Below, one piece after another: positions 1-64,000 of a DNA stretch of 64,000 bases. Under the pieces are notes generated by a model. The model was not told the origin of the DNA, searched no databases, and saw only the letters and a list, made by a program, of their open reading frames with translations. Origin of the DNA: Flavobacterium sp. (GTDB lineage: Bacteria > Bacteroidota > Bacteroidia > Flavobacteriales > Flavobacteriaceae); NCBI RefSeq assembly GCF_017744675.1, contig NZ_JAGIAV010000006.1:62001-126000 (forward strand), given 5' to 3'. Each line of letters starts with the position of its first letter. The first letter of the stretch is position 1. A program made the position numbers and the translations under genes.

Positions 1-1
1 A

Positions 2-2806
2 ACTACAACAGATTTTGATGGTAAATTTAGCCTTCAGGTAGCCGTAGGAAGTGCGATCGAAGTTTCGTTTATCGGATCGACAACACAAAAAGTTCAGATT
101 ACAGCAAATACTTCTAATTATGAAGTGCGCTTGCAAAATGACGGATATACATTGGCAGAAGTTCAGGTAGTTTCTGTAGGTTACGGAAAAGTGAAAAAAT
201 CAGATTTGACTGGAGCTATTTCTACCGTTGGAGCAGATGATTTAGTAAAAGGAACTATTGGTTCTACAGAGCAGGTTTTGCAAGGAAAAGTGGCAGGATT
301 GAATATTATTCGCCCTTCTGGAGATCCAGCAGCGGGTTCTACAATCCGTCTTCGTGGAGGAACTTCTTTAACAGCAAGCAACAGTCCGCTAATTGTGGTC
401 GATGGTATTGCAGGAGTTGATATTAACGTAGTGCAGCCTTCAGACATTAAGTCGGTTGACGTTCTTAAAGATGCTTCGGCGACAGCAATTTATGGTTCTC
501 GTGGAGCAAATGGGGTAATTATGATTACTACAAAATCTGGAACAAAAGGAGTTTCTGTTGTGTATAACGGACAAACAGGTGTTGGCTTTGTGAATGATAA
601 TTTGGATCTTCTTTCAGCAAATCAGTGGAGAGGATATGTTCGTCAAAATCAAATTGCAGATGCGGTAGATTATGGAGCAAATACCAATTGGCAGAAAGCA
701 ATTGAACAAACTGCTATTTCTCAATCGCATACTTTAAGCATTAATTCTGGTAAAGCAGACAGCGGTTTTAGAACTTCGCTTTCTTACCTAAACAATCAAG
801 GTGTAATAAAAAGATCTGGTTTGGAGAGATTAAGCGGAAATGTTAGTGCTTACCAATTTCTTGGAGATAACAAAGAAGTGAAATTTGATATGGGATTATT
901 TGCAAATATTGACAAATGGCACCCAATTGATTACAGAATTTTTGAAAGAGCTTATAACTTAAATCCAACGATTCCGGTTTACGATGCCAACGGAAATTTT
1001 AGTGTGGTAACAGGAAATATTTACGAAAATCCAGTTGAGATTTTAACCAACAGAACTGTTGATAACGAAAGACACAGACTTTTAGGTTACTTTAAAACGG
1101 ATGTAAAATTCTTGAATGACTTTACTGCGACAGCCAATATTTCGTTGGAGCATAATGCTGTAAAAGGAGGTACTTACAAACCATCTTATGCCGTTATGGA
1201 AGGGCAGACTGAAGGCGGATTTGCACAAAGAACGTATGCAGAATATACCAATGCACAAGGCGAGCTATATGTAAATTACAGCAAAGTAATTGACAAGCAT
1301 AACATTAGTGCTTTGGCTGGATATTCTTACCTTGAAAATATCTACCAAGGTTTTGGAGCGCAAAGAGGAGGTTTCGTAACAGATGCTTTCAGTTATAATA
1401 ATTTAGGAGCTGGTTACAACTATCGCTTAAACGATGTGTATTCATACAAAGGAAAATCAAATTTAGTGTCTTTTTATGCTCGTGCTAACTATGGTTACGA
1501 TGGTAAATATTTATTGACTGCAACAGTAAGACGTGACGGATCAAGCCGTTTTGGAGAAAATAATAAATGGGGAACTTTCCCTTCGGCTTCAGCAGCTTGG
1601 AGAATTTCTAACGAAGAATTTATGCAATCTTCAAAAGGTTGGTTAGACAATTTGAAATTGAGAGTTGGTTACGGAGTTACTGGAAATCAAGATGGAATTG
1701 GAGAGTATAAATCGCTTTCTATTTTAGGAGTTGGAAGCGACAGTTATTATGATCCAATTACAAAAACGTGGAGTTTGGCTTATTCTCCAAAACAAAATCC
1801 GAATCCTGATTTGAAATGGGAATCTACAGAGCAAGTTAACGTTGGTTTCGATTTCGGACTTTTCAATAGAATTACAGGATCTTTTGAGTGGTATTCTAAA
1901 ACAACAAAAGATTTATTATACACTTATGAAGTGCCTCAGCCTCCATATTTAGTAGGAACAATGTTGGCAAACGTTGGTGAAATGTCAAACAAAGGAGTAG
2001 AGTTAACATTGAATGCTGACATTATTAAAGGAGATAAATTCAATTGGAGTGCTAATTTAACTCTTGGACACAACGTTCAGAAAATTGAAAAATTGTCAAA
2101 CCCAACCTATAAAACAGATGTTATCTACAGCGGATCTCTTCACGGTTTAGCAGGTATGTCGGGACAATATTCTCAGATTATTGCTGAAGGATATCCTGTT
2201 GGAACCTTCTGGGGATTCAAAAATGCTGGTTTAGATGCTAACGGAAAAATACAGTACTATAATGCGGCAGGGCAAGTAGTTGCTGAAAATGCATTGGTTG
2301 ACGCGGACAAAACAGATTTAGGAAACATTCAGCCAGATTTGACTTTAGGTATTGGAATGAATTTTACTTATGGAAATTTTGATCTTGGATTTTCTGGATA
2401 CGGAATGTTCGGCCAAAAAGCTTTAAATGCGACAAACATGATGTTAAACGATCCGAACAGATTGCCAGCTTTTAATGTGCCAGATTCTTTCTTAAGCAGC
2501 GGCATTACTTCGTCTCCTAAATATTCAGATTACTGGATCGAAGACGCTTCTTTCTTTAGACTTCAAACTTTGACTTTTGGTTATACTTTACCATTGAAAT
2601 ACAAAAAATCTAAATTTAGAATGTATGTAATGGGCGAAAACTTATTTGTAATTACAGGTTACAAAGGTGTAGATCCAGAGATTGGTTTAAATGCTCAGGA
2701 CGGCGCAGATCAAACGGGATTGGCGGCTCCTGGTATTGATAAATACAATAATTATCCTCGACCAACTACAATTTCTGTTGGATTAAATTTTACGCTGAAT
2801 AATTAA
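2..2806 (+). CDS. SusC/RagA-family TonB-linked outer membrane protein (5' partial)
   Basis: TonB-dependent outer-membrane transporter that imports oligosaccharides together with its SusD lipoprotein. The open frame runs unbroken from base 2, so the signal peptide and the start of the carboxypeptidase-regulatory-like domain lie outside the window; the visible start (TDFDGKFSL) is the end of that domain. Next comes the plug domain with the typical SusC signature GYGKVKKSDLTGA, then IVVDGI, DVLKDASATAIYGSRGANGV and a long beta-barrel ending in aromatic-rich strands (VGLNFTLNN). A GTG at 125 is internal and should not be taken as the start. SusD follows 29 bases downstream. The substrate cannot be read from the sequence; the neighbouring GH97 and GH71/99-like enzymes suggest an alpha-linked glycan. 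Confidence 0.95.
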   Translation, partial: TTTDFDGKFSLQVAVGSAIEVSFIGSTTQKVQITANTSNYEVRLQNDGYTLAEVQVVSVGYGKVKKSDLTGAISTVGADDLVKGTIGSTEQVLQGKVAGLNIIRPSGDPAAGSTIRLRGGTSLTASNSPLIVVDGIAGVDINVVQPSDIKSVDVLKDASATAIYGSRGANGVIMITTKSGTKGVSVVYNGQTGVGFVNDNLDLLSANQWRGYVRQNQIADAVDYGANTNWQKAIEQTAISQSHTLSINSGKADSGFRTSLSYLNNQGVIKRSGLERLSGNVSAYQFLGDNKEVKFDMGLFANIDKWHPIDYRIFERAYNLNPTIPVYDANGNFSVVTGNIYENPVEILTNRTVDNERHRLLGYFKTDVKFLNDFTATANISLEHNAVKGGTYKPSYAVMEGQTEGGFAQRTYAEYTNAQGELYVNYSKVIDKHNISALAGYSYLENIYQGFGAQRGGFVTDAFSYNNLGAGYNYRLNDVYSYKGKSNLVSFYARANYGYDGKYLLTATVRRDGSSRFGENNKWGTFPSASAAWRISNEEFMQSSKGWLDNLKLRVGYGVTGNQDGIGEYKSLSILGVGSDSYYDPITKTWSLAYSPKQNPNPDLKWESTEQVNVGFDFGLFNRITGSFEWYSKTTKDLLYTYEVPQPPYLVGTMLANVGEMSNKGVELTLNADIIKGDKFNWSANLTLGHNVQKIEKLSNPTYKTDVIYSGSLHGLAGMSGQYSQIIAEGYPVGTFWGFKNAGLDANGKIQYYNAAGQVVAENALVDADKTDLGNIQPDLTLGIGMNFTYGNFDLGFSGYGMFGQKALNATNMMLNDPNRLPAFNVPDSFLSSGITSSPKYSDYWIEDASFFRLQTLTFGYTLPLKYKKSKFRMYVMGENLFVITGYKGVDPEIGLNAQDGADQTGLAAPGIDKYNNYPRPTTISVGLNFTLNN

Positions 2807-2835
2807 GCGAATTTGCTAACCATAAAATATTAACA

Positions 2836-4341
2836 ATGAAAATCAAAATAACAGCAGCAATACTTTTAAGCATGCTTTTTACGGTATCATGTACTGATTT
2901 GAACGAACAGTTGTATGATCAGGTAGAAGATGGAAATTTCGGAAATACATCCAAAGAAATCGATGCGCTGGTAGGTGGAGCTTATTCTTCGTTAAGAGGA
3001 TTCTCTGATGCGATCTCAAATAACTTTCCAACTTGCGAATATGTTTTCTTTTTGAATGAAGTGGTTTCAGATGAAGCTACAATTCCGACAAGAGGTACAA
3101 ACTGGTACGATGGCGGACAATACCAAGATGCCCAAAAACATACTTGGAAAGCAGATAACAGAATGATTCTTTCGGCTTGGCGTTACAATTACACTGGAAT
3201 TGCTAAGATCAACGCAATCATTTATCAAATCAACAAATCATCTCTTAGCGAAAAATCAAAAGAACCGATTTTTGCAGAATTAAAAGCGCTTAGAGCTTAT
3301 TATTACTACAATCTTTTAGATTTGTTCGGAAATGTGCCAATTGTAACCAATTTTGAAGATACAGATCTTCCAAGCAATTCAACAAGAAAACAGGTTTATG
3401 ATTTTGTTGAAAAAGAATTGACAGACGCTATTCCGTATTTGAATCCAAATCCAGTGTATTCTAAATTGACTAAAAATGTAGCCTATTCTATTTTGGCTAG
3501 ATTGTATCTTAATTCAGAAGCCTTCATTGGTCAACCTCGTTGGCAGGATTGCATCAATATGTGCCAGAAAGTTACAGGATATAGTTTAACGCCAGATTTC
3601 TTTGCCAACTTTGTAACCGAGAATCAAACCTCTCCTGAAATTATTTTTGCGATTCCGTACGATTCAAAAGCAGGAACAGTTGGAAATTACATGAACTCCA
3701 TGTCTTGCCATTACAACCAAAAATTGGCTATTTCGGCAATTCCAAACAATTATCCTTGGAGCGCAAACGGAATGTGCGCACAGCCAGGAGTGTATTCTTC
3801 TTTTGCAGATACAGACAAAAGAAAAAAATGTATGCTAGAGGGCGATCAGATCAATTTGGCAACAGGATCTGTGATTATTATGGACAACGGAGAACCATTG
3901 ACATACACAGAAAATCTAACAAGTCTGGAAAATGCAAAAGAAAATGAAGGAGTTCGTTTGCATAAATACGAAATGAAAGCAGGAGAACAATGGGAGCGTG
4001 ATCACGATTTTGTTTTAATCCGTTATTCAGAAATCTTAATGATGCAGGCAGAATGTTATGTTCGCTTAGGTTCGCCAGATTTAGCCAGACCATTTGTACA
4101 GCAAGTGGCAGCTCGTGCAGGCGAAGAATTGCCAGCAACGATAGACCTTGCGTTTATAGATCAAGAACTGTTGAAAGAATTCACATTTGAAGGAAGAAGA
4201 AGAACAGATAATATCCGTTTTGGAACATTCTTTTTGCCATGGTGGTCAAAAGGTCCAACAGAGAAATACAGAGCAATTTTTCCAATTCCAAGCACCGTTT
4301 TAACAACAAATAAAAACCTAAAACAGAATCCTGGGTATTAG
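2836..4341 (+). CDS. SusD/RagB-family nutrient-binding outer membrane lipoprotein
   Basis: Surface glycan-binding lipoprotein that caps the SusC transporter. The N terminus is a lipoprotein signal (MKIKITAAILLSMLFTVSC, lipobox Cys about residue 19). The N-terminal TPR-like part contains AELKALRAYYYYNLLDLFGNVPIV, a family hallmark, and the C terminus has the usual ELLKEFTFEGRRRTDNIRFG and IFPIPSTVLTTNKNLKQNPGY segments. At 501 residues it has family-typical length. It starts 29 bases after SusC and is surely co-transcribed with it. A hairpin terminator follows its stop codon, so the two glycosidase genes downstream may be expressed at a lower level or from their own promoter. Confidence 0.95.
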   Translation: MKIKITAAILLSMLFTVSCTDLNEQLYDQVEDGNFGNTSKEIDALVGGAYSSLRGFSDAISNNFPTCEYVFFLNEVVSDEATIPTRGTNWYDGGQYQDAQKHTWKADNRMILSAWRYNYTGIAKINAIIYQINKSSLSEKSKEPIFAELKALRAYYYYNLLDLFGNVPIVTNFEDTDLPSNSTRKQVYDFVEKELTDAIPYLNPNPVYSKLTKNVAYSILARLYLNSEAFIGQPRWQDCINMCQKVTGYSLTPDFFANFVTENQTSPEIIFAIPYDSKAGTVGNYMNSMSCHYNQKLAISAIPNNYPWSANGMCAQPGVYSSFADTDKRKKCMLEGDQINLATGSVIIMDNGEPLTYTENLTSLENAKENEGVRLHKYEMKAGEQWERDHDFVLIRYSEILMMQAECYVRLGSPDLARPFVQQVAARAGEELPATIDLAFIDQELLKEFTFEGRRRTDNIRFGTFFLPWWSKGPTEKYRAIFPIPSTVLTTNKNLKQNPGY

Positions 4342-4351
4342 GTTATTAAAG

Positions 4352-4396
4352 TGTCAGTCTTCCATGTTGGTTAGTCGTGGAAGGCTGACATGTTTT
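4352..4396 (+). terminator. Hairpin terminator after susD
   Basis: Arms 4352-4366 and 4376-4390 (TGTCAGTCTTCCATG against CGTGGAAGGCTGACA) pair over 15 positions with two G-T wobbles, and a short T run (TGTTTT) follows. It sits just after the SusD stop codon and may partly separate SusC/SusD from the glycosidase genes. Confidence 0.7.
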
Positions 4397-4432
4397 AAAA
4401 GATTGTCAAAGGTTTTTAGTATTCATATGAAA

Positions 4433-4584
4433 AGCTCCAGAGGAGCTAAATATTTATAGAATTATTTATGAATAACAAGCAGAGCTCCATAGGAGCGGCA
4501 TATAGACGTAATAATATTTCACCCCGCTGGGGTTCGTTTGATATTCTGAATGGATTTTCTATAAATATACCGTCCCGCTGGGAC
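4433..4584. repeat. Modular mini-hairpin repeat cluster
   Basis: This 312-base gene-free stretch between susD and the next gene holds four short hairpins, each with a stem of 4-6 bp and a three-base loop: AGCTCC-aga-GGAGCT (4433-4447), GCTCC-ata-GGAGC (4484-4496), ACCCC-gct-GGGGT (4521-4533) and GTCCC-gct-GGGAC (4572-4584). The tail after the first (AAATATTTATAGAA) is inverted before the last (TTCTATAAATATA), so the cluster is roughly head-to-head, like a BIME of REP elements. The same family recurs near 42.7 kb and 56 kb. Confidence 0.75.
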
Positions 4585-4653
4585 TTATTAATTTGAAAAA
4601 AAAATCCCTTTCTAATCTTTTAATCTGTGGCTAAAAAATAAAATATTCTCAAT

Positions 4654-5898
4654 ATGAAAAGATATATCACATCGTTGGTTTTTGGGTTAATGAGCATTGC
4701 TATGGTTGCCGGATGCAGCAGCGATGACAAAGGCTCAGACAAACCAGTAGAACCAGAAAAAACAGCCCCTGTTGCGATTGAGAAAACCAACAGCACCAAG
4801 ATTTATATGCATTATATGCCGTGGTTTGAAACCAACGAAAGCAGTGCCGATAAAAAATGGGGATATCACTGGACAATGGCAAACAAAAATCCGAACAGCG
4901 TAGGAGCAAACGGCCGAAGAGAAATTGCATCATACTATTATCCGCTGATTGGACCTTATCACTCAGGAGATAAAAATGTGATCGAAAATCATTTACTGTT
5001 GATGAAATATTCAGGAATTGACGGAATTCTGATTGATTGGTACGGCACTTATGATGTGAACGATTACAGAATGGTCAAAGAAAATACAGAGCAGCTTATC
5101 GAAATGCTTGACAAAGTTGGTTTAGAATATGCCATTGTTTACGAAGATCGATTTTTGACCAATGTTGTTAATGCAGGAAAAGCAATTTCGGTAACCAGCG
5201 CGGCCAAAACCGATTTGGCTTATGTAGAAAAGAATTATTTTACTGATGCTAATTATATCAAGATTAATGGAAAACCACTGTTAATGAATTTTGGACCAAT
5301 TGTATTAAAGACCCCAGCTGAATGGACAAACGTCTTTAATACTTTAACAGCAAAACCAACTTTCTTGACACTTTGGGATCACTCTTCGATGGCAGGAGAA
5401 AATGCTTCTGGCGAATATGCGTGGGTGTATAAAGACAACAGTTTCCTAACAAATTTCTACACCAATACCAAACCAAAGTTAGGAGTTGCAATGGGAAGCG
5501 CGTATCCTGGTTTTAAAGATTTTTATGCCGAAGGCGGAGGTGGTGCAGCTATAGGATGGACGATTGAACACAACAACGGAGCGACATTGGATGAAACGCT
5601 TGCTTTGGCAAAAAATGCAAATGTAAATTACCTGCAGCTGATTACATGGAATGATTTCGGAGAGGGAACTATGGTGGAGCCAACAGTTGAATTTGGCTAT
5701 TCTTTTATCGAAAAAATAAAAACTTTTGCTGGAGTAAAAAACACAGAAAGTGTATTTCCAGATATAAGCAAATTGTATGATTTACGCGTACAGAAAAAAG
5801 GAAATATCGAAGCCCAGAAAAAACTCGACCAAGCGTTTAATTATTTTGTTTCGATGCAGCCAGCAAAAGCAAAACAAATAATAAGCGAAATAAAATAG
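4654..5898 (+). CDS. GH71/GH99-like glycoside hydrolase lipoprotein
   Basis: Probable secreted glycosidase of the GH71/GH99-like (beta/alpha)8 group; GH99 members are endo-acting alpha-mannanases and GH71 members alpha-1,3-glucanases. The lipoprotein signal ends at AMVAGC (Cys about residue 21), followed by an acidic/Ser-rich linker. Family features are MHYMPWFE near residue 50, YYPLIGPYHSGD, GIDGILIDWYG, and the C-terminal ITWNDFGEGTMVEPT motif. GH99 enzymes usually have WNEW.EG with two catalytic glutamates three residues apart; here the pair is Asp334 and Glu337, so exact specificity is uncertain. It lies 25 bases before the GH97 gene, so the two are probably co-transcribed and serve the upstream SusC/SusD. 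Confidence 0.85.
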   Translation: MKRYITSLVFGLMSIAMVAGCSSDDKGSDKPVEPEKTAPVAIEKTNSTKIYMHYMPWFETNESSADKKWGYHWTMANKNPNSVGANGRREIASYYYPLIGPYHSGDKNVIENHLLLMKYSGIDGILIDWYGTYDVNDYRMVKENTEQLIEMLDKVGLEYAIVYEDRFLTNVVNAGKAISVTSAAKTDLAYVEKNYFTDANYIKINGKPLLMNFGPIVLKTPAEWTNVFNTLTAKPTFLTLWDHSSMAGENASGEYAWVYKDNSFLTNFYTNTKPKLGVAMGSAYPGFKDFYAEGGGGAAIGWTIEHNNGATLDETLALAKNANVNYLQLITWNDFGEGTMVEPTVEFGYSFIEKIKTFAGVKNTESVFPDISKLYDLRVQKKGNIEAQKKLDQAFNYFVSMQPAKAKQIISEIK

Positions 5899-5923
5899 AG
5901 CTGTAATTAATACAATTTAAATA

Positions 5924-7942
5924 ATGAAAAACAGAAAATATAGATACTGTATAGTAGCCTTTGCCTCGATGCTCGTGATGGCATGCAGTACTAAAAAAAC
6001 GTATAAAATCAGTTCTCCTGAAAAGATCTCTGAATTAACTTTTGAACTAACGCCTTCCGGACAGCCTCAATACAGTTTTTCTTCAAACGGAAAATCGGTT
6101 ATAGAGCCTTCTCTTATGGGATTTGAATTTCAAGGTTTAGCCAAAATGACCGATGGTTTTGAAGTTGTTTCAACAGAAGAAAAATCGGCAGATGAAACTT
6201 GGGAACAGCCTTGGGGCGAATTCAAAAAAGTGAGAGATCACCATAACGAACTTATTGTTCACTTAAAAGAAGCAAAAGGAGAAGAGCGTTTGGTTGATAT
6301 TATCTTTAGAGTTTTTGATGATGGAGTAGGATTTCGTTATGAATTTCCGAAACAGCCTCATTTAGGAAAAGTCAAAATTTCTAATGAAGTAACGCAGTTT
6401 ACGTTTAAAGACAATAACGAAGTTTGGTGGATTCCTGTTCACCGTGAAAATAGTTATTACGAAAGCGAATACCGCAAAACCTTAATGAGCAAAACAGACA
6501 CCATTAATACGCCTGCAACTTTTGAAACTAAAGATAAATTGTATGTAGCCATTCATGAAGCCAACTTAACAGATTTTGCCTCAATGACGCTTTTAAAAAC
6601 TACAGACAAACAATACAAAAGTGATTTAGTGCCGTGGGCAGATGGTGTAAAAGTATATGCAGAAACACCTTTTAAAACACCTTGGAGAACTATTGTAGTA
6701 GGTCAAACTCCAGGAGATGTGGCAACTTCAACCATTATGCTAAATCTAAACGAGCCTTCAAAAATTGAAGATTTATCTTGGATTACACCTTCAAAATATA
6801 TCGGAATCTGGTGGGGAATGCATTTAGAAAAATATACTTGGGGACAAGGGCCAAAACATGGTGCAACAACCAAAAACACAAAAGAATACATAGATTTTGC
6901 CGCGAAAAATAATTTTGACGGAGTTTTGGTTGAAGGATGGAATGAAGGTTGGGATGGAGATTGGACAGCGGATGGTTCTGCTTTTAGTTTTACAAAAGCC
7001 TATCCCGATTTTAATTTGGAAGAAATTACCAAATATGCGGCTATGAAAAATGTTCGCTTAATCGGCCATCACGAAACGGCAGGAGCAACCAAAAATTACG
7101 AAAACCAATTGGAAGATGCATTCAAACTGTATCAAAAAATGGGAGTAAACTCGGTTAAAACAGGTTATGTAAACAAATATTTGGATAAAAAAGAATGGCA
7201 CGATAGCCAATATGGAGCACGTCATTACAGAAAAGTAATAGAAACTGCTGCTAAATACCATATCATGATCGATAACCACGAACCAATGAAAGGAACTGGT
7301 TTACAGCGTACCTATCCGAACTTTATGTCGCAAGAAGGCGGACGCGGACAAGAATATAATGCATGGTCTGTAGATGGAGGAAATACACCAGAACATTTAA
7401 CTACTTTGCCGTTTACAAGAATGCTCTCCGGACCGTTTGATTACACGCCAGGAAATTTCAATTTTGATTACAAAACGCCTTCTGGTGCAAAAGTGCAGAC
7501 AACTTTGGCAAATCAATTGGCATTGTATGTCATTATTTTTAGTCCGTTGCAAATGGCTTCAGACTTGCCTGAAAACTATGAAGGAAAACCTGAATTTCAA
7601 TTCGTAAAAGAGGTGCCTTGCACTTGGTCTGACACCAAAGTTTTAGATTCTAAAATTGGAGAGTATACTACAATTGCTCGTAAAGACTGGGACGAGAAAA
7701 ATTGGTATTTGGGTTCTATTACCAATAGAAATGCAAGAGACTTAAAAGTTGCGCTTTCATTTTTGGATAAAAACAAAGAATACGAAGCAGAAATCTATGC
7801 CGACGGACCTGGAGCAAATTATAAAACAAATCCGTATCCTGTTGCAATCTCTAAACAGAAAGTAAACAGCAATACTGTTTTAGATATCAAATTGGCAGCT
7901 GGAGGAGGAACAGCTATAAAATTTACTCCAATCGAGAAGTAA
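5924..7942 (+). CDS. GH97 family alpha-glucosidase (SusB-like)
   Basis: Lipoprotein glycoside hydrolase of family GH97 that releases glucose from alpha-glucosides. The signal peptide ends at MLVMAC (Cys about residue 21). The N-terminal beta-sandwich (about 25-270) is followed by the (beta/alpha)8 barrel (IGIWWGMHLEKYTWGQG, VEGWNEGWDGDW) and a C-terminal beta domain. Glu384 (HHET), Glu453 (NHEP) and Glu477 (QEGGRGQE) are spaced 69 and 24 residues apart, exactly as I remember the catalytic glutamates 439, 508 and 532 of Bacteroides SusB. This argues for the inverting alpha-glucosidase branch rather than the retaining alpha-galactosidases. Its 672 residues are a little short of SusB. It is the last gene of the glycan locus. 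Confidence 0.93.
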   Translation: MKNRKYRYCIVAFASMLVMACSTKKTYKISSPEKISELTFELTPSGQPQYSFSSNGKSVIEPSLMGFEFQGLAKMTDGFEVVSTEEKSADETWEQPWGEFKKVRDHHNELIVHLKEAKGEERLVDIIFRVFDDGVGFRYEFPKQPHLGKVKISNEVTQFTFKDNNEVWWIPVHRENSYYESEYRKTLMSKTDTINTPATFETKDKLYVAIHEANLTDFASMTLLKTTDKQYKSDLVPWADGVKVYAETPFKTPWRTIVVGQTPGDVATSTIMLNLNEPSKIEDLSWITPSKYIGIWWGMHLEKYTWGQGPKHGATTKNTKEYIDFAAKNNFDGVLVEGWNEGWDGDWTADGSAFSFTKAYPDFNLEEITKYAAMKNVRLIGHHETAGATKNYENQLEDAFKLYQKMGVNSVKTGYVNKYLDKKEWHDSQYGARHYRKVIETAAKYHIMIDNHEPMKGTGLQRTYPNFMSQEGGRGQEYNAWSVDGGNTPEHLTTLPFTRMLSGPFDYTPGNFNFDYKTPSGAKVQTTLANQLALYVIIFSPLQMASDLPENYEGKPEFQFVKEVPCTWSDTKVLDSKIGEYTTIARKDWDEKNWYLGSITNRNARDLKVALSFLDKNKEYEAEIYADGPGANYKTNPYPVAISKQKVNSNTVLDIKLAAGGGTAIKFTPIEK

Positions 7943-8028
7943 GGTTCTAAGATGCTAAGGTTCTGAGGCTCTAAGAATGTTAAGATTATAAGTTATATTT
8001 TGAGTTAAGTAAGTTTAAGTTTGGTAAT

Positions 8029-8066
8029 AAACCCGATGGCTAAAAAGTTATCGGGTTTGTTTTTTA
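8029..8066 (+). terminator. Intrinsic terminator of the glycan locus
   Basis: Perfect 9-bp stem AAACCCGAT (8029-8037) / ATCGGGTTT (8050-8058), followed by a T-rich run, about 90 bases after the GH97 stop codon. The 90 bases before it hold degenerate CTAAG-type words. Confidence 0.8.
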
Positions 8067-8093
8067 TTATCGCTAAAAGAGGTTTATTGCAAT

Positions 8094-8284
8094 CCCGATA
8101 GCTATCGGGAGCTGTGATTGACGCAAAGCACGCTAAGATTTTTTTGTAAGAATTATTAAAATGAAAAGTTCGCCAAGCTTTGTGTAGATAAAACTTTGCG
8201 AACTTATTTTTTATACTTTGTATAGATTCTCAATAAATATACTTTGCGTAATTTGGGGTAAAAGAAACTCAGCGTGCTTTGCGC
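8094..8284. repeat. Nested inverted repeats in a gene-free spacer
   Basis: The spacer 7943-8328 has no gene. After the terminator it holds the 16-bp perfect palindrome CCCGATAGCTATCGGG (8094-8109), which occurs again at 60394-60409. It also has an outer inverted repeat ACGCAAAGCACGCT (8121-8134) / AGCGTGCTTTGCGC (8271-8284) and an inner one, AAGTTCGCCAAGCTTTG against CTTTGCGAACTT (about 8166-8205). It could end transcripts arriving from either side. Confidence 0.6.
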
Positions 8285-8328
8285 TAAAAAAAAACAATTG
8301 CCAAGAAGTTTTATCGGGTTTATTTTGG

Positions 8329-9459
8329 TTACGAAAAAGTACGCAGCATATTAACAGCATACGGATGATAGATAATAGTTTCGATCATTTTGGTTTGCAG
8401 TTGTGCTTCGTGTGCATAAACAAACATTCTTTTTTCGTAATCCTTTATCGCAGCTTCTATAGTTTTAAACTTTCCGTTGGTAAGATTATCGCATAAAACG
8501 ATGGTGTCCAAAAGTCCTGTGTTTACTCCCTGACCGGCAAAAGGAGGCATAACATGTGCAGCATCACCGATAAGAGTTATAGGCAAGGGGCGATTATTTT
8601 TCCAGGTTTTTAAGGGTATTTTTGTTGTAGAGCGTTTTATAAAAGAAGAGGTCGATCGAAACAATTCGTGGTAACATTCATGCCAGTTAGAACATCTTTT
8701 AGATATAAAAGAAATAATACTTTCGGTATCTTCAAAATCTAATTCATTATGACTAACCCATTCTTCGGGTTTTTTAAAAGTTAATGCATAGGTTAACATG
8801 TTATCATTTCTGGGATTTGCTGCTAATATATTCCCTTTGTGCGGGGCCAAGAGCATATTATTATTGCACAATTGATAAAATGCTGCACAATTTGATGCTG
8901 GTTCCAGCACATCACCCATTATAATAAAACTTCCGGTATATTCAATTTTTGCATCGGTAACGTAATCTCTTAATATGGACATTCCACCATTGGCTCCAAT
9001 AATAAAATCTGCCGTTGCAAAGTGACCATCTTCAAACTGTAAATGCCACTTCCTGTCAGCTGCAGTAACCGTGGTTAGTTTTTTATCCCAAACCACGGTA
9101 TTATTTGTTAGGCTTTCAAGTAAGATTTGCCGTAAATGATTTCTGTTTATTTCAGGATTAGCACGTTGTTCTTGGGCTGTCGTTTGTCGGGAGTATAATA
9201 TTTTGCCCTGCTCACTGGTAACAATTTTTCCCAATGGTATTGCCATTTCAAAATAACGCTCTAATAATCCTGCTCTTTTCAGGGCTTCTTGTCCAGATTT
9301 TTTATAAAGATTTAGCGTACTTCCTGAAATTCGCGTAGAGGCATCTTTATCTCTTTCGTAGACTGTTACCTCAATTCCTTTTTGTTGAAGTAATCTAGCC
9401 ATTGTAAGTCCGACAGGTCCAGCGCCAATAATTGCTATTTTATGGTTTTTTAATAACAT
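8329..9459 (-). CDS. Tet(X)-like FAD-dependent monooxygenase
   Basis: Flavin-dependent aromatic hydroxylase fold closely resembling the tetracycline-inactivating monooxygenase Tet(X). The N-terminal dinucleotide-binding loop GAGPVG (residues 12-17) is followed by LLQQKGIEVTVYERD, GSTLNLYKKSGQEALKRAGL, NPEINRNHLRQILL, IIGANGGMSILRDYV, and the second FAD motif GDAAHVMPPFAGQGVN (Asp299). These segments match what I remember of Tet(X) almost position by position, and the 376-residue length is also close (Tet(X) 388). Whether it acts on tetracyclines is unknown; many chromosomal homologues in this family have other or weak activities. It is a single gene, 143 bases downstream of a beta-barrel protein gene on the same strand. 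Confidence 0.88.
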   Translation of the reverse strand: MLLKNHKIAIIGAGPVGLTMARLLQQKGIEVTVYERDKDASTRISGSTLNLYKKSGQEALKRAGLLERYFEMAIPLGKIVTSEQGKILYSRQTTAQEQRANPEINRNHLRQILLESLTNNTVVWDKKLTTVTAADRKWHLQFEDGHFATADFIIGANGGMSILRDYVTDAKIEYTGSFIIMGDVLEPASNCAAFYQLCNNNMLLAPHKGNILAANPRNDNMLTYALTFKKPEEWVSHNELDFEDTESIISFISKRCSNWHECYHELFRSTSSFIKRSTTKIPLKTWKNNRPLPITLIGDAAHVMPPFAGQGVNTGLLDTIVLCDNLTNGKFKTIEAAIKDYEKRMFVYAHEAQLQTKMIETIIYHPYAVNMLRTFS

Positions 9460-9602
9460 AAGTCATACCTGTTTCGATTCAGTTGTTTTGAATTTGTGAT
9501 CGAAGCGAGTTTGTTTATGGCCTCTTGTTCGCTAAAAAAAATGTTTATGATTAAAAAAAACGTAGAACCTTAGCCCCTTAGTCCCTCAGTCCCTTAGAAC
9601 CT

Positions 9603-10517
9603 TTATTTAGTCACCTTAACATGTTTTCCAAAAGTATAAACAGCTGTTATTGTTGGTCCGTTATAGCCCCATTTTAGGAAACCATTTAAGCGTTCCTGTA
9701 TAGTATCTACTCTAAAATTCAAGCCGGTATAACCAGCAGTAAGGCTAAAGTTGTCGACAACATTATACAAAACCGACAAATTGTAGCTTATAATTCTGCC
9801 ATCGGTATCATTAATTTTTACGGCAAGATAATTTACGTTGGCATATAAACCCCAACGTTTTCCAAGAACAAATTCTCCCCATATTCCAATATCTGGCAAT
9901 GGAGCAGTAAAGTCAAAATTATCGTGATATTCTACACTTTGTGTATTGGCTTCTAATTTTAAGCCTAAGTCTGCAAAAAGCACATGCGCACCAATTAATA
10001 GACCAGCTTGATATTTAGGTTTAGAAAGAATTGCGTATCCATAAGCGACTCTCATAATCTGCACATTAAAAGTACCTCGAACGCTCCCATCTATTGGATA
10101 AGTATGGTCTCCAAAGTTAATTTCCCTTTGCAGGGTTTTGGTTGCCGTTCTGTCTAGTACAAAATACTCAAAACCTAATCGAGATCTTTTGGATATGCGC
10201 CAGTCAAATGTTCCCAAAAAAGAGGCAGTTGATTTAGCAAATCCTAAATCATTTTCAAGATCAATTTCAGTTCCTATATTTCCGTTGTTGCCTTCAACTT
10301 TAACTACAGTATTATTTACAGGGAAAAAACCACCAGCAGAAACTTTAAATTTTCTATTGTGCCAGGGCAGATCTTCTATTGTATTATCTTGAAAATTTTC
10401 GTTTTCGGTTTTTAGATTAGTTGTTAAGTCTTCATTTTTGCTAGATTCTGCAACAGTTTGAGCATTTAACGGAATCCAAAGGAGCATCATTACCAAAAAA
10501 ATAAATAATTGTTTCAT
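9603..10517 (-). CDS. Outer membrane beta-barrel protein of unknown function
   Basis: A 304-residue secreted protein with a clear signal peptide (MKQLFIFLVMMLLWIPLNAQ). A polar stretch of about 30 residues is followed by alternating hydrophobic/aromatic strands (KFKVSAGGFFP, RLGFEYFVL, IMRVAYGYAIL, AGLLIGAHVLFADLGLKL, WGLYANVNYLAVKI, FSLTAGYTGLNFRV) ending in PTITAVYTFGKHVKVTK. This pattern fits a small outer-membrane barrel. I do not recognise a specific family. The start is supported by the signal peptide. The divergent MarR gene begins 174 bases away on the other strand. Confidence 0.75.
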   Translation of the reverse strand: MKQLFIFLVMMLLWIPLNAQTVAESSKNEDLTTNLKTENENFQDNTIEDLPWHNRKFKVSAGGFFPVNNTVVKVEGNNGNIGTEIDLENDLGFAKSTASFLGTFDWRISKRSRLGFEYFVLDRTATKTLQREINFGDHTYPIDGSVRGTFNVQIMRVAYGYAILSKPKYQAGLLIGAHVLFADLGLKLEANTQSVEYHDNFDFTAPLPDIGIWGEFVLGKRWGLYANVNYLAVKINDTDGRIISYNLSVLYNVVDNFSLTAGYTGLNFRVDTIQERLNGFLKWGYNGPTITAVYTFGKHVKVTK

Positions 10518-10657
10518 CAGAGTAGTTTTTAAGTTTTTATTAGGTAATATTTAACAATTAAAGTTAGTAAAAATAATCGTTCATTTTTGTTTTTGCTTTC
10601 AAATTATTTTTGTGAATGAATTGGATATCAGTAAAATAAGAATTTGTTTAAAAAATA

Positions 10658-10687
10658 GTTGACATGTCACTCTTTTTTGTAATTTTG
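10658..10687 (+). promoter_or_regulatory. MarR promoter with overlapping palindromic operator
   Basis: TAATTTTG at 10680-10687 fits the Bacteroidota -7 box (TANNTTTG), with TTG of TTGAC 18 bases upstream as the -33 element. The 10-bp perfect palindrome TGACATGTCA (10660-10669) overlaps that -33 element. The -7 box ends only four bases before the ATG, so the mRNA would have almost no leader. A near-identical site lies before the MATE gene. Confidence 0.7.
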
Positions 10688-10691
10688 CATC

Positions 10692-11168
10692 ATGGAAAAA
10701 AAACATACCGATAGAGAAAGTTTTTCAAATTTTTGGAAAGAGGAAATATCAGATAGTTTCTTCTTTCAGATTCATCGCATCAAACGAGCAATTTTCAGAC
10801 GTACAAATGCGTTAATGTTCGAAGCAGGAATCACATTGCAGCTGGAACAATTGCCATTGCTGATGATTTTGCATCATAAAAGTCTTTCGCAGAGAGAATT
10901 GTCAGACAAAACAATGCGCGATAAATCGTCTATTTTAAGAAGTATTTCAGCCCTTGAAAAAAAGAACTTGGTTGAGGTGGTAAAAGATAAAATAGATAAA
11001 CGCAAAAACATTGTAAGTCTTACAGATGAGGGAATTGCACTGGCTAAAAATATTCGTTTGCTGATGAAAAGAGCAGAAGAGGAAGTAATGTCTGTTTTTT
11101 CTCCAAAAGAAAAAATCGAAGCGCTAAATGCGGTAAGATCTTATGCAGATAAGCTAGAAATGCTTTAA
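10692..11168 (+). CDS. MarR-family transcriptional regulator
   Basis: Winged-helix dimeric repressor of the MarR family, 158 residues. The DNA-binding region is LSQRELSDKTMRDKSSILRSISALEKKNLVEVV (about 73-105), followed by the wing DKRKNIVSLTDEG, the family hallmark. Flanking helices form the dimer interface. It precedes a MATE exporter by 60 bases on the same strand, and both genes carry a TTGAYATGTCA site upstream. It therefore probably represses itself and the exporter, with relief by a small-molecule ligand as is usual for MarR proteins; the ligand is unknown. Confidence 0.92.
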   Translation: MEKKHTDRESFSNFWKEEISDSFFFQIHRIKRAIFRRTNALMFEAGITLQLEQLPLLMILHHKSLSQRELSDKTMRDKSSILRSISALEKKNLVEVVKDKIDKRKNIVSLTDEGIALAKNIRLLMKRAEEEVMSVFSPKEKIEALNAVRSYADKLEML

Positions 11169-11187
11169 TTTTTTTTGAACTTTAAAA

Positions 11188-11201
11188 GTTGATATGTCAA
11201 C
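11188..11201 (+). promoter_or_regulatory. Second MarR operator, upstream of MATE gene
   Basis: GTTGATATGTCAAC is an inverted repeat (GTTGA/TCAAC, 4-base centre) lying between the marR-family gene and the MATE gene, 28 bases before the MATE start. It matches the site upstream of the MarR gene at 11 of 12 positions (TTGA-C/T-ATGTCA core). A MATE promoter independent of the MarR promoter is therefore likely. Confidence 0.65.
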
Positions 11202-11228
11202 TGATTTTAAAATAATTATTTCGAATAA

Positions 11229-12650
11229 ATGAAAAAAAATGAATTGTTAGAAGGTCCAATCCTTTCTTCATTATTAAAATTAGCGATTCCAATTATGATT
11301 GCTAATTTATTACAAGCCGCATATCAGTTGGTTGATGCTTTTTGGGTAGGACGTTTAGGAGGAGATGCCGTTGCGGCGGTTTCTATAAGTACGCCCGTAA
11401 TATTTTTAACCATTGCTTTAGGAACCGGATTGGCGATTGCGGGTTCTATTCTAATTGCACAATATTTTGGAGCAGGAAACCAGAAAATGGTCAATCACGT
11501 GGCCGCACAAACTTTGTCGATGGTGATTATTGTTTCGGTTTTCTTATCTATTATCGGCTATATTTTAAGTCCGTATTTTTTATATCTCTTAAAGGTAGAG
11601 CCTACGGTTTATGTTGATGCTTTAGGATTTATGCGCGTGGCGTTTGTTGGTTTGGTGTTTAGTTTCGGATTTATGATTTTCCAATCGATAATGCGTGGAG
11701 TTGGCCGTGTTACGCTGCCCGTTTATATTGTATTAGGAACTGTTATCTTGAATTTTGCCTTAGATCCGCTGTTTATTTACGGATGGAATTTTATTCCAGC
11801 TTTAGGTGTAAAAGGAGCTGCTTTGGCAACTTTGTTTACGCAGCTTCTGGCAATTATAATCGGATTTGCCATTTTGTTTAGAGGAAAACACGGCATTCAT
11901 CTTCGCATTTCTGATTTTAAACCTGATTATAAACATATCAAAAGAGCTTTTGAAATTGGTTTTCCGTCTTCAATCGAGCAGTCGATGCGCGCATTGGGAA
12001 TGATGGCGATTACATTTTTGATTGTGCGTTTTGGAACCTTAACGGTTGCTTCTTATGGTGCTGGTTCAAATCTAATTCAGCTGATTTTAATTCCAGCGTT
12101 AGGATTATCAATGGCGATTGCTACTCTTGTCGGACAAAATATTGGTGCGGGAAATATTGATCGAGCTGCCCAAATTTCAAAGCTTGGAGCTTATCTTGGT
12201 TTTGGATTATTAACAGGCCTCGGAATCATAGCTTTTATTTTTGCGCCGTATTTAATTGCATTTTTCGTTCCGAACGATCAAGCCGTTATTAAAGGTGGAA
12301 CAGAATTGTTGAGAATTACATGCCTTTCTTGGGGATTTTTAGGACTTCAGCTTTGCTTAACGGGCGTTTTCCGAGCTGTTGGAAATACAAAATTACCCAT
12401 GATTCTAACTTTGGTTTCGCAATGGGTTATTCAGTTTCCGCTAGCTTATATTTTGTCTCATAATACGTCTTTAGGAAAAATCGGAATTTGGTGGGCTTTC
12501 CCAACTGCTTCTGTTGTAACAGCTCTTATTACATTGATTATTTATGTAAAAGGAGACTGGAAAAAAGAAAGGCTCACAGGCAAAACCAATAAATTGATTG
12601 ACAAGGTTGAAAGCGAAATTGTTAAGGAAGGGTTTGATATTTCTAAATAA
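11229..12650 (+). CDS. MATE family multidrug efflux transporter
   Basis: Inner-membrane Na+- or H+-coupled drug exporter of the MATE (NorM/DinF) family: 473 residues with about 12 hydrophobic segments in two homologous halves. Typical segments are LLKLAIPIMIANLLQAAYQLVDAFWVGRLGG at the N terminus, IMRGVGRVTLPVY, LNFALDPLFIYG, and, in the second half, ATLVGQNIGAGN and GVFRAVGNTKLPM. The tail after residue 445 is charged and cytoplasmic. The upstream MarR gene and the shared operator suggest substrate-inducible export. An intrinsic terminator lies about 80 bases after the stop. Confidence 0.95.
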   Translation: MKKNELLEGPILSSLLKLAIPIMIANLLQAAYQLVDAFWVGRLGGDAVAAVSISTPVIFLTIALGTGLAIAGSILIAQYFGAGNQKMVNHVAAQTLSMVIIVSVFLSIIGYILSPYFLYLLKVEPTVYVDALGFMRVAFVGLVFSFGFMIFQSIMRGVGRVTLPVYIVLGTVILNFALDPLFIYGWNFIPALGVKGAALATLFTQLLAIIIGFAILFRGKHGIHLRISDFKPDYKHIKRAFEIGFPSSIEQSMRALGMMAITFLIVRFGTLTVASYGAGSNLIQLILIPALGLSMAIATLVGQNIGAGNIDRAAQISKLGAYLGFGLLTGLGIIAFIFAPYLIAFFVPNDQAVIKGGTELLRITCLSWGFLGLQLCLTGVFRAVGNTKLPMILTLVSQWVIQFPLAYILSHNTSLGKIGIWWAFPTASVVTALITLIIYVKGDWKKERLTGKTNKLIDKVESEIVKEGFDISK

Positions 12651-12732
12651 AAAGGGGCTAAGATACTAAGCTTCTAAGATGCTAAGTTTTTATCCTTTGA
12701 TGCACTGCTGTGCATCTAACCAAAATTTTAAG

Positions 12733-12758
12733 GACGCGATTTTTCGCGTCTTTTTTAT
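12733..12758 (+). terminator. Intrinsic terminator after MATE gene
   Basis: Perfect 7-bp stem GACGCGA (12733-12739) / TCGCGTC (12744-12750), followed by TTTTTT. Flanking it are inverted CTAAG-word stretches (12658-12687 against about 12815-12848). Confidence 0.88.
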
Positions 12759-12858
12759 TTGTAATACTTTTTTGCTAAAATAAATTTTAAGTATATTGTG
12801 AACCTCAAAAAAATACTTAGAGTCTTAGTATCTTAGAACCTTAGCAACTTTAAAAAAA

Positions 12859-14025
12859 ATGAACAAAAATCTAAAGCGTTATTTTGTAAAATCTGTTATT
12901 GTATTAGCCTTAATTCATTTAGCTTACTTTTTATATGGTTATTTTACTTTTAATGGGCTGAAAAGCATTACTATCTATACCGAATTTTATAGGTTTAAAT
13001 TTTACGACGACGTTTCGATTTCGCATTTTTTTGTGAGTGGTTTGTTTTTGCTTTTCTTTCTTATTTTTCTAATTCGAAATCATTCTAGAGAAAACTATAA
13101 AGGAGGCAATTTGATTAAGGTTAGTGTTTGTTTGCTTTTTATCTCATTCCTGACTTTTTCGTTTTTTGTTAGTTACAGTTTCGGAATGAATGCCAAACTG
13201 AAATCGGAATTATCGGAAAATGCTTTTAATAAAGATAAAAAACTACTGAATGTTCTAAATCCGTTTCTATATGGATATACTTCGTATAGTTCGGAGAAAT
13301 TATTTAATTATGAAAACATTTTGTTTCCAAAACCTTATCCTGTAATCAAGCAAGAAGATACAATTGAACCGGGAGAATATCCTATTATAGAAACCAATTA
13401 TTATGGTATTGATACTATAAGAGCCTTAACCAGCACTTTTGATAAAACCACAAGTAAAGCAGACAGCATCTTTGATATAATTGGTTTTGATAAAGAAGAA
13501 TTGCACAAAAGAGTAATCTCAAAAAAGAGTATTGGAGATACTACAGAGATTATTTTTAAGAGTGTTCCCGTTCATCCAGAACACGATGAGGAGATTTGCA
13601 TTTTCTTAGAAAATAAATCGTTGTTTAATCCTGTTCATGGGGATTCTATTGATAAGCAGCAGTATAAAGCTGCCGTAGATCGCTATAACTTGCTGTATAA
13701 GTCGAAGAAAGATTCCTTACTGTATACTTTTCAGCAATTAGATACACTTTTAAAGAAATACAATGTAGAGACAAATTTAATTCCGAAACTCCTAACGCAA
13801 GACGTATATCGTTACAGAAATAATCACGACAAATCGCTTAACGGAATCCGAAATAATTTTGATAGGAAAGCTTTAGCAGAAAAATTAAAAACTTTAGATC
13901 AATTGTTCTACGAACCAAATTATCTTCACCCAACTATTATAGCAATCTATTTTGCTGTAATTATTGCAGTTTGGATTGTATTGTTTCTGTTGTATATCCT
14001 TTTCAACAAGAAAAAAGTTCAATAA
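12859..14025 (+). CDS. Membrane protein of unknown function
   Basis: Unrecognised 388-residue protein. It has three N-terminal hydrophobic segments (about residues 11-30, 52-73 and 86-107) and one at the C terminus (about 362-383, FAVIIAVWIVLFLLYILF) followed by a Lys-rich end. Between them lies a hydrophilic region of about 250 residues without recognisable motifs, rich in Asp/Lys/Tyr. The layout suggests an inner-membrane anchor with a large soluble domain on one side. It appears monocistronic: a terminator precedes it, and AT-rich GATTTGGAATTTG-type repeats follow (14030-14185). Confidence 0.7.
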   Translation: MNKNLKRYFVKSVIVLALIHLAYFLYGYFTFNGLKSITIYTEFYRFKFYDDVSISHFFVSGLFLLFFLIFLIRNHSRENYKGGNLIKVSVCLLFISFLTFSFFVSYSFGMNAKLKSELSENAFNKDKKLLNVLNPFLYGYTSYSSEKLFNYENILFPKPYPVIKQEDTIEPGEYPIIETNYYGIDTIRALTSTFDKTTSKADSIFDIIGFDKEELHKRVISKKSIGDTTEIIFKSVPVHPEHDEEICIFLENKSLFNPVHGDSIDKQQYKAAVDRYNLLYKSKKDSLLYTFQQLDTLLKKYNVETNLIPKLLTQDVYRYRNNHDKSLNGIRNNFDRKALAEKLKTLDQLFYEPNYLHPTIIAIYFAVIIAVWIVLFLLYILFNKKKVQ

Positions 14026-14191
14026 CAATTTTAAATGTCAATGACAATGTCAAATTTCAAATATCAATGAAAATGGCAATACCAAAAATAACTTTGAAAA
14101 TTTAAATTAAGATTGCTATTGGAATTTGAGATTTAAAATTTAAAAATCCAGATTTGGAATTTGGAATTTCAGATTTGGAATTTGATTTTTA

Positions 14192-14626
14192 TTAAACTCT
14201 ATGATAATCTGCTTTCCAGTGTACGATTGCTTTTTTGATTGCGTCGCCTGTTAAGTTGTTTTTTAGCACATCTTCTATAAGCGGAATCAACTCGTTGTCT
14301 GGTGCAAATCGTAATGCAAATATTTGATCGTCTGTAAGTTTGTATTCAAATTCTTCGAATCTTTTGCCAGTCAGGGTAAAATAGCGATAACGCATTTCTA
14401 AACGCACAATTCTGTTTTGTAGCGTTAGTGCGTAGTGCTGGCGCAGCATATAAGCCAGTACAAAAAGAAATATAAATGCCACACTGATAAAGGCCCATAT
14501 TAGATGATCTTCTGTTGTAATTGCCAAGTAAATGCTGGCGATTAAGAATAAAATTAAAACAGGATAATATATAAAATGGTGTGGGGTATAGAATCGTATA
14601 TGATTATTATAGGTCTGAATTTTCAT
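14192..14626 (-). CDS. DUF6526-like membrane protein
   Basis: A 144-residue protein beginning MKIQTYNNHIRFYTPHHFIYYP, a signature I associate with the DUF6526 family of Bacteroidota. Two hydrophobic segments (about 22-40 and 45-63) are followed by a soluble tail with TDDQIFALRFAPDNELIPLI. The longer frame to 14659 would need a TTG start, so the ATG at 14626 is preferred. The function of the family is unknown. Confidence 0.75.
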   Translation of the reverse strand: MKIQTYNNHIRFYTPHHFIYYPVLILFLIASIYLAITTEDHLIWAFISVAFIFLFVLAYMLRQHYALTLQNRIVRLEMRYRYFTLTGKRFEEFEYKLTDDQIFALRFAPDNELIPLIEDVLKNNLTGDAIKKAIVHWKADYHRV

Positions 14627-14661
14627 GCTTTTAAGTTTTGAGGCTAATCTATAAAACAAAA

Positions 14662-14685
14662 CTACTCTATATTTCTATAGAGTAG
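14662..14685 (-). terminator. Perfect hairpin, probable terminator
   Basis: CTACTCTATA (14662-14671) / TATAGAGTAG (14676-14685) is a perfect 10-bp stem with a TTTC loop, followed by T runs on both strands (GCTTTTT on +, TTTTG on -). It could end the glycosylase transcript. The rest of 14686-14924 shows nothing else recognisable. Confidence 0.65.
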
Positions 14686-14924
14686 CTTTTTCCCAAAAAT
14701 AAACTAACATAACCAATGTTCTCTTTATAGACTAAACTTTTTACAGTTTGCTTTGTAAATTTTAATAAGAATAAAGCCTTTTCATTTCGTTATCCTATCT
14801 TCACTATGGCTTATTTTTCTTTGATGTAAAATTAGATCGAGAGTGGTTGTATTTTGTTATATTTTAAACGGAAAAAGTTACATGATTCCAATATTTGCAT
14901 TTTAATTATATAAAATGAAAGGGT

Positions 14925-15410
14925 TTATAATAAGGTTTTAATAATGCTCCATTCGTTCAATTTGTCTTGAAAAGTCTTGCCAGCATTGGCCGGACTAGTC
15001 GATGGAAGTGTAAAAGTTTGATATTCTTTGGTTAAGTGAACATACTTTTTAAAAAATGCCGCTGCTTTTTGCCCGTTAAAAAGAATGCTTTCAATTTTTG
15101 GATGAGTTTCTAGGAAATATTCAAAATCATTTGCGATTTCGTTTTTAATGGCACTATCTAGACTTCCAACACGATCACAAAATTGTAAGACATCCCAGAG
15201 GGCAATATTATTTTCAATTAACAAATTTTTTCTCACTTCATAATCAGTAGAAAATTCTTTACCTAGAATCTGAAACATAAACTTCCAGAAGTTATTCTGA
15301 TTATGTCCATAATATTGATTGAGTTCTAAAGATTTTGTTCCAGGCATGGTGCCTAAAATTAGAATTTTGGAAGTGGGAGAACTAATAGGGGCAAACGAAA
15401 AACTTTTCAT
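14925..15410 (-). CDS. DNA-deoxyinosine/uracil glycosylase, UDG superfamily family 6-like
   Basis: A 161-residue base-excision repair enzyme of the uracil-DNA glycosylase superfamily. Motif 1 is ILGTMPGTKSLELNQYYGH followed by NQNNFWKF, and motif 2 is LPSTSPANA near the C terminus. This combination is what I know from the hypoxanthine-DNA glycosylase (family 6) group, which removes deaminated adenine and in some members uracil. The length is family-typical and the start is the only in-frame ATG before motif 1. It stands alone, divergent from the AraC gene. Confidence 0.85.
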   Translation of the reverse strand: MKSFSFAPISSPTSKILILGTMPGTKSLELNQYYGHNQNNFWKFMFQILGKEFSTDYEVRKNLLIENNIALWDVLQFCDRVGSLDSAIKNEIANDFEYFLETHPKIESILFNGQKAAAFFKKYVHLTKEYQTFTLPSTSPANAGKTFQDKLNEWSIIKTLL

Positions 15411-15580
15411 AGCTATTTATTAAATCAATGTGGGATTATGTTAAAATAAACATTTATAAGGAATTATAAAACAAAACCAAAAAATTATATAACATTTTTG
15501 GTGGGTCTTTAAACGAACTTTGACTTTCAGATTTCTAAAATAATCTGTTTAGCAAATTATAAATTTAAATCCGGCAAACC

Positions 15581-16606
15581 ATGAAAATAGTTACTATAAA
15601 TACAGAAAAAACTCAAAATATATTTGATGAACTTCAGACTAGTTTTGGCGGAAAGGTGACGTTTGATTTAGATGAATATGCACTTGAAGTAGAAAATAGC
15701 TTTGCTGAAGGTTCAATTATGGGAGCTTCCTTTACAGATAATATTTCGTATGTTCAGTTTGATATGACGTTTTCTACAGATGTGAGATTGGATTTTCTAA
15801 ATGTAAAATCGTCGCCTATTTATTTTGCCTACTGTTCTACAGGTAATCTTTCGCACAGTTTTGGATTGAATGGAGAAGAACGAAAACTAAAAACGTTTCA
15901 GACTGCAATTGTTACCTCTAAAGAAAATCAAGACAATGTTTTATTCTTTGAAAAAGGAAAAAAAACAAAACTAACCCTGATTATTGTAGGAACACAAATT
16001 GATGCCAACAATCAAGCTCATTCTTTGAACCAGCAGGTAAAAGATACTTTTTTTGAAAATAATCAGGTAACAGATTTCTTTTATATAGGTTCTTATAATT
16101 TACAGATTGCAGAAAAAATCGAACAGCTTAACTCAATTACACAAACAGGAATTGTTCGCAATTTATTGAAAGAAGGAATTATGAGAATTATTCTAGCAAT
16201 GGAAATTCAGCAGCACTCAGACGATTTGCACGCTTTCGCGAATGAATCAAACGGACTGACTTTAAGAGAATTGGAAGAAATAAAAGAACTCTCAGAATTT
16301 ATAAAATCAAGTCCCGAAGAAGCTTTTTCAATCAAATCCCTAAGCAAAAAATCAGGATTATCTCCAAACAAACTTCAGGAAGGCTTCAAAATGATTCACA
16401 ATCGTACAGTCAATGATTACATTACGCATATGCGCGTTCTAAAAGCCGAAATCTTAATTAGAACATCCGATCTTAATATTTCAGAAATCGTGTACTGCAT
16501 TGGTTTCACCAGCAGAAGTTATTTCTCTAAAATATTCAAACAAAAATTCAATTGCAGTCCGAAAGAATATAAGTTTAATTTGAATTCTTTGGCTATTACG
16601 GCGTGA
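15581..16606 (+). CDS. AraC-family transcriptional regulator
   Basis: A 341-residue regulator. The C-terminal pair of helix-turn-helices (about residues 240-330) carries FSIKSLSKKSGLSPNKLQEGFK and the second-HTH hallmark DLNISEIVYCIGFTSRSYFSKIFKQKFNCSPKEYK. The N-terminal half is a sensory domain without clear motifs and with many beta-strand-like stretches. Neighbouring genes do not suggest an obvious target: the glycosylase is divergent and the FAD oxidoreductase is convergent. Confidence 0.9.
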   Translation: MKIVTINTEKTQNIFDELQTSFGGKVTFDLDEYALEVENSFAEGSIMGASFTDNISYVQFDMTFSTDVRLDFLNVKSSPIYFAYCSTGNLSHSFGLNGEERKLKTFQTAIVTSKENQDNVLFFEKGKKTKLTLIIVGTQIDANNQAHSLNQQVKDTFFENNQVTDFFYIGSYNLQIAEKIEQLNSITQTGIVRNLLKEGIMRIILAMEIQQHSDDLHAFANESNGLTLRELEEIKELSEFIKSSPEEAFSIKSLSKKSGLSPNKLQEGFKMIHNRTVNDYITHMRVLKAEILIRTSDLNISEIVYCIGFTSRSYFSKIFKQKFNCSPKEYKFNLNSLAITA

Positions 16607-16616
16607 TGGGGGAAGG

Positions 16617-16869
16617 GACAAAGGTTCAAAGTGACAAAGTGACAAAGGTTTTACTTGGAGGGCTTATAAAAAAAGCTCTGCTTTTTATTTGAAGTCGTTA
16701 GCTCTAAAGCGTGATATATAAAGTTGCAAAGGTTTTACTTGGAGGGCTTACAAAAAAGTTCTGCTTTTATTTGAAGTCGTTAGCTCTAAAGCATGATATA
16801 TAAAGTTGCAAAGGAACAAAGGTTCAAATTGACAAGGTTCTTAAATCTTTGTCACTTTGAACCTTTGTC
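16617..16869. repeat. Long inverted repeat enclosing an 84-bp tandem duplication
   Basis: Perfect 23-bp arms at 16617-16639 and 16847-16869 (GACAAAGGTTCAAAG... and its complement) enclose two direct copies of an 84-base unit (16643-16726 and 16727-16808) that differ at only a few bases. The whole lies between two convergent genes and probably ends transcription on both strands. Confidence 0.8.
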
Positions 16870-16899
16870 TCTTTGTCACTAAAAAAAAAGCATTTTTTT

Positions 16900-18099
16900 T
16901 TACCTCCCAAATCGATAATAATCTAAATCCGTATTCTTTTTATTATTAAGAGAATCCAGGATTGAATTCATTCCAATTACGCTGAAAGTGATTCCGTTTC
17001 CTCCGAAACCTAGAATGTAATGTTCATTTTTTCTCGGATTTGGTTTTCCAAAGTAGGGAAGACCGTCTTTGGTTTCTCCAAAAGTGCCTGCCCAGGAATA
17101 GTCAATTTTAAAATTTATATCTGGAAATCTTTTAAAGAACTGTTTTAGCAGATAGACTTCTTTTTTAGGAAGCAATTTATCACGCTTTGAAGTGTCTCTA
17201 AATTCTTCATCTCCGCCACCCATTATAATGCGGTTATCATCTGTAGTTCTGATGTAATGATAGGGCGATGCTGTATCCCAAAAAATAGTGTTTTTAAAAT
17301 TCTCTGGAAGGTCGGGGTGACTTTCTGAAGCAATAACATAAGTGCTTTTCAAATCGACTACTTTTTCTTTGAGCGTTTCTGTGCTTTCGTAACCTGTGCA
17401 ATGTATAATATGATCGGCTGTAATGACATGTTTAGAATCGGTTGTGGCTAGAATAGTACCTTTTTGATGCTGAATAAAAGTTATATCCGTTCGGTCAAAA
17501 ATCTGCATTCCTTTCTCATGGCAATGAAATAAAAGATCTGTCGCCAGTTTAAACGGATCCATAACCGCAGCAGTTTTAGATTCTACTCCAGCAATGGCAT
17601 TTAAGCCCATTTTCTGCAATTCTGATCTGCCGAGCCAGCTGATTTCAAAACCGTGTTGTTTTCGGGCTTTAAATTCATTTTTCAAATAAGGGACATCTTT
17701 TTTTAAAGTGGTAAAATAGACGCTTTTTTTAAATTCAAAACCACAGTCGCACCCCACAGTATCAATTATATTTCGAAGGTCGAAAATGGCTTTTTTACCG
17801 TTTTGGTAGCTATCGACTGCGCATCTGGTGCCGCGAAGTTTAATGAGCTGATGTAAAGGAACATCGATTTCATACTGCAGCAAAGCCGTACTGCCCGAAG
17901 TGCTTCCGCCACAGACATCGCGACGGTCTACAAGAACGATCTTTTTTCCTTCATTTAATAATTTGTAGGCTGTTAAAGCTCCTGTTATGCCTCCACCAAT
18001 AATTAGAATATCGGTGTGGATATCAGAATCTATTGAAGGGTAACTTTGTTTTATGGCATTTTTTAGAGGCCAATAGGTTTTAGTAGAGCTCAATTTCAT
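16900..18099 (-). CDS. FAD-dependent oxidoreductase, DAO family
   Basis: A 399-residue D-amino-acid-oxidase-type flavoprotein. The N-terminal FAD loop is ILIIGGGITGALTAYKLL with the acidic strand end VLVDRRD, followed by GGSTSGSTALLQYEID. The substrate domain in the middle ends in PYHYIRTTDDNRIIMGGGDEE, and the C-terminal flavin contact is HYILGFGGNGITFSVIG. The family oxidises amines or amino acids such as glycine and sarcosine; the substrate here is unknown. Its ATG overlaps the stop of the upstream iron-permease-like gene by four bases, so the two are translationally coupled. Confidence 0.88.
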   Translation of the reverse strand: MKLSSTKTYWPLKNAIKQSYPSIDSDIHTDILIIGGGITGALTAYKLLNEGKKIVLVDRRDVCGGSTSGSTALLQYEIDVPLHQLIKLRGTRCAVDSYQNGKKAIFDLRNIIDTVGCDCGFEFKKSVYFTTLKKDVPYLKNEFKARKQHGFEISWLGRSELQKMGLNAIAGVESKTAAVMDPFKLATDLLFHCHEKGMQIFDRTDITFIQHQKGTILATTDSKHVITADHIIHCTGYESTETLKEKVVDLKSTYVIASESHPDLPENFKNTIFWDTASPYHYIRTTDDNRIIMGGGDEEFRDTSKRDKLLPKKEVYLLKQFFKRFPDINFKIDYSWAGTFGETKDGLPYFGKPNPRKNEHYILGFGGNGITFSVIGMNSILDSLNNKKNTDLDYYRFGR

Positions 18100-18611
18100 T
18101 TTTTGGTTATTTTTTTAGAGGTGTTTTTGGTAGTTTTTCTAGTTGTATTTGGTTTTACGGTTTTTTCTGTTTTACGGCTATGAACATCTTCTGCTTCTGC
18201 AAGTGAATGGGATGTTCTGATCGTTTTATCTTTTTTTGCCAATTGGCTTAAACGATGGTAATATTTCTGAATAATGATCATTTCCTCTTCGGTCATATTT
18301 TCGATATCAACAAGACTATTGCTTGATAAATCATTGGATGCAACGAGTTCGTTTAATTTTAACTGAATGGCAAGCGAATCTTTGTTTTGCGCTTTTTGAA
18401 TTAAGAAAACCATTAAGAAAGTAATGATGGTTGTGCCTGTATTAATTACCAATTGCCAAGTTTCAGAATAATCAAAAATAGGCCCCGAAATGGCCCAGCC
18501 AACAACCAATAAAAAGGCGCCGATAAAAGCCGGAGTGCTTCCGGCAGCTTTTGAAACTTTTGTGGCAAACTTTTCGAATGCACTGCTTTTATATTGAGAT
18601 TTAGAATTCAT
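18096..18611 (-). CDS. Low-affinity iron permease-like membrane protein
   Basis: A 171-residue protein with two close hydrophobic segments: TPAFIGAFLLVVGWAISGPIF (about 26-46) and WQLVINTGTTIITFLMVFLIQ (about 52-72). The segment QNKDSLAIQLKLNELV follows, a pattern I recognise from the low-affinity iron permease family (PF04120). The family name comes from a yeast protein; bacterial members are not proven iron transporters. The C-terminal 45 residues are Lys/Thr-rich and low in complexity. It overlaps the oxidoreductase gene and starts two bases after the AsmA-like stop codon, so all three form one transcription unit. Confidence 0.78.
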   Translation of the reverse strand: MNSKSQYKSSAFEKFATKVSKAAGSTPAFIGAFLLVVGWAISGPIFDYSETWQLVINTGTTIITFLMVFLIQKAQNKDSLAIQLKLNELVASNDLSSNSLVDIENMTEEEMIIIQKYYHRLSQLAKKDKTIRTSHSLAEAEDVHSRKTEKTVKPNTTRKTTKNTSKKITKK

Positions 18612-18613
18612 TG

Positions 18614-21436
18614 TTATTTTGTGTTGGGTTTACTAACGTGTTCTTTTCGAATTACTTTATTGTTTTTTTCGTCATAAACAGCAGGACTAATTTCTTGTCC
18701 CGTTTTGCTGAATATTTTAATTTTTGGAGCTTCATGCGTTCCCGTAATTACAATCGGAAAACCTATAATTCCGAAGAGTGGGAGACCTAAACGCATTCTC
18801 AGATCCAAAAGTCCGTCAAAGCTTGTTGTTCCTTTAATCGTAGGTCTAAAACTGGCTACGCTAAAGGTAAATGGCTCAATTATTATAAGATTTTTATCTA
18901 TGGTCGATTTGATTTCAATACCTTTCATATCAGGATTGTTCAAACCGCTTTGTCCAGTTTTAGAACTAATTCCATCAAAAAGTTTTAGTCCTTTAATTTT
19001 TACATCACGAAGATTAATTGTTCCTCCGCCTTGCATAGATTCATAAATTGGCCCCATATTTCCATTCAAATCTCCTTTTACGTTGTAGTCAACAGAGATT
19101 ATTCCATGTGCTTTTTCGGCCGCGGTAACCATGTCATGAAACATCGGAATTTCTTTGTATGCCCTTTGCACATCAAAATCTTTTGCTGTAAAGTGCGCGT
19201 CAAAATGTGCCGCCGTTGGAGATTCGTCCTTATACAACGCATTAACACCTAAAATACAGTCAATTATACTAAAGGTAATGTTTTCTAAATAAAACCCTTC
19301 TTTTTTTATTCCTATTTTTCCGTTTAATTTGTTAAAAACCAATTTATTGTATTCGATTTTTTCTGCATTTGCATTTAAACTTACATTTAGGTTTTTCGGA
19401 ATAATAACAACACCGCTCATTTTTGGATGATCTTCTTTGGCATATTGCACTTCAATCTTTCGGTCTTTGTTTTCGCCCTCTTTTAAAGCCATAAATTCAT
19501 CAACATTAATGAGTTTTGATTTTAAATTGAAGTTTCCGCTCAAAGTGCCTTTTGATTCTAAAAAGTAGTTGATAGCATTTAAGAGATAGCCATTGATATC
19601 AAAATCTGATTTTCCGTACGAAGCATTGAATTTTTCAAACCACATTTTTTCATTCTGAAAACGGAAATTTCCCTGTTTGATAAAAAAGGCTTTCGGAAAC
19701 AATTCTGAAGTTGCTTTGATATTCTTAAGCAATAAGGTTCCCTTATTGTCCAACTTATCATATTGTCCCGTTGTGGCATAACTTTGTTTTCCTTTTAACG
19801 AAAGATCTGCTTTTGCATAACCTGTTAAATCAAGACCTTTCTGAGAGAAAACCTGATAGATTCTGCCAACATTCAGTTCGCCTTTAATTTTTGCATTATA
19901 AGCCAGATCGTTAAAATCAGATAAAGTAGCATTTACGTAAACAGGATTTCCTTCAAAAACAAAAGATGCTGGCGCTACAGCAACAATCAAATCTTGATAC
20001 GTTCCAGCTTTATTAAGCATGTTTGCCACAAAAGTGATGTTGGTAATAGGATTTGGATAATACTTGGTTTTGAGCCATCCATTTCGAAGCGAAATTCCGC
20101 CAATAGTTTTCGGAAATAGTTTTTTTGAAGTGCTAAAAAGTCCGCGCGCCTGAATATCGGTTTTTAAAATCCCTTTCAAATCAATATTTTCCAAACCTAA
20201 TGCTGCATCCACAACAGCAAGGTCCAAAGCGCCTTTTACACTTGCATTAATCGACATTTCGCTTAAACCTCTACTGTGCAGATAAGCATTAAAATAATCC
20301 TTTTCGCCAACCTTAAATTTCAGTGTTCTCAGATTAACGAGTAGTTGTTCTGCATCTAAAGACGGAAGCATGGCATTCAAATCCATTTGGAAGTCGGTTA
20401 AAGGAACTGGTGCGTTTTTATAATTTACAGCTCCTTCATTAATTTTTAGATTGAATGCCAAATTTGGTTTTTGCTTTTTCGAAACATTATAATCTCCTTT
20501 AAAACTAAGCAACAAATCACTTCTTCCAGAAATTTCAGTTCTTTCTAGCCAAGTAAGATATTCGGGAGGCATTACAGAAAGTAAATCTTTTACGGTGGTG
20601 TTCTCTGAAGCGGCTTTGATATTGATTTTGTATCCGTCTCTTAAAATGCTGAATATCCCAGTAAACTTTAAAGGCAGTTTATTGATATGAAGTTCATTTT
20701 TTTGAAGAATAAAAGTAAGAGCATGCGTATTGATTCGGGTAATTAAATCGGCGCGAACTTTTTTTCGTCTTAAATAACCTGTTCGATCATAATAGAAATC
20801 CAGATTGTCGATTTTGGCATCGGTTGCGAGATCAAAAATGTCTTCGCTCAAATTTCCTTTTCCTATATAATTAAACCCTTTTGCATCAACTAAAATTTTG
20901 GCAGAGCGGTCGTTGTATTTCACATGGCAGTTTTGCAAATCAATACGTTCCAATCGAATAGCTGTTCCTTCTTCAGGAGCATTTGGATCTTCTTTTTCAT
21001 TTTTTCTGTCTTCTGGGGCAACATAAATATTATAATTAGCCTGACCTTTTTCGTTCACCATAATATTAATCGAGGCATCAGAAACGTAGAGTTTATTGAT
21101 TTTAACTTCGTTATCAAACAACAGTCTTTTTATATCAATTCCAAAAGCAACCTGATCTGCTTTTAATAAAGTATCATTGCTAAAAGGCTTAGAGCCTGTT
21201 AAAGACAAATCGTCTAAAGAAACAGTTAAGGACGGAAAGTGCGTAAAAAATGAAAGTTTAGATTTGGTAAAATCAAGTTTGGTATCCAGTCTTTCGTTGG
21301 CAATTTTCTTTACTTCCGAAGCAATTTTTCCAGGAAAAAGCAACGGAATAATAAATAGCAAAAACAAAATCACAGCAATCGTAATTCCAGTAATCTTTAA
21401 AACTTTAAAGGCGGTATGTTTGAATGTACTAGGCAT
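18614..21436 (-). CDS. AsmA-like envelope protein
   Basis: A 940-residue protein anchored by one N-terminal helix (about residues 14-36, ITIAVILFLLFIIPLLF), followed by LDFTKSKLSFFTHFPSLTVSLDDLSLTG, the AsmA-type N-terminal chorein-like start. The rest is a long beta-rich repeat region. The C-terminal part (GGGTINLRDVKIKGLKLFDGIS, FSVASFRPTIKGTTSFDGLLDLRMRLGLPLFG) matches the AsmA C-terminal domain. Proteins of this group are thought to form hydrophobic grooves that move phospholipids across the periplasm. The MCE lipid-import genes lie immediately upstream on the same strand, fitting a shared role in outer-membrane lipid balance. Possibly co-transcribed with the two small genes downstream. 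Confidence 0.88.
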   Translation of the reverse strand: MPSTFKHTAFKVLKITGITIAVILFLLFIIPLLFPGKIASEVKKIANERLDTKLDFTKSKLSFFTHFPSLTVSLDDLSLTGSKPFSNDTLLKADQVAFGIDIKRLLFDNEVKINKLYVSDASINIMVNEKGQANYNIYVAPEDRKNEKEDPNAPEEGTAIRLERIDLQNCHVKYNDRSAKILVDAKGFNYIGKGNLSEDIFDLATDAKIDNLDFYYDRTGYLRRKKVRADLITRINTHALTFILQKNELHINKLPLKFTGIFSILRDGYKINIKAASENTTVKDLLSVMPPEYLTWLERTEISGRSDLLLSFKGDYNVSKKQKPNLAFNLKINEGAVNYKNAPVPLTDFQMDLNAMLPSLDAEQLLVNLRTLKFKVGEKDYFNAYLHSRGLSEMSINASVKGALDLAVVDAALGLENIDLKGILKTDIQARGLFSTSKKLFPKTIGGISLRNGWLKTKYYPNPITNITFVANMLNKAGTYQDLIVAVAPASFVFEGNPVYVNATLSDFNDLAYNAKIKGELNVGRIYQVFSQKGLDLTGYAKADLSLKGKQSYATTGQYDKLDNKGTLLLKNIKATSELFPKAFFIKQGNFRFQNEKMWFEKFNASYGKSDFDINGYLLNAINYFLESKGTLSGNFNLKSKLINVDEFMALKEGENKDRKIEVQYAKEDHPKMSGVVIIPKNLNVSLNANAEKIEYNKLVFNKLNGKIGIKKEGFYLENITFSIIDCILGVNALYKDESPTAAHFDAHFTAKDFDVQRAYKEIPMFHDMVTAAEKAHGIISVDYNVKGDLNGNMGPIYESMQGGGTINLRDVKIKGLKLFDGISSKTGQSGLNNPDMKGIEIKSTIDKNLIIIEPFTFSVASFRPTIKGTTSFDGLLDLRMRLGLPLFGIIGFPIVITGTHEAPKIKIFSKTGQEISPAVYDEKNNKVIRKEHVSKPNTK

Positions 21437-21450
21437 ATACTTTTATAATT

Positions 21451-21555
21451 GTGAATTGTGAATTGTGAGATGTGAGATGTGAGATGTGAGATGCTAGCTT
21501 GTAAATTTTAGATTTTAGATTTTGGAATTTGGGATTTAGATTTTGGAATTTTTAG
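21451..21555. repeat. Short tandem repeats between mlaD-like and asmA-like genes
   Basis: GTGAATT units followed by four or five GTGAGAT heptamers (21451-21493), then GATTTTGGAATTT-type near-repeats up to the MlaD-like stop codon. Such AT-rich word repeats recur elsewhere in the window (14030-14185). No gene or hairpin terminator is seen here. Confidence 0.7.
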
Positions 21556-21558
21556 AAT

Positions 21559-22404
21559 TTACTTTTTAGTATCTTCCTGCTTTTGCTGTTCTTCTTTCTC
21601 TTTCTGTTCTTTCTCTTTCTGTTCTTTTTCCTCTTTTTCTTTGGCAGCTTTCTCTTGCTGTTCTTTTTTAGCTTCTTCCTGTTTCTCTTTTCTTTCTTCC
21701 TGCTTCTCTTTTCTTTCCTCTGCCTTTTCCTTTTTTTCTTTCTCTTTTTTCTTGAAGTAGCCTCTAAAAAGGAAATTGCTTTTTGCCGCTTCCATATTTT
21801 CGCTAAAGCCTTTTGTACCACTTTCTAGGTTAGAAAGCGTGTTTGAGACACTGTTGGCCATTTTATCATCTTTAACCAATCTTGCTAAGGCGCCGTTTCC
21901 GTTGTTCATGCTGTGGCTGAAAATGGCTAATTCGTCTGAAATCACGCCAATATTATCCACGCTTTTCTTCACGCTTTTCATAATATCATACATTTCGATT
22001 CCGTCAACAGAAGCGATTTGTCCGTTATCTTCAATCACTTTTTGAGATTTGGCGCCGGGTGAAATAGTGAGGACTTTATCTCCCATTAAACCATCAGAAC
22101 CAATACTGGCTGTAGCATCAGTTTTAATGAATTTTCTAACTTCTTCTTTCATCACCAAAATAACCTTAACAGTCGAGTCGTTTTTTAACTGGATCTGTTC
22201 TACAGTTCCGACATTAATTCCAGAAAAACGAACATTGTTTCCGACTTCTAATCCGCTTACTGTTTTAAATTGAGAGCTAATGTGGAAGGTAGAACCAAAA
22301 AGATTCTGCTGTTTTCCTATAAAATATACTGCCATTATAAAAAGCAGCAAGCCTATTGTTACAAACATTCCCAATTTCCAAGTATATCCAGATTGTTTTT
22401 CCAT
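21559..22404 (-). CDS. MlaD/MCE-family lipid-transport substrate-binding protein
   Basis: Periplasmic MCE protein that receives lipids for the MlaE/MlaF transporter. It has one N-terminal anchor (about 10-28, LGMFVTIGLLLFIMAVYFIG) and then the MCE domain (about 37-115: VSGLEVGNNVRFSGINVGTVEQIQL, IGSDGLMGDKVLTISPG). A helical region follows, and then an unusual tail of about 65 residues composed almost only of Lys, Glu, Gln and Arg (from about residue 212). That tail is predicted to be an extended charged helix. It starts 22 bases after the ATPase gene. The tail DNA produces spurious open frames on both strands. Confidence 0.9.
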   Translation of the reverse strand: MEKQSGYTWKLGMFVTIGLLLFIMAVYFIGKQQNLFGSTFHISSQFKTVSGLEVGNNVRFSGINVGTVEQIQLKNDSTVKVILVMKEEVRKFIKTDATASIGSDGLMGDKVLTISPGAKSQKVIEDNGQIASVDGIEMYDIMKSVKKSVDNIGVISDELAIFSHSMNNGNGALARLVKDDKMANSVSNTLSNLESGTKGFSENMEAAKSNFLFRGYFKKKEKEKKEKAEERKEKQEERKEKQEEAKKEQQEKAAKEKEEKEQKEKEQKEKEEQQKQEDTKK

Positions 22405-22426
22405 GATTTCTATTATTTATTTTGCT

Positions 22427-23206
22427 TTATTCAAAAAATGAGCGCACCCATTCGTCTTCGTCTTTTTCTAATTCTTCGTAAGTTCCTTCGGCATGAATTA
22501 CACCATCTTTTAAAACTATAATACGGTCGGCGGTCATTTTTGCACAAGCCATATCATGAGTAATAATGATCGAAGAAGTTTTTTGTTTGTGTTTAATGTC
22601 TAAGATCAATTCGCTGATTTCTCTAGAAGTTATGGTATCCAAACCTGTTGTAGGTTCATCGTACAGAATGATTTCAGGTTTTAAAATCAAAGTGCGCGCT
22701 AGACCGATTCTTTTTCTCATACCGCCCGAAAGTTCAGAAGGCATTTTGTCTACAGCCTCGGCAAGACCGACATTTTCCAATGCTTCCATTACTTCACTTT
22801 CAACTTCTTCAGGGCTTAAATCGCGTTTGTGTTTAGTTAAAGTAAAAGCGAGATTTTCTCTAACCGACATTGAATCGTAAAGTGCTCCGCTTTGGAACAA
22901 AAATCCGATTCGGACTCTAATTTCATTCAGCTCGCTTTTTGATATATTAAGAACGTTTTCGTCAAAAACTTTAATTTCACCTTTGTCTGGTTCGATCAAT
23001 CCCACAATACATTTTATGGTTACCGATTTTCCAGAGCCAGAGCGTCCTAAAACCACTAAATCTTCTCCTTTATTCAAAGTGAGATTTACGCCTTTTAAAA
23101 CGGCATTGTCTTTTCCAAAAGTTTTATGCAAATCTTTAATCTCTATAATTGGAGTTTGATTTTTCTCTTTTGTTTTAGGTTCTTTATGTAATTTTTCCTC
23201 CATCAT
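22427..23206 (-). CDS. MlaF-like ABC transporter ATP-binding protein
   Basis: ATPase subunit of an MCE-type lipid transporter, 259 residues. The Walker A motif is GRSGSGKS (about 54-61), the Q-loop region is FLFQSGALYDSMSVRENLAF, the signature is LSGGMRKRIGLART, and Walker B with its extension is ILYDEPTTGLD. The ALYDSMSV segment is typical of the MlaF/MKL branch. It has two consecutive ATG codons at its start. It lies one base after the permease stop codon and 22 bases before mlaD, so the three form one operon. Confidence 0.93.
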   Translation of the reverse strand: MMEEKLHKEPKTKEKNQTPIIEIKDLHKTFGKDNAVLKGVNLTLNKGEDLVVLGRSGSGKSVTIKCIVGLIEPDKGEIKVFDENVLNISKSELNEIRVRIGFLFQSGALYDSMSVRENLAFTLTKHKRDLSPEEVESEVMEALENVGLAEAVDKMPSELSGGMRKRIGLARTLILKPEIILYDEPTTGLDTITSREISELILDIKHKQKTSSIIITHDMACAKMTADRIIVLKDGVIHAEGTYEELEKDEDEWVRSFFE

Positions 23207-23207
23207 T

Positions 23208-23966
23208 TTAAAAGAATAAATCGGTTATTTGAACAGCAACCATATCGATAATAAAAATGCTTAAAGAAGCTGTTACAACAGCAGAATTGGCTGCTTGCCC
23301 CACACTTTCAGTTCCGTTTGATGCATTAAATCCTTTATAGCATCCAATGATTCCGATCACAAATCCAAAAAAGAAAGTTTTTAACGTTGCCGGAAGAAGA
23401 TCTAAATATTCTAAGGATTGAATGATTTGGGTTAAAAACCTGTAAAAATTAACATCTCCGTGAATGTTTATGCCAACATAACCGCCAATAATTCCGATGG
23501 CATCTGCAAAAAACACTAAAATAGGAACCATCAAAGTGCAAGCTAGCACTCTCGTTACCACCAAATAATTGTACGGATTTACAGCTGAAACTTCCATGGC
23601 ATCAATCTGTTCGGTTACCTTCATAGATCCTAATTCGGCTCCAATTCCCGACGAGATTTTTCCTGCGCAGATTAAAGCTGTAATCACAGGAGCGATTTCT
23701 CTTATTAGCGAAAGCGCGACCATTCCGGGAAGCCAGGATTCTGCACCAAATTGTACCAATGTTGGACGAGATTGCAGTGTAAGCACCAATCCCATAATAA
23801 AACCTGTAATCGCCACCAAAGGGAAAGATTTATATCCTATGACATAACATTGCTTTAGAAACTCTCGGGTCTCATAAGGCGGAATAAAAACCTCTTTAAA
23901 AAACCTTTTGGCGAAGATGGTAGTTTCTCCAATTTCGGTGAATGTATTTTTAATATCGAGAATCAA
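23208..23966 (-). CDS. MlaE-like ABC transporter permease
   Basis: Integral membrane permease of the MlaE family. It has FFKEVFIPPYETREFLKQCYVIGYKSFPLVAITGFIMGLVLTLQ near the N terminus, then LIREIAPVITALICAGKISSGIGAELGSMKVTEQIDAMEVSAVNPYNYLVVTR, the family's most conserved stretch, and a C-terminal membrane region. No ATG is available; the frame stays open to a TTG at 24008, but the extra 14 residues are hydrophobic and unusual. I prefer the TTG at 23966 (MILDIKNTF, 252 residues). It is the first gene of the MlaE-MlaF-MlaD set. Confidence 0.88.
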   Translation of the reverse strand: MILDIKNTFTEIGETTIFAKRFFKEVFIPPYETREFLKQCYVIGYKSFPLVAITGFIMGLVLTLQSRPTLVQFGAESWLPGMVALSLIREIAPVITALICAGKISSGIGAELGSMKVTEQIDAMEVSAVNPYNYLVVTRVLACTLMVPILVFFADAIGIIGGYVGINIHGDVNFYRFLTQIIQSLEYLDLLPATLKTFFFGFVIGIIGCYKGFNASNGTESVGQAANSAVVTASLSIFIIDMVAVQITDLFF

Positions 23967-24157
23967 AATGTTTGAGTTTTTAATGTGAATTATGAAAATG
24001 AAAATCAATAATTTAACAGTTTTGCTCTACTCGTTAAATGATATAGGAAAGTTAGCCCAATACTTGTTAAAATATTTTACACAACTTTTTTTGAGCCTTA
24101 TATAATTTTCATAAAAGCACAATAATTGCAGTAAATTGGCGTTGTGGCGCACAAACA

Positions 24158-24189
24158 AAAAATCCCTTTCTTAATGGAAAGGGATTTTT
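24158..24189 (-). terminator. Intrinsic terminator after fabF-like gene
   Basis: Perfect 13-bp stem AAAAATCCCTTTC (24158-24170) / GAAAGGGATTTTT (24177-24189), with A and T runs inside the stem, 21 bases beyond the ketosynthase stop. A close relative lies at 26089-26117. Confidence 0.85.
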
Positions 24190-24210
24190 GAATAATAATG
24201 AGAGTAAAAG

Positions 24211-25455
24211 TTATTCTGTAAACTTTTTAAAAATTGAACTAGCGACATGTCCGCCAAAACCAAAGGTATTGCTCATCGCATAATTTACTGTTCTTGATTG
24301 CGCTTTTGAAAGTGTCAAATTAAACTTGTCTGCAAATTCTGGCTCGACGTTTTGAGTATTTATGGTAGGTGGAATAATGTTTTCTTGAATTGCTTTAATA
24401 CAGGCAATTGCTTCAATTGCTCCGGCACCGCCTAACAAATGTCCTGTCATTGATTTTGTTGCGCTGATATTAGCATTCGGATTTGCGCCAAAAACTTTCT
24501 CCACAGCTTTTAATTCGCTTAAATCGCCTGTTGGAGTAGAGGTCGCATGTGTATTGATATAATCAATTTGGTCAGGAGAAATTCCTGCTTCTTCGAGAGC
24601 TAATCCCATTCCGAGAACAGCTCCTTCACCTTCTGGATGTGTGGCTGTTAAATGATATGCATCTGCAGCTAATCCGCCACCTACAATTTCGGCAAGAATA
24701 ACGGCATTTCTTTTTATGGCATGTTCATAGCTTTCCAGTATAATTGCGCCCGCACCTTCGCCCAAAACAAATCCGTCGCGTGTAATATCAAATGGGCGTG
24801 AGGCTTTAGTGCAATCATCATTTAAAGTTGATAATGCTTTTGAAGCATTAAATCCGCCAATAGAAGATTCTGTTATAGAAGCTTCAGAACCTCCACTAAT
24901 AATCATGTCTGCTTTTCCCCAACGAATGTAATTAAAAGCATCTATGATGGCGTTGTTACTAGCAGAACAGGCAGAAACTGTAGTGTAATTGACACCACGA
25001 AGTCCATATTTAATTGAAATAGCTCCCGATGCGATATTGATAATTCTTTTTGGAATAAAAAACGGATTGAATCTTGGCGTTCCATTTCCTAATTTATATT
25101 CGCCAATTTGTTCTTCAAAAGTGGAAACGCCGCCATCTCCAGATCCCCAGATAACTCCAATACGGTTTCTGTTTAAAGAGTCAAAATCAATATTAGCGTT
25201 CGTTACAGCTTCATTTACAGAATATAGGGCGTATTGTGTAAAAAGGTCATATTTTCTAATTTCATTTTTTTCGAAAATATCTTTCGGATCAAAGTTTTTG
25301 ACCTCGCATGCAAATTTGGTTTTAAATTGTGAGGCGTCAAATTTAGTTATTGCAGCAGCACCGCTTACTCCATTTTTCAAGGAATTCCAATATTCTGCAA
25401 CATTGTTTCCAATAGGAGTTACGGCTCCTAATCCAGTAATTACTACTCTTTTCAT
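24211..25455 (-). CDS. FabF-type beta-ketoacyl-ACP synthase
   Basis: A 414-residue condensing enzyme (KAS II type) that extends acyl-ACP with malonyl-ACP. The catalytic triad is visible: Cys163 in VSACSASN, His303 in NTHATSTPTGD and His339 in KSMTGHLLGG, with numbering almost identical to E. coli FabF. The N terminus MKRVVITGLGAVTPIGN and the C-terminal SNTFGFGGHVAS are also typical. Its ATG overlaps the stop of a TetR gene. No acyl carrier protein or other fatty-acid gene is adjacent, so this is probably an accessory ketosynthase whose level is set by that regulator. Confidence 0.93.
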   Translation of the reverse strand: MKRVVITGLGAVTPIGNNVAEYWNSLKNGVSGAAAITKFDASQFKTKFACEVKNFDPKDIFEKNEIRKYDLFTQYALYSVNEAVTNANIDFDSLNRNRIGVIWGSGDGGVSTFEEQIGEYKLGNGTPRFNPFFIPKRIINIASGAISIKYGLRGVNYTTVSACSASNNAIIDAFNYIRWGKADMIISGGSEASITESSIGGFNASKALSTLNDDCTKASRPFDITRDGFVLGEGAGAIILESYEHAIKRNAVILAEIVGGGLAADAYHLTATHPEGEGAVLGMGLALEEAGISPDQIDYINTHATSTPTGDLSELKAVEKVFGANPNANISATKSMTGHLLGGAGAIEAIACIKAIQENIIPPTINTQNVEPEFADKFNLTLSKAQSRTVNYAMSNTFGFGGHVASSIFKKFTE

Positions 25456-26018
25456 TGTTTTTTTGGTCTTAATTCTGTTAATATCGTTTCTCTTACCAAA
25501 TCAAAATCACTATCATTTGTAAGTCTTGAAAGCTGTACAATGGCAACCATATTGGTTATTATCATTATTGCTTTTGTTCTTGGCAACATTTCAAAATCAA
25601 ATATCTTGAGTTCTTTTCCTTCTATTAGGATTTCAGTAACCCAAGTAAGTACCAGTTGCGCAAATTTTTCTAGTTCTGCTTTTATAGAATCGTCCAAAGT
25701 ATTTAAATCGGTAGCCAATGAACCTACAATGCATACTTTATTTTCTTTTTTAATTTGTGCTTGTACGTCTAAGAAAGCTTCTAGTTTTACCAATGGAGAT
25801 TCATTAGCTACTCTTTCTTGCAAAGCTTCACATCGAGCAATATGTTCTTTAATGGTAGCTACTCCAAGATCTGATTTTGTTGGAAAATGGTAATGTATGG
25901 AGGCTGTTTTTATGCCAATATCATTTGATATATCTTTAAAACTAAAGGCATTGTAACCTTTGTTTCGAATATACTGATCTGCTTTATCTACAATTACTTC
26001 TCTTGTTGTCATGATCAT
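25452..26018 (-). CDS. TetR-family transcriptional regulator
   Basis: A 188-residue TetR-type repressor. The N-terminal helix-turn-helix is VDKADQYIRNKGYNAFSFKDISNDIGIKTASIHYHFPTKSDLG (about 9-51). The C-terminal ligand domain is helical (VCIVGSLATDL..., family TetR_C). It is the promoter-proximal gene and overlaps the FabF-type gene by four bases (ATGA). A palindromic site lies inside its promoter, so it probably controls its own operon in response to a fatty-acid-related ligand; that last point is inference from context. Confidence 0.9.
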   Translation of the reverse strand: MIMTTREVIVDKADQYIRNKGYNAFSFKDISNDIGIKTASIHYHFPTKSDLGVATIKEHIARCEALQERVANESPLVKLEAFLDVQAQIKKENKVCIVGSLATDLNTLDDSIKAELEKFAQLVLTWVTEILIEGKELKIFDFEMLPRTKAIMIITNMVAIVQLSRLTNDSDFDLVRETILTELRPKKQ

Positions 26019-26028
26019 AATTTTTATG

Positions 26029-26059
26029 CAAATATACTACCTATTAGTAGATAGGCAAA
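26029..26059 (-). promoter_or_regulatory. Bacteroidota promoter with internal operator-like palindrome
   Basis: Read on the minus strand: TTTG (26059-26056), exactly 19 bases, then TATATTTG (26036-26029). This is a full match to the TTTG-N19-TANNTTTG consensus, 11 bases before the TetR ATG. The 19-base spacer contains CCTATCTACTAATAGG, with inverted arms CCTAT/ATAGG, a plausible binding site for the TetR protein. Confidence 0.8.
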
Positions 26060-26088
26060 TTTATTTTTGAAATTATTGGTGTAAAAAA

Positions 26089-26117
26089 AAAATCCCTTCC
26101 ATTAAGAAAGGGATTTT
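26089..26117 (-). terminator. Intrinsic terminator after GT4-fusion gene
   Basis: Stem AAAATCCCTT (26089-26098) / AAGGGATTTT (26108-26117), 45 bases beyond the stop of the glycosyltransferase gene, between it and the TetR promoter. Confidence 0.7.
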
Positions 26118-26161
26118 CAGGGTTTAAAAATGAAGTATTTGGTTAGCTTCAATTTCTTTTA

Positions 26162-28432
26162 TTATAAATTTATAGCGATGCCGCTTCGGGATTTTATTAA
26201 CGGAATAACACGCGATTGCGACATTGCCAGTTTTTCCATTAATAATCTTGCGGTGAGATAGCAAACGGTAGATTCTGCGCCTTGATTTAAGTTTACATTG
26301 TATTTTTCAAGTCCGTCGTAACCGCCGCCACTTACAGGATTATACATAATCTGGTTTAAATGATTTTTGCCTAAAAACCAGTTAAATGCCGCTTTCATTT
26401 TCTTTTTATATTCTGGAGTTTTAAAAACATTATAAAATGCATTTAAAGTTTGAATGGTATAAGTAACATCAATTGGCTGCTCTCCATATTCACTCGGTTC
26501 TGAGCCTTTATGATGCCAGCTTTGGTTTGAAATGGCTTTAAAAGTTCCTTTTACAAATGTTTTAGAAATCAGAAAATCTAAAGAGTCTAAAGCTACTTTT
26601 TTGTAAACCGGTTTATTGGTAATTAAGTACGCATATAGCATAGATTCTGGAAGAATTCCGTTTCCATAAGTCAGATAATTTTCAAACCATTGCCAATCTT
26701 CTGTAGCTGTATCTTCGTAATTTGCCAAAAGTTTAGCATTCAGTTTATTAATGATTGCTGCAACATATAGATTAGGAATTCTGGTATGGTACAAATACAG
26801 TCCTTTTGTAGCAAAACCAATTGAACGTGGCGACTGAATTGTTTCGGCCCATTTTAATGAATTCAATAAACATTTTGTTGCTTTTTTGGTAATGGTTTCT
26901 GGAAGAATATCAGACATTGAAACCACAGTTCCTAAAGCCCAAAGAGCTCTTGCATTAGAATCTTCCAAATTTACTTCGGCATTTTGTTCAACATGCTCAC
27001 GGTTTTCTTTATCGACATAATTGATAAAGTCTCCTTTTGGTTTTTGGCAACGGATAATAAAGTCTAAATAGATTAAAATATAGGCCAAATCGTCTTTATC
27101 TTGAGTCTGTTTGTAATGCATACAGAACGCAATCAATGCTCTAGCATTGTCATCTAAAGTATATCCTGAATCTAAGTCTGGAATCGAAATTTTGCTGAAT
27201 TGAATGATTCCTAATTCAGTTGTTAGTTTCTTAATATGTTTTAGCTGAATAGGAGGATAGCTGAATTTAATTTCTGACGGATTTTTGATGAGTTTTTTAT
27301 AAGTGTTCATTTGGGTAATTCCGACATTTTCCCATGATGAAGCTCTCATTTTGGTAAACGAGCTGACTCCCATTTCATGTCTTAGATTTTCATCTTCGAT
27401 TAGTTTAATCGCGGCTTCAGCAAATTGATCAGAATTTCCGATATCGCATAAAATTCCAGAATCTGCTGTTAAAACTTCTCTCGTGTGCGGAATTTTAGAA
27501 GCCACAATCGGACAAGCACAGCTCATCGCGTAAGCAAAAGTGCCGCTCACAGCTTGATTTGGATCTTTTGAAGTAAACATATAAATGTCTGTCGCTTTCA
27601 AATATTCTAAAAGCTCGTTAGTATCTAAATATTGATTGATAAAACGAACATTATCTTGAAGATTTAATTCTTTAACCAAACCTTCCAATTTATCTCGATA
27701 GGTATCAACACCCTCTTTAATTAAGTTGGGGTGTGTTTTGCCAATAATTAGATATAAAGCATTTGGTGCTTTTTGGATAATTTTTGGTAAGGCCTGTAAG
27801 CCTGTTTCGATATTTTTACCTTCACCCAAAAGGCCGAAAGTTGAAAGTACTAATCTGTCTTGAATGTTTAATTTTTCTTTTGCCTGTTCTGGAGTTTCGT
27901 AGATTACAATATGGGTTCCATGAGGCACGCAAGTAATTATTTCTTCATTGATGTCGTAGTCGTTGATTAGTATTTCTTTAGATTTATTTGTCATTACAAA
28001 AACCGAATTGCTATAACTCAAAAGCAATCTTACGAATGTTCTTAATTCATCATTCGGATTCGGAATTACACTATGAAAAGTATAGGTAACTGGTGCTTTA
28101 ATGACATTTAAAAAATCTAAGAGATGATCTCCGTAATTTCCTGAAAACAAACCAAATTCATGCTGAATATGAACCAATTTCACAGTTTCATCCTGATTAA
28201 TTTCCTCGGCTACTTTGGCATATTCTTCTCGATTTTTGGTGTTTAAGGTAAATGCTTGTGTTGGTTGTTCTTTGGGTTTATCAACAAGTTCACATATTTC
28301 GCATTTGATAGATTTACCATAAACATCTGTGATTCCTTTAATGGTATCTTGAGTATAGGTTGCTATGCCGCATTGCGTAGGCGGAAAAGTAGATAAAAAA
28401 ACGATTTTTGATTTATTAGATATTGTTTTCAT
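26162..28432 (-). CDS. GT4 glycosyltransferase fused to a C-terminal helical-barrel-like domain
   Basis: A 756-residue two-domain protein. Residues about 8-395 form a GT-B glycosyltransferase of family 4: FLSTFPPTQCGIATYTQD, HIQHEFGLFSGNYG, CVPHGTH, LSTFGLLGEGKNIETGLQAL, KATDIYMFTSKDPNQAVSGTFAYAMSCACPIVASKIPHTREVL. The remaining about 350 residues (TLDDNARALIAF, SNARALWALGTV, WFENYLTYGNGILPESMLYAYL, GAESTVCYLTARLLM) look like an alpha/alpha-barrel of the kind found in glycosidases and epimerases. The gene overlaps the upstream GH130 phosphorylase gene by 17 bases, a strong sign that both work on the same, probably mannose-containing, glycan. The sugar donor and product are unknown. Confidence 0.87.
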   Translation of the reverse strand: MKTISNKSKIVFLSTFPPTQCGIATYTQDTIKGITDVYGKSIKCEICELVDKPKEQPTQAFTLNTKNREEYAKVAEEINQDETVKLVHIQHEFGLFSGNYGDHLLDFLNVIKAPVTYTFHSVIPNPNDELRTFVRLLLSYSNSVFVMTNKSKEILINDYDINEEIITCVPHGTHIVIYETPEQAKEKLNIQDRLVLSTFGLLGEGKNIETGLQALPKIIQKAPNALYLIIGKTHPNLIKEGVDTYRDKLEGLVKELNLQDNVRFINQYLDTNELLEYLKATDIYMFTSKDPNQAVSGTFAYAMSCACPIVASKIPHTREVLTADSGILCDIGNSDQFAEAAIKLIEDENLRHEMGVSSFTKMRASSWENVGITQMNTYKKLIKNPSEIKFSYPPIQLKHIKKLTTELGIIQFSKISIPDLDSGYTLDDNARALIAFCMHYKQTQDKDDLAYILIYLDFIIRCQKPKGDFINYVDKENREHVEQNAEVNLEDSNARALWALGTVVSMSDILPETITKKATKCLLNSLKWAETIQSPRSIGFATKGLYLYHTRIPNLYVAAIINKLNAKLLANYEDTATEDWQWFENYLTYGNGILPESMLYAYLITNKPVYKKVALDSLDFLISKTFVKGTFKAISNQSWHHKGSEPSEYGEQPIDVTYTIQTLNAFYNVFKTPEYKKKMKAAFNWFLGKNHLNQIMYNPVSGGGYDGLEKYNVNLNQGAESTVCYLTARLLMEKLAMSQSRVIPLIKSRSGIAINL

Positions 28433-29471
28433 GAGAGTTCATTTTTAATTCGGTTAATAACTCGTTAAGGTTCAGAGATGCCACCGCAATCTTATCATCG
28501 GCAGCGCCATAATAAATATATAGTTGGTCATCAAAAATGGCTGTTCCTGTTGGGAAAACCACATAATTGACATAACCATGTCTTTCGTAATATTCTGAAG
28601 GAGTGATAATAGGTTTTGGCAGTCTGGCTATAACTTTTGAAGGATCTTCTAAATCCAGCAAAACAGCGGCGGCATGATAAACCAAACCTTTCTCTCTTCT
28701 TTCAGCAGCATGATAAATTAAGAGCCAGCCGTCTGCTGTTTCTATTGGCGGGGCTCCTGGACCAATGTGACTTGTTTCGTGATCATATTTTGGTTCCATT
28801 ATAATATGATCGGGAAGATTTTTTAAGTAATCTTTCCAAAAATCTTCGGTCAGTTCTGATTTCTTTTCAAACGAAAAAATCTGAATCGATGGAAATAAGC
28901 GGTGCAAGGCAACGAATTTTCCATTGAACTTTTTCGGAAAAAGAACCACATTTTTATCCCAAACAAACAGATTGTCTTTGATCGTTTCTGTAAGCGGATA
29001 ATTTCTTTCTGTATTAAATGCCAAAATCTTTGCAATGCTAGGATTCTGTAAATGTTTTCGAATCAAATTTGTAAATTCATTAAGAATAAATCTTGGCGTT
29101 ATAATGCCTTTTTTCTTAAAAACTTTCAAATCTTTTGAAACAGCCAAGGCTCCACAAGCATTAATTCCGTCATAGGTGACATATGTCATATAAAACCTGT
29201 CGTCTATTTTGGTAATTCTTGGATCTTCTACGCCATGAATTTCATAGATATAATCAGGAACAAAAATTGGCTGTGTATTTCTTTCAACCAATGTAGTTGG
29301 CCCATCAAAACGGCAATACCCAATGGTAGAAAAATTTCCTCTTTTTGCAGCTCTGTAAAACATGTGAACAGTATTTCCGTCTTGATAAATGGCTGGATTT
29401 AAAACACCTAATTCTTCAAAAGTTCGATCTGTTTTTTCTAGAATCACACCATGTTTCGTAGCTTCTTTCAT
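28416..29471 (-). CDS. GH130 family beta-mannoside phosphorylase-like protein
   Basis: A 351-residue five-bladed propeller enzyme of family GH130, whose members phosphorolyse or hydrolyse beta-mannosides. Visible features are the start GVILEKTDRTFEELGVLNPA, the repeated blade ends, HGVEDPRIT with the probable catalytic Asp, HIGPGAPPIETADGWLLIYHA and YYGAADDKIAVA. The phosphate-binding basic residues were not mapped, so phosphorylase versus hydrolase activity is open. It is the first gene of a two-gene unit and overlaps the GT4 fusion gene by 17 bases. Confidence 0.9.
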   Translation of the reverse strand: MKEATKHGVILEKTDRTFEELGVLNPAIYQDGNTVHMFYRAAKRGNFSTIGYCRFDGPTTLVERNTQPIFVPDYIYEIHGVEDPRITKIDDRFYMTYVTYDGINACGALAVSKDLKVFKKKGIITPRFILNEFTNLIRKHLQNPSIAKILAFNTERNYPLTETIKDNLFVWDKNVVLFPKKFNGKFVALHRLFPSIQIFSFEKKSELTEDFWKDYLKNLPDHIIMEPKYDHETSHIGPGAPPIETADGWLLIYHAAERREKGLVYHAAAVLLDLEDPSKVIARLPKPIITPSEYYERHGYVNYVVFPTGTAIFDDQLYIYYGAADDKIAVASLNLNELLTELKMNSHENNI

Positions 29472-29739
29472 TACCGTTGTAAATTTTATCTAAAATTACT
29501 TTGAGATAGAAGCGGCAATTAATCCAATCGATCAAAAAATTAACTCAAAAGCATAAACATGGTAATTCTGTAAGGCTGGCAAATAATAGTGAAAGTGGCG
29601 TGTACTCTGGCGTTGTTTTAATTTATTGGGATAATAATTAAGCGTATAGAGTTAACAAGATTTGTAGGAATAAAAGAATTTTGAAACAAACAAAAAGGTT
29701 TATAAAATAGTCGTATTAAGAACTTAAAAAATCAATATT

Positions 29740-29901
29740 ATGTTACGTTGGACAGTTATATTCATCATTCTTGCTATCATAGCCGGAATTTTTGGTTTTG
29801 GCGGTATCGCTGCCGGAGCCGCAAGTATCGCAAAAGTTCTATTCTTTATCTTTTTAGTGCTGTTTATTATATCATTAATTACAGGACGAAGAAAAGTTTA
29901 G
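29740..29901 (+). CDS. DUF1328 small membrane protein
   Basis: A 53-residue protein, [20 protein letters not shown] then [20 protein letters not shown] and the basic end GRRKV. It has two hydrophobic helices with a Gly/Ala-rich middle, matching the DUF1328 (YtjA) family of small stress-associated membrane proteins. It is too short for standard frame listing but has a clear ATG at 29740 and an A-rich leader (CTTAAAAAATCAATATT). The 268 bases upstream, back to 29472, hold no other feature that I can name. Confidence 0.88.
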
Positions 29902-29906
29902 TTTTC

Positions 29907-30080
29907 TTTTGGCCTTTGTTACTTTTTATTTTTAGAGACAAAGTGACATAGTTACAAAGTGCCAAAGTTTTTTTTTGCCTTTGTTACTTTTTATTTTTTA
30001 GAGACAAAGTGCCAAAGTTACAGAGTGCCAAAGTGTTTTTTGGCCTTTGTCCCTTTGTAACTTTGTCCCTTTGTTACTTA
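29907..30080. repeat. CAAAG-word inverted and tandem repeats
   Basis: Two near-identical copies of GCCTTTGTTACTTTTTATTTTTAGAGACAAAG-type sequence (from about 29912 and about 29976) are followed by the complementary CCTTTGTCCCTTTGTAACTTTG (about 30045-30070). Together they can fold into a long hairpin between convergent genes, a likely bidirectional terminator. Confidence 0.65.
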
Positions 30081-30082
30081 GT

Positions 30083-30550
30083 TTAATACCATTTCGCATA
30101 ATATTTCCTAGTTATGAAAGCAATCGGAATACCGACGCAGCAAATCACAATAAGGATAGAAAGCAAAAGCGGAAAATCTAAATTCTTCTCGGGTAAAACC
30201 GGAAACACAATGGGCAGCACAACGAGATTCATTATTACCCAAATAAAGAAACCATAAGAGACACCCGAAAGCAAAGTGTTTATTTTGAAAAATGGGATAT
30301 AGGGGAAAATCTTAAAATAAAACCAGGCAAAAATAAAAGCAATTAAGAAATGAAGTCCCAAACCCGCAAAAGTCATTTCTGGTCCGCCTGTGTAGACTTC
30401 CTTTCTAAAAATTCCGCTTGCAATAGACTGTAAAATTTTTTCGGCTGTTGTTTTATGCAGTATCCCTGCATAAATTAAAATAGCGGCAGTTATGTCTAAT
30501 GCTCCTGCAACTAAACCAGAGGAAACAATGGTCTTAACTTTTGATCTCAT
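30083..30550 (-). CDS. Four-helix membrane protein of unknown function
   Basis: A 155-residue protein with four hydrophobic segments (about 11-29, 66-85, 94-118 and 127-147) and short basic loops. The segments FAGLGLHFLIAFIFAWFYF and LLSGVSYGFFIWVIMNLVVLPIVFPV are distinctive; they recall YagU/DUF1440-like proteins, but I am not certain of that. It lies 26 bases after the DinB-like gene on the same strand, so the pair is probably co-transcribed. Confidence 0.68.
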   Translation of the reverse strand: MRSKVKTIVSSGLVAGALDITAAILIYAGILHKTTAEKILQSIASGIFRKEVYTGGPEMTFAGLGLHFLIAFIFAWFYFKIFPYIPFFKINTLLSGVSYGFFIWVIMNLVVLPIVFPVLPEKNLDFPLLLSILIVICCVGIPIAFITRKYYAKWY

Positions 30551-30576
30551 AAAATTAATTTTGAGTTAAATAGGCT

Positions 30577-31086
30577 CTATTGTTTTTTGATATGCTCGTA
30601 AATCGATTTTATCTGCTGTGTGTGCCGTTGCGTATGTATAATGGCAAAATAGAGCCATTCGTAAATGGTAAAATGATCAAATCCAGGTACTTTAGAATCT
30701 AGGCACGTTAGTGTCAAATCATAAGTTTCTGCGGCTTCAAATAAATCGTTTTGTATTTTTTTAATAGAAGCCAGCAGCGTTCCTTTTTCATATTCGATAT
30801 CAGGAGGCTCTATGTTTTTGGGAGATTGGTATTTGGTGGAATAATCTAAAAAAATAGCATCAAGAGCTTTTACGTTTTGATCAGGTTCTCTGGTTGTTTT
30901 TTCTGTATTTCCTGCAAATAGCATAGTTAAACCAGAGCATGCCAGAATAATATGTTGCGCAGTTTGCCCAGCAGTCCAGCTCCCTTCAAACGGAACAATA
31001 TTGATTTCTTCTTTTGAAAAAGAGGAAATTAAATCGTGCAATTTACTGTAGGTTTCCAGTAAGGTATTTTGAATAGCGCTCTTCAT
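30577..31086 (-). CDS. DinB-superfamily protein
   Basis: A 169-residue four-helix-bundle protein of the DinB/YfiT type, metal-dependent enzymes acting in thiol transfer or of unknown role. The first helix is LLETYSKLHDLISSFSKEEINIVPFEGSWTAGQTAQHII, with a metal-ligand-like His in TAQH. The last helix, WLYFAIIHTQRHTQQIKSIYEHI, has the expected HxxxH spacing. No partner gene reveals a substrate. Confidence 0.8.
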   Translation of the reverse strand: MKSAIQNTLLETYSKLHDLISSFSKEEINIVPFEGSWTAGQTAQHIILACSGLTMLFAGNTEKTTREPDQNVKALDAIFLDYSTKYQSPKNIEPPDIEYEKGTLLASIKKIQNDLFEAAETYDLTLTCLDSKVPGFDHFTIYEWLYFAIIHTQRHTQQIKSIYEHIKKQ

Positions 31087-31268
31087 TTTTTTTTAATTTT
31101 AGAAATTGAAAATTCGACAGTTGATGTATACCGATTGGTTTATGAAAAAACCTCAGTACAGAAGCTGTGAAATTAAATTTATAGAATTAGGGGAAATGAT
31201 ACTCCTTCAAATATACAATAAAAAATATTAAAATGCTATAGGTCAAGCATTTGAGAGGTGTTAATTTT

Positions 31269-31478
31269 TTAAGGAAGGACTTCGCAAAAGTAGCCGTGCG
31301 AATTTAAGATGTCGATAATTTTTGTATTCGAAATAGCAGGCGCATGAATACGGAGGATTTTGTCGCAATCTTCTAAATCGAAGTTAATCGCGCTGTTTGG
31401 ATAATGCTCAAGAAGTTTCTCAATGATTTGATGGCATTGAGATTCTTCTTGAACATTTGTTTTAAAAACTTCAATCAT
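31269..31478 (-). CDS. Small HMA-like protein
   Basis: A 69-residue protein with a beta-alpha-beta-beta-alpha-beta pattern (MIEVFKTNV, HQIIEKLLEHYP, SAINFDLEDCDKILRIHA, TKIIDILNSHGYFCEVL), like small heavy-metal-associated folds but without the CxxC motif. It starts 13 bases after the DoxX-like gene stop on the same strand, so it is probably co-transcribed with it. The function is unknown. Confidence 0.68.
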   Translation of the reverse strand: MIEVFKTNVQEESQCHQIIEKLLEHYPNSAINFDLEDCDKILRIHAPAISNTKIIDILNSHGYFCEVLP

Positions 31479-31491
31479 AAAGTTTTGGTTT

Positions 31492-31872
31492 TTAGAGTGC
31501 TATGTTTTTATAACGCTGTATTTTATGATATGTTACATACGATACAATTAAAATGGCAAAGACGATTAGAGGGAAGAAAGATTGAAAATCAACTCCGTCA
31601 ACAGCAAAATGACTTATGGAAGCAAAAATAAAATCGAAAGCAAATCCTGCATAAGCCCATTCTTTTACGCGTCCTGGTACTTGTGGAATAATTAAAGCTA
31701 AAACGCCAAGAATTTTAAATACAACCAACGCATTTCCAAAATATTCTGGATAGCCCAAATGTCTAATGCCTTCTTTAGCCAGTTCTGATTGTGAAGTTAA
31801 AGCCGGCATAACGCCTTCAAATAAAAAAATAAGAATAGTAGTAGTCCAAAAAATGATTTTTGTTGTTTTCAT
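31492..31872 (-). CDS. DoxX-like membrane protein
   Basis: A 126-residue inner-membrane protein with four predicted helices, typical of the DoxX_2 group: LIFLFEGVMPAL, HLGYPEYFGNALVVFKILGVLALII, VKEWAYAGFAFDFIFASISHFAVDG and FPLIVFAILIVSYVTYHK. Family members associate with redox stress responses; no specific reaction is known here. It is the first gene of a two-gene unit with the small protein downstream. A second DoxX protein lies at 46033-46455. Confidence 0.85.
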   Translation of the reverse strand: MKTTKIIFWTTTILIFLFEGVMPALTSQSELAKEGIRHLGYPEYFGNALVVFKILGVLALIIPQVPGRVKEWAYAGFAFDFIFASISHFAVDGVDFQSFFPLIVFAILIVSYVTYHKIQRYKNIAL

Positions 31873-32055
31873 TGGGTATTTGTTTTAAATAGTTATTAGT
31901 TAATGTATTACAAATCTAATAATGTTTTCTTTGTAACGAACTACACATTTGCGACTATTTTAGGGGCATTTTGGACAGAATTTAATTATGAATGGTTAAT
32001 TGTTAATTGTGAAATGTAAATTGATAGTTGGTATGTATTAAACGAAATAAAAGCT

Positions 32056-32118
32056 CTCGCAAAGTCACAAAGTCGCAAAGTTTTTTAATTTTTCTTTGCG
32101 ACTTTGCGTCTTTGCGAG
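32056..32118. terminator. Long CAAAG-word hairpin, probable bidirectional terminator
   Basis: Arms 32056-32080 and 32094-32118 (25 bases each, two mismatches; CTCGCAAAG... against ...CTTTGCGAG) with a T-rich loop. The gene-free stretch 31873-32178 otherwise holds only AT-rich words such as TTAATTGTTAATTGTGAAATG (about 31996). Confidence 0.65.
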
Positions 32119-32178
32119 AAATAAATCTGCGAGAAACATTCAAAAGAAAGTAAACGCAAAGCCAGAAAATTGGAATTT

Positions 32179-32919
32179 TTAAATATTGGAATTTAAAAAA
32201 TAGTTGGTGATCAAAAACAAATCTTCAAAACCCAATCTGGTATAAATGCCTTTCCCTAAAGGAGAAGCTTGTAGATGCGCATATTCAGCTTCAGCGTCAA
32301 TAGCTTTGTTAATGGCAAATTTCATGATTTCTTCGGCGAAACCTCTTTTACGCATTTCTGGAATAACCCCAACACCATGAATTCCCATAATATTTCTGGT
32401 TTGAAAAAGAGTAAGCGTCCCTATTGGTTTATCCTCTAGATGAACCAAATAAAACTCTATGTTTTCATAATTATGAACCAATGTTTCCTTGCTAATTACA
32501 TAGCCAAAAGATAGCGGATAAATGTCGGACCAAGTTTGGGCATCTTCTTCATTAAAAACTCTTTTGAAAGTAAGATTACTTTCTGAGGAAAATTTTTCTC
32601 CCAGTTTTAAAGCCATTGCCATGAGCTGGATTCGTGTTTGGAATCCGTTTTTTTCGAAGATTTCATTGGAATTGCTTCTAAAAATATTCCAATACGGAAT
32701 AATCAAACCTGGGTTTTGGTCTATAATATCAAGAATCTGAGGCAGATTTTCTTCTGTAATATCTTCTCGAAACCATAATCTATTTGGCCAGCCTGAATTT
32801 TTTATCTGACTGAATTGAAAAGGATCATTTTTATGGTAAGAAAGTAGAGGAGTGGCAACCGTTTTCCAAAGCGCTGTAAGATTGTCAATATTGTCTTTGA
32901 TGAGGTCTGTATTTTTCAT
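32179..32919 (-). CDS. GNAT-family N-acetyltransferase
   Basis: A 246-residue protein with a C-terminal acetyltransferase domain (about 115-240). It includes YENIEFYLVHLEDKPIGTLTLFQ, the acetyl-CoA-binding IHGVGVIPEMRKRGFAEEIMKFAINKA (loop R-x-x-G-x-A) and the final ASPLGKGIYTRLGFEDL. The N-terminal half is less conserved. The substrate is unknown. It precedes no obvious partner; the Crp-like gene upstream is 72 bases away on the same strand. Confidence 0.87.
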   Translation of the reverse strand: MKNTDLIKDNIDNLTALWKTVATPLLSYHKNDPFQFSQIKNSGWPNRLWFREDITEENLPQILDIIDQNPGLIIPYWNIFRSNSNEIFEKNGFQTRIQLMAMALKLGEKFSSESNLTFKRVFNEEDAQTWSDIYPLSFGYVISKETLVHNYENIEFYLVHLEDKPIGTLTLFQTRNIMGIHGVGVIPEMRKRGFAEEIMKFAINKAIDAEAEYAHLQASPLGKGIYTRLGFEDLFLITNYFLNSNI

Positions 32920-32991
32920 TTTTTGATATCGAATTTAAATCTAGAACAAAGATAAAATGAGCTTCCTTGAAAAGCCTTTACATATGTTGAT

Positions 32992-33597
32992 TTATAAATC
33001 TTTTTCTAGACTTTTTCTAATTCGGCTTAACTGAGTTGGAGTAATGCCCAAATGCGATGCAATATGCAGCAACGGAATACGATCGGCAATATCAGGATGT
33101 TTCTCCAAAAGATTGACATATCTTTCAGTAGCATTCTGCATAACAAGGGCAACTTCTCTTTGTTCTTTGTCGATGATCCAGTTTTTTTCTAAATGAGCAA
33201 TATAGAAGTTTTTTAGGTCATCATTTTCATTAATCAGTTCAATATATCTTTTATAATTGATATTGATTATAATCGAATCTTCTAGAGCTTCTATAGTAAA
33301 ATTAGAAGGAGTTTGGAGCATCAATGAAACTTTAGAGCCTGCAAGATAATATTCAAGGAAAAGATTTTTATTATAGAAATTCCCTTGTTCATCTGTTATA
33401 AAAGCTCTTAAAGCTCCTTTTGCAATAAAATGAAGGTTTTTGGCAATCTCTCCATTTCGTAATAGGGTTTCTCCTTTTTTGATCGTTTGGAAATCTGTTG
33501 TGCTTTCAATCAATTTCCACGATTTGTCAGAAATAGGATAATAACTTTCAATAGTTACTTTTAGATTGTTGAGGTATGTTTCTTTATCGAAAGTCAT
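32992..33597 (-). CDS. Crp/Fnr-family transcriptional regulator
   Basis: A 201-residue protein. The N-terminal cyclic-nucleotide-binding-like beta barrel (about 15-125) contains IKKGETLLRNGEIAKNLHFIAKGALRAFI but lacks the Arg/Ser phosphate cassette of true cAMP binders. The C-terminal helix-turn-helix is IPLLHIASHLGITPTQLSRIRKSL. This short layout is common in Bacteroidota. The target is unknown. Confidence 0.88.
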   Translation of the reverse strand: MTFDKETYLNNLKVTIESYYPISDKSWKLIESTTDFQTIKKGETLLRNGEIAKNLHFIAKGALRAFITDEQGNFYNKNLFLEYYLAGSKVSLMLQTPSNFTIEALEDSIIININYKRYIELINENDDLKNFYIAHLEKNWIIDKEQREVALVMQNATERYVNLLEKHPDIADRIPLLHIASHLGITPTQLSRIRKSLEKDL

Positions 33598-33608
33598 TTT
33601 TTTGGAGA

Positions 33609-33754
33609 TTTGCCACTAAGGCGCTAAGTCGCAAAGATTTATTTATGACTGCCACGAATTACACTAATTTTCACTAATTTTTTTATTCTAAAATATTAAT
33701 TCGCGAAAAATTAGTGGCAACAAAAACTTTGTGTCTTAGCGCCTTCGTGGCAAA
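33609..33754. repeat. Long nested inverted repeat (GCCACTAAGGCGC family)
   Basis: Outer arms 33609-33636 and 33727-33754 (28 bases, a few mismatches; TTTGCCACTAAGGCGCTAAG against CTTAGCGCC...GTGGCAAA) enclose a second inverted pair around CACTAATTTTTT / AAAAATTAGTGGC. Related single arms are at about 34246 and 35310-35335. Confidence 0.7.
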
Positions 33755-33760
33755 AAAAAA

Positions 33761-34222
33761 TTAATCAGCATAATGATAAATGCTTTTTTTAACTGTATTA
33801 TTTATTTTTTCTATCGTTACCTCAGTTACACCACCTTCATAATTCATCGTAATAGCAACTTTGTCTTTAGCAATTTCGTAATCAATAGAGATTAATCCCT
33901 CTTTATTTACTTCAATAGATTTTTTTTCAGTTGGAAGAGTGGTTAAATAAAATTCTGATTCATCTACTTCTTTATTTTTAATGATATTTTGATAAACCTG
34001 ATTGATATCTGTATCTTTTATAATACATTCTCTTCCAGATCCCATTTCCACTTCGATATCCTTACAATCTCCTTCTTCTGGATTCTCTTCTTTTATTTCT
34101 TTTTTGGCTGCAGCAACAGTATCAACAGGAGTTTTAGCCGATTCTAATTCTTTCTCCGAATTGTTTTGTTTGCAATTTGTAAATGCTAAAGCTAAAAGCG
34201 CGAAGCATGCTATTTTTTTCAT
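33761..34222 (-). CDS. Lipoprotein of unknown function
   Basis: A 153-residue protein with a lipoprotein signal (MKKIACFALLALAFTNC, Cys 17). An acidic, low-complexity linker (KEIKEENPEEGDCK) and a small beta-rich domain with two further cysteines in EGDCKDIEVEMGSGRECI follow. No known family recognised. Likely an envelope protein. Confidence 0.7.
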   Translation of the reverse strand: MKKIACFALLALAFTNCKQNNSEKELESAKTPVDTVAAAKKEIKEENPEEGDCKDIEVEMGSGRECIIKDTDINQVYQNIIKNKEVDESEFYLTTLPTEKKSIEVNKEGLISIDYEIAKDKVAITMNYEGGVTEVTIEKINNTVKKSIYHYAD

Positions 34223-34384
34223 TAGTTTAAATTTATTAATTATGTCCTGCCGCGAAGGCGCAAAGACACTAAGTTTTTTCTTTTCAAAAGTAAGAAAATA
34301 AGTCGAAGTTTTTTGTTTTTTAAAGAAAGCAAAATCTCACAACGGATTTTACACAATTGGGTTTATTTGGAAATAGTTTGCATT

Positions 34385-35206
34385 TTATTGAAAGCTAATT
34401 CTTAAACTATTTTGTACTCTGGCTTTATTTCCTTTATAGGATCCAGGTCTCCAATTGTTGTAATCTTTTTTAAGGGTTTTTAAGGCTAGATTAATTAAAT
34501 CTTTTTCGTATTTTTTGTTAATACCATTCTCATTCACCCAATTACTTTCTTTTAAATTACTTATTGTTCCATTTTTTTCTACAATGAAATCTACATCAAC
34601 AAAAAGATTATGAGCACTTTTTTTATTTATAGGTAAATCTGTCTTTATAGTTGTATAATAATCACTTTCAACATAATAATTTAAAAGTTGTGGTTTTTCG
34701 GCTTTTTCCAAGTCATAAATACTAATAATTTTATCATTGGTATTTATATTCTTAATTAGAATTTTTATGGCTTCATTTTCTATTTCTGATTTATAATTTT
34801 CACCATATTTTGCTTTCATTTTTAAATCTATGTAAGCACTATAACAGCCTACAGTCTGGCCTTCATATCTCACACAACCAATATCTTGAATTCCAAGTTT
34901 AAATTTCTTCTTTTTAAGAACTTCTTTAATTTCTTCTTCATAAGGTTTAAAATCGCATCCAAAACATATTGTTTGAACATAGACTCCATCGTATTTTGAA
35001 AGATCATTTTTTGCTCTTTCAATTTCACCATTACATAAACTATCAGTCTTAGGAACATTCTTCATATACTTCTCATAGTCTAATGGTGGAAGAGGCTTAA
35101 CAATTTTGGTTGTATCTAATTCAGATGTATTAGTTACTGTTTTAGTTTTCTCACAGCTAATTATCGAAACGAAAAATATAAAAAGAATGAAGTAGTATTT
35201 TTTCAT
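34385..35206 (-). CDS. Lipoprotein with TonB-C-like terminal domain
   Basis: A 273-residue lipoprotein (MKKYYFILFIFFVSIISC, Cys 18). The middle part has several cysteines (ICFGCDF, GCVRYEGQTVGCYSAY). The last 80 residues (HNLFVDVDFIVEKNGTISNLKESNW, LINLALKTLKKDYNNWRPGSYKGNKARVQNSLRISFQ) follow the pattern of the TonB C-terminal domain, but there is no inner-membrane anchor or proline-rich spacer. It is therefore not a classic TonB; the role is unknown. Confidence 0.7.
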   Translation of the reverse strand: MKKYYFILFIFFVSIISCEKTKTVTNTSELDTTKIVKPLPPLDYEKYMKNVPKTDSLCNGEIERAKNDLSKYDGVYVQTICFGCDFKPYEEEIKEVLKKKKFKLGIQDIGCVRYEGQTVGCYSAYIDLKMKAKYGENYKSEIENEAIKILIKNINTNDKIISIYDLEKAEKPQLLNYYVESDYYTTIKTDLPINKKSAHNLFVDVDFIVEKNGTISNLKESNWVNENGINKKYEKDLINLALKTLKKDYNNWRPGSYKGNKARVQNSLRISFQ

Positions 35207-35344
35207 AGAATGATTAATAATCTGAAAGTAAATATATGAATTTATAGAAATGTATCAGGAAGGTATTGATGAGATAAAAAAATCTGCGAGAGACTTTAAA
35301 AAAATCTTAGTGCCTTGGCGCCTTAGTGGCAAATTAAAAAACCA

Positions 35345-35383
35345 AAAAACGCCATGAAACCAAAAGGTTCCACAGCGTTTTCA
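35345..35383 (-). terminator. Terminator of the HAE1 efflux operon
   Basis: On the minus strand, after the outer-membrane factor stop, AAAACGC...GGAACC-tttt-GGTTTC...GCGTTTTTT forms an interrupted stem followed by T residues. A further CTTAGTGCC...TAGTGGC half-repeat lies at about 35310-35335. Confidence 0.65.
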
Positions 35384-35422
35384 TCTCAAAAAATAAATAA
35401 TTAACGGGTAATGTAACGGGTA

Positions 35423-36841
35423 TTATTTCCAGCCTCCGCCTAGAGCGCGGTACAAATCTGTATTGGCTGTAAGTTGCTGTCTTTTGATATCGGCAAGTTC
35501 TAGTTCGCTTTGTAAAAGATTGGCTTGAGCCGTTAAAACTTCAAGATATTCTGCTAATCCGTTTTTAAATAATAAGTTAGCGTTTTTAATAGCCTGCTGT
35601 AACGTTTTTACTTTTTCTTTTAAGAAAGTTTCCTGTTGCTGTAATTTCTCTACTTTAACCAAAGCATCCGAAACTTCGCTAACGGCAACTAGAACCGATT
35701 GTCTAAAACTTAAAACTGCTTTTTCTCTTTCCGCGACAGCGATATTGTATTGTGTTCTAAGTTTTTTATTGTTTAAAAGTGGCTGTGTTAAACCTCCTGC
35801 AACTGTTCCAAACAAAGAAGCTGGAATGTTGAACCAATTGCTGGTTTCAAAAGAGTTTACGCCGCCTTGAGCCGTAATTCTGAGAGCTGGGTATAAATCC
35901 GCTTTCGTGATACCGACATTTGCGTTGGCAGCTTTTAGAGCCAGTTCGGCACTTTTTACATCAGGTCTTCTGCTTACTAATGCAGACGGAACTCCGATTG
36001 CTGTATTGTGTTTCACTTCTAGTGCGCTTAAACGAACTGATCTTTCTTTCGAATTTGGGAAAGAACCAGTTAAAACACTCAATGCATTCTCTTGAATCGC
36101 AATATTTTGCTCCAATAATGGAATCAGCTGTGCTGAGTTTAATTTCTGTGCTTCCGATTGTTGAATGGCCAAAGTTGTTACCTGACCAGCATCGTATTTT
36201 AATTTGATAATATTAGTCGTACTATCATTTAAACGAAGATTTTGTCTGGCAATATCCAATTGTGCATCCAACATTAAAAGGTTATAATATCCTCTCGAAA
36301 CATTAGCCACAATATTGGTCTGCAATGCCTTTTTTACTTCTTCAGACTGAAGATATCCTGCGTAAGCCCCTTTCTTTTGGTTTTTGATCTTTCCCCAAAT
36401 ATCAGCTTCCCAAGAAAGAGAAGCTCCAGCAGAATAATCGTCAATATGTTTAGCTCCAATTGCCTGATTTAAGTTTAATCCAGTAAAACTATTGTCTGAC
36501 GGATTGTTTGTACTCGCATTTACAAATAAGTTAACCTGAGGCACATTTCCCCATTTTGATTGTGTAAAACGATATTGGGCAATTTCGATATTTTTTTCGG
36601 CAATCTGAAGGTCGTTGTTTCTTGCAACGGCACTGTCAATCAATTTGATAATATCTTTTTCTGTAAAGAAGTTTTTCCACTCGATATCGGCAATACTTGT
36701 GGTATCACTCGAAACCGATGCATTCCTGAAATTCTCAGGAAATGCATCTTTTGGAGTTTCAAGATCCTTTGAAACTTTACAGGATATTATGGTCGTGATC
36801 AGAATGGCGAAGGTCACGATTTTGGTTATATAATTTTTCAT
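35423..36841 (-). CDS. TolC/OprM-type outer membrane factor of RND efflux system
   Basis: A 472-residue outer-membrane channel lipoprotein of the NodT/OprM family (signal ending TTIISC, Cys 21). Two internally repeated halves carry long helices: IEIAQYRFTQSKWGNVPQVNLFVNAS, SLSWEADIWGKIKNQKKGAY, and in the second half GVPSALVSRRPDVKSAELALKAANANVGITKADLYPAL, the family hallmark. It ends in a helical region with EYLEVLTAQANLLQSELELADIKRQQLTANTDLYRALGGGWK. It completes the export route with the membrane fusion protein and pump upstream. A 37-codon gene and an inverted-end repeat lie between the pump gene and this one. Confidence 0.94.
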   Translation of the reverse strand: MKNYITKIVTFAILITTIISCKVSKDLETPKDAFPENFRNASVSSDTTSIADIEWKNFFTEKDIIKLIDSAVARNNDLQIAEKNIEIAQYRFTQSKWGNVPQVNLFVNASTNNPSDNSFTGLNLNQAIGAKHIDDYSAGASLSWEADIWGKIKNQKKGAYAGYLQSEEVKKALQTNIVANVSRGYYNLLMLDAQLDIARQNLRLNDSTTNIIKLKYDAGQVTTLAIQQSEAQKLNSAQLIPLLEQNIAIQENALSVLTGSFPNSKERSVRLSALEVKHNTAIGVPSALVSRRPDVKSAELALKAANANVGITKADLYPALRITAQGGVNSFETSNWFNIPASLFGTVAGGLTQPLLNNKKLRTQYNIAVAEREKAVLSFRQSVLVAVSEVSDALVKVEKLQQQETFLKEKVKTLQQAIKNANLLFKNGLAEYLEVLTAQANLLQSELELADIKRQQLTANTDLYRALGGGWK

Positions 36842-36891
36842 TGTCTTTTTATTAGATTTCTGTACCCTTTGGCTTTGGGTGTAATTTTTTC

Positions 36892-36979
36892 AACACATAT
36901 AAACATAGTTTTGTAAACTTAAAAAAGGCGTTTCACTATTTTAAATGCACATAGTTTAGCTATGTTTCTATGTATTAAA
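36892..36979. repeat. Inverted-end repeat element, short copy A
   Basis: AACACATATAAACATAG at the left and CTATGTTTCTATGTATT at the right are near-inverted ends around AAAAAAGGCGTTTCACTATTTTAAATGCACATAGTTTAG. Copies B (45900-46035), C (46550-46706) and D (60335-60480) share the ends and the GGCGTTTCACT core; this one lacks about 50 bases of the right half. It lies inside the efflux operon. Confidence 0.8.
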
Positions 36980-37003
36980 ATATATTTTTAAATCTCTCTC
37001 AGC

Positions 37004-37117
37004 TTAAATTTCTGAACAAGTATCTTTTCTGGTTTCAAGATCTTTCGAGATTCTGTATGATATATATCCGATGCCAAAGATGATGGCAACAAGGATTGTC
37101 GTTATATAGTTTTCCAT
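37004..37117 (-). CDS. 37-residue membrane protein resembling the outer-membrane factor N terminus
   Basis: A small gene starting three bases after the pump stop codon (TAA AAT ATG), so it is very likely translated by coupling. The protein has one hydrophobic helix (about residues 3-22, NYITTILVAIIFGIGYISYR) and the tail ISKDLETRKDTCSEI. It aligns without gaps to residues 1-36 of the outer-membrane factor of the same operon, both sharing M-NYIT-I, IS and SKDLET-KD. The lipobox cysteine is replaced by Tyr, so the signal would act as a membrane anchor. It may be a decayed duplication of the channel gene's 5' end, or a small pump accessory in the manner of AcrZ. Confidence 0.7.
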   Translation of the reverse strand: MENYITTILVAIIFGIGYISYRISKDLETRKDTCSEI

Positions 37118-37120
37118 ATT

Positions 37121-40100
37121 TTATTTTTCTTCGTTGTGAACTACAGCGATTGGTTTTCCGCTGATTTTTTCTTGTAAATGTTGGAACACAATGAATAATA
37201 CTGGGATGATAAATAATCCTAGAATTACTCCAGAAAGCATTCCGCCCGCTGCTCCAATACTAATCGAATGATTTCCTTGAGCCGATGGTCCTTTTGCGCT
37301 CATCATTGGCACAAGACCCACTACAAAGGCAAGAGAAGTCATGATAATTGGTCGCAAACGTAATTTTGCAGCATCAATTGACGCTCTTACTAAGGCCATA
37401 CCTGATTTTCTTTTTTGTACCGCAAATTCCACAATCAAAATGGCATTTTTGGCGAGAAGTCCGATCAGCATGACAAGAGCAACTTGAACATAAATGTTGT
37501 TTTCGATTCCTGTTAAACCGATAGCTACAAATACTCCAAAAATACCTGCAGGAATTGATAAGATAACTGCTAGAGGAAGGATATAGCTCTCATACTGTGC
37601 AGCAAGTAGGAAATAAACGAATATCAAACACAGTAAGAAAATTGTAGCCGACTGACCTCCTGAAGAAATCTCTTCGCGCGTTTGGCCCGAGAATTCAAAC
37701 CCGTAACCTGCAGGCAATTGTTGTTTTGCTACTTCTTCAATTGCTTTAATGGCATCTCCAGAACTAAATCCTGGTTTCGGAATGGCATTAATAGAAATTG
37801 AGTTAAACAAATTATATCTAGAAGCGGTTTCAGAACCATAAATACGAGTTAGTTTTACTAAAGTATTTATCGGCACCATTTCGCCTGTTTTATTTTTAAC
37901 GAATACACGGTCAATTGCTGTTGGATCTGCTCTATCGGCAATATCAGCTTGAACAACCACACGGTAATATTTACCAAATCGGTTGAAGTCTGATGCTTGC
38001 GCGCTACCAAAATAAGCTTGCATGGTTTGTAAAATGTCTTTTACATTTACGCCTAACTGATTCGCTTTTTCATCATTAACTTCCAATTGCAATTGAGGAT
38101 AATCGGCTTTGAAAGATGTAAAGGCAACCGCAATTTCTGGACGTTTCATCAATTCTCCAATGAAATTTTGAGAAATACCGCTGAACTTGTCTAGTTTTCC
38201 TCCCGTTTTATCCTGAAGAACCAAATCTAAAGCTTCAACGTTACTAAATCCAGGAACTGTTGGGAAACTGAATACGAAGAAACTTCCGCCAGAAATAGCG
38301 CCCAGTTTGCCACGAACCTGATTCATGATTTCGTCAATATTTTTGATTTCTCCACGTTCTTCGTTTGGTTTCAGCAATACGAAAACAACTGCAGAAGATG
38401 GACTTGTAGAATTCGTTAATAAGTTAAAACCTGAAATCGCTGTTACGAATCTTGAAGCGTCTAAACCTCTTAATGTATTTTCAGCTTCAGTCATTACTTT
38501 TTGAGTTCCGTCAAGAGATGTTCCAGATGGAGTGTTAACTGCAATGGCAATAAATCCTTGATCTTCTGTAGGAATAAATCCTGCAGGAGTTGTTTTTACT
38601 AATAAAACAGTTGCTACAGTAATTAAAGCCAATCCGCCTAGACTCAACCATTTTTTTCTGATTAAGAATTTTATTCCGCCAACATAACGATTGGTTAGCG
38701 ATTCAAAACTGCTATTAAAAGCGGTAAAGAATTTTTCTTTAAATCCTTTTTTCTCATGAGGTGCATTTGCATCATGCTCTCCGTGATTGTCTTTTAAGAA
38801 CAAAGCCGCAAGAGCTGGACTCAAAGTTAAGGCATTAACAGCCGAAATTACAATTGCAATTGCCATCGTAAAGGCAAACTGACGATAGAAAACTCCCGTA
38901 GAGCCTTCCATAAAACCAACCGGCAGGAATACAGCAGCCATTACCAGCGTAATCGAGATAATAGCACCCGTTATTTCGTGCATTGCTTCATGGGTGGCGA
39001 TTTTTGGAGGCAGATGTTTGTGCTCCATTTTCGCATGCACGGCCTCGACGACCACAATCGCGTCATCTACCACAATACCAATCGCCAGAATTAATGCGAA
39101 AAGCGTTAGAAGGTTGATCGAGAATCCGAATAACTGCATGAAGAAGAACGTTCCTAAAATTGCTACAGGTACAGCAATAGCCGGGATTAAAGTTGATCTA
39201 AAATCTTGCAGGAAGATAAATACCACAATGAAAACTAATATAAAAGCTTCCAGTAAGGTATGTTCAACCTGTTCGATTGATTGGTCTAAAGATACTTTTG
39301 TACTATAGAAAATATTGTGTTTAATGCCTGTTGGAAAATCTTTAGAAGCTTTTTCCATCATTTTATTGATTGCAATCTGAATATCATTCGAGTTAGATCC
39401 AGCTAACTGAATAACTCCAATTACAACTCCTTTTTTACCATTTAAACGAGTTAAACTGTTGTAGGAGTAAGCACCTAACTCAACTCTCGCAACATCTTTT
39501 AAGCGAAGTACTGAGCCATCTGCATTAGAACGTATAGCAATATTTTCATAATCTTCTGGTTTACTAAGTTTACCTTTATATTTAATTACGTATTCAAAAA
39601 CTTCCTTACTTCTTTCCCCAAATTTACCTGGAGCAGCTTCCAAACTTTTGTCCTGAATCGCTGCCATCACCTCATTTGGCGTTACTTTGTAAGTAGACAT
39701 TTGAGTTGGGTTTAACCAAACACGCATAGAGTAATCTTTTACTCCACCAAAAATACTGGCAGAACCAACTCCAGGAATACGTTTTAATTCTGGAATAATA
39801 TTAATCTGTGCATAATTGGCAACAAAAGTCTGATCGTATTTTGATTCATCATCTGTGTACATACCAATCGCCATGATGAAACTGTTTTGCTGTTTAGCCG
39901 TGATAATACCTTGCTGAACAACCTCTGCTGGCAATTGGCTTGTTGCTTGAGCAACTCTGTTTTGTACGTTTACTGCGGCCTGATCTGCATTTGTTCCTAG
40001 TTTGAAGAAAACAGTAATCGCCAAACTACCATCGTTACTTGCAGTAGAACTCATGTAAGTCATGTTTTCTACACCATTTATAGACTCTTCGATAGAAGGT

Positions 40101-40285
40101 GCAACAGAACGTAAAACCGTTTCTGCGTTAGCTCCAGGATATACCGCCGTTACCAAAACTGATGGAGGCGCAATATCGGGAAACTGTTGTAAAGGCAGTT
40201 TAGTTAAACCAAGCACACCCAGAATCACCAACAAAATGGAGATTACAGTTGCCAGTACTGGTCTTTGTATAAATATTTTGAACAT
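37121..40285 (-). CDS. HAE1-family RND multidrug efflux pump (AcrB-like)
   Basis: Inner-membrane proton-driven pump, 1054 residues with 12 helices and two large periplasmic domains. The proton-relay residues are intact: Asp407 and Asp408 in GIVVDDAIVVVEAV and Lys946 in GLLAKNAILIVEF. Other hallmarks are FKIFIQRPVLATVISILLVILG at the start, the SVAPSIEESINGVENMTYM and GSLAITVFF pore-domain strands, and SPALAALFLK. It lies 12 bases after the fusion-protein gene. The TetR gene and its repeated operator upstream suggest drug-inducible expression; typical substrates are hydrophobic or amphipathic compounds. Confidence 0.96.
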   Translation of the reverse strand: MFKIFIQRPVLATVISILLVILGVLGLTKLPLQQFPDIAPPSVLVTAVYPGANAETVLRSVAPSIEESINGVENMTYMSSTASNDGSLAITVFFKLGTNADQAAVNVQNRVAQATSQLPAEVVQQGIITAKQQNSFIMAIGMYTDDESKYDQTFVANYAQINIIPELKRIPGVGSASIFGGVKDYSMRVWLNPTQMSTYKVTPNEVMAAIQDKSLEAAPGKFGERSKEVFEYVIKYKGKLSKPEDYENIAIRSNADGSVLRLKDVARVELGAYSYNSLTRLNGKKGVVIGVIQLAGSNSNDIQIAINKMMEKASKDFPTGIKHNIFYSTKVSLDQSIEQVEHTLLEAFILVFIVVFIFLQDFRSTLIPAIAVPVAILGTFFFMQLFGFSINLLTLFALILAIGIVVDDAIVVVEAVHAKMEHKHLPPKIATHEAMHEITGAIISITLVMAAVFLPVGFMEGSTGVFYRQFAFTMAIAIVISAVNALTLSPALAALFLKDNHGEHDANAPHEKKGFKEKFFTAFNSSFESLTNRYVGGIKFLIRKKWLSLGGLALITVATVLLVKTTPAGFIPTEDQGFIAIAVNTPSGTSLDGTQKVMTEAENTLRGLDASRFVTAISGFNLLTNSTSPSSAVVFVLLKPNEERGEIKNIDEIMNQVRGKLGAISGGSFFVFSFPTVPGFSNVEALDLVLQDKTGGKLDKFSGISQNFIGELMKRPEIAVAFTSFKADYPQLQLEVNDEKANQLGVNVKDILQTMQAYFGSAQASDFNRFGKYYRVVVQADIADRADPTAIDRVFVKNKTGEMVPINTLVKLTRIYGSETASRYNLFNSISINAIPKPGFSSGDAIKAIEEVAKQQLPAGYGFEFSGQTREEISSGGQSATIFLLCLIFVYFLLAAQYESYILPLAVILSIPAGIFGVFVAIGLTGIENNIYVQVALVMLIGLLAKNAILIVEFAVQKRKSGMALVRASIDAAKLRLRPIIMTSLAFVVGLVPMMSAKGPSAQGNHSISIGAAGGMLSGVILGLFIIPVLFIVFQHLQEKISGKPIAVVHNEEK

Positions 40286-40297
40286 TTGATTTTATAA

Positions 40298-41446
40298 TTA
40301 TTTTTTGTTAGTTACTTCGGCAACTTTAGTTGATTTTTCAGGCTGAATCGCTTGTCCGTCCTGAAGTTTGTCAATACCGCTTAACACGATTTGGTCACCA
40401 GATTTTACGCCGTCTTTAATTAAATAATTCGTACCGCTTTTCCCTACAACGGTAATTGGCATTTTAGTCACTTTGTTATCTTTTCCAACGGTGAAAACAA
40501 ATACTTTGTCCTGCATTTCAACAGTAGCAGCCTGCGGAACCAAAATAGCATCGTCGTGGTTTAATCCTAAACGGATTCTTCCTGTGTTTCCAGAGCGTAA
40601 AACTCCGTTAGCATTTGGGAAAGTTGCTCTAATCGTGATAGCCCCTGTAGTTTTATCAAACTGGCCATCAACCATATCGATTTTTCCTGTTTTTGGATAA
40701 GCGCTGTTATCAGCCAAAATCAAAGTAACTGGAGGTAATTTTTTGATTTTATCGCCTAATGAACTTCCTGCATATTGCTCTTTAAAGTTGATGAAATCTG
40801 TTTCACCCAAAGAGAAATAAGCAAATACTTCGTGAACATCAGATAGAGTAGTAAGAGGCTCAACATCAGTTGCAGAAACTAAGCTTCCTTGTTTTTTAGG
40901 CAGCCTTCCAATATAACCGCTTACTGGAGCTGTTACGTTAGTATATCCTAAATTAATTTTAGCAGAACCCACCATTGCTTTTGCTTGCTCGATGTTTGCA
41001 TTAGCAATTTTTTGAGTGGCTTTAGCTGTTTTTAACTGATAATCAGAAACTACTTTGTTCTGAACTAACGGAGTCAATTTATCAACTTCTAAATTAGCGT
41101 TGATTAAAGCCGCTTCGGCCGCATGAAGACTTGCTAAAGCATTGTTTAACTGCTCGCGAAACGGACGTTCATTGATTTTAAATAATGTTTGTCCTTTGTT
41201 TACGTAAGCACCTTCGTCAACATAAACTCTTTCTAGGTTTCCGCTTACTTGCGGACGAATTTCAACGTCTACAGTTCCTTGTATAGAAGCAGGATATTCA
41301 GAGTCAGTGATTGTGTTTGCACTTGTGATAGCCAAAACTGGCAAAACTGGTGGAGGTGGAGCAGTAGGAGCCTGATTTTTATCGGCGCAGCTGCTTAACA
41401 CTAATGCCAGAATAAAACTGGTTATAATTACATTTTTCATTTTCAT
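40298..41446 (-). CDS. RND efflux membrane fusion protein (AcrA-like lipoprotein)
   Basis: Periplasmic adaptor linking pump and channel. The preferred start is the ATG at 41446 (MKMKNVIITSFILALVLSSC), which gives a lipoprotein signal; the frame also stays open to an ATG at 41515 that would bury the signal. Domains in order: a barrel-sandwich half (IQGTVDVEIRPQVSGNLERVYVDEGAYVNKGQTLFKI), an alpha hairpin (about 85-150), lipoyl-like GYTNVTAPVSGYIGRLPKKQGSLV, a beta-barrel and a membrane-proximal domain (ILVPQAATVEMQDKVFVFTVG). It is the first structural gene of the operon; the spacer upstream carries four TetR-box copies. Confidence 0.93.
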   Translation of the reverse strand: MKMKNVIITSFILALVLSSCADKNQAPTAPPPPVLPVLAITSANTITDSEYPASIQGTVDVEIRPQVSGNLERVYVDEGAYVNKGQTLFKINERPFREQLNNALASLHAAEAALINANLEVDKLTPLVQNKVVSDYQLKTAKATQKIANANIEQAKAMVGSAKINLGYTNVTAPVSGYIGRLPKKQGSLVSATDVEPLTTLSDVHEVFAYFSLGETDFINFKEQYAGSSLGDKIKKLPPVTLILADNSAYPKTGKIDMVDGQFDKTTGAITIRATFPNANGVLRSGNTGRIRLGLNHDDAILVPQAATVEMQDKVFVFTVGKDNKVTKMPITVVGKSGTNYLIKDGVKSGDQIVLSGIDKLQDGQAIQPEKSTKVAEVTNKK

Positions 41447-41535
41447 AGTGGTTTTAATTGGTTGAACATTTTCTCGGGTAAAAAATTCTGGAATTCTGGA
41501 ATTCTCGGGATTCATATTTAATTAAATTAAATTAT

Positions 41536-41747
41536 CTAACGTTGTTAAGTAAAAGTGCGCAAATTTCCATACAGCAAAACCTTTTCAATTCTATTTTAAA
41601 TCAGTATTAAATTATCTAACATTGTTAAGTAAATGAGTAAAAAAAACTCGTTTATTACCTTTATTAAATTTTCTAACAGTGTTAAGCGAAAGTTATAAAA
41701 AAAAGGATTTTACATTATCCCGTTTAAATCATTTTACACTGTTAAGT
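41536..41747 (-). promoter_or_regulatory. Four-copy operator array upstream of the efflux operon
   Basis: Four copies of an imperfect palindrome (YTAACRYTGTTAAG): CTAACGTTGTTAAGT (41536-41550), CTAACATTGTTAAGT (41616-41630), CTAACAGTGTTAAGC (41673-41687) and TTTACACTGTTAAGT (41733-41747). Each is preceded by an AT-rich AAATTATC-like stretch. The 320-base spacer between the TetR gene and the fusion-protein gene holds nothing else. A fifth copy precedes the TetR gene. Confidence 0.75.
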
Positions 41748-41765
41748 AAAATTGAAAAATTTTTT

Positions 41766-42359
41766 TTATTGTATTGATTTGATGATACCACCAATGGCAT
41801 CCTTCAAAATTTGAGCATTAATTGTTTCTAAAATATCACTTTTGTTAATGATGTTGATGGCGATTAAACCATGAATAACAGAAAAGAAAGTGAAGTACTT
41901 TTGCTTTATAATATCTTGCGTTGGGTTGCTGTCCTTCATGATTTCAGCAATAACATCGGTGAATAATTTGTAAGGTGCCTCCTGAGCCGAACATCGCTGC
42001 GCACAGCAAGTCATTTGAACACCAAACATAAGTTGATACATTTCAGTATTAGTAAAAGCGAAATCCCAATAGGTCATCCACATAGCTTCTAACTGATCTT
42101 CGGGTTTTTCAAACTTATCTATTGCAGCTTGCAACTCCTTAGCCAGTTTCATAAAACCTTTGCCTGTCAGTTCTTCTAAAATTGCTTCTTTATTTGAGAA
42201 ATATTCATAAATAATAGGAGCAGTATATTCGATTCTGTCAGCAATTTTACGCATACTCAAACCATTCCAGCCTTCTTCTTTTACGATATCATAAGCAGCG
42301 CCAAGAATATTATTTCTTGTCTCTTCTTTTTGTCTTAAAATTCGATCTTTGCTAGCCAT
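41766..42359 (-). CDS. TetR-family regulator of the RND operon
   Basis: A 197-residue repressor. The helix-turn-helix is NILGAAYDIVKEEGWNGLSMRKIADRIEYTAPIIYEYFSNKEAIL (about 18-62). The C-terminal ligand-binding domain contains a Cys-rich segment QMTCCAQRCSAQEAP, which is uncommon and might respond to thiol-reactive agents. The start is taken as the ATG at 42359 rather than the TTG at 42368. A TAACACTGTTA box 22 bases upstream, shared with the efflux promoter region, points to autorepression. Confidence 0.9.
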   Translation of the reverse strand: MASKDRILRQKEETRNNILGAAYDIVKEEGWNGLSMRKIADRIEYTAPIIYEYFSNKEAILEELTGKGFMKLAKELQAAIDKFEKPEDQLEAMWMTYWDFAFTNTEMYQLMFGVQMTCCAQRCSAQEAPYKLFTDVIAEIMKDSNPTQDIIKQKYFTFFSVIHGLIAINIINKSDILETINAQILKDAIGGIIKSIQ

Positions 42360-42380
42360 TGTATTCAAGTATTAAATCGT

Positions 42381-42395
42381 TTAACACTGTTAGAC
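42381..42395 (-). promoter_or_regulatory. Fifth TetR box, upstream of the TetR gene
   Basis: TTAACACTGTTAGAC matches the TAAC-N3-GTTA core of the four boxes at 41.5-41.75 kb. Its place just before the TetR ATG fits autoregulation. Confidence 0.68.
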
Positions 42396-42558
42396 AAATG
42401 TATGGCGGTTTTTCGAATTACAAAATATTTTTATCATAATATTTTCTTATCGCACGATAAGTAATTCAAAAAATACTTGTGAAGTGCTGATTTTACAAGC
42501 TTTGTAATTTTTGAAATATTTTTGAGGAGCAACAAAATTTTCGTTTTCAAGAATATTT

Positions 42559-42630
42559 GTCCCGCTCTACACTATATCTTTTGTGTTGAACCCCAACACA
42601 AAAGGATGCCGTTTCGATCGGGGCTAGGCG
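42559..42630 (-). ncRNA. Structured RNA candidate, Flavo-1-like
   Basis: Read on the minus strand, CTAGCCCCGATCGAAACGGCATCC is followed by a perfect 11-bp hairpin (CTTTTGTGTTG, 42604-42594 with 42588-42578) and then GATATAGTGTAGAGCGGGAC. The CCCCG start can pair with CGGGAC at the end. The pattern resembles the Flavo-1 RNA motif as I remember it from flavobacteria; that identification is from memory. No gene overlaps it. Confidence 0.45.
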
Positions 42631-42691
42631 AGAAGTATCTTTTTTGATAGATTTCGAAACAGATCTGAAAAAAAATCCGTCAGGAATGACA

Positions 42692-42878
42692 AATATTGTA
42701 GCAACGGATTTTAATCCGTTGAATAATAAAATAGAAACATCAAATGAGTTCCGTAGGAACGGCAAATAGTGAACAGGTAAGAATATGTATCGATCCTACG
42801 GATCTTTTGCATTGTGAAAATCTATAAATGACCGGATTGAAATCCGGTCCTACAATAATTTGGTCGAGCCTACAGCTC
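42692..42878. repeat. Modular mini-hairpin repeat cluster
   Basis: Part of the gene-free stretch 42360-42957. It holds CAACGGATTttaATCCGTTG-type (42702-42721), GTTCC-gta-GGAAC (42748-42760), GATCC-tac-GGATC (42792-42804), ACCGGAT-tgaa-ATCCGGT (42831-42848) and GAGC-ctaca-GCTC (42866-42878). The spacers resemble those at 4.4 kb and 56 kb (GGCAAATAGTG, ATTGTAGC). Short spurious open frames here should be ignored. Confidence 0.75.
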
Positions 42879-42957
42879 TTCATAGCATTTGATTTAATAG
42901 ATTCAAAAAAGAGGAGTACAACATTTTGCGATGAACAATTTTTCGATAGATTTCAGA

Positions 42958-43881
42958 TTATTTGATTCCCCGAACGTTCATTTCTAATGTATAAACACTT
43001 TTACTGGCTGTAATAAATAGTGTTTTAAATTTTTTTCCTCCAAAACAAACATTAGCTGTCCATGGTTCAGGAACCTCAATATGGGCTATTTTTTCTCCTT
43101 GTGGATTGAATATGGTAACTCCTTTTCCGCATAGGTAAATGTTTCCAGATTCGTCTATTGTCATTCCATCTGAACCAGATTCAGTAAACAGCTTTTTTTT
43201 GCCTAAAGAGCCATTACTTTCGATTGTATAAGAGTACGTTTTATTTGCCGCTATATCAGCTACGTATAAGGTTTTTCCATCCGAAGTTCCAATAATGCCA
43301 TTAGGTTTTGCAAGATCATTCTCAACGTTGATAATTTTGGATTTATCTGGAGATAAATAGTAAACGCATTCTTTCTCTATTTCTTTGGAGGTATGCGTCC
43401 AGTAGTCCCTTTTGTAAAAAGGGTCTGTAAAATAGATGCCACCTTTTGGGTCAACCCAAAGATCATTGGGACCATTCAGCCTTTTTCCTTCGAAATTGTT
43501 TATTAATACCGTATAATTTTTGTTTTTGTCAATTTTCCAAAGCTCATTTTTTTCATCGGCGCAAGCCAAAAGGTTGCCTGTACGATCAAAGTACAAACCG
43601 TTAGCTCTTCCTGCATTTTCCATAAAAACAGAAAGTTCGCCATTAACCGACCATTTCATGATTCTATTATTAGGCTGATCCGTAAAATAAATATTTCCTT
43701 TCTTATCCGCAGCAGGTCCTTCTGTAAAACTGAATTGATCGGATAGTTTTGTGAGAACTGCGCCTTTTGCTATTAAGGCATGATTTTTTTCTTTTGATGT
43801 TTGAGCGTATATAAAATTTGTAAAAGTTAAAGTAATAACAAATAAAAGGGTTGATTTTATTTTAAGTTGGAGTGAAGGCAT
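42958..43881 (-). CDS. SMP-30/gluconolactonase-family periplasmic protein
   Basis: A 307-residue six-bladed propeller of the SMP-30/gluconolactonase family, usually calcium- or zinc-dependent lactonases acting on sugar lactones. The ATG at 43881 gives a good signal peptide (MPSLQLKIKSTLLFVITLTF...YAQ); the frame stays open to an upstream TTG. Metal-ligand motifs fit: FTEGPAADKKGNIYFTD (Glu), GKRLNGPNDLWVDPKGGIYFTDP (Asn) and SDGMTIDESGNIYLC (Asp). A single gene with repeats on both sides; the substrate is unknown. Confidence 0.88.
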   Translation of the reverse strand: MPSLQLKIKSTLLFVITLTFTNFIYAQTSKEKNHALIAKGAVLTKLSDQFSFTEGPAADKKGNIYFTDQPNNRIMKWSVNGELSVFMENAGRANGLYFDRTGNLLACADEKNELWKIDKNKNYTVLINNFEGKRLNGPNDLWVDPKGGIYFTDPFYKRDYWTHTSKEIEKECVYYLSPDKSKIINVENDLAKPNGIIGTSDGKTLYVADIAANKTYSYTIESNGSLGKKKLFTESGSDGMTIDESGNIYLCGKGVTIFNPQGEKIAHIEVPEPWTANVCFGGKKFKTLFITASKSVYTLEMNVRGIK

Positions 43882-43963
43882 AATAAAGAGATTTAAAAGT
43901 TGCTTTTTAAGCGGTTTTAAAAGTAGTTTTTTATTTCTGATATTCTGCAAAACCGGATTCAAA

Positions 43964-44175
43964 TTTGTTGCTTAAATTATCTCGCAAAGTCGCGAAGGCA
44001 CAAAGTTTATCCTCATTTTTGTCATTCTGAGGAACGAAGAATCTCCGCAAGTAGCTCTTCAAAGATTGATGTTTGTTGCTTAAATTATCTTGCAAAGTCG
44101 CGAAGACGCAAAGTTTACCCTCATTTTTGTCTTTCTAAGGAACGAAGAATCTTCGCAAGTAGCTCTACAAAGATT
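43964..44175. repeat. 108-bp tandem duplication
   Basis: Two direct copies start at 43964 and 44072 with TTTGTTGCTTAAATTATC, continue through GCAAAGTCGCGAAG, and end in GGAACGAAGAATC...GCAAGTAGCTCT...CAAAGATTG, differing at about ten bases. The GAACGAAGAATC end is related to the long-arm repeats at 47.6 and 56.3 kb. This fills most of the gene-free stretch 43882-44252. Confidence 0.8.
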
Positions 44176-44252
44176 GGATATTATTTTAATAAAATGAAAT
44201 ATAGATAAAAGGTTGCGTCCCGCTGAAACGTATATAAACTACAATTTAACGG

Positions 44253-44552
44253 TTATCGAACAGGATATTTTTCGGGATTCTGTGAAGTATGAAAAACAGC
44301 GTTTAAAAAGACAGTTTTCGAGAATTCATCAACAATGAAAAATGCCACATATGGAAATTTTTTAAAAGGGAGATAGCGGTAATTGTTATCGTGAAATTGA
44401 TAAAATGGATTTATCTGTAGAGCTTTATAGGTTTTTTTATAATCATTAAGAAAGTCTAAGGCTACTTTCTTGCTGACTTTTATGATATAATATTCAATAG
44501 CTTCCTCAATATTTTTTAATGCAATTGGAGAAACGATAATCTTATAATTCAT
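44253..44552 (-). CDS. RelE/ParE-family toxin
   Basis: A 99-residue protein of the RelE/ParE fold: MNYKIIVSPIALKNIEEAIEYYI, VALDFLNDYKKTYKALQINPFYQF, YRYLPFKKFPYVAFFIVDEFSKTVFLNAVFHTSQNPEKY. Family toxins cleave ribosome-bound mRNA (RelE) or block gyrase (ParE); this one looks more ParE-like in its N-terminal helix pair. Its ATG overlaps the end of the upstream small gene by 11 bases, the normal antitoxin-toxin arrangement. Confidence 0.85.
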   Translation of the reverse strand: MNYKIIVSPIALKNIEEAIEYYIIKVSKKVALDFLNDYKKTYKALQINPFYQFHDNNYRYLPFKKFPYVAFFIVDEFSKTVFLNAVFHTSQNPEKYPVR

Positions 44553-44769
44553 ACTTCTTTTTTAAATCAGTGTAAATTGATTCAGCATCTTTGTAATGAC
44601 TTCTGTCTAAATTAATCTGGCTATTTAAAATCTCCTGTTGTTCAGAAGATAGCTCATAAGGTTTTATATTTGCAATTTCAAATTTTATCTTCAATGCTTT
44701 CATAAAAGCTTTTACAGCTTCAATCTGAGAGTCATCTTCTGTATATGCTGTGATATTAATTGCTTGCAT
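44542..44769 (-). CDS. Antitoxin partner of the RelE/ParE toxin
   Basis: A 75-residue protein, MQAINITAYTEDDSQIEAVKAF followed by MKALKIKFEIANIKPYELSSEQQEILNSQ and a charged C-terminal helix. This type (small, starting with a short beta strand, no classic ribbon-helix-helix) is common next to RelE/ParE toxins in Bacteroidota. It is translated first and overlaps the toxin gene by 11 bases. It may regulate the pair; no operator was identified with confidence. Confidence 0.8.
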   Translation of the reverse strand: MQAINITAYTEDDSQIEAVKAFMKALKIKFEIANIKPYELSSEQQEILNSQINLDRSHYKDAESIYTDLKKKYEL

Positions 44770-44897
44770 GATTTTTAAAGTTTACTAAAGTTAATAAACA
44801 AAGTTATGACAAAACTCTAATTTTCATGTTACTGATTCCATTTTATTTTCTCCAATTATTTATGAATGTCAATTTTTCGTAACATTACAATAAAAAA

Positions 44898-45335
44898 ATG
44901 AACACACTTACGACCCTAAAAACCGCAATCGCTCTTTTGCTTTTCCAACAAATAACCTTTGCTCAGGAAACCAAAAAAGAAATAGCAGAACCACAATACA
45001 CCATCGAAAACTGTGTGAATCATTTTGAAATAGACAAAGCCACCAAAACCAAAGTAGGTTATCAATATTGGTTTGCAGATAAAAACTTTACTCAGGAAAA
45101 CACTTTAAAAATGAGTATTGTCGAACCAGGAAAATCGACACATGCGCCACACCATCATCCGGAAGAAGAATTCTTTTATATTCTAGAAGGCTCGGCTTCT
45201 TTTTTCTTAGATGGCAAAACGGTAGTTGTCGGACCAAATACCAGTTTATACTGCCCGCCAAATGCAGAACATGGAATAAGTAATGCTGGAAATACCAATT
45301 TGAAATATTTGGTTATTAAGAAGGATTTGAGGTAA
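44898..45335 (+). CDS. Secreted cupin-domain protein
   Basis: A 145-residue protein with a signal peptide (ending QQITFAQ, about residue 22) and a single cupin barrel. The metal-site motifs are THAPHHHPEEEFFYILEGSASF and GPNTSLYCPPNAEHGISNAG; the HHHPEEEFFYIL stretch has the usual two or three His and one Glu ligands. The substrate is unknown. It is convergent with another cupin gene at 45509. Confidence 0.83.
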   Translation: MNTLTTLKTAIALLLFQQITFAQETKKEIAEPQYTIENCVNHFEIDKATKTKVGYQYWFADKNFTQENTLKMSIVEPGKSTHAPHHHPEEEFFYILEGSASFFLDGKTVVVGPNTSLYCPPNAEHGISNAGNTNLKYLVIKKDLR

Positions 45336-45375
45336 ATTAGTTATAGAAATTTTAAATATTGCAACTATTTGAATT

Positions 45376-45493
45376 GCCTCCTGCTTTAGCTGGAGGTTTT
45401 TAATTGGTAAAATAAAAAGGCTTTAGCCCAAAAAATATATTTGGCTAAAGCCTCAAAGGACTCGTAAGTAGACCTCCAGCTAAAGCAGGAGGC
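45376..45493. repeat. Nested inverted repeat between convergent cupin genes
   Basis: Perfect 22-bp outer arms (45376-45397 and 45472-45493; core CCTCCTGCTTTAGCTGGAGG) and perfect 11-bp inner arms AGGCTTTAGCC (45418-45428) / GGCTAAAGCCT (45443-45453). Each outer arm is itself palindromic (CCTCC...GGAGG). Likely a bidirectional terminator built from the mini-hairpin family. Confidence 0.8.
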
Positions 45494-45508
45494 TACTCAA
45501 TATTTTAT

Positions 45509-45853
45509 TTACTTCAAAATAACAACCTCTTCTGGTACAACAAACAATAGCGTACAACCTGTTTTAGAAAATACAGAATGTGTACTTTCAGGTGGCATGT
45601 ATAAGTAATCGCCAGCTTTCAGTTCGTCTTTTGCAGATCGAACTTCGCCTTCTAAAACAAAGATTTCTTCTCCGCTTGGATGGATATGATTTGGGTAAGA
45701 AGCGCCAGCTTCAAATTTTAATAAAAAAGTTTTAGGTCTGTTAGTGGCTTCGTCAAAGCGTAATACTTTATAAAAAATTCCATCTGTATTTACACCTTCT
45801 TCAATAAGAGGTTTCCAGTTTACTTCGCTTGTTTTTGTGATTTGTTTTTCCAT
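45509..45853 (-). CDS. ChrR-like cupin-domain protein
   Basis: A 114-residue cytoplasmic cupin starting MEKQITKTSEVNWKPLIEEGVNTDG. Motif 1 is FEAGASYPNHIHPSGEEIFVLEGEV and motif 2 is GDYLYMPPESTHSVFSK, as in the anti-sigma ChrR cupin domain and related stress proteins. The ATG at 45853 is preferred over a GTG at 45904, which lies inside the repeat end. DoxX and AraC genes follow upstream on the same strand. Confidence 0.85.
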   Translation of the reverse strand: MEKQITKTSEVNWKPLIEEGVNTDGIFYKVLRFDEATNRPKTFLLKFEAGASYPNHIHPSGEEIFVLEGEVRSAKDELKAGDYLYMPPESTHSVFSKTGCTLLFVVPEEVVILK

Positions 45854-45899
45854 TGTAATTGATTTTAAATTGTTTAATTCGTTGTGTGTATTTATTTTT

Positions 45900-46035
45900 A
45901 ACACATAGAAGTATAGTTTTCGAAGATTTAAAAAGGCGTTTCACTAATTCAAATGCACATAGTTTAGCTATGTTTGGAAACTTGTTTCTTTTACTTTCTT
46001 TTTTCATCCAAAAAATCTATGGTTCTATGTGTTTA
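45900..46035. repeat. Inverted-end repeat element, copy B
   Basis: Full-length copy of 136 bases. Its ends, ACACATAGAAGTATAG and CTATGGTTCTATGTGT, are near-inverted, with the core AAAAGGCGTTTCACTAATTCAAATGCACATAG, TTTAGCTATGTTTGGAAACTTGTTTCTTTTACTTT. It begins just 5' of the cupin gene and its right end touches the DoxX stop codon at 46033. Confidence 0.8.
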
Positions 46036-46455
46036 ATTTTTTGAAAGAATTTCGTCCAGACTCCATTGGTATTTTTCGACAGTTGATAAAAGAAAAGCGC
46101 CCATCGAAAAGACAAATACCGAATAATCTAAAGGATCTTTTACACCAAAAGAATAGGTCATTGCTAATGCAAAAAATAAGGTTAAAACAGATGCGGCAAT
46201 TGATGCCAATCTTGTTTTGTAGCCAAAGAAAAGGAGCAAACCCAAAAGTGATTCGCATATTGTGGCTGTAATGGCAATTGCGGGAATGCAATTTTTTGGT
46301 GCGAAGGAATTTACTTTTTCGGCGTAAGCCAAGAAATTTTCCCAACCTGAAGACTGCGCTCCCCAAAATCCCAACCGACTTGAAACAGCAGAAATAAATC
46401 CGCTGGCTAATGCAATACGTAAAAGAAAAATGGCAAAATCCTGATATCTTTTCAT
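46033..46455 (-). CDS. DoxX-family membrane protein
   Basis: A 140-residue four-helix membrane protein: MKRYQDFAIFLLRIALASGFISAVSSR, then WENFLAYAEKVNSFAPKNCIPAIAITATICESLLGLLLFFGYKTRLASIAASVLTLFFALAMTYSFG and a final helix. The family is linked to thiol or quinol redox processes. The ATG at 46455 is used instead of an upstream TTG. It is bracketed by repeat copies B and C in the same orientation, leaving about 94 bases upstream before copy C. Confidence 0.87.
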   Translation of the reverse strand: MKRYQDFAIFLLRIALASGFISAVSSRLGFWGAQSSGWENFLAYAEKVNSFAPKNCIPAIAITATICESLLGLLLFFGYKTRLASIAASVLTLFFALAMTYSFGVKDPLDYSVFVFSMGAFLLSTVEKYQWSLDEILSKN

Positions 46456-46549
46456 GACTAAATTGTTAGTAATTATTATGATACAAAGATCTCGCAAGTA
46501 CGCTTGCTAAGAAATAGAGAATCTCGGAAAAAGCATGTAATTATAATTT

Positions 46550-46706
46550 TTTAAACGCAAAGAAGCGTAGAGTAAAAGCTTAAAAAAGGAGTTTCGCTTC
46601 TTTATATACATCCCGAAGCTTCGAGACTATGTGTTGAGAAACTAGTTTCTCTTTTATTTACTTTAAGAAGTTTAGAATAAAAATCTATTTTTCTATGTGT
46701 TTAAAA
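46550..46706. repeat. Inverted-end repeat element, diverged copy C
   Basis: Left end AAACGCAAAGAAGCGTAG against right end CTATTTTTCTATGTGTTT (14 of 18 pair). The internal TTAAAAAAGGAGTTTCGCTTC, GACTATGTGTTGAGAAACTAGTTTCTCTTTTATTTACTTT matches copies B and D. It lies between the AraC and DoxX genes. Confidence 0.7.
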
Positions 46707-46710
46707 ACAT

Positions 46711-47505
46711 TTAGGCACTAACAATTTTCTCCTTAAAAGATTTTGGAGAAACTTGAGCGTGTTTTTTGAAGAAGTTTGAAAAATAGAAAGGATCATTGAA
46801 ACCTAAAGCATAAGCAACTTCTTTTACAGAAAGTTTTTCATAAGTAAGCAGTCGTTTGGCCTCAGAAACTATCAAACCGAAAATAACATTTTGTGCTGTT
46901 TTACTCGTATGCAATCTCGAAAGTTCGTTGAGTTTGGCTTCGGTTGTGCCAATCAAACCAGCGATTTCATTTACCGAAAGATTTTTATCGAAGTTTTTTA
47001 TAACTGTTTCCAGAAATTGAAGAAATAAAGCATCGGGTTTGTAGATTTCGTCTCCACGATTTATTTTGGTTCGGTTGATTTCGATTAAAATCAACTCAAT
47101 TCGGCTGTGAATAGAAATTAGATATTGATACGGCTGTAGGTTTATTTCGTTTGTAATTTCTTCAAGCTGACGAACTACAATTTCGGGCTGATCGACCTTG
47201 ATCATTTCGTTCATCGCAAAATGGCAAAACAAACCATTATGGAAAATCAGTTCCATGTCGCTATCGTCTTTACAGAAAAAAGCATAAGTAAATTCTAGAA
47301 TAAATCCGGAAGCATTTTCAATGTCTTTAAAATAATGAATTTGTCCAGAAGTAATCGTGATAACAGAATTTTCGGTTAATGTAAATTCATTTTCATCAAC
47401 AGAAATCGTAGTTTCTCCCGAAGTGCAAAACACCAATACGTATTTTAAAACACGTCTGGGAGTTTTTAATTCTGTTGCCTGATTAAATGTTTTTATTTCA
47501 ACCAT
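46711..47505 (-). CDS. AraC-family transcriptional regulator
   Basis: A 264-residue regulator. The N-terminal cupin-like sensor (about 15-90, SVITITSGQIHYFKDIENASGFILEFTYAFF) is joined to a C-terminal DNA-binding domain with LSVNEIAGLIGTTEAKLNELSR and LSVKEVAYALGFNDPFYFSNFFKKHAQVSPKSFKE. It is upstream of, and on the same strand as, the DoxX and ChrR-like cupin genes, so it may control them; copy C of the repeat lies between. Confidence 0.9.
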   Translation of the reverse strand: MVEIKTFNQATELKTPRRVLKYVLVFCTSGETTISVDENEFTLTENSVITITSGQIHYFKDIENASGFILEFTYAFFCKDDSDMELIFHNGLFCHFAMNEMIKVDQPEIVVRQLEEITNEINLQPYQYLISIHSRIELILIEINRTKINRGDEIYKPDALFLQFLETVIKNFDKNLSVNEIAGLIGTTEAKLNELSRLHTSKTAQNVIFGLIVSEAKRLLTYEKLSVKEVAYALGFNDPFYFSNFFKKHAQVSPKSFKEKIVSA

Positions 47506-47627
47506 TTTTGTGAATTTGTTTTCTCAAAAATACAAATTATTTTGTTTCAGGTTTAAAGTTTCAGGTTAGCTTATTTTGTCTGTAGAATTTGCAAACAGAG
47601 GATACAAGATGGTGTGAATCGGCACAG

Positions 47628-47732
47628 TTTGTCATTTCGACGTAAGGAGAAATCACACACGTTAATCGACAAAGAATTGTGACCTACTTTGCGGAGTTTC
47701 TTGTGCGATTTCTCGTTCCTCGAAATGACAAA
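47628..47732. repeat. Long-arm inverted repeat (GTCATTTCGACG type)
   Basis: Arms 47628-47654 and 47707-47732 (TTTGTCATTTCGACG...GAGAAATC / GATTTCTCGTTCCTCGAAATGACAAA) with few mismatches. The same design with different bases is at 56296-56399. It lies in the gene-free stretch 47506-47826. Confidence 0.75.
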
Positions 47733-47761
47733 AATGAGTAAATATGTGATCATTTTTTCAT

Positions 47762-47801
47762 AAAAAAACACCTCCAAACCATAAGAGTTCAAAGGTGCTT
47801 T
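47762..47801 (-). terminator. Terminator of the metal-efflux operon
   Basis: On the minus strand, AAAGCACCTTTGAAC...GTTTGGAGGTGTTTTTTT forms a stem with a T tract, 25-65 bases after the CzcA-like stop codon. Confidence 0.75.
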
Positions 47802-47826
47802 CAGAATAAATAATTACAATTACAAA

Positions 47827-50800
47827 CTACGAATCGGGACTCGTATCTTTTTTGCGGTAAACCAGATAGAAAACTTGTGGTAAAACCGTTAACGAAAGAA
47901 TCATACAGGTTATTAATCCGCCTACGATCATGATGGCTAAGGGTTTTTGAACTTCAGAACCCATTCCTGTTGATAAAGCAGCAGGTAATAATCCTAATGA
48001 GCCCATTAAAGCAATCATGACAATTGGACGAATTCGGCTGTGAATTCCGTATGAAATGGCGTCTTTTAAATGCATTCCCGCACGCATGTTTTCGCGAATC
48101 ATTCCGATGAGGACAATACTGTCAATTGCGCTGACACCAAAGAGAATGATGAATCCAATTCCTGCCGAGATTCCGAAAACTGTTCCTGTTACCCAAAGTG
48201 ATATAAAACCACCAATAAAAGCGTACGGCATGGCACTTATGGCTACCAGTGTATCTTTGAAATTACCAAAGTTGAAATACAGCAGACATAAAATCAGTAC
48301 TAGAACGACAGGTACAATCATCGCCAATTGTTTCGAAGCTCTTTCTTTGCTTTCAAATTCTCCTGCCCATTTCATGACATTTTCTTTGGGAAGTTTAACT
48401 TCTGCAGCTACTTTTTTCTGTGCTTCTTCGATCGTACTTCCAAGATCTCGGCCTTCAATACTAAATCCTACAGCAATGTAACGGCTGTTTCCTTCACGAT
48501 AAATAAACGTTGGACCTGTTTTGTATTCTACGGTTGCAATTTCTTTTAAAGGCACTTTTTTACCATTCATTGTTGGAATCAGAATGCCTTCGATTTTCTC
48601 TTTAGAATCACGATATTCTTTTTCAAAACGCAGGGTAATGTCAAATATCTTTTCGTCATCATAAAATTTAGTTGCAGCTTGTCCGCCAATTGTCATTCTA
48701 ATCACAGCTTGCGCATCGGCAGTAGTTACGGCGTAACGTGCCATTTTTTCGTCATTCAGCTGAATTCTCAATTCTGGCAATCCAATGTTTTTATAAACGT
48801 TGATGTCTTCAATTCCTTTAACATCTTTAATCGAATTAGCGACTTTTGCGGCCATTTCTTCCATCTGGAAAAGATCACTTCCGAAAATCTTTATCGCTAG
48901 CGGACTTTTTACTCCTGCTACATATTCTTCTACATTATCCTGAATGGGCTGACTAAAACCAAACGCAACTCCTGGATATACATCGAGTACTTTTTTGATT
49001 TCGGCAATCAGTTCTTCTTTGCTGATATCGTGTTTCCATTCGTCTTTATGTTTTAGTTCAATATGGAATTCGATATTAAAAAATCCCGTTGGGTCGGTTC
49101 CGTCGTTTGGTCTTCCCGTTTGCGAAAGCACAAATTTAACCTCTTCAAACTTCCTGATTTTGGCTTTCATTTCTTTAGTCAAACGAACCGATTCATCCAA
49201 ATTAATACTATTAGGAAGCGTTGCCCTCACATAAATTGCCCCTTCATTCAGCTTCGGAATAAACTCTGATCCGTAAAATGCAAATCGCACACAACAAATT
49301 GCTAATAAAGCTAAGAAAGCATAAAGTGTCGTTTTACGATGTTTTGTACTCCATTGAAAAAGTTTGTATAAATTAGTTCTAAAGAAACGCGAAATCCTAT
49401 TCTCTTTCTCTACAATGTTTTTCGTCAGCATCACTTTACACATGGCAGGCACGTAAGTAAGCGATAAAATCAGCGAACCTAATAAAGCGTAACCTAGAGT
49501 AAAGGCTAGGGGAGAGAACATTTTTCCTTCTACTTTCGTGAATGAGAAAATTGGCATTAAAGCGACAATCAAAATAATCAGGGCGAAGAAAATATAGGTT
49601 GCCACACTTCCTACGCTTTTTTTGATTAATCCCATTTTGCTCATGTTGTTAAAGCGTTCCATCCCGACTTTATGCGCTTTCTTTTCGAGAGAAACAAACA
49701 CATTTTCTACGATAACCAATGTTCCTTCGAGCAGTAATCCGAAATCGAGTGCTCCCATAGAAATCAAGTTCGCAGGAAGTCCCTGAATTCGTAACATTAC
49801 AATAGCAAACAAAAATGAAAGCGGAATCACAGACGCCACAATCAACGAAGTACGCCAATTGTAAAGGAAAATAAACACGATCAAAGAAACTAGTAAAACG
49901 CCTTCAATTAAGTTTTTGGTTACCGTTTTTACAGTTGTATTCACCAATTCGGTACGATCGATAAACGGAACGATTTTGACATTATCCGGCAAAACTCTTT
50001 CGTTTAGTTCTGCCAAACGTTCTTTTAATCTTCCAATTACTTCGCCCGGATTTTCACCACGAAGCATAATTACGATTCCTTCTACAACATCATCGTCGCC
50101 ATCTAATCCAACTTGTCCTAATCTTGGCTTTGCCGAAATCGAAACTTCAGCTACGTGTTTTACTAGAACTGGTGCGCCCCCTTTGGTTTCAATTAAAATA
50201 TTTCCAATATCTTCGACTTTATTTACTAATCCAACTCCGCGTACCACATAAGCCTGATCGCCGCGCTGAATGACATCTCCACCCACATTGATATTGCTTT
50301 TTGAAACAGCTTCGTAAACATCTAATGCAGATAAATTGTAATTTTCAAGTTCCGTAGGGTTAATTTTGATTTCAAACATTTTTTCTTCTCCACCAAAACT
50401 TACCACATCGGCAACTCCGGGAACGGCAACCAATTCTCTTTCGATAACCCAATCCTGAATCGCCTGAACTTCTTTAATAGGCAGATCACTTTTAATGACA
50501 TATCTAAAGATTTCGCCCGTTGCTCCAGACGGCGGATCGATTTCGACATCGGCACCCTCTGGAAGATCAAGTCCGTTTAATCGGTTTGAGGCGTATTGCT
50601 GTGCGTAAAAATCTTCGACTCCGTCATCAAATAAAACCGTAACTACCGATAATCCGAAAAGGGAAATCGAACGAACTTCTGCCTTTTTAGGAATCGTATT
50701 CATTTGTTTCGAAATAGGAAGTGTGATGAATTTCTCTACTTCTTCGGCACTTCGTCCAGGCCATTGCGTAATAATTCTGGCTCTGGTATTGGTTACGTCG

Positions 50801-50928
50801 GGAAATGCTTCTATGGGTGTATGAATGTAACTCACGATTCCGGCCACCAATAAAACGGCAGTCAGGAAAAACACGATGAGTGAGTTTTTCAAGGAGAAAG
50901 CCACCAGACCTTGTACAAATTTTTTCAT
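47827..50928 (-). CDS. CusA/CzcA-family heavy-metal RND efflux pump
   Basis: Inner-membrane proton-driven pump of the HME type, 1033 residues. Family signs are FSLKNSLIVFFLTAVLLVAGIVSYIHTPIEAFPDVTN, QWPGRSAEEVEKFITLPI and RIRPIVMIALMGSLGLLPAA. The helix-4 relay reads GALDFGLLLEGTLVIVENV: Asp395 and Glu408 match CzcA Asp402 and Glu415, but Glu401 stands where CzcA has Asp408. No Met-rich clusters typical of CusA copper sites are apparent, which favours divalent cations (Co, Zn, Cd, Ni) over Cu/Ag; this is inference. It is the last gene of the operon. Confidence 0.92.
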   Translation of the reverse strand: MKKFVQGLVAFSLKNSLIVFFLTAVLLVAGIVSYIHTPIEAFPDVTNTRARIITQWPGRSAEEVEKFITLPISKQMNTIPKKAEVRSISLFGLSVVTVLFDDGVEDFYAQQYASNRLNGLDLPEGADVEIDPPSGATGEIFRYVIKSDLPIKEVQAIQDWVIERELVAVPGVADVVSFGGEEKMFEIKINPTELENYNLSALDVYEAVSKSNINVGGDVIQRGDQAYVVRGVGLVNKVEDIGNILIETKGGAPVLVKHVAEVSISAKPRLGQVGLDGDDDVVEGIVIMLRGENPGEVIGRLKERLAELNERVLPDNVKIVPFIDRTELVNTTVKTVTKNLIEGVLLVSLIVFIFLYNWRTSLIVASVIPLSFLFAIVMLRIQGLPANLISMGALDFGLLLEGTLVIVENVFVSLEKKAHKVGMERFNNMSKMGLIKKSVGSVATYIFFALIILIVALMPIFSFTKVEGKMFSPLAFTLGYALLGSLILSLTYVPAMCKVMLTKNIVEKENRISRFFRTNLYKLFQWSTKHRKTTLYAFLALLAICCVRFAFYGSEFIPKLNEGAIYVRATLPNSINLDESVRLTKEMKAKIRKFEEVKFVLSQTGRPNDGTDPTGFFNIEFHIELKHKDEWKHDISKEELIAEIKKVLDVYPGVAFGFSQPIQDNVEEYVAGVKSPLAIKIFGSDLFQMEEMAAKVANSIKDVKGIEDINVYKNIGLPELRIQLNDEKMARYAVTTADAQAVIRMTIGGQAATKFYDDEKIFDITLRFEKEYRDSKEKIEGILIPTMNGKKVPLKEIATVEYKTGPTFIYREGNSRYIAVGFSIEGRDLGSTIEEAQKKVAAEVKLPKENVMKWAGEFESKERASKQLAMIVPVVLVLILCLLYFNFGNFKDTLVAISAMPYAFIGGFISLWVTGTVFGISAGIGFIILFGVSAIDSIVLIGMIRENMRAGMHLKDAISYGIHSRIRPIVMIALMGSLGLLPAALSTGMGSEVQKPLAIMIVGGLITCMILSLTVLPQVFYLVYRKKDTSPDS

Positions 50929-50959
50929 GTCTTGTATTTTTTATCCGTTTTTAGGGATC

Positions 50960-52048
50960 TTAGTTTTTTAATCTTTCGTGAATCAGCAATTGGTTTTTGG
51001 TAATCACCTTTTCGCCTTCGTTAACACCTTTGTCAAAATAAAGCCAGCTGTTGTTTTTCAGTTTCGGGCTTATTTCTCGGGTTTCAATGGTACAATCGTC
51101 TTTGTAGATTAAGATATAATCGCGGTTGTTGTCAAAAATGGCTGCTTTTGCAGGAACAGAAACCAATTCTTCACCACCCACACTTTTATCGATTGTAATG
51201 TCGGCTGTCATTCCTGGTTTTAATTTCAGGTTTCGGTTGTCCATTACAATTCGTGCTTTCAAAACATGTTCGTCGGCATCAAAAACTTTTGCCATCATAT
51301 TGATTTTTCCTTTAAAGATTTCTCCCGGATAAGCTGGAGTTGTAACATCAACCGCCATATTTTCGCTGATGTTTTTTAGGTTACTCGTATAAACATTAAC
51401 CAAAACCCAAATTTCTTTTAAATCAGAAATCGTGAATAACGGATCGCTTTCGCTGGTAATCTGAGTTCCTGTGCTGATGTTTTTGTCCACAATATAACCT
51501 TCAGTTGGCGCTTTAATTTGAAAAACAGATCGATCACTGCTCGCGCTAAACATCGCCAGATTGGCTCTCACATTTTCTAAAGAAGATTTTAAAACGTCCA
51601 ATTCGCTTTGTGCCTGCAACAAATCTTTTTGAGAAGAAATTCCATCTTCAAACATTGATTTTGTCGCTTGTAACTGACGTTGCGCCACCGTAATCTGCGA
51701 CTGTAATGATCTGCTTTCAGATTGCATGCTGTTTAATTCTGTACTTTTAATTTCTGCCAGAACTTGCCCTTTTTTCACATAATCGCCCAAGGAGAAAGTA
51801 GTTTTGGTAATAATACCTTCAACAAGGCTGTTAAACTGAACTACGTGATCGCCGTTGTAAGTAATATTTCCAGTAAGATTAATCGATTCGCTTACGGCAC
51901 GTTTCTGTGCTGGTTCGATCGTAATTTTTTCTTTTAATTCTTTATCAATGCAGAATTTTTCATCCTGCGCTTTTTTAACTTCTTCTTTCTTGCCACATCC
52001 GTAAACGAGCATTAACCCAAGCATTGGGATTACAATAAGTTTCTTCAT
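50960..52048 (-). CDS. CzcB/CusB-like membrane fusion lipoprotein
   Basis: A 362-residue periplasmic adaptor lipoprotein (signal ending LMLVYGC, Cys about 18). Order of domains: INLTGNITYNGDHVVQFNSLVEGIITKTTFSLGDYVKKGQVLAEI (barrel-sandwich), an alpha hairpin (about 105-160), the second lipoyl half FQIKAPTEGYIVDKNISTG, a beta-barrel (WVLVNVYTSNLKNISENMAVDV) and a C-terminal region (VSVPAKAAIFDNNRDYILIY). It lacks the His-rich N terminus of some CzcB proteins. It lies 29 bases after the channel gene and 31 before the pump. Confidence 0.9.
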   Translation of the reverse strand: MKKLIVIPMLGLMLVYGCGKKEEVKKAQDEKFCIDKELKEKITIEPAQKRAVSESINLTGNITYNGDHVVQFNSLVEGIITKTTFSLGDYVKKGQVLAEIKSTELNSMQSESRSLQSQITVAQRQLQATKSMFEDGISSQKDLLQAQSELDVLKSSLENVRANLAMFSASSDRSVFQIKAPTEGYIVDKNISTGTQITSESDPLFTISDLKEIWVLVNVYTSNLKNISENMAVDVTTPAYPGEIFKGKINMMAKVFDADEHVLKARIVMDNRNLKLKPGMTADITIDKSVGGEELVSVPAKAAIFDNNRDYILIYKDDCTIETREISPKLKNNSWLYFDKGVNEGEKVITKNQLLIHERLKN

Positions 52049-52077
52049 TCTATTTTATATTTTGAGTAGGTGATGTG

Positions 52078-53361
52078 TTAATTGATTTCCTGTCCTGTGA
52101 TGTAGCGCAGTTCTTCCAAGTTTTTATTCAAGTCTTTTTTAGAATTTAGCAATATCGATTTGTTGTCTAAATACGCATCGACAAAATCCAGATATTCTAA
52201 CAGGCTGGTATTTCTTTGCATGAAATTTTTACGATAGCTTTCCAGAAGTTTATCCAAATCGCTTTCAAAACTGGCATCGGCGCTTTCGTATAATTTTTTA
52301 GTAGTGATGTAATCCTGATACGCATTTAAAACTTCAGATTGTACGCTTAAAGTTTTTTCTTCTGTTAAGAGTTTACCTTGGTCAATCGCAATTTTAGCAG
52401 CTTTTACATTTCCTTGGTTTCGATTGAAAAAAGGAAGATCAAGCGAGAATCCAACTCCAACAAAATCATTCATTAAACTCGCTCCACGGTCGTAACTAAT
52501 GCCAAGTGTAACGTCTGGTGTACGCATGGCTCTTTCGTATTTGTATTTATTGTCGTTGTATTCGTTTCCAAGTTTCAGGACTTTCATATCGGGACGATTC
52601 TCAATTGCCGATTCCATAAGATTAGCCAGATTGATGTCTTCGATATTTTTATTTGCTGGAACAAAACCTTCATCGGTCAATTTGATAAAACTTGTGGCAG
52701 GAAGATTCATTAAAACTTTCAGTTCTTTTTGTAAAGCGTTATTCTCTTTTTGCAGATCGTTGATTTCTTTTAAAAACTGAAGTTCAGAAGCTTTTAATCG
52801 AACATATTCGCCTTTGCCGACATTTCCTTGTGAAACCTGATTTTTGTAGGCTTTCAATAAAGTCTGCATTGAAGAAAGCTGTTTCTGGTAAACCGCTTCT
52901 TGCGCTTGATTGTATTGCAAATCGGTAAGGTTTTCCCTGAATTCGATTTTTAAATTGCGTAGAAAAGTTTTGAAGTATTCTTTAGCGATTTCGGCACTTA
53001 CCTTTTCCATCGCAATCAGCTTTTTACGCTTTCCTGCGGTTTGAATCAATTGCTCTAATTCGGCAGTAACCTGAGAAGTTGTACCAAAATTTCCCCATAA
53101 AGGAGGCAATTGCTGAGCCGTTGCATTATTCCAAAGGTTGATCTCTCCAATAGTCAATGTTGGATTCGGCCATAATTTTGCCTGAATCACCTGTGCATCG
53201 GCAATGTCGATATTCAGTTTTTCGGAAATTATAGAAATATTTTTTTCCAGAAATAAAGCCTCGGCCTGATTTCTAGAAAGAGTAATTGTATCTGTAATGG
53301 CAATTTGCGCCACACTTTTAAGCGATACAATTAAAAACAAGGTTATAAATAAACGTTTCAA
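52078..53361 (-). CDS. CzcC-like outer membrane factor (TTG start)
   Basis: A 427-residue TolC-type channel of the metal-efflux system. It begins MKRLFITLFLIVSLKSVAQ, a clean Sec signal peptide, and the first codon is TTG (53361-53359); no ATG or GTG lies between it and the signal region, so the rare start seems real. Repeated helical halves are visible: DAQVIQAKLWPNPTLTIGEINLW and later MRTPDVTLGISYDRGASLMNDFVGVGFSLDLPFFNRNQGNVKAAKIAI. The end is NTSLLEYLDFVDAYLDNKSILLNSKKDLNKNLEELRYITGQEIN. It is the first gene of the three-gene efflux unit, 96 bases after the sensor kinase gene. Confidence 0.9.
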   Translation of the reverse strand: MKRLFITLFLIVSLKSVAQIAITDTITLSRNQAEALFLEKNISIISEKLNIDIADAQVIQAKLWPNPTLTIGEINLWNNATAQQLPPLWGNFGTTSQVTAELEQLIQTAGKRKKLIAMEKVSAEIAKEYFKTFLRNLKIEFRENLTDLQYNQAQEAVYQKQLSSMQTLLKAYKNQVSQGNVGKGEYVRLKASELQFLKEINDLQKENNALQKELKVLMNLPATSFIKLTDEGFVPANKNIEDINLANLMESAIENRPDMKVLKLGNEYNDNKYKYERAMRTPDVTLGISYDRGASLMNDFVGVGFSLDLPFFNRNQGNVKAAKIAIDQGKLLTEEKTLSVQSEVLNAYQDYITTKKLYESADASFESDLDKLLESYRKNFMQRNTSLLEYLDFVDAYLDNKSILLNSKKDLNKNLEELRYITGQEIN

Positions 53362-53457
53362 ATTAAGTAGATTTAATAAAGTGCAAAGCTATTTGCGGGA
53401 TATTAAACCGTAATTTGATGTCTGTTAGAAACGAGTAAGAGTTGGATTAGAAAACGA

Positions 53458-54813
53458 TTAGAGTTTCGGAAAAACCAGTGTTACGGTGGTTCCAACGCCT
53501 TTTTTGGACGTAATGGTAAACTCAATATTATTTTGTTTGAAGATCACATTGGCCAAAGTCAAACCGATGCCACTTCCTTTTATATCACTCACATTCTTAC
53601 CTCTGTAAAAGGTTTGTTTGATAAATTGAAGATCGTCTTCGCTAATGCCTTTTCCCTGATCTTCAACGACAATTTTTAATTGCTCATTTTGTTCTAATAA
53701 ACTGATTTTTATCGGATTTCCATCTGAATATTTAACGGCATTTTCGATGATATTGAATAAAGCGATTTTGATTTCGTTTGAATTTCCTTGTATCGAAAGC
53801 AGTTTGTCGTTGCCAACTTCTAAGGCAATTTGAATCTGACCTTTTAAATGATAACTCGCAGACAATTGATCGTTGATGTCCCAAACCAATTCGTCGACTC
53901 TGAAAATTTCGTTGAGTTCCATATTCTCGCGAAGACCCGAAAGCATCATCAAAGTATTCATCGTGTCTTCAATTTGATAGACGTTTTCTAACACTTTCTG
54001 AGACATTTCTTTGTATTCGGCACTAGTTCTGTCTTTTTGGGCAAAGACTTCGAGATTTCCAGAAATAGCCGTCAAAGGCGTTTTAAACTCATGCGAAACA
54101 TAATTGATGAAGTTTTTCTGAATGATAAAAGTATCCGAAAGACGTTTCAGCAGATTGTTGTACGTTTCAATTAATTCCTGAACATCGTCTTTGGTATTAG
54201 GAGAAACAATTTGTTTGTCTAGTGACGAAGCCTGAATCTCATTTACCTGATTGATAATATTTTTAATCGGACTGTAAGCCAAATTAGAAAGCACTCGGCT
54301 AACCAAATAAATACTGACCAATCCCGAAATTAAAACCAAAATCATGATGATTAATAATCGATCGGTCATGGTCTTGAAATCGGTGTCATTTTTTTTAACG
54401 AAAACCACAAAATCTCCCTGATTGTCATGGTAATAACTACCGAAATAAAAATGATGTTTGGACTTGAAACTTAGTTTTCTGTTTTTTCTAATGTAATCTA
54501 GTTTTGAAGCATTGATATTGTTATCTGAAGTTTTATCGCCGTATACAATTTGGTTTTCTTTATTGTAAACGCGTGTTACGATTTCAAGTGAATTTTCTCG
54601 GAATTGCTGTCCAATAATTAAATGCTGATTTTCTGGAAGTTCGTCTTTTTCTAAATAGAAAATACCCGTCAACAAACAGGTTTTCTGCAATTCGTTATAC
54701 ACGATTTTTTCCGAATAGCTGTAGAAAGAAAAATACGTGATCAGCGAAGCAATGACAAACACGACGCTGAATGTCAAAGAAGAAATTAAAGTAAAGCGAT
54801 TACGGATTTTCAT
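53458..54813 (-). CDS. Sensor histidine kinase of metal-efflux locus
   Basis: A 451-residue inner-membrane kinase with two hydrophobic helices (about 10-30 and 150-172) around a periplasmic sensor of about 120 residues, then a HAMP-like linker. The dimerisation helix has FINYVSHEFKTPLTAISGN (phospho-acceptor His). The ATPase has IALFNIIENAVKYSDGNP (N box), VVEDQGKGIS (G1) and GSGIGLTLA (G2). The gene starts two bases after the response regulator stop, and the efflux genes follow, so it most likely senses periplasmic metal. Confidence 0.94.
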   Translation of the reverse strand: MKIRNRFTLISSLTFSVVFVIASLITYFSFYSYSEKIVYNELQKTCLLTGIFYLEKDELPENQHLIIGQQFRENSLEIVTRVYNKENQIVYGDKTSDNNINASKLDYIRKNRKLSFKSKHHFYFGSYYHDNQGDFVVFVKKNDTDFKTMTDRLLIIMILVLISGLVSIYLVSRVLSNLAYSPIKNIINQVNEIQASSLDKQIVSPNTKDDVQELIETYNNLLKRLSDTFIIQKNFINYVSHEFKTPLTAISGNLEVFAQKDRTSAEYKEMSQKVLENVYQIEDTMNTLMMLSGLRENMELNEIFRVDELVWDINDQLSASYHLKGQIQIALEVGNDKLLSIQGNSNEIKIALFNIIENAVKYSDGNPIKISLLEQNEQLKIVVEDQGKGISEDDLQFIKQTFYRGKNVSDIKGSGIGLTLANVIFKQNNIEFTITSKKGVGTTVTLVFPKL

Positions 54814-54815
54814 AA

Positions 54816-55487
54816 TTATTCTTTTAGCATGTAACCGATTCCTTTTATGGTGTGAATGAACTTATGATTGCGTTCGATTTTGTTTCTTAAATACGAAATA
54901 TACACATCGACAACATTGGTGTTATTGTCGTAATTAATTCCCCAAACCGCAGTTAGAATCTGAGTTCGTGACATCACTTTATTTCGGTTTTCTAATAAAT
55001 ACAAAAGCAGTTTGTATTCTCTTGGCGAAAGATCGATCAGTTCGTTATTTTCGGTGACTTTATGTTCGTCTGGATTGATGGTTAAAGTTCCGCAGGTGTA
55101 TAAAGTTTCGGGTTCGTTGTAATTGAATTTCGTTCTTCGCGTAAGCGCATTGACTCTCGAAATGAGTTCTTTAAAATGAAAAGGCTTTACGAGATAATCA
55201 TCGGCGCCAGAATCTAGTGCAGTAACTTTATCATCGGTATTACTCAAAGCGCTTAGCATTAAAATTGGAGTATGAATCTTTTTAAAACGCATTAATTTCG
55301 TCAGCTGAATTCCGTCAATTCCCGGAAGCATAATATCCATAAGGATAATATCCCAAGTGTTTTCCTGAACAAGGTCGCGTGCCATTTCGCCCGTTTCGGC
55401 AAGATGCACGGTAAAGTTGTTTTCTTCTAAACCTTTTATAATAAATTCGCTAATGCGTTTATCATCTTCAATGAGTAAAACATTCAT
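54816..55487 (-). CDS. OmpR-family response regulator
   Basis: A 223-residue two-domain regulator. The receiver domain has the acidic pair Asp8/Asp9, phospho-acceptor Asp51 (IILMDIMLPGIDG) and the conserved Lys in DDYLVKPFHF. The C-terminal winged helix contains LTINPDEHKVTENNELIDLSPREYKLLLYLLENRNKVMSRTQILTAVWG and VVDVYISYLRNKIE. It is the first gene of a five-gene run (regulator, kinase, channel, adaptor, pump), so it likely activates efflux on metal stress. Confidence 0.95.
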   Translation of the reverse strand: MNVLLIEDDKRISEFIIKGLEENNFTVHLAETGEMARDLVQENTWDIILMDIMLPGIDGIQLTKLMRFKKIHTPILMLSALSNTDDKVTALDSGADDYLVKPFHFKELISRVNALTRRTKFNYNEPETLYTCGTLTINPDEHKVTENNELIDLSPREYKLLLYLLENRNKVMSRTQILTAVWGINYDNNTNVVDVYISYLRNKIERNHKFIHTIKGIGYMLKE

Positions 55488-55651
55488 AAATGGTAAAGTA
55501 TTATTGATTTTTGATTAAAATGGGGTGTTTTTAATCACAAGACGCTTTTGAAAGAGTAACAAAAATAGCATTTATTTTTGAACCATATAAGTTCAGGTAA
55601 GTAATTGAAGGTTTTTCTTATGTCTTTTGAATTATTGCAGATTAAATAATT

Positions 55652-55945
55652 CGATCCTATGGATCTTTTTTTCGGGATTCTTAGACCCGGGATTAAAATC
55701 CCAGATTACAAAATAAACCGAGCCAATGGCTCCTTAAAAATTCCGTTAGGAATGAAAAATATTGTAGCAACGGATTTTAATCCGTTGAAGGAAATGATTC
55801 GATTTATGGATTTTTTTTTCGGGATTCTTAGACCCGGGATTAAAATCCCAGATTACAAAATAAACCGAGCCAATGGCTCTTTAAAAATTCCGTTAGGAAT
55901 GAAAAAAAATAATGTAGCAACGGATTTTAATCCGTTGAAGGATAT
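55652..55945. repeat. 147-bp direct duplication built from mini-hairpins
   Basis: Two direct copies with a 147-base period (starting near 55652 and 55799). Each contains ACCCGGGATtaaaATCCCA, GAGCCAATGGCTC (or its variant), TTCC-gtt-AGGAA and CAACGGATTttaATCCGTTG. The unit has open frames that code for repeated nonsense peptides. Part of the 1.1-kb gene-free stretch 55488-56634. Confidence 0.8.
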
Positions 55946-55963
55946 GATCGATGTCAAGAATTA

Positions 55964-56158
55964 GTTCCATAGGAACGATACATATCACCAAAAGATTCAA
56001 CAATTAAAAATTCCAGAGGAATGAAATATTTATAGATCCACAAAACGCGCCCCACCAAAAGCTCCAGCGGAGCGACACATTGTAGACACTATTTCACCCC
56101 GCTGGGGCTCTTTTGGAATGGGATGTTTTTTTCTATAAATATTTCGTCCCTCTGGGAC
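55964..56158. repeat. Modular mini-hairpin repeat cluster
   Basis: GTTCC-ata-GGAAC (55964-55976), TTCC-aga-GGAA (56011-56021), GCTCC-agc-GGAGC (56061-56073), CCCC-gct-GGGG (56097-56107) and GTCCC-tct-GGGAC (56146-56158), in the same order and spacing style as at 4.4-4.6 kb. The last hairpin is preceded by CTATAAATATTTC and earlier ones are followed by ATATTTATAGA, again head-to-head. A further hairpin, CCTCTGGTTgaAACCAGAGG, is at about 56231-56250. Confidence 0.8.
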
Positions 56159-56295
56159 TTAATTTAATTAAGATTAATGAAATAAACCTTACGTTGAAAA
56201 TGACGAAATGTTTAATATACTTTGCGTTCCTCTGGTTGAAACCAGAGGCTATGTTTTAAAATAAAAACGTAAAAACTGAGATTTACACACCTAGT

Positions 56296-56399
56296 TTGTC
56301 ATCCCGACGAAGGAGGGATCTCCCTAAGAAACTCTACAAAGATTGGCGACATTCTGTACGGAGCTACTTACGAAGATCCTTCCTTCGTCAGGATGACAA
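56296..56399. repeat. Long-arm inverted repeat (GTCATCCCGACGAAGG type)
   Basis: Arms 56296-56321 and 56374-56399 (TTGTCATCCCGACGAAGGA... / ...TCCTTCGTCAGGATGACAA) with three or four mismatches. The loop contains CTCTACAAAGATTGG and GAGCTACTTACG, words also found in the tandem repeat at 44.0 kb. Confidence 0.78.
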
Positions 56400-56634
56400 G
56401 ATTGTCTATGAAATGACAAAAATGTAATAAATGCTCACCAAAATATAGTTTTAGTATATTTGTTAAAGAACATAAAGTATTTGTAGCAAAAAGACTATAA
56501 ATTAAAGATTTTTCCTATATTTGAAGCTCTTAAATCTTCACATTTAAAATAAAGTAAAATTTGCCTTTATGATTTGGTATTAGCTTTCTTAGCAAGATAT
56601 CTGATCAAAAATAGGCTTTAAATTCTCTAAAAAA

Positions 56635-56871
56635 ATGGAAGATAAAAACACCCTTTCCAAAGAAGTCGAAACAAGGCTAATTGATTTTTTTAACCATATT
56701 ATCGATCCAGAAGATATGGCTAAAATCTTAAGACAAGTAAACTGCATTTTAGCGCTCGGCGTAATGCGACAGCACGAAACCCTCCAAATTGGACTAACAA
56801 ATTTTGAAGACAATTATTATTGGGTCAATGAATTGGCGGAGATTTTGAATCCTTATTTGAGTGAGGAGTAA
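56635..56871 (+). CDS. Small conserved-looking protein of unknown function
   Basis: A 78-residue soluble protein, MEDKNTLSKEVETRLIDFFNHIIDPEDMAKILRQVNCILALGVMRQ, then a polar C-terminal half ending ELAEILNPYLSEE. It is helical, mildly acidic and has no signal or membrane segment. TATATTTG boxes (56455-56462 and 56516-56523) upstream could be -7 elements. The clean start, ordinary codon use and following terminator support a real gene; no family recognised. Confidence 0.7.
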   Translation: MEDKNTLSKEVETRLIDFFNHIIDPEDMAKILRQVNCILALGVMRQHETLQIGLTNFEDNYYWVNELAEILNPYLSEE

Positions 56872-56885
56872 GGTTTATAAAATGG

Positions 56886-56914
56886 AAAAACCTCGATTTT
56901 TAAAGTTGGGGTTT
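56886..56914 (+). terminator. Terminator-like hairpin after the 78-residue gene
   Basis: AAAAACCTC (56886-56894) against GGGGTTTT (56907-56914) with T-rich loop, directly after the stop. The remaining spacer to 57155 is AT-rich and otherwise featureless. Confidence 0.55.
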
Positions 56915-57155
56915 TGTCATTTTTGAAATAGGTTATAAAGCCTCATTATAACTTTATTAATTTAGTGATTGCGGAAAACCGTAATTAGACTTAGACTAAA
57001 TAGTTAATTTTGTTAAAAATAATGCTCATTTGTATATTAATATCTATTTCAATTTTATATTATTGTAGTAATTTTACTATTTTTCAAACAACCAAAAAAG
57101 AATAGAATTAATTGTGATATAGCTTATAATAGAATGGAAAATCAAATAACTTTTT

Positions 57156-58253
57156 ATGGCAAAAAATCATTTTAGAAAACCTTTTGATGATGGAACAAAA
57201 GCAAAACTAGAAATTTTTAGAAATTATTTAGTTGAATGGTTACCAGTCTTTATTTCTTCATATGAAACTACTCATTGGGAGAATATTTTTATATATGATT
57301 TTTTTTCTGGGGAGGGAAAAGATGTAAATGGTACAATAGGTAGCCCATTAATAATTTTAGATGTTTTAAATGAATATGAAGAATTAATCTCTAAAACTAA
57401 GGTAAAAATCAACATAATATATAATGAAAAAGATGAAAAAACATTTTCAATCTTGTCAAAACATATAGATGATTTTGGATACAATAAAGATAAGATCTTT
57501 GTTCATCTATATAACAAACCATTTCAGGACTTATTTCTTGAACTGTATCCCAAGATGATTATTCATAATAATCTACCTAAATTAATGATTTTAGATCAGT
57601 TTGGAATTAAAGAAATTACAAATGATATTTTTAAAAAATTAATAAGTTTCAAAAGAACTGATTTTATTTTTTTTATATCGTCTTCATTTGTCAGAAGATT
57701 TAATGAACTTCCGGAGTTTAAATCTTATTTGACTATCACAAAAGAAAATTTTGAAGATTCAAAACCATTTCATTCGCATAAAGTTGTTTTTGAATATTAT
57801 AAATCTTTAGTTGACACAAATTATATGTTAGCACCATTTTCCATAAAAAAAGGTATAAATATATATGGACTTATTTTTGGATCAAACCATACTTTAGGAT
57901 TGGAAAAATTTTTAAAAGTAGGTTGGAAAATTAATCCACACACTGGTGATGCAAACTATAATATTGATGAAGAAAAAATTATTGATGGACAATTGTCAGT
58001 CTTTGAAGAAGAGAATACGATAAAAAAGTTAGGACTTTTAGAATTGATGTTAAGAGATTTGATATTAAACACTAAAGAAACTTCATTGTATAGAATTTAC
58101 TTAAGGACATTAGATTTTGGTTGTTTGCCTAAGCACTGTAATGAAGTTTTAAAAAAACTTGAAAAGGAGAATAAAATAACAAGCGTTAAAACTAAGACTG
58201 AAAAAATACATAACTTAGCAACTATAAATGATATCAAAATAAATTTAAAGTGA
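57156..58253 (+). CDS. tcmP: Three-Cys-motif partner protein TcmP
   Basis: A 365-residue protein that I recognise as a member of the TcmP family, which regularly sits beside a three-Cys-motif protein. Segments with a nucleotide-binding look are IYDFFSGEGKDVNG (Asp48, glycines 52 and 54), INIIYNEKDEKTF (Glu91, Asp93) and LMILDQFG (Asp147). Their order resembles motifs I, II and IV of Rossmann-fold methyltransferases, which is inference. The C-terminal 100 residues look helical. The gene is visibly AT-richer than its neighbours: three 60-base lines inside it contain 20, 13 and 15 G+C. It overlaps the next gene by four bases (GTGA). The function is unknown. Confidence 0.87.
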   Translation: MAKNHFRKPFDDGTKAKLEIFRNYLVEWLPVFISSYETTHWENIFIYDFFSGEGKDVNGTIGSPLIILDVLNEYEELISKTKVKINIIYNEKDEKTFSILSKHIDDFGYNKDKIFVHLYNKPFQDLFLELYPKMIIHNNLPKLMILDQFGIKEITNDIFKKLISFKRTDFIFFISSSFVRRFNELPEFKSYLTITKENFEDSKPFHSHKVVFEYYKSLVDTNYMLAPFSIKKGINIYGLIFGSNHTLGLEKFLKVGWKINPHTGDANYNIDEEKIIDGQLSVFEEENTIKKLGLLELMLRDLILNTKETSLYRIYLRTLDFGCLPKHCNEVLKKLEKENKITSVKTKTEKIHNLATINDIKINLK

Positions 58254-58990
58254 AATATTCTAAAATAGAATGGACTGATGCCACTTGGAACCCTTCAACA
58301 GGATGTAATAAAATTACATCAGGTTGTAAAAACTGTTATGCTGAAGTTATGGCAAAAAGACTTCAAGCAATGGGAGCTCCTGGATACGAAAATGGGTTTG
58401 AGTTTACTTTAATGCCAGATCGATTAGAGCTTCCAAAAAAAACAAAGAAGCCTACAAAGTTCTTTGTGAATTCAATGAGTGATTTATTTCATGAAAAAAT
58501 GCCTTACGATTTCCTAGATAAAGTTTTTGAAACAATAGAAGTTACTCCAAAACATCAATATCAAATACTAACGAAAAGAGAGTATATTCTAGAGGATTAT
58601 TTCAAAACAAGAAAAGTACCTAAAAATGTTTGGTTAGGAGTAACAGTTGAAAATGCAAAGTGCAAAAATAGAATAGATATTCTAAGAAATATTGATGCTG
58701 AAATTAGATTTTTATCTATTGAACCTTTGATTGGAAGTGTAGGTAAATTAAATTTAAAAAATATTCATTGGGTTATTGTTGGTGGTGAAAGTGGACATAA
58801 AGCTAGGCCAATGAAACCTGAATGGGCAATTGATATTCAAAGACAATGTGATGAACAGGGGGTAGCTTTCTTTTTTAAACAATGGGGTACATGGGGAGAA
58901 GATGGAGTTAAAAGAAGCAAAAAGGCAAATGGAAGAATTTTGCTTGGTAAAGAATGGAATGAAGAGCCAGAAGTAGAGCTAGCTTTATAA
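58250..58990 (+). CDS. Three-Cys-motif protein, phage Gp37/Gp68 (DUF5131) family
   Basis: A 246-residue protein of the Gp37/Gp68 family. The N terminus has IEWTDATWNPSTGCNKITSGCKNCYAE with Cys19, Cys26 and Cys29 (C-x6-C-x2-C), a cluster able to bind a metal or Fe-S centre and reminiscent of radical-SAM enzymes. Other family blocks are FVNSMSDLFHEKMP, HQYQILTKR, VWLGVTVENAK, IRFLSIEPLIG, WVIVGGESGHKARPM and GVAFFFKQWGTWGE. The start is a GTG overlapping the TcmP stop codon, so it is translated by coupling. Members occur in phages and mobile elements; the reaction is unknown. Confidence 0.9.
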   Translation: MKYSKIEWTDATWNPSTGCNKITSGCKNCYAEVMAKRLQAMGAPGYENGFEFTLMPDRLELPKKTKKPTKFFVNSMSDLFHEKMPYDFLDKVFETIEVTPKHQYQILTKREYILEDYFKTRKVPKNVWLGVTVENAKCKNRIDILRNIDAEIRFLSIEPLIGSVGKLNLKNIHWVIVGGESGHKARPMKPEWAIDIQRQCDEQGVAFFFKQWGTWGEDGVKRSKKANGRILLGKEWNEEPEVELAL

Positions 58991-59012
58991 TTCAAAACAT
59001 TCAATTTTAATT

Positions 59013-59086
59013 AAAAAAGGACAGCTCCCCACAAATCAGAGGGAACTGTCCTAAGGCAAATTTTAGATTTGCACTCCGAAGAATGC
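59013..59086 (-). ncRNA. Folded RNA candidate with UUCG hairpin and terminator
   Basis: Read on the minus strand there are three consecutive hairpins. The first is GCATTC-TTCG-GAGTGC (59086-59071), a perfect 6-bp stem with the stable UUCG loop. The second is GCAAAT-ctaaa-ATTTGC (59072-59056). The third is GGACAGTTCCC...GGGAGCTGTCC (59051-59019), 11 bp with one mismatch, followed by TTTTTT (59018-59013), a textbook intrinsic terminator. No open frame is seen. It may be a small RNA or the processed 3' end of the efflux transcript; it is convergent with the TcmP pair. Confidence 0.5.
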
Positions 59087-59150
59087 GTACAGTAATTGGT
59101 AATCTACTAAAAAGAAGACTAAACGCAGGTTATTAATGCCGATATAGTAT

Positions 59151-59177
59151 GAAAACAGTCTAATTTTTATTAGACTG
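59151..59177 (-). terminator. Hairpin terminator after the third RND operon
   Basis: On the minus strand, CAGTCTAAT-aaaa-ATTAGACTG (59177-59156) is a perfect 9-bp stem followed by TTTTC, 21 bases beyond the adaptor stop. It is enclosed by a second inverted pair, AATGCCGAT (59135-59143) / ATCGGTATT (59191-59199). Confidence 0.75.
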
Positions 59178-59197
59178 TATTGAATACATAATCGGTA

Positions 59198-60283
59198 TTA
59201 TTCGTTTATGACATCGCCTTCTTTAGTTTCTTCGCTGGCAATTTTTACCAGTTTATCTTGTGGGTTTAAGTCACCGAAAATTTCGATTTTATCTTCGATT
59301 TCTCTTCCTTTTTTAATGTCAACTCTTGTTGCTTTGTGGTTTACTACTTTTACCACATACAAACCTTCCGCAGAATTCACCACCGCCGATTTCGGAACTA
59401 CATAGGTGCTGTCTTTCGCGTTAAGCGGTAAAATAACTTCGGCAACCATTCCTGGCAATAAATTTCCTTTGGTGTTGTGCACGTCCATTTCGACTCTTTC
59501 AGAACGTAGTTTCAAATCTAAAGCGCCAGACATTCTGGTAATTTTAGCGGTGAAAGTATCAGGTAACGATTTTACATTAAAACTCATTTCGTCTCCTTCA
59601 TGCAAATATCCGGTGTACAATTCTGGAACAGAAACCGCCAAACGTAATTTAGATTGTTCCTGAATCGTTAATAAAGGCAAATCTGAACCTTTTCCTGCAG
59701 GGCCAACAAATGTTCCTAAATTGACATTTCTAGCGGCAACAACACCATCAAAAGGAGCACGGATTTCTAAATATCCTCTTATTATCGCTACTTCTTTATG
59801 GGCCGCAATTGCAGCTTGTAATTGAGCGTAATCAGAATTCTTTTTTCCGCTTGCCATTTCTAAATCGTTTTTAGAAATCGTTCCTTCTACTTTGCTGGTT
59901 TCGTACAAACGATTGTAGGTACTTTTACTGGTTGCGTAAATCGCTTCCATAGATTTCAATCTAGATTCGGCAGCAGCCAATTGAGAACTGATTTCTGGTG
60001 CTTCTAAAACAATTAAAAGCTGTCCTTTTTTTACTTTAGTTCCAATATCAACTTTTAAAGTTTTTACGAAACTGCTCACTTTTGCATACAAATCAACTTG
60101 TTGGAAACCTGTTAATTCAGCTGGCAAGCGTAATTCTGTCGTTAGTTTTTCTTTCGATAAAAGGAAAGTTTCAACCTTAGGTTCGATTTCTGCTTTCGCA
60201 GTTTCTTCTTTTTTCTTTTCGCAGCTGCTTAATACAACTAGTGCTGTAAATAATAATGCGATTGATTTTATATTATTTTTCAT
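59198..60283 (-). CDS. RND efflux membrane fusion lipoprotein (third system)
   Basis: A 361-residue periplasmic adaptor lipoprotein (signal ending LVVLSSC, Cys about 21). Features: LPAELTGFQQVDLYAKVSSFVKTLKVDIGTKVKKGQLLIVL, a short alpha hairpin (about 90-135), YLEIRAPFDGVVAARNVNLGTFVG, a beta-barrel (LRLAVSVPELYTGYLHEGDEMSFNV) and TYVVPKSAVVNSAEGLYVVKV. It is the last gene of an operon whose order is channel, pump, adaptor, the reverse of the HAE1 operon in this window. Repeat copy D lies between the pump gene and this one. Confidence 0.9.
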   Translation of the reverse strand: MKNNIKSIALLFTALVVLSSCEKKKEETAKAEIEPKVETFLLSKEKLTTELRLPAELTGFQQVDLYAKVSSFVKTLKVDIGTKVKKGQLLIVLEAPEISSQLAAAESRLKSMEAIYATSKSTYNRLYETSKVEGTISKNDLEMASGKKNSDYAQLQAAIAAHKEVAIIRGYLEIRAPFDGVVAARNVNLGTFVGPAGKGSDLPLLTIQEQSKLRLAVSVPELYTGYLHEGDEMSFNVKSLPDTFTAKITRMSGALDLKLRSERVEMDVHNTKGNLLPGMVAEVILPLNAKDSTYVVPKSAVVNSAEGLYVVKVVNHKATRVDIKKGREIEDKIEIFGDLNPQDKLVKIASEETKEGDVINE

Positions 60284-60334
60284 TTTTTGGTTTTATATAA
60301 TGAATATGTTTTAAGCTTTTGGATTAATTATTTT

Positions 60335-60480
60335 AACACATAGAATCATAGCTCTTCTTTACGAATAAAGGCGTTTCACTTGTTTCAATTCATCCCGATA
60401 GCTATCGGGACTATGTGTGAAAACTAGTTTTTTCTTTTACCTTTTTTTTTAATACTAAAATCTATGTTTCTATGTGTTAA
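60335..60480. repeat. Inverted-end repeat element, copy D
   Basis: Full-length copy of 146 bases: AACACATAGAATCATAG at the left and TCTATGTTTCTATGTGTT at the right, core AAAGGCGTTTCACTTG, then the palindrome CCCGATAGCTATCGGG (60394-60409) where copy B has an ATAGTTTAGCTAT hairpin. It occupies most of the 233-base spacer between pump and adaptor genes of the third RND operon. Confidence 0.82.
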
Positions 60481-60516
60481 AAAAATAATTACACTCAACG
60501 AGTTATGACTTTCGAC

Positions 60517-63500
60517 TTACGACTTTCCAACTTTCGACTTATTGATCGATGAGATATAATGGATGCTTTCTTCGTCTTCAGGATCTAAAGAAACCGATTG
60601 TGTCGTTGTTTTTTCTTGTGCCCATGCAAATATTTGCGGCAAGATTAAGAGTACGGCAAAAGTAGAAAATAATAGTCCACCGATAACCGCTCTTCCTAAC
60701 GGAGAAACCTGATCGCCTCCTTCGCCGTGTCCGATTGCCATTGGCAACATACCCATAATCATCGCAACCGAAGTCATGATAATTGGACGAAGACGTAACG
60801 CCGCGGCCTCACGAGCCGATTCTAAGGCATTACCGTTTATCTTACGCAACTGTTCGGCATTGGTCACCAAAAGTACGGCGTTGGCAATAGAAACCCCAAC
60901 CGACATGATGATTCCCATATACGATTGCAAGTTTAGCGTTGAACCTGTAAGCGTTAGCATTAATAAAGATCCTAAAACTACGGCTGGAACCGTTGTTAAG
61001 ATGACCAGCGAAACTTTAAAAGATTGGAAATTAGCAGCCAACATTAAGAAGATTACAAATACGGCAACCAATAACCCCGTTTGTAAACTGCTTAATGTTT
61101 CTGTCAATACAGTACTTAGTCCAATTGGCGTTATGAACAAACCACGTGGCAGTTCGCCAAGAGAGCTAATCGTTTTGCTTACATCTTTAGTAGCCGTCCC
61201 CAAATCGGTTTTATAGATGTTTGCTGTAACGGTAATGTATGGCATGGCCCCTAAGTTATCGTTTTCACCGCTTACAAAGCCTGGTGTAATTTTGGCAACG
61301 TCACTTAAAACAGGACGAAGTGAATTTTTCAGTACAGGAATTTCTCCAATATCGGTTTTACTTTTCATTTTGTTTAAAGGCACTTGTACCTGAACAGAAT
61401 ACGATAATCCTGCTTTTTCATCGACCCAGTTATTTTTTTCTGTATAACGAGAAGATGAGGTAGAAGCAACCAGTGAACGAGAAATATCATTCATATCAAC
61501 TCCTAATTCGGCAGCACGCGTTCTGTCAATATCAATATTCATTGCTGGATAATGAATTGGCTGACCAATTTGTACGTCTCTGAAATACGAAATCGCTTTT
61601 AGTTTGTCAACAATTTGAGTCGCATACAATTCGTTTTTCTTTTTGTCTTTTCCGGCAATTCGAATCTCGATTGGAGTAGGAGAACCTTGGCTCAACACTT
61701 TATCGGTTAATTCGATTGGCTCGAAAGAAAGCTTAGTATCTGGAAGCACTTTTTTAAGTCTTGCTCTAAATTCATCTTTAAAGTCATCCATGTCTGCTTC
61801 ATAGTCTTTTAAGCTCACTTGGAAAACCGCTTCGTGAGAACCTGCCATGAACAAGTAAATTGGGTTGATCGAGAATAGAGAAGGGTGTTGGCCGACATAA
61901 ACAGAAGAAATTCCGATATGCTCTTTTCCAACCATTTTTTCCAATTCTTTCAAAACAATTCTTGCTTGTTCTTCTGTTCTTTCCAAACGTGTTCCGTCAA
62001 CGGCGCGCATTCTCAATTGAAACTGACTTGAATTGGTTCTCGGGAAAACATCTTTTCCGATAAAACTAATAAACAAAACAGCTAGAATTATCGAACCTGT
62101 TAGATAAATAACAGTTGTTGCTTTTTTATGAACAAACAAACGATCTAAAAGTCGCATGAAACGATTTCTGAATCTTTCGAAACCACTTACTTTTCCATCA
62201 TTATTGAAATCTTCTCTTTCAACAAGATCCTTTTTCTGACCAATTAAATTTTGTTCCGATTCAGGCGTTAATCCGCAAGCATTAAATTCTGCTTCGTCGT
62301 CAGTAATTTCAGGAGTATGTGCATGTTTGTCGTGTCCTTTCATCATCCAGTTGGCCATTACAGGAACAAAAGTTTGAGATAATAAGAACGAAATCACCAT
62401 TGAGAAACCAATTGCTAAAGCCAATGGCAAGAACAATGCTCCGGGAATACCAACCATTGTAAATGCTGGCGCAAATACAGCTAGAATACAAAGTAAGATC
62501 AATAATTTAGGTAAAGCAATTTCTTTACAGGCATCCCAAATAGCGAGTGCTTTTGGTTTTCCCATGTCGAGATGCTGGTGAATATTTTCGATGGTTACAG
62601 TACTTTCGTCCACCAAAATACCAATCGCAAGAGCCAGTCCTGATAATGACATTAAGTTGATCGTTTGTCCGAATAATTTCAGGAATAAAACCCCAGAAAT
62701 AATCGAAATCGGAATCGTCATAATTACTATCAATGCTGCACGGCGGTCACCTAAGAATAACAATACCATCAATCCAGTTAAAACCGCACCAATGATACCT
62801 TCTGTAATCAAACTTTTTACCGAGTTGATTACATAAACTGACTGGTCAAATTCATAAGATAATTTTACATCTTCAGGAAGTGTACTCTGAATTTTAGGCA
62901 ATTCTGATTTTAATTTCTGAACCACATCCCAAGTCGAAGCGTCTCCTGCTTTTGCAATACTAATGTAAACCGAACGTTTTCCGTTTACTAAAGCATAACC
63001 TGCAGTAATATCGGCACCGTCTTTTACAGAAGCAACATCGCCCAGTTTTAGGTTTTGAACACCGCCTTTGAATAACGGAATCTGTTCAAAATCTTTAACT
63101 TCTTTAATAGTGTTGTTCGTTGGTGTAATAAAGTTTTTATCGCCCATTCTAACGTTTCCTGAAGGAGCCGTTTGATTGTTTAAACGAATGGCTTCTACAA
63201 TCTGATCTGGTGTCATATTGTGCGAACGCAATAAGTCTGGATCTACGTTAACCTCTATCGTTCTTGGGCTTCCCCCAAAAGGAGCGGGAGATAATAAACC
63301 TGGAATAGAAGTAAAGGAAGCACGAACATAAACGTTGGCTAAATCCTGTAATTCGTTGTTAGATCTTATTTTACTGCTCAAAACCAATTGTCCGATTGGG
63401 AGTGAAGAAGCGTCAAAACGAATGATAAACGGCGGTTGTGTTCCTGGAGGGAAAACCGCTTGGATTCTGTTTGAAAGCGCACTTAACTCGGCAGCTGCCT

Positions 63501-63807
63501 GAGCCATGTTGGTTCCTTCATAGTAGGTTAATTTCATAATCATTAACCCTTGAATATTTTTAGTTTCTACCGATTTGATACCGTTCGAGAAAGGCAAAAC
63601 GTTAACGTAGTTTTTGGCAAAATAAGCTTCCATTTGGTCTGGCGTATAACCTCCAAATGGGTGTGCGATATAGATAACCGGCAAATTCATTTTTGGTAAA
63701 ATATCTACCTTAATGTCTTTGATGGCACCAATTCCGAAGAAAAATAGACCCGCAACCAGTACTAAAATGGAAATGGGTTTGCGGAGTGCAAAACGTATTA
63801 AATTCAT
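60517..63807 (-). CDS. RND efflux pump, atypical relay, with EF-hand-like loop
   Basis: A 1096-residue inner-membrane RND transporter: start MNLIRFALRKPISILVLVAGLFFFGIGA, pore-domain repeats and RLRPIIMTSVAMIMGMLPMAIG. The proton relay is altered. Helix 4 reads GILVDESTVTIEN, with Asp400 and Glu401 where AcrB has Asp-Asp, and the helix-10 Lys of AcrB is replaced by Ala975 in GVSIANAVLLV. An insertion of about 60 charged residues between helices 6 and 7 (about 495-555) contains DFNNDGKVSGFE (533-544), a full EF-hand calcium-loop pattern. This pump belongs to the broad 'efflux RND transporter permease' group without a known substrate. Confidence 0.92.
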   Translation of the reverse strand: MNLIRFALRKPISILVLVAGLFFFGIGAIKDIKVDILPKMNLPVIYIAHPFGGYTPDQMEAYFAKNYVNVLPFSNGIKSVETKNIQGLMIMKLTYYEGTNMAQAAAELSALSNRIQAVFPPGTQPPFIIRFDASSLPIGQLVLSSKIRSNNELQDLANVYVRASFTSIPGLLSPAPFGGSPRTIEVNVDPDLLRSHNMTPDQIVEAIRLNNQTAPSGNVRMGDKNFITPTNNTIKEVKDFEQIPLFKGGVQNLKLGDVASVKDGADITAGYALVNGKRSVYISIAKAGDASTWDVVQKLKSELPKIQSTLPEDVKLSYEFDQSVYVINSVKSLITEGIIGAVLTGLMVLLFLGDRRAALIVIMTIPISIISGVLFLKLFGQTINLMSLSGLALAIGILVDESTVTIENIHQHLDMGKPKALAIWDACKEIALPKLLILLCILAVFAPAFTMVGIPGALFLPLALAIGFSMVISFLLSQTFVPVMANWMMKGHDKHAHTPEITDDEAEFNACGLTPESEQNLIGQKKDLVEREDFNNDGKVSGFERFRNRFMRLLDRLFVHKKATTVIYLTGSIILAVLFISFIGKDVFPRTNSSQFQLRMRAVDGTRLERTEEQARIVLKELEKMVGKEHIGISSVYVGQHPSLFSINPIYLFMAGSHEAVFQVSLKDYEADMDDFKDEFRARLKKVLPDTKLSFEPIELTDKVLSQGSPTPIEIRIAGKDKKKNELYATQIVDKLKAISYFRDVQIGQPIHYPAMNIDIDRTRAAELGVDMNDISRSLVASTSSSRYTEKNNWVDEKAGLSYSVQVQVPLNKMKSKTDIGEIPVLKNSLRPVLSDVAKITPGFVSGENDNLGAMPYITVTANIYKTDLGTATKDVSKTISSLGELPRGLFITPIGLSTVLTETLSSLQTGLLVAVFVIFLMLAANFQSFKVSLVILTTVPAVVLGSLLMLTLTGSTLNLQSYMGIIMSVGVSIANAVLLVTNAEQLRKINGNALESAREAAALRLRPIIMTSVAMIMGMLPMAIGHGEGGDQVSPLGRAVIGGLLFSTFAVLLILPQIFAWAQEKTTTQSVSLDPEDEESIHYISSINKSKVGKS

Positions 63808-63819
63808 TACGATTTAGAA

Positions 63820-64000
63820 TTAAAATTCATTTATAAATAAGTCAAAATTTCCTGTTGCAGCAACTTTCAATAAGTACGACTGCCACACGTTGTTGTTGAC
63901 AATATCTCGATCGATTTCAGCACGATTTAAGGTATAAATAGTCTGGGTTAAATCGGTTAAATCGGTTAAACCATTTTTGTATAATGCCGATTTTTGAGTG
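63820..64000 (-). CDS. TolC-family outer membrane factor (C-terminal part only)
   Basis: The minus-strand frame from the right edge to the TAA at 63820-63822 encodes about 60 residues: YKNGLTDLTDLTQTIYTLNR, then AEIDRDIVNNNVWQSYLLKVAATGNFDLFINEF. This is the end of the second half of a TolC-type channel (YKNGL.D..... LNRAE....N..QSYLLKVAATG). Its stop lies 12 bases before the pump ATG, so it is the upstream gene of the third RND operon. The rest lies outside the window. Confidence 0.82.
   Translation of the reverse strand, partial: TQKSALYKNGLTDLTDLTQTIYTLNRAEIDRDIVNNNVWQSYLLKVAATGNFDLFINEF

What the first reader, a model, noticed from the sequence alone, without database searches (positions are those of the whole stretch)
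57156..58990. Overlapping TcmP / three-Cys-motif gene pair, an uncharacterised two-protein system
The two genes overlap by GTGA and are flanked by repeat-rich DNA; the first gene is clearly AT-richer than its surroundings, suggesting horizontal gain. From family knowledge, TcmP proteins and Gp37/Gp68 proteins co-occur across phages and bacteria, but no function is established that I know of. Sequence shows C-x6-C-x2-C (Cys19, 26, 29) in one protein and methyltransferase-like motifs (D48-F-F-S-G-E-G; LDQFG) in the other. I infer a radical-SAM-like or metal enzyme with a nucleotide- or SAM-binding partner, possibly modifying nucleic acid or acting in phage-host conflict.
Basis: partly seen in the sequence, partly recalled or inferred. 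Interest (0 to 1): 0.75.

Follow-up and report, generated by a model that had tools for sequence, protein, structure and literature searches.

The report
Swappable-partner radical-SAM phage-defence candidate pair
Two linked bacterial genes, one resembling an RNA methyltransferase and the other a DNA-repair radical enzyme, sit at a chromosomal spot where related bacteria carry unrelated genes, some of them anti-virus systems, and comparison across bacteria shows the first gene being exchanged while the second stays nearly constant.

Summary
In detail: TcmP (57156-58253) and DUF5131/Gp37-Gp68 (58250-58990) overlap by GTGA and carry the stated motifs. The pair is already catalogued as candidate defence system PDC-M30 in PADLOC-DB; I found no tested function in print. 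New here: (1) the DUF5131 model has a radical-SAM-type barrel closest to spore photoproduct lyase, with an invariant but non-canonical C-x6-C-x2-C (195/195); TcmP has a class I methyltransferase fold closest to RlmJ/Trm1 plus a winged helix. (2) The pair fills a 2.1-kb insert between a small gene and hlyD; in 35 of 35 congeneric genomes with both flanks found, the spot holds other, mostly unique cargo, including Gabija, NACHT and TIR proteins. (3) TcmP is swapped against a near-constant DUF5131: 97% identity in DUF5131 can go with 19% in TcmP, with breakpoints visible in DNA. (4) TcmPs form two classes (DP, DQ at motif IV); the eight two-TcmP loci found have one of each. Best reading: a mobile defence module in which TcmP supplies exchangeable targeting and DUF5131 constant radical chemistry on nucleic acid. 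Defence is inferred from location; the chemistry is untested. TcmP relatives without DUF5131 also exist.

The parts
57156..58253 (+). TcmP (365 aa): class I methyltransferase-fold protein of the DQ class, with C-terminal winged helix
   Evidence: TIGR04474 151 bits; PADLOC PDC-M30A 413 bits; model pLDDT 82.9; RlmJ Z 16.1
57297..57317 (+). TcmP motif I, D48-F-F-S-G-E-G54 (SAM-binding type)
   Evidence: D48 in 142 of 146 TcmPs, 3 of the other 4 being gaps; 132 of 146 match D.[FMLY].[GA].G
57594..57605 (+). TcmP motif IV, D147-Q-F-G; Q replaces the usual P
   Evidence: D147 in 146 of 146; next residue P in 106, Q in 39, S in 1
57960..58193 (+). C-terminal GMT-like winged-helix domain (TcmP residues 269-346)
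   Evidence: PF22560 32.6 bits over cut-off 27; helices 288-305, 311-320, 325-337 in the model
58250..58990 (+). DUF5131 / Gp37-Gp68 (246 aa): radical-SAM-type barrel
   Evidence: PF07505 347 bits; PADLOC PDC-M30B 394 bits; model pLDDT 88.3; spore photoproduct lyase Z 13.2
58304..58336 (+). Three-Cys loop C19-x6-C26-x2-C29
   Evidence: invariant with spacing 6 in 195 of 195; lines up with SPL TGCMGHCHYCY in hhalign (weak)
56924..58999 (.). Insert: the stretch without counterpart in three congeneric genomes compared; the pair is its only likely gene content
   Evidence: homology of L250-L252 to the window stops at 56901-56923 and resumes at 59000-59013; ORFs
56635..56871 (+). Left-flank 78-aa conserved gene, ends just before the insert
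   Evidence: found left of hlyD in 35 of 45 congeneric stretches examined
56887..56915 (+). Terminator-like hairpin at the left edge
   Evidence: 1 found, 1.1 expected in shuffles; region aligned with relatives
59019..59051 (.). Hairpin GGACAG...CTGTCC at the right edge, on the 3' side of hlyD
   Evidence: read from the sequence; region aligned with relatives; not listed by the terminator scan
59198..60283 (-). Right-flank efflux adaptor (hlyD-type), 3' end facing the insert
   Evidence: type name recalled from the sequence; present in 73 of 299 congeneric genomes, own included, at E <= 1e-60

Best explanation
A mobile anti-phage (genome-conflict) module that works by modifying nucleic acid, with the labour split between two SAM-using proteins. 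TcmP, an RlmJ/Trm1-like methyltransferase fold with a winged helix, is the exchangeable targeting part. DUF5131, a spore-photoproduct-lyase-like radical SAM protein, carries out one constant radical reaction on the DNA or RNA that TcmP delivers. Swapping TcmP changes what is recognised while the chemistry stays the same, much as hsdS swapping re-targets type I restriction. Shown by computation: both predicted folds, strong linkage, the swaps, the hotspot position. Inferred: defence, nucleic acid as substrate, TcmP as the targeting part. Unknown: product, and whether the modification disables phage nucleic acid or marks self.
For: Folds: DUF5131 to SPL, 6 best Foldseek rows and Z 13.2 over 195 residues; TcmP to RlmJ Z 16.1 and Trm1 Foldseek E 3e-5; E. 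coli RlmJ's only NCBIfam match at E <= 1 is TIGR04474, 18.8 bits, E 0.0012, below cut-off. Asymmetry: DUF5131 52% mean column identity (31 sequences) with three invariant Cys, TcmP 24% (29 sequences). Swaps: Spearman 0.05 between DUF5131 and TcmP identity over all pairs of 138 loci; 46 of 72 locus pairs with DUF5131 >= 80% identical have TcmP < 30%; in nine pairs checked at DNA level (DUF5131 80-97%, TcmP 13-31%) the match covers DUF5131 in all nine and no TcmP beyond 23 nt at an edge, and in 3 it resumes on the far side of TcmP. Linkage: TcmP within 400 nt in 66 of 80 genome and 44 of 80 viral DUF5131 loci, in three gene arrangements. Conflict setting: hotspot with Gabija (920 and 842 bits), NACHT, TIR, LRR-Roc-TIR, AIPR; PADLOC candidate PDC-M30; 32 of 100 P. 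aeruginosa strains had PDC-M30 and 68.8% of those were phage-resistant (PMC10855318, passages).
Against: No phage test, product or substrate is known to me. The hhalign match DUF5131-SPL is weak (probability 2.4, E 0.02), and Pfam gave no Radical_SAM or SPL hit. TcmP motif IV here is DQFG, not the [DNS]PP[YFW] of amino-methyltransferases (recalled), so methylation by this TcmP is doubtful. TcmP relatives without DUF5131 exist: 8 of 57 over-cut-off genes in the window's phylum and 9 of 27 match rows in the phylum of Peribacillus. DUF5131 also occurs without a TcmP within 400 nt: 9 of 80 genome loci (one, L081, has a TcmP 820 nt away) and 27 of 80 viral loci with at least 1.2 kb on both sides. 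Defence enrichment near the pair in 20 loci of the window's phylum is modest: type I methylase models matched 4 of 148 proteins and type IIG models 6, against no R-M model among the 25 of 47 families shown for 145 controls; controls also hit some PADLOC models. Five of 7 hotspot occupants scanned had no PADLOC hit, and several occupants look unrelated to phage defence.
Confidence: 0.45

Rival explanations
1. Modification and reversal. TcmP places a damaging modification on host or phage nucleic acid and DUF5131, like spore photoproduct lyase, undoes it as the antidote; lone phage DUF5131 would be counter-defence.
For: SPL, the best fold match, is a repair enzyme (function recalled). DUF5131 without a detected TcmP occurs often, including in viruses (a divergent TcmP could have been missed), near DNA methyltransferases and in one case a Tad3 anti-Thoeris gene. 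A constant antidote with a variable partner fits the swaps.
Against: TcmP-like genes without DUF5131 exist, unexpected if TcmP is toxic alone; those in the window's phylum are lower-scoring and may be another branch. 5 Gordonia phage records (3 phage names) carry TcmP too.
Confidence: 0.22
2. Two-step self-marking or hypermodification. The pair adds an unusual base to its own carrier's DNA or RNA, protecting a prophage or plasmid from restriction; it is anti-restriction, not restriction.
For: Common in viral contigs (44 of 80 DUF5131 loci with TcmP), whose neighbours include prophage repressors, recombinases and P2-type tail genes; lone DUF5131 sits by DNA methyltransferases.
Against: In the window the pair is alone in a chromosomal spot that in relatives holds Gabija and NACHT cargo, with no phage or plasmid gene inside the insert. 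Frequent swaps of TcmP would change the mark.
Confidence: 0.15
3. Housekeeping RNA modification that happens to be mobile: TcmP is a tRNA or rRNA methyltransferase and DUF5131 tailors the product.
For: RlmJ and Trm1 are the closest folds; some TcmP relatives lie in shared chromosomal contexts, e.g. L351/L353 and L352/L354.
Against: Patchy: TcmP in 6 of 150 genomes of the genus and 59 of 395 of the phylum, own genome included in both; variable hotspot; rapid divergence and swapping.
Confidence: 0.08

Closest known systems
PADLOC PDC-M30 (M30A TcmP + M30B DUF5131), phage defence candidate
   Same: Both proteins hit the models strongly, 413 and 394 bits; adjacent genes
   Different: Catalogue entry only; no mechanism, swap, class split or hotspot was given in the passages I saw. 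DUF5131 also hits PDC-M41B at 366 bits, another candidate whose partner I did not examine
Spore photoproduct lyase (radical SAM DNA repair)
   Same: Best fold match, Z 13.2, rmsd 3.1, 195 aligned; three-Cys loop at the same place in a weak profile match
   Different: CX6CX2C instead of CX3CX2C; 14% identity; no Pfam SPL match; not a spore gene
RlmJ (23S rRNA m6A2030) and Trm1 (tRNA guanine-26) methyltransferases
   Same: Fold (Z 16.1 and 13.6), motif I, position of motif IV
   Different: Motif IV DQFG here; C-terminal winged helix; about 10% identity; paired with a radical-SAM-type protein
Type I restriction specificity subunit (hsdS) swapping (recalled)
   Same: A variable part exchanged against a constant part, with DNA breakpoints at or near the gene edge
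   Different: No nuclease or HsdM/HsdR in the module; TcmP as the targeting part is inferred
rSAM mobile pair protein A (TIGR04471)
   Same: DUF5131 hits it at 101 bits, E 5e-29
   Different: Far below its cut-off of 355; the neighbouring gene is TcmP, which hit only TIGR04474; a pairB gene was not looked for elsewhere

Membership tests
PADLOC PDC-M30 | M30A and M30B models matched by adjacent genes | tested here: met
PADLOC PDC-M30 | protects against phage | not testable with these tools
   only a correlation in P. aeruginosa seen in print
TcmP TIGR04474 | score over curated cut-off | tested here: met
   151.3 against 53 bits
DUF5131 PF07505 | score over curated cut-off | tested here: met
   346.7 against 28.9 bits
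Radical SAM superfamily | partial TIM barrel of the superfamily | tested here: met
   predicted model: SPL Z 13.2, viperin-like 11.7, RlmN 11.1
Radical SAM superfamily | canonical CX3CX2C motif | tested here: not met
   CX6CX2C in 195 of 195
Radical SAM superfamily | Pfam Radical_SAM match (family recalled) | tested here: not met
   only DUF5131 and a weak GP88 at E <= 0.1
Radical SAM superfamily | [4Fe-4S] cluster and SAM cleavage | not testable with these tools
   needs purified protein
Spore photoproduct lyase | family profile match | tested here: not met
   no SPL hit in Pfam or NCBIfam at E <= 0.1; both libraries hold SPL models
Class I SAM-dependent methyltransferase | Rossmann methyltransferase fold | tested here: met
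   predicted model: RlmJ Z 16.1, Trm1 13.6
Class I SAM-dependent methyltransferase | glycine-rich motif I | tested here: met
   DFFSGEG; 132 of 146 relatives match the pattern
Amino-methyltransferase (N6A/N2G type) | motif IV [DNS]PP[YFW] (recalled) | tested here: not met
   DQFG here; DP in 106 of 146, most often DPYG or DPFG
RlmJ | family profile match | tested here: inconclusive
   no RlmJ hit, but I did not verify that these libraries hold an RlmJ model; E. coli RlmJ itself hit only TIGR04474, below cut-off

The most novel reading that the evidence does not exclude
A new mechanistic kind of prokaryotic immunity: radical-SAM chemistry on nucleic acid as the effector step, re-targeted by wholesale exchange of a methyltransferase-fold partner. 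DQ-class TcmPs, like the one here, would be methyltransferases turned into SAM-bound guides that no longer methylate, and loci with a DQ and a DP TcmP would run a guide and a methylator off one radical enzyme.
Probability: 0.2. Interest if true: 0.9.

Novelty: new member of a known kind. Interest (0 to 1): 0.6.

Why it matters
The pair is widespread (in the window's phylum TcmP in 59 of 395 species; DUF5131 in 85 of 390) and listed as a defence candidate, yet I found no mechanism in print. The fold assignments, the swapping and the DP/DQ split turn it into directly testable questions: does TcmP choose the target, and does DUF5131 do SPL-like radical chemistry on DNA or RNA? If so, radical enzymology would enter nucleic-acid immunity in a form different from viperins.

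Tried and rejected
Third component: among 1571 neighbour proteins of 160 loci no family recurs in most loci; the most frequent in genome loci was a methylase-like cluster (taken as type III from the sequence, recalled) in 9 of 80 genome and 2 of 80 viral loci. Gene fusion: one ORF with both domains (L317, same ORF in L320 and L368) proved a degraded, truncated pair, so no fusion is claimed. Insertion by direct repeat: the window has a 38-column imperfect match between the DNA before TcmP and the start of DUF5131 (score 18, highest of 80 loci), but the mean over 80 loci is 9.1 for own against 8.3 for other loci, so it is not general. 'TcmP never without DUF5131': held in the first set and was dropped. 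PDB sequence search gave no usable relative. The PHROGs hit for DUF5131 is of unknown function. Absence of other fold families from the VIA lists is not evidence against them. BFVD was not searched. Papers: PMC10855318, PMC11878078, PMC12445080, PMC12429752, PMC12988326, PMC10853773: passages only; PMC12839542: a find without hits; other papers as search listings. The PADLOC v2 preprint was not seen; the library holds no bioRxiv preprints of its own.

Full report
OBSERVATION. TcmP is 365 aa, matches TIGR04474 at 151 bits and ends in a GMT-like winged helix (PF22560, residues 269-346); DUF5131 is 246 aa and matches PF07505 at 347 bits. TcmP is the most AT-rich stretch of its size in the window: 24.6% GC, 0 of 598 stretches outside as low; DUF5131 is 32.5% against 34.8% for the window. 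The nearby tandem repeat at 55644-55952 lies outside the insert described below.

ALREADY CATALOGUED. PADLOC-DB 2.0.0 models PDC-M30A and PDC-M30B match at 413 and 394 bits; DUF5131 also hits PDC-M41B at 366. PDC systems are 'phage defence candidates' from a guilt-by-embedding approach (PMC10855318, passages). In 100 P. aeruginosa strains 32 had PDC-M30 and 68.8% of those were phage-resistant, a correlation only. In S. meliloti a TcmP gene, SMa2243, is listed beside hna in an expression table (PMC12445080, passage). I found no tested mechanism with the searches.

FOLDS. The DUF5131 model (31 sequences, pLDDT 88.3, pTM 0.86) gives spore photoproduct lyase as the six best Foldseek rows (E 5e-4 to 2e-3) and Z 13.0-13.2 in VIA-align, rmsd 3.0-3.1 over 193-195 residues, followed by viperin-like enzymes (11.7) and RlmN (11.1). 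A profile alignment to one SPL sequence is weak (probability 2.4, E 0.02) but sets TGC-x6-C-x2-C on SPL's TGC-x3-C-x2-C. The three Cys, with spacing 6, are invariant in 195 of 195 DUF5131 sequences. The TcmP model (29 sequences, pLDDT 82.9) is a class I methyltransferase: RlmJ holds the seven best VIA rows (best Z 16.1, rmsd 3.2, 210 aligned), Trm1 the best Foldseek row (E 3e-5). E. coli RlmJ hits TIGR04474 at 18.8 bits (cut-off 53), its only NCBIfam match at E <= 1, and hhalign sets TcmP's D147 region on RlmJ's DPPYE.

LINKAGE. In the 80 GTDB genome loci and 80 IMG/VR loci fetched with DUF5131 (the best 80 of each scan), a TcmP lies within 400 nt in 66 and 44; 9 and 27 have none there despite at least 1.2 kb on both sides, one of the 9 (L081) having a TcmP 820 nt away. 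Lone DUF5131s are scattered on the DUF5131 tree (23 changes, at least 9 forced by supported branches, 32 in shuffles). Among the 138 loci with a TcmP of at least 240 aa within 1.5 kb, TcmP is upstream on the same strand in 83, downstream facing DUF5131 in 29, downstream on the same strand in 26. The three layouts need 16 changes on the DUF5131 tree by parsimony, 5-6 per layout being forced by supported branches (49 in all in shuffles). So the genes were rearranged repeatedly and kept together.

LIMITS OF LINKAGE. From the TcmP side it is not absolute. Of 57 TIGR04474 genes over cut-off in the window's phylum (59 rows, fragments of two genes merged), 49 have DUF5131 beside them (30, 19 by coordinates), and 8, scoring 65-106 bits, have none in the stretches fetched, some of which end at contig ends. 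In the phylum of Peribacillus, of 27 match rows 16 have DUF5131 (one, L306, weakly), 2 are one degraded copy and 9 have none within the short loci held.

SWAPPING. DUF5131 is strongly conserved (52% mean column identity) and TcmP is not (24%). Over all pairs of 138 loci the two identities are nearly uncorrelated (Spearman 0.05). Of 72 pairs with DUF5131 at least 80% identical, 46 have TcmP under 30%; L033 and L106 are 97% and 19%. Identity of such divergent TcmPs is alignment-dependent, so nine pairs (DUF5131 80-97%, TcmP 13-31%) were checked with blastn: the match covered DUF5131 in all nine and no TcmP beyond 23 nt at an edge; in L024/L026, L023/L034 and L055/L073 it resumes on the far side of TcmP (43, 115 and 1737 bp). 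Two of the nine are less clean, their TcmP being cut or broken (L006, L076). Two control pairs match across both genes.

TWO CLASSES. At motif IV, 106 of 146 TcmPs have DP, 39 DQ and 1 DS. The split needs 3 changes on the TcmP tree (34 in shuffles) but 19 on the DUF5131 tree, at least 10 forced by supported branches (34 in shuffles, so it is still clustered there). The classes therefore moved between DUF5131 lineages, though not freely. Eight loci have two TcmPs of at least 240 aa within 1.5 kb of DUF5131; all 8 have one DQ (419-446 aa) and one DP (276-402 aa). The window's TcmP is DQ.

THE SITE. In three congeneric genomes (L250-L252), homology left of the pair ends at 56901-56923, at a terminator-like hairpin after a 78-aa gene, and resumes at 59000-59013 before a hairpin on the 3' side of hlyD. 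Of 299 congeneric genomes, 73 have hlyD at E <= 1e-60. I examined 45 stretches: 5 and 40 from among the best matches. In 35 the left-flank gene is found, and all 35 hold 1.5-7.8 kb between the flanks (none empty); in 10 it is not found. The 92 proteins of at least 150 aa between the flanks fall into 79 clusters, 10 of them shared by two genomes. One locus has GajA and GajB, i.e. Gabija (920 and 842 bits). Of 10 proteins I hand-picked for Pfam, the hits are NACHT, TIR_2, AAA_15 with DUF3696, LRR-Roc-COR-TIR, a weak SMC_N, DUF6602, Mrr_cat, AAA_21, DUF4238 and AIPR; the Mrr (L281) and AAA_21 (L294) loci are among the 10 without the left-flank gene. Five of 7 proteins scanned with PADLOC had no hit, and other occupants look like secreted or toxin proteins (my reading of the sequences, not scanned), so this is a conflict-gene hotspot rather than a pure defence island.

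NEIGHBOURS ELSEWHERE. Around 20 pairs in the window's phylum, 148 proteins matched 242 PADLOC models at E <= 1e-10, against 47 for 145 proteins from stretches 40-60 kb away on the same contigs; the models are redundant and 25 of each list were shown. Type IIG models matched 6 proteins and type I methylase models up to 4; no R-M model was in the control list shown, which did include others such as DndA, SspA and HEC-01A. In viral contigs, neighbours of paired loci (31 loci, 121 proteins) include repressors, resolvase-type recombinases and P2-type tail genes, and single R-M hits; those of lone DUF5131 (24 loci, 120 proteins) include D12 (3), C5 (2), N6_N4 (2) and MT-A70 (1) methylase-family hits, replication genes and one Tad3. 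Phage integrases occur in both (2 each). Only the 25 most frequent of 58 and 42 families were shown.

READING. Shown: folds by prediction, linkage, swaps, class split, hotspot. Inferred: a defence module in which TcmP targets and DUF5131 does a constant radical reaction on nucleic acid. The chief rival keeps the module but has DUF5131 reverse what TcmP does. The family itself is known; the swapping and class structure are new as far as my searches reach.

Noticed in passing
57106-57138 and 58242-58274: The DNA just before TcmP resembles the start of the DUF5131 gene (76% over 33 nt; best of 80 loci), possibly a scar of TcmP insertion or chance in AT-rich DNA.
   Followed up: partly
between 56871 and 59198, and same spot in L250-L294: Conflict-gene hotspot of the genus between a 78-aa gene and hlyD, bounded by two hairpins; not empty in 35 of 35 genomes with both flanks found.
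   Followed up: yes
L351/L353 and L352/L354: TcmP-like genes without DUF5131, in shared chromosomal contexts of different species: perhaps a housekeeping branch.
   Followed up: partly
L363:4645-5385, L365:4371-5111: Divergent DUF5131 relatives with the same Cys spacing, next to a small related protein in both loci and without TcmP.
   Followed up: no
L021, L023, L031, L034: The DNA right before TcmP reads like the end of an hsdR-type gene (recalled from the sequence), i.e. the pair may follow a type I R-M gene there, with TcmP swapped between L023 and L034.
   Followed up: partly
L071:9278-9970 and two more loci: A LexA-like gene (recalled from the sequence) next to DUF5131 in 3 genome loci.
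   Followed up: no
55644-55952, 16636-16814, 43964-44176: Short tandem arrays of 82-147 bp units; not checked further.
   Followed up: no
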